Positions 1-34,194 of a stretch of DNA of 34,194 nucleotides are shown one piece after another. This DNA is from Frankiaceae bacterium (GTDB lineage: Bacteria; Actinomycetota; Actinomycetes; JADGOV01). The DNA is taken from contig JADGOV010000023.1 of NCBI GenBank assembly GCA_017882785.1, positions 1-34,194 on the forward strand, in the 5' to 3' direction. Under the pieces are notes generated by a model, which did no database searches, had not been told where the DNA came from, and saw nothing but the letters and a program-made list of their open reading frames with translations. The translations under genes and the position numbers were made by a program. The first letter of the stretch is position 1; the number at the start of each line of letters is the position of its first letter.

Positions 1-120
1 GGCTTCGGCGACGAGCCGCTCGAGCAGGAACTCCGCCCGTTCGGGACCCTCGAAGAGCAGCACCGAATCCAGCGCGTCGGTCCACTCGCTGGTCTCGACT
101 GGGTCAACGTCCTGCACCAT
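1..120 (-). CDS. aceE: Pyruvate dehydrogenase E1 component, N-terminal fragment
   Basis: Only the first 40 codons are in the window; the gene runs off the left edge. The N-terminus reads MVQDVDPVETSEWTDALDSV and continues with a GPERAEFLLERLV stretch. This matches the start of homodimeric AceE-type pyruvate dehydrogenase E1, where a D/E-T-x-E-W-x-D-(S/A)-L opening is followed by a 'G.ERA.FLLE.L' helix. The family decarboxylates pyruvate with thiamine diphosphate and passes acetyl groups to the E2 lipoyl domain. The ATG at 118-120 is preceded by GGGAG about 8 nt upstream, which supports this start. No catalytic residues are visible because the thiamine-binding domains lie outside the window. 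The call rests on 40 residues, but the match is distinctive. Confidence 0.8.
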   Translation of the reverse strand, partial: MVQDVDPVETSEWTDALDSVLLFEGPERAEFLLERLVAEA

Positions 121-242
121 CGCGGTTCTCCCATCCAACGCCGGGTCTGTCCGAACTCATCCCGCCGGGGGCCCAGGTCAAACCGACTGCACCGCGGAAG
201 TTGGCCGCCGACCTCGGTTGGGCTGGCGGATAGGCGCAGCCG

Positions 243-1070
243 TCACTGACCGTAGGACGGCGACGCCGGCCGAAACTCCCGCAGGACGGCGTCGGACAGC
301 GTCGGCCAGGCGTCCGACGCCCACGGGCCGAAGGGCCGGTCGGTGAGGCACGCGCAGGCCAGGGCGGCGTCCGGGTCCACCCACAGGAAGGTGCCTGACA
401 TGCCGAAGTGTCCGAACGTGCGGGGGGAGTTGGCGGGGCCGGTCCAGTGCGGGTTCTTCCCGTCGCGGATCTCGAAGCCGAGTCCCCAGTCGTTGGTTCG
501 CTGGCGGCCGAAGCCGGGCAGCACGCCGGCGAGCTCGGGGAAAGCCGGCGTCGTGGCCAGGGCGAGCAGGTCGGGCGTGAGCAGAGTCGGCGCCAGCAGT
601 TCCCGACCCAGCGCGGCAAGATCGACAATTGCGCCGTGCGCGCCGTGCGCGGGGGAGCCGACCAGCTCGACGGCCAGCCCCAGCGGCCGCAGCACCCGCT
701 CGTCCAGCCGGTCGGCAAAGGGCACCCCGGCGCGTCGGGCGAGCACCTCGGCGAGCAGTTCGAAGCCGCCGTTGGAGTAGATGCGGTAGCGCGCGGGCGC
801 AGCGAGCGCCCGGTCCCCGTCGGGGCTGAGGCCGGAGGCGTGCGCCAGGAGGTGGCGGACTGTGGACCCGGGGGGACCGGCCGGCTCATCGAGGTCCAGC
901 AGACCCTCCTGCACCGCGTCGAGCACGACCAGCGCGGTCAGCATCTTCGTCACCGAGGCCCACGGCAGGTCGACGGACGGTCCCGATGCGGCGAGGACGC
1001 CGGCGCGGCCCACCACCGCTACGCAGATCGTCTCTGCCGGCCACTCCGCGGTCAGCCGCAGTGCATCCAC
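243..1070 (-). CDS. Serine hydrolase, beta-lactamase class C / penicillin-binding-like
   Basis: A 275-residue protein of the serine beta-lactamase/DD-peptidase fold. Visible motifs are the SxxK nucleophile motif SVTK (about residues 39-42), the Y-S-N motif (98-100) and a late HFGMSG segment standing where the family has its third H/K-x-G motif. There is no signal peptide, so it is probably cytoplasmic; physiological substrates of such EstB/class C-like proteins are generally unknown. I chose the GTG at 1068-1070, which gives MDALRLTAEW. The frame stays open further upstream, but a start there would run into the neighbouring gene that ends at 1165, and the extra sequence is low-complexity. A TAGCGT box lies 8 nt upstream, so the transcript may be leaderless. 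At 275 residues it is short for a class C enzyme but normal for this compact subgroup. Confidence 0.8.
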   Translation of the reverse strand: MDALRLTAEWPAETICVAVVGRAGVLAASGPSVDLPWASVTKMLTALVVLDAVQEGLLDLDEPAGPPGSTVRHLLAHASGLSPDGDRALAAPARYRIYSNGGFELLAEVLARRAGVPFADRLDERVLRPLGLAVELVGSPAHGAHGAIVDLAALGRELLAPTLLTPDLLALATTPAFPELAGVLPGFGRQRTNDWGLGFEIRDGKNPHWTGPANSPRTFGHFGMSGTFLWVDPDAALACACLTDRPFGPWASDAWPTLSDAVLREFRPASPSYGQ

Positions 1071-1164
1071 GGGGCGCAACGCTAAACCGGCGGTCAGCGG
1101 CCGTCGACCCCGACACGTACGCGTCCCGCGCTGCGGTAGGCGGGTCGTTGTCGGGGCGACCGCG

Positions 1165-1551
1165 TCAGACCGGATTGTGGGTGGAGTGCTCGGCGGGGGC
1201 AGGGTGCGCCATCCACCATTCGGTGAACTGACGGCAGCGGCCGTCGTCGGCAAGCCTGATTACCCACAGGTTGCTGTACGTCTGCCCTGGGTAGCGCGTC
1301 GTGCCCGCCACAATCGCCAAGTCGGGGGTGACCGCGACCGGATGCCAGTCGAAGGTGGTGTCCCCCGGCTCGTCCCGGTGCGCCAGCCAGCCGGCAAGGA
1401 TCTGCTCCGGCCCACGCCACGGCTGGACGTAGGGCTCCTTGAAGTACTCTGCGTCCTCGGTGAACAGCCGGCCGATGTCGCGCGGGTCGTTGGAGTTCCA
1501 CGCCCGGACGTAGCCGTCGATCCACGAGGTCACGCTGGTGAGATCGGTCAC
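1165..1551 (-). CDS. NTF2/SnoaL-like domain protein
   Basis: A 128-residue protein with the pattern of the NTF2-like (SnoaL) fold: an N-terminal helix containing YVRAWNSNDPRDIGRLF, then DAEYFKEPY, W-R-G-P-E-Q-I, and a C-terminal sheet ending QFTEWWM. The family forms small cone-shaped dimers used as isomerases, dehydratases or ligand-binding proteins, and sequence alone does not say which. The GTG at 1549-1551 follows AGGAGAG by about 5 nt, a good ribosome binding site. The gene lies between an alpha/beta hydrolase and a serine hydrolase on the same strand, with gaps of about 80-95 bp, so co-transcription is possible but not tight. Confidence 0.8.
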   Translation of the reverse strand: MTDLTSVTSWIDGYVRAWNSNDPRDIGRLFTEDAEYFKEPYVQPWRGPEQILAGWLAHRDEPGDTTFDWHPVAVTPDLAIVAGTTRYPGQTYSNLWVIRLADDGRCRQFTEWWMAHPAPAEHSTHNPV

Positions 1552-1629
1552 GGGACTCTCCTACCCCGATCGGCGAGGACATCGACGGTAGCGGCGGCCC
1601 GGGCGGCCAGGTGATCGCCCCGGCGGTGG

Positions 1630-2427
1630 CTATCGGAATCGGATGAACCGTGCGATCGCATCCGTGACAGCGGACTCCTGGTCCTGGTGGGGGGAGTGCC
1701 CGCAGGCCGGCAGGCGCAGCTGCTCGACCGTGGCGGCCGCGGTGGCCAACGCTGTGATCGCGTCGAGTTGCGCCATCGTCGCGTACCCGTCGTCCTCGCC
1801 CTGCACGGCCAGGATCGGGCAGCGGATGCCGGGCAGGTGCTCCTCGATGTTCCAGTCCCGGAACGCCGGGCTCAGCCAGGTGTCGTACCAGGCCCGGAAC
1901 ACCTGTTCGGGGTCCCGGTGGTAGCGGCCGATCCGACGGGCCACGTCAGTTGTCTCCCAGTCGCGGCCCGTGGCCCGGATCCCGGCCAGCGTCACGTCCT
2001 CGACGAACTCGTGTGGCGCCATGGCCACGAGGCCCTCGACCGGCCATCGACCGGCGCCGGCATGGATCAGCGCGATCGACGCGCCGTCGCTGTGGCCGAT
2101 CAGGACCACGCGGTCGAGTCCGAGCACGTCGCGCAGCACCGGCAGCACCTCCAGCGCCTCGTCGTGCAGGTAGCGCGGCGTGCGCGGGGCATCAAGCGGA
2201 TCGGACCTCCCGTACCCCTGCCTGGAGTAGACGACCGTTCGGCAGAGGGTCCGCTCGGCCACGTGGGTCGGAAAGCCCCGCCACATCTCGACACAGCCGA
2301 GCCCCTCGTGCAGGAATACGAGCGCCGGCCGATCTGGGCCCGACGCGGGCAGGTCGACATACTCCAGCCGGCACCGGCCGACCTCGGCGAACAGGGTGTC
2401 CGAAGCCGGCTCGTGCCGTTGCACCAT
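1630..2427 (-). CDS. Alpha/beta hydrolase
   Basis: A 265-residue alpha/beta hydrolase. The oxyanion-side segment is FLHEGLG (about 39-44), the nucleophile elbow is GHSDGAS with Ser at about 113, a late acid sits in QGEDDGYAT, and the catalytic His is in CGHSPHQD near the C-terminus. The complete triad suggests an active esterase, lactonase or C-C hydrolase; the substrate cannot be named. There is no signal peptide. The ATG at 2425-2427 has no strong Shine-Dalgarno sequence. It diverges from the ferrochelatase gene across about 160 bp, which should hold both promoters. Confidence 0.85.
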   Translation of the reverse strand: MVQRHEPASDTLFAEVGRCRLEYVDLPASGPDRPALVFLHEGLGCVEMWRGFPTHVAERTLCRTVVYSRQGYGRSDPLDAPRTPRYLHDEALEVLPVLRDVLGLDRVVLIGHSDGASIALIHAGAGRWPVEGLVAMAPHEFVEDVTLAGIRATGRDWETTDVARRIGRYHRDPEQVFRAWYDTWLSPAFRDWNIEEHLPGIRCPILAVQGEDDGYATMAQLDAITALATAAATVEQLRLPACGHSPHQDQESAVTDAIARFIRFR

Positions 2428-2586
2428 CAGTGTCGCCCGTCGTCGTCACGGTGGGTGAAGTGTCCGATCATGCCCGCCCGGCGACCAGCGAGCGGAGCAA
2501 CCGGACGTACTGTCGATCGTGACCGACGCCCGCATCCACAGCCCCACTTCGCGCACCGCTGTGCCCGGCGAGCGGTCGGACGTGAC

Positions 2587-3621
2587 GTGAACCCGGCCGG
2601 AGCGGTCGACGCGATCGTCGTGGCCTCCTTCGGCGGACCCGAGGGCCCCGAGGACGTGATGCCGTTCCTGGAGAATGTCACCCGCGGCCGCAACGTCCCG
2701 CCCGAGCGCCTGCTTGATGTCGCCGAGCACTACTACGCGCTCGGCGGCGTCAGCCCGATCAACGGGCAGAATCGCGATCTCATCGCCGCCCTGGAGCGGC
2801 TGATGTCGGAGGCGCCGGAGCCTGCGCTTCCCGTGTTCTTCGGCAACCGCAACTGGGCGCCGTTTCTGGCGGACACCGTCAAGGACATGGCGGAGGCGGG
2901 CGTTCGGCACGCCGCTGCGTACGTCACCTCGGCCTACGCCGGATTCTCCAGTTGCCGGCAGTACCGCGACGACATCGATCGGGCGCGGGCGAGCGTCGGG
3001 GAGGCGGCGCCACGCATCACCAAGGTGCGGCACTTCTTCGACCACCCCGGCTTCGTCGAGCCGCTGGCCGGTCTCTGCCGCGACGCACTGCTGCGCTTGC
3101 CGGAGGGCGTCCGGCAGGAGGCGCATGTCGTCTTCACCGCGCACAGCGTCCCTGTTGCTGCGGCTGAGCTTGCCGGACCGCAAGGCGGCGCGTACGTCGC
3201 CCAGCTTGCCGAAACGGCCCGACTCGTGGCCCAGCGCGTCGGGGGGGAGCATCCCTATCGGCTGGTGTGGCAGAGCCGCAGCGGTCCGCCGACGCAACGG
3301 TGGCTCGTGCCGGACGTGAACGACTACCTGGGCGAAGTGGCTGACTCTGGCGCAACGGCGGTCGTGGTCGCGCCGATCGGCTTCGTGTCCGACCACGTCG
3401 AAGTCGTACACGACCTCGATCAGTCGGCACGCGAGACCGCGGAGCGGTTTGGGCTGGCCTTCGCCCGGGCCGAGACAGTCGGCACCGCGCCGCAGTTCGT
3501 GGCCATGATTCGTGAGTTGGTCCGCGAGATCGACGATCCCACCCTCGACCAGTCCGGCCTTGGTGATCCGGCATTGCGCTGGTCCCAATGTCCGCGGGTG
3601 TGCTGCGGGGCCGTGGCCTGA
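2587..3621 (+). CDS. hemH: Ferrochelatase (coproporphyrin-type)
   Basis: A 344-residue ferrochelatase that inserts Fe(II) into the porphyrin ring. In Actinomycetota the family uses coproporphyrin III (the CpfC role), so that is the likely substrate. Landmarks are SFGGPEGPEDVMPFLENV near the start, GGVSPINGQN (about 53-62), the catalytic-histidine motif TAHSVP (His about 186) and VSDHVEVVHDLD with the conserved acidic residue. One cysteine in FSSCRQY (about 123) and three at the C-terminus (about 335, 339, 340) fit the 2Fe-2S ligands known in this group. The open frame continues far upstream over the opposite-strand hydrolase. The GTG at 2587-2589 is chosen because homologous sequence begins there. 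No other heme gene is adjacent. Confidence 0.93.
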   Translation: MNPAGAVDAIVVASFGGPEGPEDVMPFLENVTRGRNVPPERLLDVAEHYYALGGVSPINGQNRDLIAALERLMSEAPEPALPVFFGNRNWAPFLADTVKDMAEAGVRHAAAYVTSAYAGFSSCRQYRDDIDRARASVGEAAPRITKVRHFFDHPGFVEPLAGLCRDALLRLPEGVRQEAHVVFTAHSVPVAAAELAGPQGGAYVAQLAETARLVAQRVGGEHPYRLVWQSRSGPPTQRWLVPDVNDYLGEVADSGATAVVVAPIGFVSDHVEVVHDLDQSARETAERFGLAFARAETVGTAPQFVAMIRELVREIDDPTLDQSGLGDPALRWSQCPRVCCGAVA

Positions 3622-3943
3622 CGGGGAGGCTGGTCGCTGTCCTCAGCACCGCGGAACCGCCGCGCGACGTACGGACGCGCAGGGAGCGACTCACCGTCCG
3701 CTGATCGCTACGTTGCGCCGATCATGCTCATAGGGGCCTTTGCCGGCGGCCCGGAACGTCCGTTTGGGCATGATCGGCGGGGCCAGCGTGCATTCGAGCA
3801 TGATCGGCGGGCGGCACGTGGCCGAGCGGAGGAGGTGAGGCCCCACAGTCTCCCCACAGGAGTGGTACAGGGTCAGGACAGTTCGACGCGGCAGCGTGGT
3901 CTCCGAACGCCGAAGAGGCCCCCCTCCGCCAGGGAGGACAGCC
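3622..3943. other. Gap of about 320 bp between ferrochelatase and the small ORF
   Basis: Besides repeat copy 1 (3716-3809), the gap holds no convincing gene. Open frames that cross it translate the repeat into histidine- and arginine-rich strings with no RBS. The right part, 3810-3943, is the leader of the small ORF at 3944. It contains an interrupted inverted repeat GTTCG (3881-3885) / CGAAC (3904-3908), too short and widely spaced to call an operator. Confidence 0.6.
3716..3809 (-). repeat. Dispersed three-unit palindromic element, copy 1
   Basis: A 94-nt element with one unit CGCCGATCATGCTC at 3716-3729 and two reverse-complement units ending at 3779 and 3809. Read on the minus strand the order is forward-forward-reverse, the same as copies 2 and 3. 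The outer arms (3716-3729 and 3796-3809) are perfect 14-bp complements and could form a long hairpin. It lies about 95 bp past the ferrochelatase stop, where hemH and the acyl-CoA synthetase gene converge. Confidence 0.85.
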
Positions 3944-4063
3944 ATGCCGCTGCCCCCGCAACATGACCTGTCCGCACGACGGCCGCGACTGCGCGGCGCC
4001 GTCCTGACCCGCGTCCTCGGGTTTCTCGACGGCCTGGCGGCCGCGGCCCAACCGCGGCACTGA
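3944..4063 (+). CDS. Small 39-residue protein of unknown function
   Basis: An ORF of 39 codons plus stop that begins MPLPPQHDLS and ends AAAAQPRH. I do not recognise it. Its support is a strong Shine-Dalgarno sequence, AGGGAGGA (3931-3938), about 5 nt before the ATG, and its fit between repeat copy 1 and the converging synthetase gene (stop at 4074). The sequence has a basic N-terminal half (ARRPRLR) and a short hydrophobic, possibly amphipathic segment VLTRVLGFLDGLAAAA, so it could associate with membranes or with a partner protein. It is too short for codon statistics to prove coding. It may be a real small protein or a chance frame behind a G-rich stretch. Confidence 0.4.
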   Translation: MPLPPQHDLSARRPRLRGAVLTRVLGFLDGLAAAAQPRH

Positions 4064-4073
4064 CCAGCCGCCC

Positions 4074-5531
4074 CTACTCTCCACCGGCCGCATTGTCGGG
4101 GTTCGAGCGCAGGGCCGCCCGGCGGGTCTTGCCGGTCGCCGTGCGCGGCAGCTCCGGGACGAAGTCAACGATGCGTGGGTACTTGTAGGGCGCCGTCTCG
4201 CTCTTGACGAAGTCCTGCAGATCCCGGGCCAGCTGATCGCTCGGCGCGTAGCCGGGACGCAGCTCGACGACGGCGCGGACCACCGACCCGCGGTCCGCGT
4301 CAGGTGCCCCCACCACCGCGCAGTCGGCAACCGCGGGGTGATGGGCGAGAACCGACTCCACCTCCGCCGGTCCGATCCGGTAGCCGGAGGACACGATCAC
4401 GTCATCGATCCGGCCCCGGAACCAGAGGTAGCCGTCCTCGTCGCGTTCGGCCGCGTCCCCCGTTCGCCACACTCCCTGTGGGGGCGGCTGGCCGCGGTAG
4501 CCAAGAAAGAATGTCGGGACGGTGGCCGGGTCCACCACCAGCTCGCCGTCCTCGATCCGCAGCGACACGCCGGGAAGCGGACGGCCCATGGAACCAGCCC
4601 GCGGCGGTTGGCCGATGACGTTGCCGGTCAGCTGGCCTGTCTCGGTCTGGCCGTAACCGTCCCGGACGTCGACGCCGAGGGCGTCCCGCCAGGCTGTCAT
4701 GGTCGGTGGGTCCAGCGCCTCGCCGGCGGCCACCAGGCTCCTGAGAGCGGGAAGCGGCGGTATCGAGGCGTGCCGGGCGATCACCCGGTACTCCGTGGGG
4801 GCCATGCAGAGCACGTCGACCGCCTCCTCGGCGAGGATCGCCAGGCGCTCGTCGATGCCGAAGCGTGCGTCGTGTACCAAGGCGGTGGCACCGCGTAGCC
4901 ATGGGGCGAGGAAGACGTTGCGGGCTGACTTCGACCACCCCGGACTCGCGGTGCACCACACCAGGTCGCCCTCGCGGGCGTCGAGCCAGTGCTCTGCCTG
5001 CAACCGCTGACCGAGCAGGTACCGCTGGGCATGGACGACAGCCTTCGGGCCGCCGGCGGTGCCGCTGGTGAACGTCATCAGCGCCGGGTCGGTCATGGCC
5101 AGCTCCGCCGGCGGGGCCGGCTCGGCGTCGTAGATGGCCTCGTCCGGTACGAGCAGCACCGGGCACGACGGGCCAGCATGCTCGATGACGGCCCGGTTGC
5201 GCTCGTCGGCGATGACGAGCACCGGTTCGGCAGCCGCGAGCCGGTCCAGGAGGTCCCCTACCCTCGACTGCTCCGTGCACGACAGCGCGACCGCGCCGAT
5301 GCGGAAGCATGCGAGCATGATTTCCACCCACTCGACCCGAGCGCCGACGAGCGTCAGCACGACATCGCCGCGGCGGACGCCATAGGTCCCCGCCAACGTG
5401 CCGGCCAGCCGGGCGCTGCGGTCCGCGAGCTGACCGAAGGTCCATACCCGACGACCGCCGTCCCGGCGACGCTCGACCAACGCCTGGCGTGCCGGATCGG
5501 CGGCCGCTACCAGGTCGCGGCAGTAGTTCAT
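4074..5531 (-). CDS. Acyl-CoA synthetase (AMP-forming)
   Basis: A 485-residue ANL-superfamily ligase that activates a carboxylic acid with ATP and transfers the acyl group to CoA. Motifs in order are the P-loop TFTSGTAGGPKAVVH, the ATP motif YGQTETGQLTG, the hinge-region motif YLWFRGRIDDVIVSSGYRIGPAEVE and the C-terminal catalytic-lysine motif PRTATGKTRRAAL. The GYRIGPAEVE form and overall pattern resemble the acetyl/medium-chain acyl-CoA synthetase branch; the exact acid is not readable. The ATG at 5529-5531 has a near-perfect RBS, GGGAGGAAC. The gene is monocistronic and diverges from the 76-residue protein gene at 5659. Confidence 0.9.
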   Translation of the reverse strand: MNYCRDLVAAADPARQALVERRRDGGRRVWTFGQLADRSARLAGTLAGTYGVRRGDVVLTLVGARVEWVEIMLACFRIGAVALSCTEQSRVGDLLDRLAAAEPVLVIADERNRAVIEHAGPSCPVLLVPDEAIYDAEPAPPAELAMTDPALMTFTSGTAGGPKAVVHAQRYLLGQRLQAEHWLDAREGDLVWCTASPGWSKSARNVFLAPWLRGATALVHDARFGIDERLAILAEEAVDVLCMAPTEYRVIARHASIPPLPALRSLVAAGEALDPPTMTAWRDALGVDVRDGYGQTETGQLTGNVIGQPPRAGSMGRPLPGVSLRIEDGELVVDPATVPTFFLGYRGQPPPQGVWRTGDAAERDEDGYLWFRGRIDDVIVSSGYRIGPAEVESVLAHHPAVADCAVVGAPDADRGSVVRAVVELRPGYAPSDQLARDLQDFVKSETAPYKYPRIVDFVPELPRTATGKTRRAALRSNPDNAAGGE

Positions 5532-5562
5532 AGTTCCTCCCGGCTTCCGATCGTTCCTGATG

Positions 5563-5593
5563 CGGCACGTTGCGGCGCGCTGTCGGCGTGCCG
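5563..5593. promoter_or_regulatory. Inverted repeat in a divergent promoter region
   Basis: CGGCACG (5563-5569) and CGTGCCG (5587-5593) form a 7-bp inverted repeat with a 17-bp spacer. It lies between the divergent acyl-CoA synthetase gene (start 5531) and the small gene at 5659. The position suits a dimeric repressor site or a 5' UTR hairpin, but no matching regulator is in the window and one short repeat in GC-rich DNA can be chance. Confidence 0.3.
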
Positions 5594-5658
5594 AGCAGGT
5601 TTGTGTCGTGGGACTGCGGGTGCATGTCACCATGGGGCAGGCCCGTGAGAGGACGGAC

Positions 5659-5889
5659 ATGGACGCTGACGAGCTTCGGGACATGCTGGCACGGCTCTAC
5701 GACCGCACCCGTCACGCCCTGCGGCAGGCTCTCATCGCGCTTCGCCGACTGACCGCGCCGCTGGCGGCTGCCTGGGCCCGGTTCGCCATCGAACGCTGGG
5801 AGCGCGTCCGGGCCTACCTGGCGGACCACCCTGACCTTGCCGAGTTCGACGCGTGGATGGACCGCTGGTACTCCTTCGGCAACGCCTGA
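5659..5889 (+). CDS. Small helical protein of unknown function
   Basis: A 76-residue protein that I do not recognise. It is predicted to be almost entirely helical and amphipathic: an acidic opening MDADELRDMLARLYDR, a basic/hydrophobic middle rich in Arg, Ala and Leu, and an acidic end containing HPDLAEFDAWMDRWYSF. No signal peptide or clear membrane span is seen. The ATG at 5659 is preferred because GAGAGGACGG precedes it by a few bases; an in-frame ATG at 5632 would add nine residues without a comparable RBS. It is followed by repeat copy 2. Confidence 0.65.
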   Translation: MDADELRDMLARLYDRTRHALRQALIALRRLTAPLAAAWARFAIERWERVRAYLADHPDLAEFDAWMDRWYSFGNA

Positions 5890-5931
5890 CGGAGGTTCGT
5901 TGCCGGCCGGTTCGGCCCCGCGCTTCCCTCG

Positions 5932-6027
5932 CGCCGATCATGCTGGTACGCACGCCGGCTTTGCGCAGATCATGCTCGAGTGGACGTTCCAGGGCGCCAG
6001 TGAAGGTCCGAATGAGCATGATCGGCG
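5932..6027 (+). repeat. Dispersed three-unit palindromic element, copy 2
   Basis: A 96-nt element in forward-forward-reverse order: CGCCGATCATGCT at 5932-5944, an internal GATCATGCTC around 5968-5977 and GAGCATGATCGGCG at 6014-6027. The spacers can also be aligned with the reverse complement of copy 1; both contain GGACGTTCC. It fills the gap between the converging small gene (stop 5889) and the aldose-epimerase-like gene (stop 6070). Confidence 0.85.
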
Positions 6028-6069
6028 CAGCTGAAGGCCCCCCCGGCGCGGATGCGATCCCCCGGCCCG

Positions 6070-6981
6070 TCATTCGGCCAGTGCGATGCCCCATTCCCCC
6101 GTCCAGGTCGCTCCAGGTTCGATGGTGACCACGTCCGTTCCGCTGGCCAGGGCATTGGGCGGCGCGCTCATGGGTTCCACACCCAGCCCTTGGCGTCGCC
6201 GGTCGCGGTCCGGCAGGGCGTCGCCGGTGAATACCTGCAGGTAGGGATAGGCACGGTCGGCCCAGAGTTCGGTCACCCATTCCCCGCGCAGCCGCACCCG
6301 GGCCAGGCCGTCCGCGTCCCGCTGCAGGTCCCGGTATGCGTGGTCGATGACGGCGCTCCCGATCGGCCGCGTCGCGCGGAAGTCGTACGGCGTGTCCTCG
6401 ACGGACTCGATGCCGTCGGGGATCTGCTGCAGATCGGTCGGCAGCCACGACCTCGCCGGCACGTTCAGGGTCGCGCCGTCGATAGGGCCGCTCCCGGCTC
6501 GCAGATAGGGGTGGGCACCGGCCGCGAACGGCGCCGCCGTGCCGGTGAGATTCGTCGCCGTCGTCCGCACCGTGAGTCCGGACAGGGTAACGGTGTAGTG
6601 GAGGCTGAGGTCCAGCCCCCAGTTCCAGCCGGGTTGTGGAGGTAACCGGTAGGTCATGAGCACCGACGACGGCTCCTGCACGGCACAGCGCCAGTTTTCC
6701 CAGCGGGTGAGGCCATGGATGGCGCAGGAATTGGTGGGTTCGGTCAGCGCGAGCTGGAAGTCCTGGCCCTGCCATCGGTAGCGACCGTCGCGGACCCGGT
6801 TGGGCCAGGGCAATAACGACTGGCCGCGGGCGCCGTCACAGACCGCGTCGGACGGGTAGCCATCAAGCAGGTCGTGGCCGTCCACCGCGAGCAGTCGTAG
6901 CGCGCCACCGACCTCCACGACAGTGGCGATGGTCCCGCCGGATCGGATCACGAACTGCTCGCCCGAAGGCTGTTGTTCCAC
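6070..6981 (-). CDS. Aldose 1-epimerase family protein
   Basis: A 303-residue protein of the galactose mutarotase-like beta-sandwich fold. The family interconverts alpha and beta anomers of aldoses or hexose-6-phosphates. Visible family features are LLPWPNRVRDGRYRWQGQ (the substrate-binding 'NR' segment), NSCAIHGLTRWENW with the conserved His, a second His in AAGAHPYL, and a late GVEPMSAPPNA, where the family has its 'EP.t..pna' signature and catalytic Glu. I start at the GTG at 6979-6981 (MEQQPSGEQF), with GAGGTAGG upstream, because residues before it are not family-like. It diverges from pntAA with only about 50 bp between starts. Galactose mutarotation would fit the nearby galE. Confidence 0.88.
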   Translation of the reverse strand: MEQQPSGEQFVIRSGGTIATVVEVGGALRLLAVDGHDLLDGYPSDAVCDGARGQSLLPWPNRVRDGRYRWQGQDFQLALTEPTNSCAIHGLTRWENWRCAVQEPSSVLMTYRLPPQPGWNWGLDLSLHYTVTLSGLTVRTTATNLTGTAAPFAAGAHPYLRAGSGPIDGATLNVPARSWLPTDLQQIPDGIESVEDTPYDFRATRPIGSAVIDHAYRDLQRDADGLARVRLRGEWVTELWADRAYPYLQVFTGDALPDRDRRRQGLGVEPMSAPPNALASGTDVVTIEPGATWTGEWGIALAE

Positions 6982-7020
6982 GAAGGGGTACCTACCTCGC
7001 AAGTGTGGTCGTGATACCGG

Positions 7021-7026
7021 TACTTT
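7021..7026 (+). promoter_or_regulatory. Likely -10 box of a leaderless pntAA promoter
   Basis: TACTTT fits the TAnnnT -10 consensus and ends 7 nt before the GTG start of pntAA, so transcription would begin at or next to the start codon. No Shine-Dalgarno sequence lies before the GTG. A clear -35 hexamer is not visible. Confidence 0.5.
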
Positions 7027-7033
7027 TGGCTCC

Positions 7034-8164
7034 GTGCGTGCCGCTGTAGTAACCGAGACCCGCCCGGGCGAACGTCGTGTCGCCGCCACCCCCGAGACCG
7101 TGGGCAAGCTCGCCGCCGCCGGCTGGACGGTCGTCGTTCAGTCTGGTGCCGGCGTCCGGGCCGCTGCCGCGGACTCCGAATATGCCGACCGCGGTGCCGA
7201 GATCGTCGGCACCGCGAAAGAAGCGTTGGACGGCGCAGCTGTCCTGCTCGTCGTCGCCCCACCCTCCGACGACATCATCCAGCTCATGCCGGTTGGTTGT
7301 GGAGTTATCGGGTTGCTCGAGCCAACCGTCCCGACCACGCCCTTGAGAGCCCTTGCCGACCAGCGGGCGACCGCCTGGGCGCTGGAACTCCTGCCCCGGA
7401 CCAGCCGGGCTCAGAGCATGGACGCGCTGTCCAGCCAGGCGCTGGTCGGCGGGTACCGGGCGGTCATCGAGGCCGCGCTGCGATTGCCGCGGTTCTTCCC
7501 GATGGCCATGACCGCCGCCGGCACCGTGCCGCCAGCCCGGATTTTCGTACTCGGCGCCGGCGTGGCCGGTCTGCAGGCCATCGCCACCGCCCGCCGCCTT
7601 GGCGGGGTCGTGGAGGCCAACGACGTGCGCTCCGCAGCTGCGGAGGAGGTCAAGTCCCTGGGCGCGAAGTTCGTCGACGTCACCGAGGGCCAGACCTTGG
7701 AAGGGGCGGGTGGATACGCGCGGGAGGCGACCGAGGAGGAACTTGCCGAACAGCGGGCCAGGCTCGCGGATCACCTTGCCACCTCCGACGTAGTGATCAC
7801 GACTGCCGCCGTTCCCGGCCGGCGGGCACCTAGGTTGATCACTACCGAAATGGTAGAGCGGATGCGCCCCGGATCGGTGATCTTTGACCTGGCCGCCGAA
7901 ACCGGCGGCAACTGTGAGCTGTCCAAGCCTGGTGAGGATGTTGTCCACAACGGCGTCGTCATCGCCGGTGCCAGCAACGTCCCCAGCGCCATGGCGAAGG
8001 ACGCCAGCGCGCTCTATGCCCGCAACGTCGCAACCTTCTTGCTGTTGATGACGAAGGAGGGCGCCTTCGCGCCTGACTTCGAGGACGACCTTGTCATCGG
8101 CGCCTGCATCCTGCGCGACGGTTCACCCGTGCACCCACTCGTCAAGGAGGCTCTGGGCGCATGA
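7034..8164 (+). CDS. pntAA: NAD(P) transhydrogenase alpha subunit, part 1 (NAD-binding)
   Basis: A 376-residue soluble NAD(H)-binding domain I of proton-translocating transhydrogenase. It opens with the family signature RAAVVTETRPGERRVAATPE and carries the Rossmann motif FVLGAGVAGLQAIATARRLGG followed by EANDVRSAAAEEVKSLGAKF. A later NGVVIAGASNVPSAMAKDAS segment closes the fold. The alpha subunit is split: membrane segments are on the next gene, pntAB, as in Rhodospirillum-type enzymes. The GTG at 7034-7036 is the start because conserved sequence begins there. The stop overlaps the pntAB start by 4 nt (ATGA), so the three subunits are translationally coupled. The complex uses proton motive force to make NADPH from NADH. 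Confidence 0.95.
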   Translation: MRAAVVTETRPGERRVAATPETVGKLAAAGWTVVVQSGAGVRAAAADSEYADRGAEIVGTAKEALDGAAVLLVVAPPSDDIIQLMPVGCGVIGLLEPTVPTTPLRALADQRATAWALELLPRTSRAQSMDALSSQALVGGYRAVIEAALRLPRFFPMAMTAAGTVPPARIFVLGAGVAGLQAIATARRLGGVVEANDVRSAAAEEVKSLGAKFVDVTEGQTLEGAGGYAREATEEELAEQRARLADHLATSDVVITTAAVPGRRAPRLITTEMVERMRPGSVIFDLAAETGGNCELSKPGEDVVHNGVVIAGASNVPSAMAKDASALYARNVATFLLLMTKEGAFAPDFEDDLVIGACILRDGSPVHPLVKEALGA

Positions 8165-8481
8165 ACTATCCCACTCTCGCGCTCCTCACAATCTTCATTC
8201 TCTCCGTCTTCGTCGGCTTCGAGGTCATCTCGAAGGTCTCGAGCATGCTGCACACCCCACTGATGTCCGGCGCCAACGCGATCCACGGCATCATCGTGAT
8301 CGGCGCCATGACGGTGCTGGCCACCTCGCACGGCATCCTGCAGCTGACCATCGGCTTCATCGCGGTCGTCTTCGCCACCATCAATGTCGTAGGCGGCTTC
8401 GTGGTCACCGACCGGATGTTGGAGATGTTCAAGGGACGCCAGCCGGCCAAGCAGGCGGCGGACTCTGGAGCGCAGCGATGA
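8161..8481 (+). CDS. pntAB: NAD(P) transhydrogenase alpha subunit, part 2 (membrane)
   Basis: A 106-residue membrane subunit, the usual length for PntAB. It has three hydrophobic spans: an N-terminal one within YPTLALLTIFILSVFVGFEV, then HGIIVIGAMTVLA, then FIAVVFATINVVGGFVVTDRM. The family signature FVGFEVISKVSSMLHTPLMS and the NVVGGF..TDRML motif are both present. It supplies part of the proton channel together with PntB. It overlaps both neighbours by 4 nt (8161-8164 and 8478-8481, ATGA at each), so it sits in the middle of a tightly coupled operon. Confidence 0.95.
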   Translation: MNYPTLALLTIFILSVFVGFEVISKVSSMLHTPLMSGANAIHGIIVIGAMTVLATSHGILQLTIGFIAVVFATINVVGGFVVTDRMLEMFKGRQPAKQAADSGAQR

Positions 8482-9854
8482 CCCGCAGCCAAGTGATCGA
8501 GTCCGTCTACCTCATCTGCGCGGTCTGCTTCATTTTGGCGCTGAAAGGACTGTCCTCGCCGAAGACCGCGCGGACCGGAAACCTGATCGGTGCCGGCGGC
8601 ATGGTGCTGGCGGTGCTGGCCACGTTCGCGGACAAGCGCATGGCCCACCTGCCGCTCATGATCGCCGGAATCGTCATCGGCATCGCGGTCGGGATTCCAG
8701 CGGCTCGGCAGATCAAGATGACCGCGATGCCGCAGATGGTGGCCATCTTCAACGGCGTCGGCGGTGGCGCGGCCGCCTTGGTCGGCCTGCTGGAGTTCAC
8801 CCAGCATCCTGACGTCGCGGTCGCGCGCACACTGGCCGTCATCCTGGCGGCCGTCATCGGCGGGGTGTCCTTCACCGGTAGCATCATCACCTTCCTCAAG
8901 CTGCAAGAGATCATGAGCGGCCGCCCGATCGTCTACCCGGGTGCGAAGTTCGGCAACATCGGCCTGGTCATCGCGGCAGTGGTGTTCGGCGTGCTGACCG
9001 CGAGCACGGGTAGCGCCTGGTGGCTGGTCGCCCTGCTCGTCGTGTCCATGCTGTTCGGTGTCGCGTTCGTGCTGCCCGTCGGTGGCGCGGACGTCCCGGT
9101 GGTCATCTCCCTGCTGAACGCGTTCACCGGTCTGGCCGTGGCGGCCTCCGGTTTCGTGCTGAACAACGTGCTGCTCATCGTCGCCGGCACGCTCGTCGGC
9201 GCCTCCGGAACGCTGCTGACCCAACTGATGTCCAAGGCGATGGGTCGCAGCATCGCCAATGTGCTGTTCGGCGCATTCGCCGGCAGCACCATGGGTTCGA
9301 CCGCCGAGGTCGGCGGCGACCGGCCGGTGAAGAGTTCCAGCGCGGAGGACATCGGCGTGCTGCTCGCCTACAGCCACAAGGTGGTCATTGTGCCCGGCTA
9401 CGGGTTGGCGGTGGCCCAGGCCCAGCACACCATCCACGAATTGGCGGGATTGTTGGAGTCCAAGGGCGTCGAGGTGTCCTATGCCATCCATCCGGTGGCC
9501 GGGCGCATGCCGGGGCACATGAACGTCCTGCTCGCCGAGGCGAACGTGCCGTACGAGCAGCTCAAAGAGATGGACGAGATCAATCCGGAGTTCGACCGGA
9601 CCGACGTGGCGTTGGTGGTCGGGGCGAATGACGTGGTCAACCCGGCGGCGCGGGACACCCCGAGTGCCCCGATCTACGGCATGCCGATCCTGGATGTCGA
9701 CCACGCCTCGAACGTCATCTTCCTCAAGCGCTCGATGCGACCCGGCTTCGCCGGGATCGAGAACGAGTTGCTCTTCGACGGCAAGACGACGCTGCTCTTC
9801 GGGGACGCGAAGAAGTCACTCACCGACCTGGTGAGCGCGGTCAAGAGCAACTGA
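8478..9854 (+). CDS. pntB: NAD(P) transhydrogenase beta subunit
   Basis: A 458-residue PntB. The first 270 or so residues hold multiple membrane spans, with ALKGLSSPKTARTGNLIGAGGM and FNGVGGGAAALVG among the conserved stretches. The C-terminal NADP(H)-binding domain III has VIVPGYGLAVAQAQH, HPVAGRMPGHMNVLLAEANV, VGANDVVNPAA and MPILDVDHA, all hallmark motifs. Together with PntAA and PntAB it completes the enzyme. The ATG at 8478 overlaps the pntAB stop by 4 nt. Two GC-rich hairpins follow the stop. No gene is missing or truncated, so the operon should be functional. Confidence 0.96.
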   Translation: MTRSQVIESVYLICAVCFILALKGLSSPKTARTGNLIGAGGMVLAVLATFADKRMAHLPLMIAGIVIGIAVGIPAARQIKMTAMPQMVAIFNGVGGGAAALVGLLEFTQHPDVAVARTLAVILAAVIGGVSFTGSIITFLKLQEIMSGRPIVYPGAKFGNIGLVIAAVVFGVLTASTGSAWWLVALLVVSMLFGVAFVLPVGGADVPVVISLLNAFTGLAVAASGFVLNNVLLIVAGTLVGASGTLLTQLMSKAMGRSIANVLFGAFAGSTMGSTAEVGGDRPVKSSSAEDIGVLLAYSHKVVIVPGYGLAVAQAQHTIHELAGLLESKGVEVSYAIHPVAGRMPGHMNVLLAEANVPYEQLKEMDEINPEFDRTDVALVVGANDVVNPAARDTPSAPIYGMPILDVDHASNVIFLKRSMRPGFAGIENELLFDGKTTLLFGDAKKSLTDLVSAVKSN

Positions 9855-9863
9855 GGGCGGGTT

Positions 9864-9902
9864 GTTGCCCTGACCGTCCGCGACCCGGATGGTCAGGGCA
9901 AC
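9864..9902. terminator. Hairpin after pntB, bidirectional terminator candidate
   Basis: GTTGCCCTGACC (9864-9875) and GGTCAGGGCAAC (9891-9902) are perfect 12-bp complements around a 15-nt loop. The hairpin lies between the converging pntB and glpD stops. It has no T-tract, as is common for actinobacterial terminators. Confidence 0.7.
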
Positions 9903-9908
9903 GACCAT

Positions 9909-9941
9909 GTCCGCCCGGCAGCCCCTGCCGCCCGGGCGGAC
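9909..9941. terminator. Second hairpin between pntB and glpD
   Basis: GTCCGCCCGG (9909-9918) and CCGGGCGGAC (9932-9941) form a 10-bp stem with a 13-nt loop. It lies 6 nt after the first hairpin and 17 bp before the glpD stop on the other strand. The tandem arrangement suggests one hairpin serving each direction. Confidence 0.6.
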
Positions 9942-9957
9942 AGGGTCGATTCGGTGG

Positions 9958-11715
9958 CTACGCCGTCGCGGCGCCGGCCGGCTCGTGGCGTTGGCCGGTG
10001 CGCACGTCCGGAGCCCCTAGCCGGGCCGCGTCCGCGGTGTGGTCATCGGGCATGTCCTGCGACTCCCGTTCGGCGTCGACCCGGAGCACGTAGTGCTCGA
10101 CCTCCCGGGCGATGTCCGTCTCGGACCACCGCAGGAGCGGAGCCACGAGGCGGGCAACCGGAAGAGCGGACTCGGCGCCGCGGCTCCAGGTCTCCACCGA
10201 GATCCGGGTCCGGCGGGTGAGGATGTCATCGAGGTGCAACGCACCCTCGTCCCGCGCCGCGTAGACCGCCTCGGCGGCCAGGTAGTCCGGCGCGCCTTCC
10301 AAGGGATGTCCGAGGGCGCGGTCAGCGCAGATCAGGTCCAGCAGTTCCCTGGTCAGCGCCCCGTACCGGCCGAGCAGATGGTCGATGGTCTCGACCGGCA
10401 CGCCCACCGAGGCGGCCATCGGCTCTCGCTGACCCACTGCCTCGTCGTACCCTTCGGCGCCGAGCAACGGCACCGACTCCGTACGCGAGGGCGGCACGCG
10501 TCGACCCAACTCCCGGGCGGCCGCGTCCACAGCATCGGCGGCCATCACCCGGTAAGTGGTGTACTTCCCGCCTGCCACGACCACCAGGCCCGCGGCCGGG
10601 CGCACCACTGCATGTTCCCGAGACAGGTGCGAGGTTTCGTCCGACTCACCGGCGAGCAGGGGGCGCAGCCCGGCGTAGACCCCCTCGACGTCGTCGGCGG
10701 TCAGCGGTCGCCGGAGCACCCGATTGACGTGACCAAGGATGTAGTCGATGTCGCGCGAGCTGGCCGCGGGATGAGCCCGGTCCAGGTCCCAGTCGGTGTC
10801 GGTGGTGCCGACGATCCAATGGGTTCCCCAGGGGATGACGAACAGCACGCTCTTCTCGGTACGCAGGATCAGTCCGGTCTCCAGATCGATCCGATCCTTC
10901 GGCACGACCAGGTGCACGCCCTTCGACGCGCGGACCCGCAAACGCTCCGAGCCGGGCTCGCCGCCGAGCATCTCGGCGACATCGTCACTCCACACTCCGG
11001 TTGCGGCCACGACCGCCTTGGCGCGCACGTCGATCTCGGCGCCCGATTCCTGATCCCGGACCCGGGCCCCGACCACACGGCCGTGGTCGCGGAGCAGCGA
11101 GAGCACCCGCGCGCTGTTCGCCACCGCGGCGCCGTAGCGAGCCGCGGTCCGCACGAGCGTCATGGTGTGCCGGGCGTCGTCGACCTGGCCGTCGTAGTAC
11201 TGGATGGCTCCGACGAGGGCGTCCCGGCGGAGTCCCGGCGCGACGGCCATCGCGCCCGCCCGGCTCAGGTGGCGATGCCGCGGCAGCGCGCGTCCGCCGC
11301 TCGTGGTGGCACCCATCAGGTCATAGATCGCCACGCCGGCTCCGACGTAGGCGCGCTCCCACCCGCGGTGCGTCAGCGGGAAGAGGAAGGGCACCGGTCG
11401 TACGAGGTGCGGCGCGAGCCGCCGGGTCAGCAGCGAGCGCTCCCGCAGAGCCTCGAGGACCAGCGGGAAGTTGAACTGCTCCAGGTAGCGCAGGCCGCCG
11501 TGGATCAGCTTGCTCGACCGGCTGGAGGTTCCGCTGGCCCAGTCGCGGGCCTCGACCAAGGCCACGGACAGGTTGCGCGTGACCGCGTCGAGCGCGGTGC
11601 CGGCACCGGTCACCCCGCCACCGATCACCAGCACGTCGAAGGTCTCGGTACCCATCCGCGTCAGGGCCTCGTGGCGCTGCCGTGGATTGAGCCGGTCGGG
11701 GTGTGAGGAGGTCAT
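9958..11715 (-). CDS. glpD: Glycerol-3-phosphate dehydrogenase (FAD)
   Basis: A 585-residue FAD-dependent glycerol-3-phosphate dehydrogenase that oxidises glycerol 3-phosphate to dihydroxyacetone phosphate and feeds electrons to quinones at the membrane. The FAD motif VIGGGVTGAGTALDAVTRN is near residue 30, followed by RDWASGTSSRSSKLIHGGLRYLEQ, the GlpD signature. FVIPWGTHWIVGTTDTDWD, GLRPLLAG and VVVAGGKYTTYRVMAADAVD are further family blocks, and the C-terminal accessory domain is complete. The ATG at 11713-11715 lacks a Shine-Dalgarno sequence, but TAGGCT lies 7 nt upstream, which suggests a leaderless transcript. No glpK or glpF is adjacent. Confidence 0.95.
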   Translation of the reverse strand: MTSSHPDRLNPRQRHEALTRMGTETFDVLVIGGGVTGAGTALDAVTRNLSVALVEARDWASGTSSRSSKLIHGGLRYLEQFNFPLVLEALRERSLLTRRLAPHLVRPVPFLFPLTHRGWERAYVGAGVAIYDLMGATTSGGRALPRHRHLSRAGAMAVAPGLRRDALVGAIQYYDGQVDDARHTMTLVRTAARYGAAVANSARVLSLLRDHGRVVGARVRDQESGAEIDVRAKAVVAATGVWSDDVAEMLGGEPGSERLRVRASKGVHLVVPKDRIDLETGLILRTEKSVLFVIPWGTHWIVGTTDTDWDLDRAHPAASSRDIDYILGHVNRVLRRPLTADDVEGVYAGLRPLLAGESDETSHLSREHAVVRPAAGLVVVAGGKYTTYRVMAADAVDAAARELGRRVPPSRTESVPLLGAEGYDEAVGQREPMAASVGVPVETIDHLLGRYGALTRELLDLICADRALGHPLEGAPDYLAAEAVYAARDEGALHLDDILTRRTRISVETWSRGAESALPVARLVAPLLRWSETDIAREVEHYVLRVDAERESQDMPDDHTADAARLGAPDVRTGQRHEPAGAATA

Positions 11716-11722
11716 CGGAGTC

Positions 11723-11728
11723 AGCCTA
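11723..11728 (-). promoter_or_regulatory. Likely -10 box of glpD
   Basis: TAGGCT on the minus strand ends 7 nt before the glpD ATG. This fits TAnnnT with transcription starting at the start codon. No -35 consensus is evident. Confidence 0.45.
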
Positions 11729-11758
11729 CGACGGCAACGTCCGTCACCCGGGGCAGGC

Positions 11759-13549
11759 TCATGCTGCCGGGTCGTGAGCATGGCGGTTCTCCGGCACGAC
11801 CACCACCGCACCGGGCGCGACGGTCACCGGGCCGGCCGCGGTCGGGACGGTGGCCTCGGTTCCGCTGTGATTGATCGCGAACAGCCAGCTCCGTCCGCCC
11901 GCCTCGCGGCGGACCACCTCCACTCCCGGGGTGGTGGGGGCCGCCGGCGTCACGCCGCGCGCGCTGCAGATGCCGTCGAGCCACCCGGCCAGAGTCGCGG
12001 CGTCCGGGGGTGGAGACATACCAGGCGTCACCCCCGTGGTATCCGTGTCGGGTCAGCGCCGGCTGGCCACCCAGGTGGGAGGCGCCGTAGCGGGCCAGCG
12101 CTTCGGCTCCAGCGAGGCGGACCAGCTCAGTCGACTGCGAGCCGGTCCCGCCGGGGAGCAGGCTCACCGACCCGGCGGTGCGGAGCGGGAAGAACTCCTC
12201 GACGACGATGCCCAGCACGTCGCGGAAAGCGCCCGGGTAGCCGCCGAGGCGGACGTGGTCCCGGGAATCCACGATGCCACTGAAGAAGGAGACCACCAGC
12301 CCACCGCCGTCCCCGACGTAGTTCGCCAGATCCGCCGCGGCGGTATCGCTGACGAGATAGAGGCTGGGAGCGATGATCAGCCGATACCGGCTGAGATCGG
12401 CCCTGCGGATGGACGAAGTCGGTCGTGACCCCGGCCCGCCACAGCGGTTCGTAGTAGGCGCGCATCGCCTCGAGATAGGAAAGATCGTCCACCGGGTGGG
12501 AGTCCAGTTCGCCGGCCCACCAGGACTCGCAGTCCCACAGCAGCGCGACCTCGGCCGCCACGGTGCTGCCCTGCACCTCCTGCAGGGAGCGCAGCTCGGC
12601 GCCGAGGGCGCGGACCTCGCGCCAGATCTTGGTGTCGGTCCCGGCGTGCGGCAGCATGCCGGAGTGGAACTTCTCCGCTCCGGCGGCGGAGGCACGCCAC
12701 TGGAAGAACAACACACCGTCCGCTGCCCCGGGCCACGTGCGTCAGGCTGTTGCGACGCAGCTGGCCGGGTGTCTTGGCGAGGCTGCGCGGCTGCCAGTTC
12801 ACCGCGCTGGTGGAGTGTTCCATCAGTAGCCAGGGCATGCCGCCGGCCATTGAACGGGTGAGGTCCGCGGCCATGGTCCGCGCTCCAGGCCCAGTAGTCC
12901 AGCGCCTTGAACCAGGACAACATGAGATTGGTGGTGACCGGCACGCCCGGCGTGACCCGGTGCAGCACGTCCCGTTCCGCGCGGAAACAGTCCAGCAACT
13001 CATCGGAGGAGAACCGCCAGAAGTCCAGCTGCTGGGTCGGGTTGACGAAGTTCGGCGCCAGCCGTACTCGTTGTTGACATGCCACAGCACGAGTGCCGGA
13101 TGCTCGCGGTAGCGCCTGGCGATCGCCTCGGCCAGCGCCACAGCGGCGGACCGGTAATCGGGGGAGCTGGGGCAGTACGCCTGCCGGCTGCCCGGCCACA
13201 GCCGTCGCCCGTCTGCGTTGACCGGCAGGCTCTGCGGATACCGTGCGGAGAACCACGGCGGCGGCGAGGCGGTAGCGGTGGCCAGGTCGACGGCGATGCC
13301 GCCGTCGTGGAGCAGGTCGAGCACGCGGTCCAGCCAGCCGAACTCGAAACGACCGGGGACCGGCTCGAGCAGCGCCCAAGAGAAGATCCCGACGCTGACC
13401 AGGTTCACCCCGGCCGCCTGCATGAGCTCGACGTCCTCGGCCCACACCAATTCCGGCCACTGTTCCGGGTTGTCGTCACCGCCGAAGGCGAGTCCACCCA
13501 GCGCAGCCAGGCCGACCCGGCCGCCGGGGTCGTGTCTGCCGGTCGCCAT
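11759..13549 (-). pseudogene. Beta-galactosidase GH42, decayed by frameshifts and deletions
   Basis: Pieces of one GH42 beta-galactosidase lie in order across all three minus-strand frames. It starts [10 protein letters not shown], followed by [10 protein letters not shown] and [10 protein letters not shown] (acid/base Glu). At about 13060 the text jumps directly to [17 protein letters not shown], so roughly 50 residues expected there are missing. At about 12880 it jumps from ALDYWAW to ADLTRSMAGG, losing roughly 30 more. LLMEHSTSAVNW (nucleophile Glu, codon near 12818) follows. Single-base frameshifts then occur near 12724, near 12402 and in a five-base run at 12006-12010, before a C-terminal beta-sandwich ending about 11759. 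The deletion sizes are judged from the family, not measured. No full-length enzyme can be made. Raw-read error could explain single-base shifts but not the internal deletions. Confidence 0.88.
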
Positions 13550-13617
13550 CAGCTGACTATCTCGTTTCGCTCACCGCCGCGCCAGCGTCATTGGCTATCC
13601 CGAGCGGACGTGGCGGC

Positions 13618-13623
13618 TATGGT
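13618..13623 (+). promoter_or_regulatory. Likely -10 box of galE
   Basis: TATGGT ends 7 nt before the GTG at 13631, the spacing expected for a leaderless transcript. The ATG at 13619 falls inside this box, an argument against it being the start. Confidence 0.45.
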
Positions 13624-13630
13624 CGGGCCA

Positions 13631-14632
13631 GTGAAGGTTCTCGTCACCGGCGGCGCCGGCTACATCGGCAGCGTCGTGAGCGCCCAGCTGTTGGCCGAAG
13701 GGTCGCAGGTGGTGGTCCTCGACGATCTGTCGACCGGCCACCGGGACGCCGTACCGTCCGGGGCCGGGTTCCGCGAGGTGTCGCTGCTCGACCCGCCGGT
13801 GCTGGCCGAGGTGCTGGCCGAGGGTTTCGACGGCGTCCTGCACTTCGCCGCCAAGTCCCTCGTCGGGGAGTCGATGGAGCGCCCGGAACTGTACTACCGC
13901 AACAACGTGGTCGGCTCCCTCAACTTGCTCGATGCCATGCGCGCCGCCGAAGTGCAAAGACTGGTCTTCTCCTCGACCGCGGCCACCTACGGTGAGCCGA
14001 CCGCGGTGCCGATCCGCGAGGACGCGCCGCCGTGCCCGACCAACGCCTACGGCGCGACGAAGCTGGCCATCGACGCGATGATCTCCTTCGAGTGCGGTGC
14101 GCACCGCCTGACTGCGGCCAGCCTGCGCTATTTCAACGTCGCCGGCGCTCGCGGCGAGCAGGGGGAGCGGCACGGCACGGAGACGCACCTCATCCCGATC
14201 GTGCTGCAGGTAGCACTGGGGGCGCGGGAGGCCGTGCAGATCTATGGCACCGACTACCCGACACCGGACGGGACGGCGGTCCGGGACTACATCCACGTCG
14301 ACGACCTCGCTGTGGCCCACCTCCTCGCGCTCGACGCTCCCGCCCCCAGCGGGCCGACCGGGGAGCATCGGATCTACAACCTGGGCAACGGCACCGGTTA
14401 CTCCGTCCGAGAGGTGATCGAGGTCTGCCGGGAGGTCACGGGACATCCCATCCCCGCGGTCGACGTCGGGCGGCGGGCAGGGGACCCCGGTGTGCTCGTC
14501 GCCTCCAGCGAACGGATCACCAGCAGCCTGGGCTGGCATCCCGAGCGCGGCCTGACGGACATGGTGCGCGACGCGTGGACCTTCGCGCGGTCTCGGGCGG
14601 CCATGGCTGGCTCCGCCGCCCACCCGGCCTGA
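13631..14632 (+). CDS. galE: UDP-glucose 4-epimerase
   Basis: A 333-residue extended short-chain dehydrogenase that interconverts UDP-glucose and UDP-galactose with bound NAD. The NAD motif is [10 protein letters not shown] (about 5-14), the active-site Ser/Thr cluster is [11 protein letters not shown], and the Tyr-Lys pair is in NAYGATKLA (Tyr about 140, Lys 144). The GalE-specific [20 protein letters not shown] and [23 protein letters not shown] blocks are all present. The GTG at 13631 gives MKVLVTGG, the standard N-terminus. It diverges from the GH42 pseudogene, so the pair looks like a former galactose-use locus with only the epimerase intact. DUF3097 follows after 10 bp. Confidence 0.94.
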
Positions 14633-14642
14633 TCGGGCGGTC

Positions 14643-15467
14643 GTGCGCAACCTGCCCAGTCGGGAGTACGGCCAGGACGTGCTGGCCACACCTTTGCCGC
14701 CACGCCGTAGCGTCCCCGAGGTGGCTGCAACGCGCGGTCTGGTCGTTGAGGACGTCGAGGGCTACGTCGGGGAGGTTGTGCTTGCCGCCAAGGACGCGTT
14801 CACCCTCGAAGATCGACACGGCCGACGCCGGCTCTTCCGGTACGGACCGGGCTACCTGCTGGAAGGTCGGGCGGTCGTGCTCACCCGACCGGTTCAGGCG
14901 AGCGAGCGGACGGCGGCGAGGACGCGCTCCGGCTCCCGAGCCGCCGCTGGCGCGCCGGCCCGCGTTGCCCGGCAGAGCCGCATTCTGGTGGAAGGCGTGC
15001 ACGACGCCGAGTTGGTGGAGAAGGTCTGGGGCGACGACCTGCGCGTCGAGGGCGTCGTGGTCGAGCCGCTGCACGGCATCGACGACCTGGCGGGGGTGAT
15101 CGCCGGCTTCGCTCCCGCCGGGGACAGGCGCCTCGGGGTGCTCGTCGATCATCTGGTGCCCGGCTCGAAGGAGAGCGGGCTTGTCGGCGTGGTGCGCTGC
15201 CGGTGGCCCACCGATCACGTCCTGGTCACCGGGCACCCGTACGTGGACATCTGGCAGGCGGTCAAGCCGGCGGTGGTCGGGATCCCCGGCTGGCCGGACG
15301 TGCCGCTCGGGCAGTCGTGGAAGGACGGGGTCTGCGCCGCGCTGGGCGTCGGGTCACCGGCCCAGATGTGGGCGCGTGTCCTGCGCTCGGTGCTGTCCTA
15401 CGCCGACTTGGAGACGCCGCTGCTCGGCGCGGTCGAGCATCTGATCGACTTCGTCACCGCCGAGTGA
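14643..15467 (+). CDS. DUF3097 family protein
   Basis: A 274-residue protein of the actinobacterial family DUF3097, recognised from YGQDVLATP, RGLVVEDVEGYVGEVV and the long conserved C-terminal half (GHPYVDIWQAVKP, GIPGWPDVPLGQSWKDGVC). Function is unknown. ILVEGVHDAELVEKVWGDDLR (about 114-133) resembles Toprim motif I, which has a metal-coordinating Glu in a 'VEG..D' turn, and VLVDHLVPGSKES (166-178) could correspond to the acidic second motif. The N-terminal third looks like a small beta-barrel. The GTG at 14643 lies 10 bp after galE, so the two genes may be co-transcribed. Repeat copy 3 follows the stop. Confidence 0.85.
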   Translation: MRNLPSREYGQDVLATPLPPRRSVPEVAATRGLVVEDVEGYVGEVVLAAKDAFTLEDRHGRRRLFRYGPGYLLEGRAVVLTRPVQASERTAARTRSGSRAAAGAPARVARQSRILVEGVHDAELVEKVWGDDLRVEGVVVEPLHGIDDLAGVIAGFAPAGDRRLGVLVDHLVPGSKESGLVGVVRCRWPTDHVLVTGHPYVDIWQAVKPAVVGIPGWPDVPLGQSWKDGVCAALGVGSPAQMWARVLRSVLSYADLETPLLGAVEHLIDFVTAE

Positions 15468-15522
15468 ACGGGGCTCCGGTCATCGGGGCACGCTCCAACT
15501 GCTAGCCCACCCGGGACTGCAC

Positions 15523-15616
15523 CGCCGATCATGCTCGAACGCGCGTTGGGCCCGCCGATCATGCTGAAATGTACGCTCCGCCCGCCTCGCCGACGCTCGA
15601 ACTAGCATGATCGGCG
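15523..15616 (+). repeat. Dispersed three-unit palindromic element, copy 3
   Basis: A 94-nt element in forward-forward-reverse order: CGCCGATCATGCTC at 15523-15536, CGCCGATCATGCT at 15553-15565 and TAGCATGATCGGCG at 15603-15616. It lies between the converging DUF3097 gene (stop 15467) and the FAD oxidoreductase gene (stop 15669). A partial extra piece, GGTCCGAACGAGC at 15625-15637, matches the end of copy 2's last spacer (GGTCCGAATGAGC) and may be a remnant of a further copy. Confidence 0.85.
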
Positions 15617-15668
15617 CGGGTGGGGGTCCGAACGAGCCCGACGCCCGCGCGTCCGGGCGACGGGTCGG

Positions 15669-17279
15669 TCACCCCCGAGCGGACAGCCGGGCCCCCCACC
15701 GCGCGCGCCGGCGGTCGCGGAGCAGGGTCCGCGCGGCGCTTCGGCCCGGGATGCCGGTCACCCCACCGCCGCCGTGGGTCGCGGACCCCGCCTGGTACAA
15801 CCCCGCGACGGGGCTGCGGTAGTCGGCGTACCCCGGGGCCGGCCGAAGGTGGAAGAGCTGACTGGCCGACAACTCACCGTGGAAGATGTTCCCGCCGACG
15901 AGGCCGTACTCCTGCTCCATCTCATGCGGGCCGATCACCTGTCGGTGCAGGATCGACCCGGTGAAGCCGGGCGCGACCGCCTCCACCCGGGCGATCACCC
16001 GGTCGGCGTGCGCGGCCAGCCCGGCCGGGTCGGGGCTCGCCGCCCATTCCTGGGGCACCCACTGGGTGAACATCGACACGACGTGTCGACCCTCCGGTGC
16101 GAGCGTCTGGTCCAGCACCGACGGGATGGCGATATCGGCGAACGGCCGCGTGCTCGCCCGTCCGGCCACGGCGTCCTGGAAGCCACCCTCCAGATCGTCG
16201 AGGGACTCCGCCAGCACGATTGTGCCGCCGTGCACCTCGGGATCCACCCCGGGCTTGGCGGTGAATTCCGGCAGCCGGTCCACGACAAGATTGATCTTCA
16301 CAGTGCCGCTGCGGGTCTGCCAGCGCTCGATATCGCTGACGAAGTCGGATGGCAACTCGGCCCGGTCCACCAGGTCCAGAAAGGCGGTCCTGGGATGGGT
16401 GGCCGCCACCACGGCCGGGGCGGTCACCTCCTCGCCGCCGGCCAGCACGACGCCGGTCACCCGGCCGCCGGCGGTGGCGATCCGGGACACCTGCGCGTCC
16501 GTGCGGATCTCGGCTCCGAAGGATCGGGCGCCGTCGGCCATGGCGCGGGTGACAGCGCCCATGCCACCGCGGGGGAACCCCCACGGCTCGCCGCCGACGT
16601 GGTGGTGCAGCATCACGTACGCGGTACCGGGCGATCGCGGGCCGGCCCAGGTGCCGATCACCCCGCTGACCGAAAGCACGCCCTGCACCTGGGGAGAGTG
16701 CAGGAACTCGGCCAGCAGATCGGCCATCGAGAGTGTGAACAGCCGGGTGGCCTCCGCCGCCCGCCGGGTGTCCAGACCGCGCAGCCGCCAGGCCAGCGTG
16801 GCCTGGGCGAGCAGGTCGGCCGGACGTTTCGACCCCAGGCGGGGCGGAGAAACCGTGAGCAGCGGGCCGAGCGACGTGGCGAGGTCGGACATCCGCTCCT
16901 CGTACCGGGTCAGGCCCTCGACGTCGCGCGGATCGAACTGGGCGATCGACGCCGCGCGGCGACCGTCGTTGGGCAACTGCAGGTACCTGCCGTCGGCGTG
17001 GGGAGCGAAGTACGGGCCCTGGGGGTAGACGTGGTAGCCGTGCTCCCGCAGCCGAAGATCGTGGACGAGATCCCCCGGCAGCAGGCTCACGACATAGGAC
17101 AGCGAGGTGATGGTGTAGTCCGGGCCGAAGGGATGCTCGCTCACCGCGGCGCCACCGACGATCGACCGGCGCTCGAGGACCACCGCACGCAGACCCGCCC
17201 TGGCCAGGTAACCCGCGGCGACCAGCCCGTTGTGACCGCCACCCACAACGATCGCGTCGTAGCGGCCAGCCGGGGTCAT
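15669..17279 (-). CDS. FAD-dependent oxidoreductase, PYROXD2/phytoene desaturase-like
   Basis: A 536-residue flavoprotein of the CrtI/PYROXD2 amine-oxidase-like superfamily. The dinucleotide motif is IVVGGGHNGLVAAGYLARAG (about 10-29), followed by VLERRSIVGGAAVSEHPFGPDY. The block GEPWGFPRGGMGAVTRAMADGARSFGAEIRTDAQV is the second superfamily signature. The C-terminus carries GLYQAGSATHGGGGVTGIPGRSAARTLLRD, which binds FAD. No phytoene synthase or other carotenoid gene is nearby, so a carotenoid role is not supported. The ATG at 17277-17279 is preceded by TAGGCT 8 nt upstream. The substrate is unknown. Confidence 0.88.
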   Translation of the reverse strand: MTPAGRYDAIVVGGGHNGLVAAGYLARAGLRAVVLERRSIVGGAAVSEHPFGPDYTITSLSYVVSLLPGDLVHDLRLREHGYHVYPQGPYFAPHADGRYLQLPNDGRRAASIAQFDPRDVEGLTRYEERMSDLATSLGPLLTVSPPRLGSKRPADLLAQATLAWRLRGLDTRRAAEATRLFTLSMADLLAEFLHSPQVQGVLSVSGVIGTWAGPRSPGTAYVMLHHHVGGEPWGFPRGGMGAVTRAMADGARSFGAEIRTDAQVSRIATAGGRVTGVVLAGGEEVTAPAVVAATHPRTAFLDLVDRAELPSDFVSDIERWQTRSGTVKINLVVDRLPEFTAKPGVDPEVHGGTIVLAESLDDLEGGFQDAVAGRASTRPFADIAIPSVLDQTLAPEGRHVVSMFTQWVPQEWAASPDPAGLAAHADRVIARVEAVAPGFTGSILHRQVIGPHEMEQEYGLVGGNIFHGELSASQLFHLRPAPGYADYRSPVAGLYQAGSATHGGGGVTGIPGRSAARTLLRDRRRARWGARLSARG

Positions 17280-17287
17280 GGCTCGCG

Positions 17288-17293
17288 AGCCTA
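17288..17293 (-). promoter_or_regulatory. Likely -10 box of the FAD oxidoreductase gene
   Basis: TAGGCT on the minus strand lies 8 nt before the ATG, fitting the leaderless pattern seen at other genes here. The box falls in the 18-bp gap after the CapA-like gene's stop, so the gene could also be read through from that gene. Confidence 0.35.
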
Positions 17294-17297
17294 TGCG

Positions 17298-18407
17298 TCA
17301 GGACGGTCCTGCGGCCAGGCCCGTGCAGGACCGAAGAGCCGCCCACCGCTGCCGGGCCCGCGCGGCCGCGGCCCCGGTGACCGGCTGCGGGGCGCCGCTG
17401 TCGTCGACGAGTGCCGGCGACCAGCGCACGCCGGTGACCCGGCGACCGGACACCGTCAGGGTCAGGACACCGGTGGTGCTGGCACCGACGCTGTTGGAGG
17501 AGTACCAGACGAAGTTGCCCAGGCCGAAGTCGACATACGTCGAGCCGAGGTAGCCGGCGCCGAGCAGGGTGTGGGCGTGTGCTCCGATGAGGACGTCGGC
17601 GCCGGCCGCTACCAGCGCCCGGGCCAGCGAGCGCTGGGCGGGGATCGGGCAGGGATCGCGTTCCTGGCCCCAGTGCAGGTAGACGACGACCACGTCGGCC
17701 CTGGCCCGGGCAGCGCGCACGGCGGCGACGAGCCGGGCCGGGGCGATGCCCGAGGCCAGGCCGGGCTGGCCGTCAGTCGCCGTCCAGGTCGACCGTAGCG
17801 GGGTGTCAATGATCTGCGTACCGGCCACGACGGCGATCCGCCGGCCGCGGACACTGGCCACGTACGGGGCGTAGGCCGCCGCCGCGTCGCGACCGATGCC
17901 GACGGTGGGGAAGCCGCTGGTGCGGATCGCGGTCAGGGTGTCGCCCAGTCCGACCGGGCCGTAGTCCAGTCCGTGGTTGTTGGCCATCGTGGCCACGTCG
18001 ATGCCAGCGGAGCGAAGGGCGGTGAAGGCGCTCGCCGGTGCCCGGAACCGGTAGGTCTTGGGCTGCGGGCTGCCACGCTCGGTGACGGCGGTCTCCAGAT
18101 TGACCATGGCCAGATCAGCGGCGGAGAGGACACGGGCCATCGGCCCGACCGCCGTGCGGACGTCGCGATCGAGTCGTTGTCTGGTCCGCGCCATGAAGTG
18201 CACGTCGCCGGCGAACGCGAGGGTCACAGGGGCTGCCGAGGCTGCCGCCCCCGACGTCCCGGCCGACGTGACGGCGGCACTGGTCGCCCGGGCGCCGGAG
18301 ACTCCGGGGGAGGCCTCCCGAGTTGTTGACGTGGTCGCGGCCGAGCAGCCGGCGAGGAGGATGGCCAGGCCGACGGCGGCGGGAGCGAGGACGCGCACGG
18401 TCAGCAT
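17298..18407 (-). CDS. CapA-like metallophosphatase-fold lipoprotein
   Basis: A 369-residue exported lipoprotein. The N-terminus MLTVRVLAPA is followed by a hydrophobic stretch and the lipobox LAGC (Cys about 21). A Thr/Ser/Ala-rich linker of about 40 residues follows. The catalytic-type domain has the CapA (poly-gamma-glutamate capsule protein) pattern: AFAGDVHFM, VNLETAVT, MANNHGLDYG, LHWGQERDPCP, IGAHAHTLLG and DFGLGNFVWYSSNS. Family members have a calcineurin-like metal site and appear in capsule or peptidoglycan processing. No other capsule gene is adjacent, so the role here is open. An in-frame ATG at 18428 is possible, but the start at 18405-18407 gives the cleaner signal peptide. Confidence 0.88.
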   Translation of the reverse strand: MLTVRVLAPAAVGLAILLAGCSAATTSTTREASPGVSGARATSAAVTSAGTSGAAASAAPVTLAFAGDVHFMARTRQRLDRDVRTAVGPMARVLSAADLAMVNLETAVTERGSPQPKTYRFRAPASAFTALRSAGIDVATMANNHGLDYGPVGLGDTLTAIRTSGFPTVGIGRDAAAAYAPYVASVRGRRIAVVAGTQIIDTPLRSTWTATDGQPGLASGIAPARLVAAVRAARARADVVVVYLHWGQERDPCPIPAQRSLARALVAAGADVLIGAHAHTLLGAGYLGSTYVDFGLGNFVWYSSNSVGASTTGVLTLTVSGRRVTGVRWSPALVDDSGAPQPVTGAAAARARQRWAALRSCTGLAAGPS

Positions 18408-18408
18408 C

Positions 18409-18425
18409 GTGGCACGCCGTGCCAC
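18409..18425. promoter_or_regulatory. Inverted repeat before the CapA-like gene
   Basis: GTGGCAC-GCC-GTGCCAC is a perfect 7-bp inverted repeat with a 3-nt spacer. It touches the CapA-like start codon (18405-18407) and lies in the 54-bp divergent gap shared with the NUDIX gene. A second inverted repeat, CCACCA-tccg-TGGTGG (18422-18437), overlaps its edge. The arrangement suits an operator or a translation-masking hairpin. Confidence 0.4.
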
Positions 18426-18450
18426 CATCCGTGGTGGCGGCGCGCTGGGA

Positions 18451-18456
18451 TACCGT
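18451..18456 (+). promoter_or_regulatory. Likely -10 box of the NUDIX gene
   Basis: TACCGT lies 5 nt before the GTG at 18462 and fits TAnnnT. There is no Shine-Dalgarno sequence, so a leaderless or nearly leaderless mRNA is likely. Confidence 0.35.
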
Positions 18457-18461
18457 GCATC

Positions 18462-19001
18462 GTGCAGGCGGGCGAGCGAGGTGACTCCATCGGCGGCTCC
18501 GGTCGGATCCGAAGCGACGGCCACGGGGACGGCGGCGGATGGGTGGTGTGTCGCCTCGGTGACCGGCACTGGGGCCGCTACGGCGCCGCGGGTCTGCTGC
18601 TGCACGTCGGGGGTCAGGCCGCTGGACGGCACGTCCTTCTGCAGTTGCGGGCCGGGTGGAGTCACCAGGGCGGCACCTGGGGACTGCCGGGCGGCGCGCG
18701 CAACAGCAACGAGACGCCGGAGCAGGCGGCGTTGCGGGAGGCGACGGAAGAAACCGGGATCGACTCCTCGTTGCTCAGCGTGCGCGGCAGCGTGGTGGAC
18801 GACCAGTGCGGCTGGAGTTACGTGACGGTGTTGGCCGCCGCCCCCGCCGTGTTGCCGGTCGGCCCGGTGAGTGGCGAGAGTGACGACGTGCGCTGGATAC
18901 CCGAAGCCCGGGTGGGCCAGTTTCCGCTGCACCCTCGGCTGGCGCAGATGTGGCCGCGGCTGCGGGGAGCCCTCGACGACGCCGACAGCCAGCGTCGCTA
19001 G
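18462..19001 (+). CDS. NUDIX hydrolase
   Basis: A 179-residue NUDIX hydrolase. The NUDIX box G-x5-E-x7-REUxEExGU is complete (about 78-100: GARNSNETPEQAAL then REATEETGI), so magnesium-dependent cleavage of a nucleoside diphosphate derivative is expected. Flanking features are AGLLLHVGG, LLQLRAGWSHQGGTWGLPGG and a late SESDDVRWIPEARV with PLHPRLAQMWPRL. This resembles the MutT-like group that cleans 8-oxo or other damaged nucleotides, but the substrate is not decided. The first 25 or so residues are Gly- and Asp-rich and may not be translated if a later start is used. Its end converges with the nucleotidyltransferase gene 21 bp away. Confidence 0.85.
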   Translation: MQAGERGDSIGGSGRIRSDGHGDGGGWVVCRLGDRHWGRYGAAGLLLHVGGQAAGRHVLLQLRAGWSHQGGTWGLPGGARNSNETPEQAALREATEETGIDSSLLSVRGSVVDDQCGWSYVTVLAAAPAVLPVGPVSGESDDVRWIPEARVGQFPLHPRLAQMWPRLRGALDDADSQRR

Positions 19002-19022
19002 CCAGGCCGCGGGGTCATGGGC

Positions 19023-19793
19023 TCACCAATCCGGCTGCTGTCGGGCCTCCACAGTGAGGTTGCTGCCGACCCGAATCGACTCGACCAGCCGCTCACCGGG
19101 CGCTACCCGGGCACCCGGCCACGCCACCGAGCGCACCAGCTCGCCGCGCACGACCGCGCCCTGGCCGATCACCGACGCCCCGCCGGAGGCGTGCAGGTTG
19201 GCCCGCAGGTAGCGGGGCGGCGTTCCGCAGTCGATGGCAACCGCGTCGGTCGTCACCAGGTCCAGGTCGGGGGTGTCCTGCCAGAGCTGTTCGTACAACC
19301 CGGACGGCACGGGCGCCAGTCTGCGCACCAGCCGCCAGGGCAACAGGCAGGCGCCCAGGTAGCGCAGCCTGCCGAAGTCGGCAAGGTCCGGTGTCGGGGT
19401 CACCAACAGCCGGCAGTGCCGGGCGTCCCAATCGGAAACCAGGTCATCGACCCCGGCCGGCAGGTAGGCGTCCGCGTTGTGCACGAGCACGTCCCGTCCG
19501 GCGATCCAATCGCGCAGCTTGCCGAGCGCGCCGGCGGTACCCAACGCCACGGGCTCCTCGACCGACAGGTGGATCGCCACGGCCGCGGCGTCGAGGTGCT
19601 CGCCCAACTGGTCGCGGTGGCTGTGGCAGTTGACCGCCACGGACGGGGTATGTCGGCACACCGCGGCCAACGCCCGATCGATCAGCGGCACGTTGTTCAC
19701 CGGGCAGAGCGCCTTGGCGCGGAGGTCGGTCAGTGGCCGCAGCCGGCGACCCTCACCCGCGGCGAGGACGACGGCGACCAGCCCGGCGGTCAT
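19023..19793 (-). CDS. Sugar-phosphate nucleotidyltransferase-like protein
   Basis: A 256-residue protein. The N-terminus has the nucleotidyltransferase signature VVLAAGEGRRLRPLTDLRAKALCPVNNVPLIDRAL, with VALGTAGALG and DVLVHNADAYLPAG as the nucleotide- and metal-binding segments. The last 60 or so residues (ASVIGQGAVVRGELVRSV and onward) look like left-handed beta-helix hexapeptide turns. The fold activates sugar phosphates with NTPs, as in GlmU, RmlA or ManC; no substrate is evident. The segment AKALCPV is a slight variant of the usual PKALLPV but keeps the lysine. The ATG overlaps the stop of the upstream NUDIX gene by 4 nt (ATGA, 19790-19793), so the two are coupled. Confidence 0.85.
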   Translation of the reverse strand: MTAGLVAVVLAAGEGRRLRPLTDLRAKALCPVNNVPLIDRALAAVCRHTPSVAVNCHSHRDQLGEHLDAAAVAIHLSVEEPVALGTAGALGKLRDWIAGRDVLVHNADAYLPAGVDDLVSDWDARHCRLLVTPTPDLADFGRLRYLGACLLPWRLVRRLAPVPSGLYEQLWQDTPDLDLVTTDAVAIDCGTPPRYLRANLHASGGASVIGQGAVVRGELVRSVAWPGARVAPGERLVESIRVGSNLTVEARQQPDW

Positions 19794-20350
19794 CTGAGCG
19801 CGGCGGCGAGCCGGGCCGTACCGCACGCGCCGTCGGGAGCCAGTGCCCACTGCTGGAGCACCACCCAGGTCGCCGTGCTGACCAGCGCGTCGTCCCCGCT
19901 TTCCGACGCACTGGCCAGCACCTCCGCGGCCGGCCGCCAGCACACCTCGACGGCCTCCTGGCGATCGGGCCGCACCGCATCCGGGTTCCCGAGGAACCGG
20001 GCGGCGTAGACGACGTCCACGCGGCGGGCGGCAGGTTCCACCACGACGGTGGCCGGCAGTCTGACCTCGGCGAGAATCCCGACCTCCTCCTCGACCTCTC
20101 GTCGAATGCCGTCCAGCGGCGTCTCCCGGCGATGCAGCAAGCCGCCCGGAAGCGTGAGCTCGTCGCCGTAGTGGCGTTGCCGGAGGAGGAGAACCCGGTC
20201 GTCCATGTCGGAGAGCACGAGCACGCAGCCCACCGTGAAGTGCGGTGTGACGGTGCGCACCGCCACCCGGCGGAGCGGCCGGGGCAGGAGACGGTAGCCG
20301 GTCAGCGCTGCCCGCAGCCCGCCACGTCGCATCCGGTCCCGCGCCCTCAC
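19790..20350 (-). CDS. NUDIX hydrolase (operon middle gene)
   Basis: A 186-residue NUDIX hydrolase. The box is complete: G-LLHRR-E-TPLDGIR-REVEEEVGI (about 70-92), preceded by DRVLLLRQRHYGDELTLPGG. A basic N-terminal segment of 35 residues precedes the fold. The pattern is ADP-ribose/ADP-sugar pyrophosphatase-like, an inference that would suit its partner, a sugar nucleotidyltransferase. The GTG start overlaps the amidohydrolase stop by 4 nt (GTGA, 20347-20350). The stop overlaps the next gene by 4 nt. It is the second NUDIX gene within 2 kb, but differs from the plus-strand one outside the box. Confidence 0.87.
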   Translation of the reverse strand: MRARDRMRRGGLRAALTGYRLLPRPLRRVAVRTVTPHFTVGCVLVLSDMDDRVLLLRQRHYGDELTLPGGLLHRRETPLDGIRREVEEEVGILAEVRLPATVVVEPAARRVDVVYAARFLGNPDAVRPDRQEAVEVCWRPAAEVLASASESGDDALVSTATWVVLQQWALAPDGACGTARLAAALR

Positions 20351-21546
20351 CGGACGCGCAGTCCGTCCTGCCAGACCTCGGTGATCCGGGTGTCCAACCC
20401 CGCCAGGTCCAGCGCGTTGCCGGCGACGACCACGAGGTCGGCGCGTTTACCGGGCTGCACGGATCCAAGCTCCTCGAGCTGAACCAGCGAGGCCGCGCTG
20501 GAGGACGCTGCGCGTAGAGCGTCGGCTGGGGTCATCGCGCTGTACTCCATCATGAGCGAGAGCTCTTCCAGGTTGCGGCCGAATGCCATGACCGGCGCAT
20601 CTGTGCCCATCGCCACGCGTACGCCGGCGTCGACGGCCCGTCGGAACGACTCGACGTGCGCCTGCGCGACCTCGCGGATCTTGCGCTTGCTGCCTTCGGC
20701 AATGCCGACACCGGCGGCGATCGCCTCGAGCACCCCCCGGGGTGCGACCAGCGTGGGCACCAGCCAGGTGCCGCGCTCCACCATCATGGAGACGGCCTCG
20801 TCGTCGAGGAAGATGCCGTGCTCGATCGAACGGACACCGGCCCGGATCGCCTCTTTGATGCCGGCCGTGGCCTGCGCGTGCGCCATGACCGGAATGCTGG
20901 CCGCGTCCGCCTCGGCGACCAGTGCGGCCAGTTCCTCGGCCCGGTAGTGGCCGTGCCGCGGGTTGGTGTCGGGGGAGAGGACGCCGCCTGACGTGGCCAC
21001 CTTGAGCACGTCCGCGCCGGCACGGATCATCTCCCGGGCCTTGAGCTGCAGGTCAGCCGGCCCGTCGGCGACGCCGCCCGGGCGGCCTGGATGCGGGGCG
21101 GAGAACATCGAACCGGGCAGCCCCGAGGGCATGACCGGGTCTCCGTGACCGCCGGTCTGGCTGATCATGGAAACGGAGATCTGGAGCCGAGGACCGGCGA
21201 TGAGCTTGTCGGCCAGAGCCCGTCTGATCCCGGCGTCGGCACCGCCCGCGTCCCGTACGGTCGTGATGCCGAGGTTCAACAACGTCCGGAGGTTGCGGGC
21301 CGCGAGGAAGAACTGGTAGGAGAACGGGCGCTGCATGGCCTGGAAAGGGCTGATGCCGTCGAGCACGGTGTGTACATGACAGTCGAAGAGGCCGGGCAGC
21401 ACGCTCGCGCCGGCGACGTCCACGGCGACGTCCCCGTCCAACCCGCGACCGACATCGAGGATCCGGTCCCCGTCGATGACGACGTCGGCTCCGGCGAGCC
21501 CGCTGCCGTCGAAGACCCGACCGCCGAGAAACACCGTTCGCGCCAT
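20347..21546 (-). CDS. Metal-dependent amidohydrolase
   Basis: A 399-residue amidohydrolase-superfamily enzyme of the imidazolonepropionase/prolidase-like group. The metal-binding residues are visible: LPGLFDCHVHT (His about 57 and 59), a Lys in ADVLKVATSGG, His in VMAHAQAT and SIEHGIFL, and Asp in AMGTDAPV. The family hydrolyses cyclic amides or dipeptides; the substrate is unknown. The ATG at 21544-21546 gives MARTVFLGGRVFDG, the usual N-terminal beta-sandwich opening. It leads a three-gene operon (amidohydrolase, NUDIX, nucleotidyltransferase) joined by 4-nt overlaps, and diverges from the Gfo/Idh/MocA gene across about 60 bp. Confidence 0.9.
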   Translation of the reverse strand: MARTVFLGGRVFDGSGLAGADVVIDGDRILDVGRGLDGDVAVDVAGASVLPGLFDCHVHTVLDGISPFQAMQRPFSYQFFLAARNLRTLLNLGITTVRDAGGADAGIRRALADKLIAGPRLQISVSMISQTGGHGDPVMPSGLPGSMFSAPHPGRPGGVADGPADLQLKAREMIRAGADVLKVATSGGVLSPDTNPRHGHYRAEELAALVAEADAASIPVMAHAQATAGIKEAIRAGVRSIEHGIFLDDEAVSMMVERGTWLVPTLVAPRGVLEAIAAGVGIAEGSKRKIREVAQAHVESFRRAVDAGVRVAMGTDAPVMAFGRNLEELSLMMEYSAMTPADALRAASSSAASLVQLEELGSVQPGKRADLVVVAGNALDLAGLDTRITEVWQDGLRVR

Positions 21547-21595
21547 GGGCGGCACTCTGTCATGCCGTGAGTGGCCGTCCTGCGAGCCAAGGCCG

Positions 21596-21601
21596 TAGCG
21601 T
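21596..21601 (+). promoter_or_regulatory. Likely -10 box of the Gfo/Idh/MocA gene
   Basis: TAGCGT ends 6 nt before the GTG at 21608. No RBS is present, so a leaderless transcript is likely. Confidence 0.45.
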
Positions 21602-21607
21602 GCTCCG

Positions 21608-22657
21608 GTGACCACTGGTGATATCCCCGTCGCATTGATCGGCTATGGCATCGCCGGCGAGGTCTTCCACGCGCCGTTGATCGCAGCCACGCCGGGGCTA
21701 CGTCTCGACGCGGTCGTAACCCGCGTCGGCGAGCGCGGAGCCCGGGCCGCGGCCCGCTACGGCGCCGAGATCGTAGCCTCGGTCGAGGAGCTATGGCCCC
21801 GCCGACCTGGCCTGCTGGTGGTGGCCGCTCCCAACGACGCCCACGTCCCGCTGGCTCGCCAGGCTGTGGCGGCCGGGGTCGCGGTCGTCGTGGACAAGCC
21901 GTTGGCTCCCACCGCGGCGGAGGCGCGCAGCCTGGTGGAACTGGCCGACGAGGCCGGCGTGCTCCTCAGTGTGTTCCACAACAGGCGCTGGGACGGTGAT
22001 CTGCGCACCGTCCGCCAGCTGATGTCCGACGGCCGGCTTCGCGACGTGAGCCGATTCGAATCGCGGTTCGAGCGGTGGCGTCCCGCACCCAAGCCCGGGT
22101 GGCGGGAGTCGAGCGGCGAGCAGGGCGGCGGCCTGCTGCTGGACCTGGGAAGTCATCTGGTCGACCAGGCTCTGCTGCTCTTCGGTCCGGTCCGCGGCGT
22201 CTATGCCGAACTCGACATGCGTAGGCCGGGGGTCACTGTCGAGGATGACGTGCTGATCACACTGCTCCACGATTCCGGCGTGCGCTCGGCCCTGTGGATG
22301 AGCGCTGTCGCCGCCATGCCCGGTCCCCGGTTCAGGGTGCTGAGCAGCACCGGGGCGTACGTGAAGTACGGCCTCGACGGTCAGGAAGACGCCTTGCGGG
22401 CCGGGGGGTGGCCAGCTGATGCGGACTGGGGCGCGGAGCCGGCAGGCACCTGGGGGCGGTGGGGGACCGAGGAGCAGGCCGAGATGGTGCCTACCGAGCG
22501 TGGCGACTACCCGGCCTACTATGCCGGCATTGCGGTGGCGCTGCGGACGGGCGCGTTGCCACCTGTCGACCCCGCCGACGCGGTGGCGGTGGCCGAGGTC
22601 CTCGATGCTGCTCGCCGCTCGGCGGCGGAGCTGAGGCTTGTTGCCCTTCGCGACTAG
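21608..22657 (+). CDS. Gfo/Idh/MocA family oxidoreductase
   Basis: A 349-residue NAD(P)-dependent sugar or inositol dehydrogenase-like protein. It has the Rossmann motif VALIGYGIAGEVFHAPLI, VVAAPNDAHVPLARQAVAAG and VVVDKPLAPTAAEA, the site of the family's E-K-P motif, here D-K-P. The catalytic-domain segment GGGLLLDLGSHLVDQALLLFG holds the conserved D...H pair. The C-terminal half is the alpha/beta dimerisation domain. It resembles the YdgJ-like subgroup; substrates in this family are usually polyols or sugars. The stop overlaps the opposite-strand membrane-protein gene by 4 nt. Confidence 0.9.
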   Translation: MTTGDIPVALIGYGIAGEVFHAPLIAATPGLRLDAVVTRVGERGARAAARYGAEIVASVEELWPRRPGLLVVAAPNDAHVPLARQAVAAGVAVVVDKPLAPTAAEARSLVELADEAGVLLSVFHNRRWDGDLRTVRQLMSDGRLRDVSRFESRFERWRPAPKPGWRESSGEQGGGLLLDLGSHLVDQALLLFGPVRGVYAELDMRRPGVTVEDDVLITLLHDSGVRSALWMSAVAAMPGPRFRVLSSTGAYVKYGLDGQEDALRAGGWPADADWGAEPAGTWGRWGTEEQAEMVPTERGDYPAYYAGIAVALRTGALPPVDPADAVAVAEVLDAARRSAAELRLVALRD

Positions 22658-23493
22658 GTTGTGGCGCCTCCGCTCTGGGCGAGCTCGTCAAGCAGGAGCC
22701 TCGCCCCCCACAGGAAGCAGAGTGCACCGAGAAAGGTGCCGGTGTTCGCGACGGTCGCCGCAGCCAGGTCGCCGGTAGCAGGTCGGACGAATGCCGCGAT
22801 CGCCGAGGCCATGAACAGGACCGAGCCAGCCAGGTTGATCATTACGATCCGCCAGGACACGTCTCCCCAGCCGAGTCGACGGCCATCACGGATCTCCATG
22901 ACCGCGAGCCAACTGGCGAGGAGGAAGCAGATCGACCCGAGGAAATCCGGTGTCCACACCCGCAGGTCGGCCTGTTTGACGCTGAGTCCCTGCTGCAGGG
23001 CGTGTGCCGTATTGAGATTGAAGAAGACCGTACCCACGAGTTGGACGATTGTGATCCACCAGCCGAGCAGCGCCGGCTGCCACGCGAGAAGGCGCACGCG
23101 TCGGGGGGGCCCCACACTGGAGTCCGCGCTGATCGAATTGTTGATGGACTGCACGTACTGCAGGTACGCCGCGGCGGTGAAAAACGCCGAGCCCAGGAAG
23201 AACACCCCACCGACGACCGCCGGTGAGACCGCGGAGGACACGCCGGGGGCCGACGCCGCCGCGAAGCACGCCGACCCGACCATGAAGAGAACGGCGATCC
23301 ACCAGCCGATCGCTCCCGGCTCCCAGACCACACTGGCGCGTTCCGGGCGTCTTCCCGTCGTGTCTCCCGGAGAAGCAACGACGCGTGGTCGCAGGCCCTT
23401 GCGGTGCCGCCTGCAGCTGTATTCGACGACCACGCCGTCCGGTCGGCGGACGAGTTCACGAGTGATGAACGGACCGAGCCGACCCAGCGCCAC
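22654..23493 (-). CDS. Membrane protein with three YrhK-like repeats
   Basis: A 279-residue integral membrane protein with six predicted spans in three pairs. Each pair repeats the theme of Trp, then a span ending G-(S/T)-x-x-F, then a second span with (F/T)-x-G-(S/A)-x-x-F: WWIAVLFMVGSACF with GVFFLGSAFF; WWITIVQLVGTVFF with DFLGSICFLL; WRIVMINLAGSVLF with TFLGALCFLW. The layout matches my recollection of YrhK-type domains, whose function is unknown. A cytoplasmic basic head (YSCRRHRKGLRPR) precedes the first span. The GTG at 23491-23493 is the first plausible start after the small upstream gene; a GTG at 23601 would overlap that gene. It may belong to the unit that contains glutamate decarboxylase. 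Confidence 0.75.
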   Translation of the reverse strand: MALGRLGPFITRELVRRPDGVVVEYSCRRHRKGLRPRVVASPGDTTGRRPERASVVWEPGAIGWWIAVLFMVGSACFAAASAPGVSSAVSPAVVGGVFFLGSAFFTAAAYLQYVQSINNSISADSSVGPPRRVRLLAWQPALLGWWITIVQLVGTVFFNLNTAHALQQGLSVKQADLRVWTPDFLGSICFLLASWLAVMEIRDGRRLGWGDVSWRIVMINLAGSVLFMASAIAAFVRPATGDLAAATVANTGTFLGALCFLWGARLLLDELAQSGGATT

Positions 23494-23558
23494 CCGCGTC
23501 GACCCGGAGGGTGTTGCCCACGCCGTGCCGACCTGCCCACTCCCCGAAGGACCAGCCG

Positions 23559-23831
23559 CTATTCGGACGACCCGCCCTGTCCCGGCGTCCCGTGGCGCCA
23601 CGCGTCCGCGCCGGCCGTCGTCGCGGCTTTCGCCTGCTCCCAGCTCCGCCGCGCCAGCTCGGTCGGTGGCGTCTCGAGCTGCTCCACCCACCGCCGGGTC
23701 GCCGCCAGAAGCGCGGAGCTCCCGAGGGCGACCCCTGTCAGAGCGAGTGCGCCACCGACCCCGATGAGGACCACACCCCTGGTCACGAGTGTGGTGTTGA
23801 CCTGCAGTTGCGGCCTGCTAATGCCTGTCAT
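23559..23831 (-). CDS. Small single-span membrane protein
   Basis: A 90-residue protein that I do not recognise. It opens MTGISRPQLQVNTTLVTRG, followed by one or two hydrophobic segments (VVLIGVGGALALTGVALGSSALLAA) and a charged C-terminal helix (WVEQLETPPTELARRSWEQAK). The ATG at 23829-23831 has AGGCGGGGAC upstream as RBS. It lies 65 bp before the three-repeat membrane protein and may be co-transcribed with it. Confidence 0.65.
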   Translation of the reverse strand: MTGISRPQLQVNTTLVTRGVVLIGVGGALALTGVALGSSALLAATRRWVEQLETPPTELARRSWEQAKAATTAGADAWRHGTPGQGGSSE

Positions 23832-24151
23832 GTCCCCGCCTTCATCGTCGTCTGTCACCGCGATCATAGGGGTGATTCCGCCGAGCATGGGCCCGGTGGC
23901 AGTCGACAGCATTCCGTTCTCCGGTGTCGATGTCCGCCGCCGGCGTTCGTCATGTCAGTGTGGCGCGCTACCGGGGTCGCCGATGACGGGTCGAGCCCCG
24001 CGCCCAGCGACCAGAACGGCTACTCGATCGGTCGACGGGCACCCCTTCCCCGCTGAGGGCAAGGCCCGGTTCAGCATCGAGACCTTCGAGCTGGCTCCGA
24101 TGCCGATGTAGCCGTGCATAGCTGGGCTCGTGGCGTCCTTGGCTGCGGTGC
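23832..24151. other. Gap of about 320 bp after glutamate decarboxylase
   Basis: No convincing gene is seen. A minus-strand open frame from 24119 to 23955 (54 residues) has no RBS. A weak imperfect hairpin, GCATCG...CGATGC, at about 24073-24103 could act as a terminator downstream of the decarboxylase gene. The left end should hold the promoter for the small membrane protein if it is not read from upstream. Confidence 0.5.
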
Positions 24152-25552
24152 TCAGTGGTGGAACGGGGTTGTCGATGACGTGGCCGCCGGTCCGGGTTGC
24201 TGGGCCAGCTCGGGGAGGAGCCGCCCGAGGTCGGCCAGGAGAAGGTCGGCCAGGTCTCGAGAGAAGCCGTTGCGTACGACCACGCGGAGCACCGCGAGAT
24301 CGGTTCGGTTCTCGGGGAACGTGTAGGCCGGGACCAGCCAGCCCCGCTCCCGAAGCCGGCGCGACACGTCGAAGACGTCGTACGCCGTGATCTCGGGTTT
24401 CGTGGTGAAGGCGAAGACGGGTAGCTGGTCGCCGCGGGTGATGAGCGCGAAGGGACCCATCGCCTCGATCTGTCCGGACACGTACTGGGCAATATCGCGT
24501 GAGGCTCGCTGGACCTGGCGGAAGCCGGAGTGCCCCAGGCGCAGGAACGTGTAGTACTGGGCCACGACCTCCGAACCCGGACGAGAGAAGTTGAGCGCGA
24601 ACGTCGGCATGTTGCCGCCGAGATAGTTGACGTTGAAGACCAACTCGGCCGGCAGCGCCTCCTTCGTGCGCCACACCGCCCACCCCACGCCTGGGTAGAC
24701 AAGCCCGTACTTGTGCCCGGACGTGTTGATCGAGGTAACCCGGGGGAGGCGGAAGTCCCAGACGAGCTCGGGGTCGAGGAAGGGAGCGATCATGGCTCCG
24801 GATGCGCCATCCACATGCACCGGAATGTCGATCCCGGTGCGCGCCTGCAGGTCGTCCAGCGCCGCCGCGATCTCGCCGACAGGCTCATAGCTTCCGTCGA
24901 AGGTCGATCCCAACACGGCGACGACGCCGATGGTGTTCTCATCGCACAGCGCCACGGCCGATGGCGCGTCGAGGTGAAACCGGCTCCCCTCCATCGGCGC
25001 CAGCCGGATGTCGACCTCCCAGTAGTTACAGAACTTCTCCCAGCAGATCTGCACGTTGGCGCCCATGACCAGATTGGGCCGGCCTTGCGAGTCGGCGCCG
25101 CGGCGGGCCCGCCAGCGCCGCTTCAACGCCATCCCGGCGAGCATGCAGGCCTCGCTCGACCCTGTCGTGGAACACCCGATGGCCTCGGTCGGGTCCGGAG
25201 CGTGCCACAGGTCGGCGAGGATTGTGACGCAGCGCTGTTCCAACTCAGCTGTCTGCGGGTACTCGTCTTTGTCGATCATATTCTTGTCGAGACACTCGGA
25301 CATCAGCTGTCCAGCCTGAGGCTCCATCCAGGTCGTGACGAACGTCGCCAGATTGAGGCGGGCGTTGCCATCGAGCAGGAGCTCGTCGTGGACGAGCTGG
25401 TAGGCCACCTCGGCCGGAACCGGGCCGTCCGCGAGTCGGTGTCTGGGCGGCACCACGTCCTCGCCCAACGCCGGGTTCGCTTCCGTCAGGAAGGGGTTGC
25501 AGACGTGTGCGCGTTCCTCGGATTGCGGTTCGTGCCCGTGATGGAGCGGCAT
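24152..25552 (-). CDS. gadB: Glutamate decarboxylase
   Basis: A 466-residue PLP-dependent decarboxylase that converts glutamate to GABA and consumes a proton. Conserved blocks are ARLNLATFVTTWMEP, CLDKNMIDKDEYPQTAELE, GCSTTGSSEACMLAGMALKRRW and GANVQICWEKFCNYWEVD. The PLP aspartate is in HVDGASGA (about 248) and the Schiff-base lysine in SINTSGHKYG (about 281). Length and motifs match the bacterial GadA/GadB type. The C-terminus ends in Phe-His-His; the E. coli enzyme uses a C-terminal His to close its active site at neutral pH, so a similar latch is possible. No GadC antiporter is in the window. The gene follows the VTT membrane protein gene by 34 bp. Confidence 0.95.
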   Translation of the reverse strand: MPLHHGHEPQSEERAHVCNPFLTEANPALGEDVVPPRHRLADGPVPAEVAYQLVHDELLLDGNARLNLATFVTTWMEPQAGQLMSECLDKNMIDKDEYPQTAELEQRCVTILADLWHAPDPTEAIGCSTTGSSEACMLAGMALKRRWRARRGADSQGRPNLVMGANVQICWEKFCNYWEVDIRLAPMEGSRFHLDAPSAVALCDENTIGVVAVLGSTFDGSYEPVGEIAAALDDLQARTGIDIPVHVDGASGAMIAPFLDPELVWDFRLPRVTSINTSGHKYGLVYPGVGWAVWRTKEALPAELVFNVNYLGGNMPTFALNFSRPGSEVVAQYYTFLRLGHSGFRQVQRASRDIAQYVSGQIEAMGPFALITRGDQLPVFAFTTKPEITAYDVFDVSRRLRERGWLVPAYTFPENRTDLAVLRVVVRNGFSRDLADLLLADLGRLLPELAQQPGPAATSSTTPFHH

Positions 25553-25586
25553 AACGTGATCTCCCTCGTGGTGTCTTCGTGCCTGG

Positions 25587-26237
25587 TCAAGGTAGCCGAC
25601 GTGACCCGGCGACCGCCCGCGCGCCGCGGCGTGTCCCCGGTGTCGCCTCGCGCGCCTGCCGGCGGCGGTGATACCAGCCCATGGCGATCAGGACGACAAC
25701 GCCGAGGGCCAGGCCGTAGACGAGCCATCCGATGCTCGTCGGATCGTGATGGCCGGTGGTCACCTTGCCGGCCCCGTACGCAGCCGGCGCGGTGCAGAGC
25801 ACGAAGGCGACGGATGCCAGAAAGTTCCATATGACGAAGGAGGAGAACGTCATCTTCGCGATGCCGGTCATCCACGCGGGCGTGACGAACACGGCGAGGC
25901 GGCCCCATCTGGCGTAGAGGCGCTCGGCCTTCTCGACAGCCTTCTGCCGCTGCTGCTGACGGCGACCCGGCCGTCCTATCATCCGGCGACCCCAGCGTTC
26001 GCCGAGGTAGTAGCCGATGACGCCGCCGACCGCGCCGCCGAGTATCGACACGATCAACACCGGGGCGATCCTGAGATGGCCTTGGCTGGCGATGACGGCA
26101 GCTCCGGTCACCGCGGCGCCACCTACCCCGGGGACGCCCGCCCAGCTCGCCACGACGAGGAGGAACAGGAGCAGATAGGCCCACACGCCATCCTGGGTGG
26201 AGGTAGCGGCCGCGATCACGGTGAGATCCATCGACAT
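25587..26237 (-). CDS. DedA/VTT-domain membrane protein
   Basis: A 216-residue membrane protein with the DedA/VTT pattern: an N-terminal span AYLLLFLLVVASWAGVPG, the re-entrant-type segment GGAVGGVIGYYLGERWGRRM, a basic loop rich in Arg and Gln, then RLAVFVTPAWMTGIAKMTFSSFVIWNFLASVAFV and a C-terminal span ending in basic residues. The usual DedA arginine/proline motif is replaced by VTPAWMTGIAKM, so transport function is uncertain. The family handles lipid scrambling and proton-dependent membrane homeostasis. The ATG at 26235-26237 has GGGGCGG upstream. It is the first gene of the probable gadB transcription unit. Confidence 0.78.
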   Translation of the reverse strand: MSMDLTVIAAATSTQDGVWAYLLLFLLVVASWAGVPGVGGAAVTGAAVIASQGHLRIAPVLIVSILGGAVGGVIGYYLGERWGRRMIGRPGRRQQQRQKAVEKAERLYARWGRLAVFVTPAWMTGIAKMTFSSFVIWNFLASVAFVLCTAPAAYGAGKVTTGHHDPTSIGWLVYGLALGVVVLIAMGWYHRRRQAREATPGTRRGARAVAGSRRLP

Positions 26238-26524
26238 CACCGCCCCACGGCCGACACTCCTTGGTTGGCGCCCAGTCACTCAGCTTGCCAAACTGCGGTC
26301 AAGCGGTGGGTCATCCCGCCCGGATGATGCGACCGGACGCAGCCTGGGCTCTCTGCCCGCCTGCCGGGTTCGGCTGGGTGTACGGATCCTGGCGGGTTGG
26401 CCCAGGTGTGGCATGCTGCGGCGACGATGCGGAGGCCCCGTCCGGCGGAGGTGGTTGCGGTGGCGGCTTGGCCGCGGGGGTGCGCTGGTGCGTGGCGGTC
26501 GCGGGCCGCGGGGGTGGGCTGGTG

Positions 26525-27880
26525 ATGGCGGACGGACCGTCGGCCCCCGGCGGACCATCGGGGCCGGCGCCTGATCCGTTCGCCTTGTTGCGGTCTCGCA
26601 GCTATGTCGGGTTGTTGGTCCTGGCCGCTGTCCTCGGGGTGCCGGTTTCGGCGGCGGCGTATTTCTTCCTTCAGCTCAGCGCGCATCTGCAGCGGTGGGT
26701 GTTCACGGATCTGCCGAGCGGGCTGGGTTTCGACGGGGAGCCGCGCTGGTGGCCGGCGCCGGTGTTGCTGGTGGCCGGGGTGCTTGTGGGGCTGATTGTC
26801 CGTTTTCTGCCCGGCGCCGGTGGCGAGTCTCCGGCGGCGGGTTTCCATCCTCATGGGGCGCCGTCACCGGTGGACTTGCCGAGTATTGCGTTGGCCGCGT
26901 TGGCCACGTTGGGATTGGGCGCGGTCCTCGGTCCGGAAGGACCGTTGATCGCGCTGGGTGGGGGTCTCGCGGCCTGGGCGGTGCGGCTGGCCAAGCGGGA
27001 TGCGCCGGCTCAGGCGATTGCGGTCGTCGGGGCGGCGGGTAGTTTCGCCGCGGTCAGCACGCTGTTGGGCTCGCCGCTGCTGGGCGCGTTCCTGCTGATG
27101 GAAGTCAGTGGGGTGGGCGGGACGATGGCGTCAGTCGTGCTGGTCCCCGGGCTGCTGGCTGCCGGCGTGGGGTCGTTGATCTTCGTGGGGCTGGATTCGC
27201 TGACCGGGTTGGGTCCGATCTCGCTGGCGATTCCGAACCTGCCAGGCTTCGCTCGGCCGGACATCGCCCAGTTCGGTTGGGCGTTGGTGATCGGCGTGTT
27301 GGCCGCGTTCTTCGGCTCAGGGATCCGACGCCTCGCGTTGGCATTGCGACCCCGGGTGGAGCGCCGGGTGCTGGTGGCGACTCCGTTGGCTGGGCTGGTC
27401 GTCGGTGGGCTGGCGATTGTCTACGCGGTGGGCACCGGACGCGGGTCCTCGGAGGTGTTGTTCTCCGGTCAGGATGCGCTGGGCCCGTTGTTGACGCACA
27501 GCGCGGACTACACGGCGGGCACCCTGGTGGTGCTGCTCGTGTGCAAGGGTCTGGCATACGGAGTGTCGTTGGGCGGGTTCCGCGGCGGGCCGATCTTCCC
27601 GGCGATGTTCCTCGGTGCGGCCGGCGGGATGGCATTGTCCCACTTGCCCGGGTTGCCCGTGGTCCCGGCGGCGGCCATGGGCATCGGCGCGATGTGCGTG
27701 ACGATGCTGCGGCTGCCGATGACCTCGGTCCTGCTGGCCACGCTGCTGCTGCTCTCCGACGGGCTGGCTGTCACGCCGCTGGTCATCGTGGCTGTCGTCG
27801 TGGCCTTCGTCGTCTCCGCGTACGTGCTGCCGGCCCCGCCGGCGCCCACCACACCCGAGAAGGCTGCCGCGAAGCCCTGA
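26525..27880 (+). CDS. ClC-family chloride channel or Cl-/H+ antiporter
   Basis: A 451-residue ClC protein with about ten or more hydrophobic helices. It retains the gating-glutamate motif GPEGP (Glu about 138) and the C-terminal anion-binding segment GGFRGGPIFPAMFLGAAGG. The first selectivity motif, normally GSGIP, reads GAGGESPAAGF, so the central Ser is absent and ion preference cannot be assumed. No CBS domains follow. The ATG at 26525 is preceded by G-rich sequence and overlaps the stop of a 32-codon open frame. Standing opposite gadB and the VTT gene, it suits the charge-compensating role ClC antiporters have in glutamate-dependent acid resistance; that link is inference. Confidence 0.9.
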   Translation: MADGPSAPGGPSGPAPDPFALLRSRSYVGLLVLAAVLGVPVSAAAYFFLQLSAHLQRWVFTDLPSGLGFDGEPRWWPAPVLLVAGVLVGLIVRFLPGAGGESPAAGFHPHGAPSPVDLPSIALAALATLGLGAVLGPEGPLIALGGGLAAWAVRLAKRDAPAQAIAVVGAAGSFAAVSTLLGSPLLGAFLLMEVSGVGGTMASVVLVPGLLAAGVGSLIFVGLDSLTGLGPISLAIPNLPGFARPDIAQFGWALVIGVLAAFFGSGIRRLALALRPRVERRVLVATPLAGLVVGGLAIVYAVGTGRGSSEVLFSGQDALGPLLTHSADYTAGTLVVLLVCKGLAYGVSLGGFRGGPIFPAMFLGAAGGMALSHLPGLPVVPAAAMGIGAMCVTMLRLPMTSVLLATLLLLSDGLAVTPLVIVAVVVAFVVSAYVLPAPPAPTTPEKAAAKP

Positions 27881-27889
27881 CCCGAGTGC

Positions 27890-28462
27890 TCAGGCGGTCG
27901 GGCTGGCCCAGCCGTGGGTGATCCACAGTTGCATCCAGTCGGCCGGGGTGGTGTTTCTCGTGGGGTGCACATTCGGGTTGGTCAGGTCGGCGGATCCGTA
28001 CAGCCAGTCGGCGAGACTGGAGCAGACCAGGTGCGCAGGGGGTCCCTTGCCCTGCCAGTCGCTGCCCCATAGCGCTTCGATCCGTGTGGTCAGCGCGGCC
28101 GGGAGGGTGGCACCGGCGGCGTCCTCGGCGATGCCGACCCAGTCATAGGCCACGCCCAGCACGGCGGCGGCGCCCTTGGTGACGATCTTCCGCTGTGCCT
28201 CAGTCTTGGGCTGAGTGGCGTTCACCAACGTCCACCGGCTGCCGAGGTAGCGCTGGAGATCGACCCAGCCGACCCCGCCAGGTCGGCCCTCGATTCCCCA
28301 CCAGGTGCCCTGCCGGTCCTGATGGTCGACGATCACCACGTGGTTGATCAGGTTGGGCTCGTCCCGCAGCGCGGCGCCGACGCGGATCAGCCGGCCGAAC
28401 ACGCCGGTCTTCGACCGGGTCAGCAGCAGGTCCCCGGGCATCGGCCGGGCCGGGTCGCTCAT
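27890..28462 (-). CDS. Permuted papain-like (YiiX/NlpC-P60-type) protein
   Basis: A 190-residue protein that opens PMPGDLLLTRSKT, followed by NLINHVVIVDHQ (His about 41) and late by HLVCSSLADWLY (Cys about 147). This order, His before Cys, is the circularly permuted NlpC/P60 arrangement of YiiX/YaeF-like proteins. The family includes amide or thioester hydrolases acting on lipids or cell-wall peptides. There is no signal peptide. The ATG at 28460-28462 has an excellent RBS, GGGAGGAG. The gene ends 9 bp from the converging ClC gene. Confidence 0.75.
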   Translation of the reverse strand: MSDPARPMPGDLLLTRSKTGVFGRLIRVGAALRDEPNLINHVVIVDHQDRQGTWWGIEGRPGGVGWVDLQRYLGSRWTLVNATQPKTEAQRKIVTKGAAAVLGVAYDWVGIAEDAAGATLPAALTTRIEALWGSDWQGKGPPAHLVCSSLADWLYGSADLTNPNVHPTRNTTPADWMQLWITHGWASPTA

Positions 28463-28635
28463 CGTCGGCTCCTCCCACGGCTCGGTCGGGGCCCGTACCC
28501 CCGGCTCGCCGCCGTCCAGAAGCAGCATCCTCGCCCATCCCCCGCCCGTACAAGGGCGGCGCGCAGCGGGGCTGCCGTCACCGTGGGCCCTTGGTGCCCG
28601 CGACAATGGGTCGTCGCGCGGAAGGGGCCGATGCT

Positions 28636-29313
28636 GTGGGAACCGTGATCGGCGACCTGCTGCCGCTGGCGCTGGGCGTCGCCATCTCACCGGTACCCGT
28701 CATCGCGGTGATCCTCATGCTGCTGGCGCCGCGAGCGGGTGCCGCGAGCGCCGCGTTCGGGCTCGGCTGGGTGCTGGGGATCATCGTCGTGACCGTCGTC
28801 ACGCTGCTGGTCGCGGGCGGCGCGGACGTCGGTGGCACGTCGGGCGCGCCGTCGACCGCGGCGTCGTGGATCAAGCTGGTGCTCGGGGTGCTCCTGCTCC
28901 TGGTGGGCGTGCGGCAATGGCGGGGCCGGCCCCGGGGCGACGAGCCGGCCCCGCTGCCGACGTGGATGGCCGCGATCGATGAGGTCACGCCGGCGAAGGG
29001 GTTGGGCCTGGGCGTTCTGTTGTCCGCAGTCAACCCGAAGAATCTGCTGATGTGTATCGCTGCCGGGGTCACGATCGCCGGGGGTGGGCTCGGGTCGGCG
29101 GATGAGGTCGTCGCGGTCGCGGTGTTCACAGTCATCGCGGCGTCCACGGTGCTCGTGCCGGTCGTGGGCTACGCGCTCGCCAGGGATCGGATGCGCCACC
29201 CGTTGGACGAGCTGAAAGTCTGGCTGCAGCAGAACAACGTCACGGTGATGGCGGTGCTGATCCTGGTCATCGGCGTGGCGTTGACGGGTAGGGGGTTGGG
29301 CGGGCTCATCTGA
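28636..29313 (+). CDS. GAP/Sap-type membrane protein
   Basis: A 225-residue membrane protein with about six spans, matching the actinobacterial GAP (Sap, sulfolipid-addressing) family: IGDLLPLALGVAISPVPVIAVILMLL at the start, WIKLVLGVLLLLVGVRQWRGRPR in the middle, and AKGLGLGVLLSAVNPKNLLMCIAAGV with its conserved N-P-K-N. Mycobacterial members take part in moving glycolipids to the surface; other members have unknown cargo. The GTG at 28636 follows GAAGGGG. The opposite-strand membrane-protein gene ends 25 bp downstream. Confidence 0.82.
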   Translation: MGTVIGDLLPLALGVAISPVPVIAVILMLLAPRAGAASAAFGLGWVLGIIVVTVVTLLVAGGADVGGTSGAPSTAASWIKLVLGVLLLLVGVRQWRGRPRGDEPAPLPTWMAAIDEVTPAKGLGLGVLLSAVNPKNLLMCIAAGVTIAGGGLGSADEVVAVAVFTVIAASTVLVPVVGYALARDRMRHPLDELKVWLQQNNVTVMAVLILVIGVALTGRGLGGLI

Positions 29314-29338
29314 GGACCGCGCGGACCATGAGACGCGC

Positions 29339-29836
29339 TCAATGCAGCGTCGACTTGAGCACGATCATGACTATTCCCAACGCACCGGCAAGGGCGGTCA
29401 CGGCGACCAGTCGCACGCCGCGAAGCTGCGCGCGTCGGCCTCCCGACCAGCCGTAGAACGTCAGCAGTCCGACGGTGACTGCCAGCGCGATATCGACAGC
29501 GGAACCGATCGAGACGCCGACCACGCGCGCCAGCAGGAGTGCCAGCAGCGGGACGTAGGAGGCGCTGACCATCGGCCATGTCTCCACCAAGGACAGCCGT
29601 GCCTGACGTCGGGTCGGGAGGCGACCCCCCTGCACGTGTTGGCCGAGGAGTTCGGCATAGAGCTCGGCCAGCCAGTAGATGAGAAGGGTAACGAGGATCG
29701 TCACCGCCAGTGGCACCGTACCCAGCTGATTTCCGCCGGTGGCCAGCACCGCGGCTGTGACGACCGTCCCGTAGATGCCCGATGACTGCCGGCGTCCCGG
29801 CGTGGAGACGACAAGCAGGGGGGACCGTCGTCTCAT
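29339..29836 (-). CDS. Small membrane protein of unknown function
   Basis: A 165-residue protein with four or five hydrophobic spans: GIYGTVVTAAVLATGG, AVTILVTLLIYWLAELYAELLG, VSASYVPLLALLLARVVGV, SAVDIALAVTVGLLTFYGW and AVTALAGALGIVMIVLK. Basic residues on the loops (GGRRAQLRGVR) suggest orientation. I do not recognise the family with certainty. The ATG at 29834-29836 gives MRRRSPLLVV; the frame opens further upstream at 29881. Confidence 0.6.
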   Translation of the reverse strand: MRRRSPLLVVSTPGRRQSSGIYGTVVTAAVLATGGNQLGTVPLAVTILVTLLIYWLAELYAELLGQHVQGGRLPTRRQARLSLVETWPMVSASYVPLLALLLARVVGVSIGSAVDIALAVTVGLLTFYGWSGGRRAQLRGVRLVAVTALAGALGIVMIVLKSTLH

Positions 29837-29896
29837 CGGGTGGGGATCGCTACGAGTGGGCGGTGGTTGCGGCCATTGCACGCATCGGGCGCTGCG

Positions 29897-30307
29897 CTAG
29901 GCGTCATCGGCCGTACCGACTCGATGGCGGGTGGCCGCCTGGGCGATGCGCCCGGCGCCGCTGGCGGCCGCCCGGCGCCACGGCGGCACTCCCTCGATCT
30001 CGATTTCCAGTGAGAAGCTGAGGAAGGTCCGGATCAGCACGATCAGGCCGAGGACGCTCACGTTCTCCAGCGTCGGCGCGACGGCGACCGTCCTGATCAG
30101 GTCGGCGGCCACGAGGATTTCCAGGCCCAGGAGGAGCACGCCACCGAAGGTCTCCCGGAGCGCCCGATAACCTGCCCGCCCATCCCCGGAGCGTCGCCAG
30201 ACGACGACCGCGAGAGCCAGTGACCACACCAGGCCGATCACGAGAACGACGACGCCGACGACCTCGAAGCCTTCGGCCATCTTGTCCATTGTCTCGGTGA
30301 ACGTCAC
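29897..30307 (-). CDS. DUF1622 membrane protein
   Basis: A 136-residue protein of family DUF1622. It has three hydrophobic spans and the recognisable block YRALRETFGGVLLLGLEILVAADLIRTVAV followed by VLGLIVLIRTFLSFSLEIEIEG. Function is unknown. The GTG at 30305-30307 (MTFTETMDKM) is preferred because AGGGGAG lies about 7 nt upstream; ATG codons at 30289 and 30280 have no such site. Confidence 0.8.
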   Translation of the reverse strand: MTFTETMDKMAEGFEVVGVVVLVIGLVWSLALAVVVWRRSGDGRAGYRALRETFGGVLLLGLEILVAADLIRTVAVAPTLENVSVLGLIVLIRTFLSFSLEIEIEGVPPWRRAAASGAGRIAQAATRHRVGTADDA

Positions 30308-30362
30308 GTTTCGCTCCCCTGGGTTGCCCTCTGCTCCGCTGGCCACAAACCTCGCATCGACC

Positions 30363-30382
30363 GCCCCCGAGCGGGGCCTCGG
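30363..30382. terminator. Weak hairpin downstream of the S33 hydrolase
   Basis: GCCCC (30363-30367) and GGGGC (30373-30377) can pair, as can CCGAG and CTCGG slightly to the right (to 30382). It sits just past the stop of the last gene of the ole unit. The stems are short, so this is only a candidate. Confidence 0.3.
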
Positions 30383-30386
30383 ACGC

Positions 30387-31379
30387 TCAACCAGCCCGCA
30401 CCCGCAGCATCAGCTCGCGGAACTTCGCTGGCTCCTCGAAGCAGGGCGAGTGGCCGGAGTTCGCAAACCAGATCAACTCCTTGTGCGGGGCCCGGAGCGA
30501 CGTGACGTAGTCCTCGGCGAGGTAGCCCCAGGCGTGGATGTCGTGCCGGCCGTGTGCAAAGTACGCCGGTATCGCAAGATCGGGCACGTCCCGGCGCAGA
30601 TCCAGGTCGAGGATGCCCTGATACGTCGTTGCCGTGCCCCGGTTGAAGCCGAGCAGCACGCGCAGCCAGTCGAGATGGCTGTACTCGGGGATGTGCAGCG
30701 CCGTCGCCGTCGAATGCTGCCGGTACGGGTTGCTGGGGTAGTCGTTGAACTGCTCGGCTCCACCGCTGATCGCGTGATACTTCAGTCCTGCGCGGAGCCC
30801 GCTGTACGGCGGCGGTCCGTTGCGGACGAGCCGTGTGACGGTCCTCGCCTGCGCTGCCTCTTCCGCGCGGGCTCGAGTCCACTCCCAGCTCACCCGATCG
30901 TTCTCCGCGACGGCGACCACGGTGCCGACCCCGACGAAGCTGGCAAACAGGTCGGGGCGACGTTGAGCGGCGAGGATGCCCAGCACGGCTCCCCAGGAAT
31001 GTCCGATGAGGTGGAGAGGCTGTCCGGGGAACATCACATGCAATCGCTCGGCGAGGTCTACGGCATCATCCACATACCGCTCGGGGCGCAGCGAGGACCG
31101 GCGGGTGAGCAGACGGTAGGACTTGCCGGCGCCACGCTGATCCCAGTTGACAACGACGAAGGAGTGTTCCAGCGCGCCGTTGAACGTGCGGACCCAGCCG
31201 ATCTCCGATCCGCCCGGGCCGCCGGCGAGGAACAGCAGGATCGGCCCGTCCTGCCGGTGCCCGCGGAGCACCAGCCACTGCTGCACACCGCCCAGCCGGA
31301 CCCGCTCCAGTCTCGCAACACTGCCGGGGACACTACGGCCGAGCTCGTCGACGATCGGCGGAGTGGAGCGGCGCAGCAT
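30387..31379 (-). CDS. Alpha/beta hydrolase, proline iminopeptidase-like (S33)
   Basis: A 330-residue S33-type hydrolase. Features are the oxyanion motif GGPGGSE (about 53-59), VNWDQRGAGKSY, the nucleophile elbow GHSWGAVLG (Ser about 128), the acid in FAHGRHDIHAWG and the catalytic His in NSGHSPCFEEP. The family cleaves N-terminal prolyl residues or small esters; the exact substrate is not readable. The ATG at 31377-31379 lies 2 nt after the oleD stop and has GGAAGG upstream, so it is very likely co-transcribed with oleBCD. It is distinct from OleB, whose C-terminus is upstream, and is not a known part of the olefin pathway. Confidence 0.87.
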   Translation of the reverse strand: MLRRSTPPIVDELGRSVPGSVARLERVRLGGVQQWLVLRGHRQDGPILLFLAGGPGGSEIGWVRTFNGALEHSFVVVNWDQRGAGKSYRLLTRRSSLRPERYVDDAVDLAERLHVMFPGQPLHLIGHSWGAVLGILAAQRRPDLFASFVGVGTVVAVAENDRVSWEWTRARAEEAAQARTVTRLVRNGPPPYSGLRAGLKYHAISGGAEQFNDYPSNPYRQHSTATALHIPEYSHLDWLRVLLGFNRGTATTYQGILDLDLRRDVPDLAIPAYFAHGRHDIHAWGYLAEDYVTSLRAPHKELIWFANSGHSPCFEEPAKFRELMLRVRAG

Positions 31380-31381
31380 GG

Positions 31382-32377
31382 CTAGGAGCCTTCCGCCAGC
31401 CACCGGCGGAGCCGCAGCAGCCCCTCCTCGATGCTGACGGCCGGGTCATAGCCAAGGTCGCGGCGGGCGGCCGTGATGTCGAACCAGTGCGTGGTGGCCA
31501 GTTGGCGGGCCAGGAACCGGGTCATCGGCGGCTCGTCCTCCCGGCGGAGGAGACCGTAGGCACCCTCCACCAGCGTCCCGACCGCGAAGGCCACCGGAAA
31601 GGGCACTGTCGCCGTCACCGGGGGGAGGTCGGCGGCGGCGAGGATGGCATTGGTCAGCTCGGCGATCGAACGGGGGTCGCCCTGGGAGATGAAGTAGGCC
31701 CGGCCCGCGCCCCGGCCCTGAGCCAGCGCAGCCGCCGCCAACAGGTGCGCGTCGACCGCATTGTCGATGTAGGTGCTGTCGACCAGGGCGCGGCCGTCGC
31801 CGACGAACCGCAGCTGCCCGCGACGGGCCCGGTCGAGGATCTTGGCGGTGAGTTGGGTGTCCCCCGGTCCCCAGATCAGGTGCGGGCGCAGGGCAACCGT
31901 GGCCAGGTCCGCGTCGTTGGCGCCTAGGACGTCGCGTTCGGCCAGCGCCTTCGTCGCCGGGTAGGGCGCCGAGAACCGGGTGGCATAGGGCAGCCGCTCG
32001 TCCCCACCGGCCAGGTCACCGCCGGCGTGCACGACGGCGGGCGTCGAGGTGTGCACGAGTCGGCCGACGCCGGCGTCCCGGCAGGCGCGGATCACGTTGC
32101 GGGTGCCGATCACGTTGGCGGTCCGGAACTGGGCCGGCCGGCCCGCGATGCCGGCCCGGGCGGCCACGTGGAAGACCACGTCCGCGCCGGCCACCGCCTG
32201 TCGAACGGCGTCGGCATCAGCCAGGTCGCCACGGTAGGCTGAGATGCCCAACGCCTCCAGTTCGGGGTAGCGGCCCCGGTTGAACGTGCGGACCGCGTCG
32301 CCGCGGGCCACCAGGCGACGGAGGAGGGCGCCGCCGAGGAAGCCGCCGCCGCCGGTGACCAGTGCCGTCGTGCTCAT
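31382..32377 (-). CDS. oleD: 2-alkyl-3-oxoalkanoate reductase, OleD-like
   Basis: A 331-residue extended short-chain dehydrogenase. The NADP motif is VTGGGGFLGGALLRRL (about 7-22), the active-site Tyr-Lys pair is in YPATKALAE (Tyr about 139, Lys 143), and HTSTPAVVHAG precedes it. HLIWGPGDTQL, FVGDGRALVDSTYIDN and ARRDLGYDPAVSIEEGL are typical of the 3-beta-hydroxysteroid dehydrogenase/OleD branch. In olefin synthesis OleD reduces the OleA condensation product to a 2-alkyl-3-hydroxy acid. The ATG overlaps the oleC stop by 4 nt (32374-32377), which with the oleB/oleC context raises the call above a generic reductase. Confidence 0.88.
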   Translation of the reverse strand: MSTTALVTGGGGFLGGALLRRLVARGDAVRTFNRGRYPELEALGISAYRGDLADADAVRQAVAGADVVFHVAARAGIAGRPAQFRTANVIGTRNVIRACRDAGVGRLVHTSTPAVVHAGGDLAGGDERLPYATRFSAPYPATKALAERDVLGANDADLATVALRPHLIWGPGDTQLTAKILDRARRGQLRFVGDGRALVDSTYIDNAVDAHLLAAAALAQGRGAGRAYFISQGDPRSIAELTNAILAAADLPPVTATVPFPVAFAVGTLVEGAYGLLRREDEPPMTRFLARQLATTHWFDITAARRDLGYDPAVSIEEGLLRLRRWLAEGS

Positions 32378-34002
32378 CGCAGCCGGCGGGTCGCCCAGCG
32401 GGCCACCGCGGCACGGTCGATCTTCGAGTTGTGCCGGATGTCGACGGGGAAGTCCTTCCGGTACAGCACCGCGTCGACCCCAGCGGTCGCCGAGTGGGCC
32501 GCGGTGCGGGCCAACACCTCCGCGGTCAACTCGGGCGATGGTCGGTGGCCGGGCTCGAGTTGGACACAGATGACCGGCCGCTGGGAGCCGGGCTCACCGA
32601 CGCCGACCAACGCGGCTCGGCGGATCGCCGGGTGCGCGGTGACGATCTCCTCGGCGGGTGAGGTGTAGAGCGTGCAGGAGGGTGTCTGGACCCGCTGCGT
32701 CTTGCGGCCGCAGAACCACAGCCGCCCCTCGTCGTCGAGGTAGCCCAGGTCGCCCATCCGATGCCCGGTCACCCCGTCCCAGTCGAGCTTCGCGGCCGCG
32801 GTCGCCACCAGCCGGTCGGCATAGGTCGTCGTGACGTTGGGACCACGCACGACGATCTCACCGACCTCACCGGGCTGCACTCTCTCGGCGAGACTGGCCA
32901 GCGGCTCGTCGGTAATCGGGATGATGGCCACATCCACCCCCGGTACCGGGCGACCGACGCAGACGCCGGGCTCGCTGATGCCCTGCAGCTCCCGGCCGAT
33001 GGAGGTCACCGGCAGTGCCTCGGTGGCTCCGTACGGGGTGCAGACCTCGGCATCTGGCGGCAGCATGTCGAGTATCCGGCGCTGCACCTGCGATGGCACG
33101 GGCGCGCCGGCGGAGATCACCCGACGCAGCGGAGCCAGACGCCGGCCGGTGCGGGCGCCCCAGCGCCCGACAGTGTCCAGCAGCGCCGGTGAGCCGAACA
33201 GCACCGAGGCGCCGAAGGTGGTGACCGCGTCGGCCAACCGCTCCGGGTTGATCCGGGCGGGTCGGGTGGGATCCATCCGCGGGATCACCGTGGTCAGTCC
33301 GAGCAACGGGCCGAGCAGGGCGAACGGGGGAAACGTGGCTACGCTCACCTCGCCCGGCACGACGGCGTAGAGCATCCGCAACAGCGCCACCTGGGCGAGG
33401 AAGTTGCTGTGCCGGTACTCGACTCCCTTCGGGACCCCCGTGCTGCCGCTGGTGAAGGCGATCGCCGCGACGGCCTGGTCCTCGACCGGCAGTGGTGCGA
33501 AGGGCAACCGGGCCGCCCCGGCCCGTTCGACCGCCCGCAGCGTCCGGCCACCTCCCGGCGTCCGCGGTCCGACGGTGACGAGCAACCGGGCGCTCGGGCA
33601 CCAGCGCAGCGCCCGGCGCGCGGTATGCGCCCGCGGCACCGCGACGAACGCCATGGGCGCGGCCTCGCGTAGACACACCCGCAGGTTGGTCGCCCCGATG
33701 CCCGGATCGATGAGCACCGGCACGGCCCCGGTCTTGAGCAGCGCGTACGCGACCGCGAAGAAGTCCGCACCCGGCGGCACCAGCATCGCCGCCCGATGTC
33801 CCGGGCGCAGCCCCATCGCCGCCAGTCCGGCCGCCAGCGCGTCGCTACGCCGGGACAACTCGGCGTAGGAAACCGCCCGGAAACCGCCCCGGCCGCTGCG
33901 GTGCCGGCGCCCCGCGGGCAGCAGCAGGGCAGGGGAGTGCGGCCGTGACCGCGCGTGCTCGGCGAAAGCGGTCAGCACCGTGTCCGGCGCCGCCATGCTC
34001 AC
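32374..34002 (-). CDS. oleC: Olefin beta-lactone synthetase, OleC-like
   Basis: A 542-residue ANL-superfamily enzyme. The P-loop is AFTSGSTGVPKGVEYRH (about 182-198), the ATP motif is YGATEALPVTSIG, and GRLWFCGRKTQRVQT covers the hinge. The C-terminus has FPVDIRHNSKI (Lys about 527), the OleC signature that replaces the usual acyl-CoA ligase ending. OleC uses ATP to close a 2-alkyl-3-hydroxy acid into a beta-lactone. The start is ambiguous: the GTG at 34000-34002 lies in the first 11-bp repeat, while the ATG at 33994-33996 is two codons in. The GTG is given because it overlaps an upstream TGA. Confidence 0.9.
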   Translation of the reverse strand: MSMAAPDTVLTAFAEHARSRPHSPALLLPAGRRHRSGRGGFRAVSYAELSRRSDALAAGLAAMGLRPGHRAAMLVPPGADFFAVAYALLKTGAVPVLIDPGIGATNLRVCLREAAPMAFVAVPRAHTARRALRWCPSARLLVTVGPRTPGGGRTLRAVERAGAARLPFAPLPVEDQAVAAIAFTSGSTGVPKGVEYRHSNFLAQVALLRMLYAVVPGEVSVATFPPFALLGPLLGLTTVIPRMDPTRPARINPERLADAVTTFGASVLFGSPALLDTVGRWGARTGRRLAPLRRVISAGAPVPSQVQRRILDMLPPDAEVCTPYGATEALPVTSIGRELQGISEPGVCVGRPVPGVDVAIIPITDEPLASLAERVQPGEVGEIVVRGPNVTTTYADRLVATAAAKLDWDGVTGHRMGDLGYLDDEGRLWFCGRKTQRVQTPSCTLYTSPAEEIVTAHPAIRRAALVGVGEPGSQRPVICVQLEPGHRPSPELTAEVLARTAAHSATAGVDAVLYRKDFPVDIRHNSKIDRAAVARWATRRLR

Positions 34003-34040
34003 TCTTGGCTCACTCTTGGCTCACTCTTGGCTCACTCTTT
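33997..34040 (-). repeat. Four 11-bp tandem repeats at the oleB-oleC junction
   Basis: Four units of GCTCACTCTTG on the plus strand (33997-34007, 34008-34018, 34019-34029, 34030-34040; the last ends in T). On the coding strand each reads CAAGAGTGAGC and provides an AAGAG stretch and a GTG. Each GTG opens the mini-ORF M-S-Q-E-stop, whose TGA overlaps the next unit's GTG. The final GTG is the proposed oleC start. A diverged unit at 34041-34047 contains the oleB stop. Confidence 0.95.
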
Positions 34041-34043
34041 GAC

Positions 34044-34194
34044 TCACCGGTTGGCGGCGCCGCTGACCGCTGTCCCGCCGACGGAGCCGTCGGGCGCGGC
34101 ACCGGCGAGGAAGTCGAGCACCAGCGGCACGATCGCGGCAGCAGCGTCCTCGAGCACGTAATGCCCGGCCTCGGGAAAGCGGTGGACCTCCGCC
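34044..34194 (-). CDS. oleB: Beta-lactone decarboxylase, OleB-like, C-terminal fragment
   Basis: The last 50 or so codons of an alpha/beta hydrolase; the gene runs off the right edge. The visible sequence is AEVHRFPEAGHYVLEDAAAA followed by IVPLVLDFLAG and a short tail ending GAANR. The His in EAGHYVLEDA is the catalytic base position of haloalkane-dehalogenase-like hydrolases, the family of OleB, which decarboxylates the beta-lactone to a cis-olefin. The OleB assignment rests on this motif together with the adjoining oleC and oleD. Its stop (TGA, 34044-34046) is overlapped by a GTG, giving GTGA. Confidence 0.8.
   Translation of the reverse strand, partial: AEVHRFPEAGHYVLEDAAAAIVPLVLDFLAGAAPDGSVGGTAVSGAANR

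Follow-up and report, generated by a model that had tools for sequence, protein, structure and literature searches.

Tandemly repeated stop/start overlaps at the oleB/oleC junction of a Frankiaceae bacterium, one instance of a junction structure recurring in its genome and class

Between oleB and oleC of this Frankiaceae bacterium, an overlapping stop/start signal is repeated several times in tandem, which raises the question of how such an array arose and whether a ribosome finishing oleB can still be handed on to oleC. The window, i.e., the whole stretch of DNA that was analyzed (contig G000:C144, 34194 bases), stops inside oleB; the assembly is a draft, and the array, known from the assembled sequence, lies 150 bases from the end of the contig. 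The genes oleB, oleC, and oleD are adjacent and co-directional, as expected of an Ole hydrocarbon operon, and OleB, OleC, and OleD have been described as a single complex (PMC7158056). The 49-aa OleB tail showed 86% identity over 29 of its last residues to the OleB of a class member, genome G008 (L101), and this OleB matches haloalkane-dehalogenase-type hydrolase models. OleC matched the NCBIfam olefin beta-lactone synthetase model with E=1.7e-174 and OleD matched its NCBIfam model with E=1e-132, both below the respective model's cutoff. The start of oleC is most likely GTG 34002, with ATG 33996 two codons downstream as the alternative start. A record titled Bacillus subtilis SK7B5 (L067, JAHREJ010000027.1) carries an oleC that ranks among the Stenotrophomonas matches, and the record is likely to be mislabelled or contaminated.

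Read directly on the minus strand, the oleB/oleC junction is ...AACCG GTGAGTCAAAGA GTGAGCCAAGA GTGAGCCAAGA GTGAGCCAAGA GTGAGC ATGGCG, in which the three GTGAGCCAAGA units are exact copies of one another (Table 1). TRF reported 3.9 perfect 11-bp copies with a 100% match over 33997-34039, and the score of 86-88 was the top one among the TRF rows of the window. The original prediction placed GTG codons at 34047, 34035, 34024, 34013, and 34002, in steps of 12, 11, 11, and 11, with the oleB stop embedded in a GTGA and with four-codon frames opening at 34035, 34024, and 34013 whose closing TGA overlaps the following GTG in every case. Direct reading bore this out, locating the oleB stop within GTGA at 34047-34044, and added one refinement: GTG 34047 and GTG 34035 share a reading frame, and the passage from the oleB stop to oleC therefore takes three mini-ORFs, 8, 4, and 4 codons long. 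The shortest chain runs from the oleB stop through 34047-34021, 34024-34010, and 34013-33999 to the oleC GTG at 34002, with a 4-nt overlap at each step. oleB and oleC do not themselves form a -4 overlapping pair sharing an RTGA, being separated by 41 nt (44 nt from stop codon to start codon), but each of the three mini-ORFs does overlap in this way. At the oleC/oleD junction of the same operon, the two genes overlap in the ordinary way, by one ATGA (32377-32374, context GCGATGAGCACG). A further perfect 2-copy 11-bp repeat, GGAAACCGCCC, lies at 33868-33889 of the window, within the oleC coding region.

Table 1. Features of the ole junction in the window and related junctions elsewhere in the same genome
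Feature	Location	Strand	Content and basis
oleB 3' end, cut by contig end	34044..34194	(-)	Stop TGA 34046-34044; frame read directly
Tandem stop/start array	33997..34047	(-)	GTGAGTCAAAGA 34047-34036; GTGAGCCAAGA x3 34035-34003; GTGAGC 34002-33997
Mini-ORF 1, VSQRVSQE-stop, 8 codons	34021..34047	(-)	Start overlaps oleB stop, stop overlaps GTG 34024 (chain trace)
Mini-ORF 2, VSQE-stop, 4 codons	34010..34024	(-)	Stop overlaps GTG 34013 (chain trace)
Mini-ORF 3, VSQE-stop, 4 codons	33999..34013	(-)	Stop overlaps oleC GTG 34002 (chain trace)
oleC, beta-lactone synthetase	32374..34002	(-)	NCBIfam/Pfam matches; G008 and G027 homologues also begin GTG AGC
oleD	31382..32377	(-)	NCBIfam model match
Left arms of two nested inverted repeats in the oleB end	34052..34074	(-)	Partners 33985-33995 and 33964-33976 in oleC; weak evidence
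uppP/His-phosphatase, argJ/argB, and udg/tsaE junctions	L125, L127, L128 (contigs C26, C29, C38)		Unbroken -4 mini-ORF chain in each
ribH/hisG junction	L126 (C29:34181)		Irregular ATGA/GTGA array, 8-9-nt steps (TGAATGACCGAATGACCTGAATGACTGAGTGA)
Units before ABC ATPase	L131 (C125:28416)		Three 11-bp units GTGAGCCACAA/GTGAGCGACAA directly before the start; putative upstream gene, may be divergent

The two closest OleC homologues in the class, found in G008 (62% identity) and G027 (60%), were used to assess the earlier state of the junction. In both genomes (L101, L102), oleC begins GTG AGC and the oleB stop is overlapped by one GTGA, while in class members farther away either OleB and OleC share one long frame or the junction is of another type. 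The number of units is therefore 1 in G008 and G027 and 5 here, in a comparison between species in which the order is represented by one genome. Most simply, a single GTGA (-4) overlap would be the ancestor that was tandemly duplicated into the array; the direction of change, from single copy to array, is what we infer from these relatives. The single copy in the two nearest relatives and the continuous -4 chain here agree with the original prediction, in which an overlapping stop/start signal had been duplicated in tandem at the junction. The possibility that an OleBC fusion was split by the array, suggested by open frames of 855-883 aa in G008 and G027, was rejected: the upstream part of these frames is not OleB, which is encoded in a different frame and terminates at the GTGA. 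No DNA similar to the array was found in plasmids.

We consider it probable that a single GTGA overlap was duplicated in tandem and that the array has been tolerated as a near-neutral insertion because coupling was preserved. Tandem duplication of an ancestral oleB/oleC overlap would alter neither protein, since the first copy retains the oleB stop and the last copy retains the oleC start. As the units, apart from a leading one of 12 nt, are 11 nt long (2 mod 3), each stop is still joined to the next start at 4 nt. Coupling is nearly abolished at gaps of ~20 nt in Escherichia coli and H. volcanii, and for coupling to occur an upstream gene need contribute no more than its final 15 nt (PMC10666635). 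Given this published loss at ~20 nt, a gap of 41 nt would break direct coupling between oleB and oleC, and the chain holds each step at -4. Termination-reinitiation could then be passed via the three mini-ORFs to oleC across the 41-nt separation. Chain-breaking duplications are found less often, as if arrays were kept where coupling survives. On this reading, ribosomes would use the mini-ORF chain.

The same genome was searched for the pattern RTGA-N7-RTGA-N7-RTGA, and nine matches were obtained at eight loci, all at gene boundaries; from the local RTGA density (6096 RTGA in 2 x 587 kb), about 1 chance match of this three-copy 11-nt pattern is estimated for the genome. Pfam domains were detected on both flanks for most of these loci. 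Clear arrays are present at four of the eight, namely ole, uppP/His-phosphatase, argJ/argB, and udg/tsaE, and all four open with a unit containing the upstream stop and close with one containing the downstream start. Counting all eight loci as arrays was rejected, as two are not: rbfA/DHH is a single overlap with the remaining RTGAs inside rbfA, and Fer4/ETF looks like a stop followed by a Shine-Dalgarno sequence and a start. The ribH/hisG array is irregular, and the upstream gene at the ABC ATPase locus is unconfirmed. The 17-mer GTGAGCCAAGAGTGAGC occurs once in the 3.2-Mb genome, the unit pair of the ole array is present only at ole, and the other arrays have different unit sequences. The array type is not unique to ole, and nothing ole-specific was demonstrated. 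Of 152 stops that are closely followed by a co-directional gene in unselected stretches, 4 begin a tandem repeat, compared with 0.6% of other VTGA sites; VTGA sites were the only control in this comparison, a random-position control having been discarded as probably spoilt by N runs. The four repeats have periods of 7 and 9.

Sampled matches from the class had a coding stop and a coding start nearby in 11 of 34 cases, compared with 22 of 1680 random positions. A five-unit array in G047 (L147), for example, leads from an AP_endonuc_2 gene to a TetR gene; its unit 1 contains the upstream stop, and its unit 5 the downstream start. An unbroken -4 chain from the upstream stop to the downstream start was present in all seven arrays that were traced, including those with irregular units of 10, 12, or 17 nt. 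The ole array is one instance of a wider junction structure that recurs in the genome and the class. Three further observations were made in other class genomes. In G193, 11-bp repeats start exactly at stop codons (L226, L231, L234), and the next predicted gene follows ~90-160 bp further on. G193 and G145 contain many matches at period 11 (22 and 19), but not at period 13 or 14. In G160 (L252), a 17-bp GTGAGGACGGTGCGCGG-type array at ~6395-6500 on the minus strand runs into GTGAGCCAG, a possible gene start, and 17 is also 2 mod 3.

The length of the units offers a way to compare coupling-preserving duplications with others. For uniform units of length p, a frame opened by an RTG terminates at the TGA of the following unit only if p = 2 mod 3. 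Periods of 8, 11, 14, and 17 give an unbroken -4 chain and two-unit arrays of 7, 10, or 13 give none, although periods of 1 mod 3 also chain when the unit number is odd. Among 395 class genomes, the three-copy RTGA pattern was found at period 11 in 345, at period 14 in 318, and at period 13 in 245; these counts cover three periods, include non-independent genomes of the same family, and count long multi-unit arrays repeatedly. The totals in the first 100 genomes were 320, 340, and 146 for periods 11, 14, and 13, and pairwise, period 11 exceeded period 13 in 72 of them and fell below it in 14, while period 14 exceeded period 13 in 57 and fell below it in 15. The genome carrying the ole array has 9, 7, and 1 matches at these periods. 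A reversed RTGA pattern was rejected as an unfair control, AGTR being about half as frequent as RTGA, and period 13 was compared with periods 11 and 14 instead. An 11-nt length as a special ribosome step was also rejected, because period 14 is nearly as widespread.

Tandem repeats were also counted by phase. With RTGA in register, 18 repeats were at 2 mod 3 and 8 at 1 mod 3, compared with 67 and 143 for repeats without an in-register RTGA (contrast p = 0.00035, calculated after removal of five ascertained arrays and from ~2 Mb of stretches). When triples in the stretches were simply counted, with all periods included, the outcome of 13 vs 5 was no more than suggestive (p = 0.10). That periods 11 and 14 outnumber period 13 is expected if coupling-preserving chains survive better, and selection on coupling may be the cause of this bias. 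The idea that ribosomes hop through the units is thus indirectly supported by the unbroken chains in seven arrays together with the period bias. Extended to the whole class, it would mean that repeated stop/start overlaps are kept in the 2 mod 3 phase by selection, with stepwise re-initiation and with repeat number as a possible dial, which we put forward only tentatively.

The period data also bear on whether the array is a neutral tandem duplication with no translational role, tolerated simply since insertions at the junction alter no protein, with oleC starting independently. We regard this as unlikely, though far from implausible. Stop-linked tandem repeats in the same genome have periods of 7, 9, 9, 9, and 11, not just 2 mod 3, and there is weak Shine-Dalgarno-like pairing ~5 nt upstream of oleC. 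At the 11-nt units, the array was calculated to pair with the 16S tail (assumed sequence) at about -4.8 kcal/mol, which is close to the median for random positions; this pairing is weak, yet present, so that oleC could start independently. However, neutral duplication predicts neither the excess of periods 11 and 14 over 13 nor an unbroken chain in seven arrays. The original prediction had named a separate oleC promoter inside the array as evidence against its reading; a sigma-70 scan, which is a weak test, detected no promoter in the array and no terminator.

The original prediction further held that gain or loss of units by slippage shifts the OleB:OleC ratio, and this tuning by repeat number now appears improbable. 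Exact 11-bp units are prone to slippage, and the unit number does vary among species, from 1 in G008 and G027 to 5 here. Nevertheless, a tuning role specific to ole is made less likely by the similar arrays at argJ/argB and udg/tsaE, and a changed ratio would bring no obvious benefit to proteins that form one complex (PMC7158056).

Coupling might instead proceed by RNA unfolding, with a stem between the oleB end and the oleC start being opened by the oleB ribosome and the array serving only as the loop. Nested inverted repeats, one of 11 nt (100%) and one of 13 nt (92%), flank the array, which would fall in their loop, and in the predicted fold the oleC codons just after the ATG are paired (z = -2.45). 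The absolute fold energy, however, is ordinary for this GC-rich window (rank 419 of 1050), and we give this reading very little credence. Direct repeats of 11 bp also bring to mind the boxes of OmpR/PhoP-type regulators, which repeat head to tail at ~11 bp, and GCTCACT on the opposite strand of the array loosely resembles known half sites; this was rejected as the least credible reading, because unit sequences differ among arrays, the others in the genome sharing little beyond RTGA (GTGAGACTGCG, GTGAGCCACAA, GTGAGCCCGAG), and because the arrays lie inside operons before unrelated genes, with 14-bp periods nearly as widespread.

The array was compared with known systems. The original prediction knew of no described example of such an arrangement, which was too strong a statement, as mycobacterial MIRUs carry a small ORF coupled at -4 (PMC12548453). 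The senX3-regX3 spacer contains several MIRUs, and its composition varies among strains (PMC4213456). Both MIRUs and the ole array are repeats between co-directional genes with a small ORF at -4 to the next gene (PMC12548453, PMC4213456), and the chain trace showed this coupling to the flanking gene at ole. In contrast, the senX3-regX3 units are 53-77 bp long and belong to one family said to be mobile, whereas the ole units are 11 bp long and are not dispersed copies of one conserved, apparently mobile element. Each stop/start array has its own sequence and appears to have been duplicated locally. The stop/start arrays are therefore not MIRUs, in view of their 11-bp units, array-specific sequences, and apparent local duplication. 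Each chain step is like an ordinary -4 (ATGA/GTGA) pair with termination-reinitiation (PMC10666635, PMC6728339), but here several overlaps in series part the two genes. Short ORFs that deliver ribosomes downstream likewise end where the next gene begins (PMC12548453), whereas the ole chain is natural, tandem-repeated, and derived from the junction itself. Among the papers searched, none described short stop/start tandem arrays, which is not proof of absence.

The distance that a ribosome can cover beyond a stop codon is a matter of dispute, as reporters have shown coupling to be lost beyond ~20 nt in some cases and to act over long distances in others (PMC10666635). The natural arrays, with -4 at every gap and genes 20-45 nt apart, are ready-made constructs for this question, and the period bias predicts which of them keep coupling. 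They also show that operon junctions can lengthen with both proteins unchanged. If the chain is indeed read in this way, repeat number could act as a dial on downstream translation.
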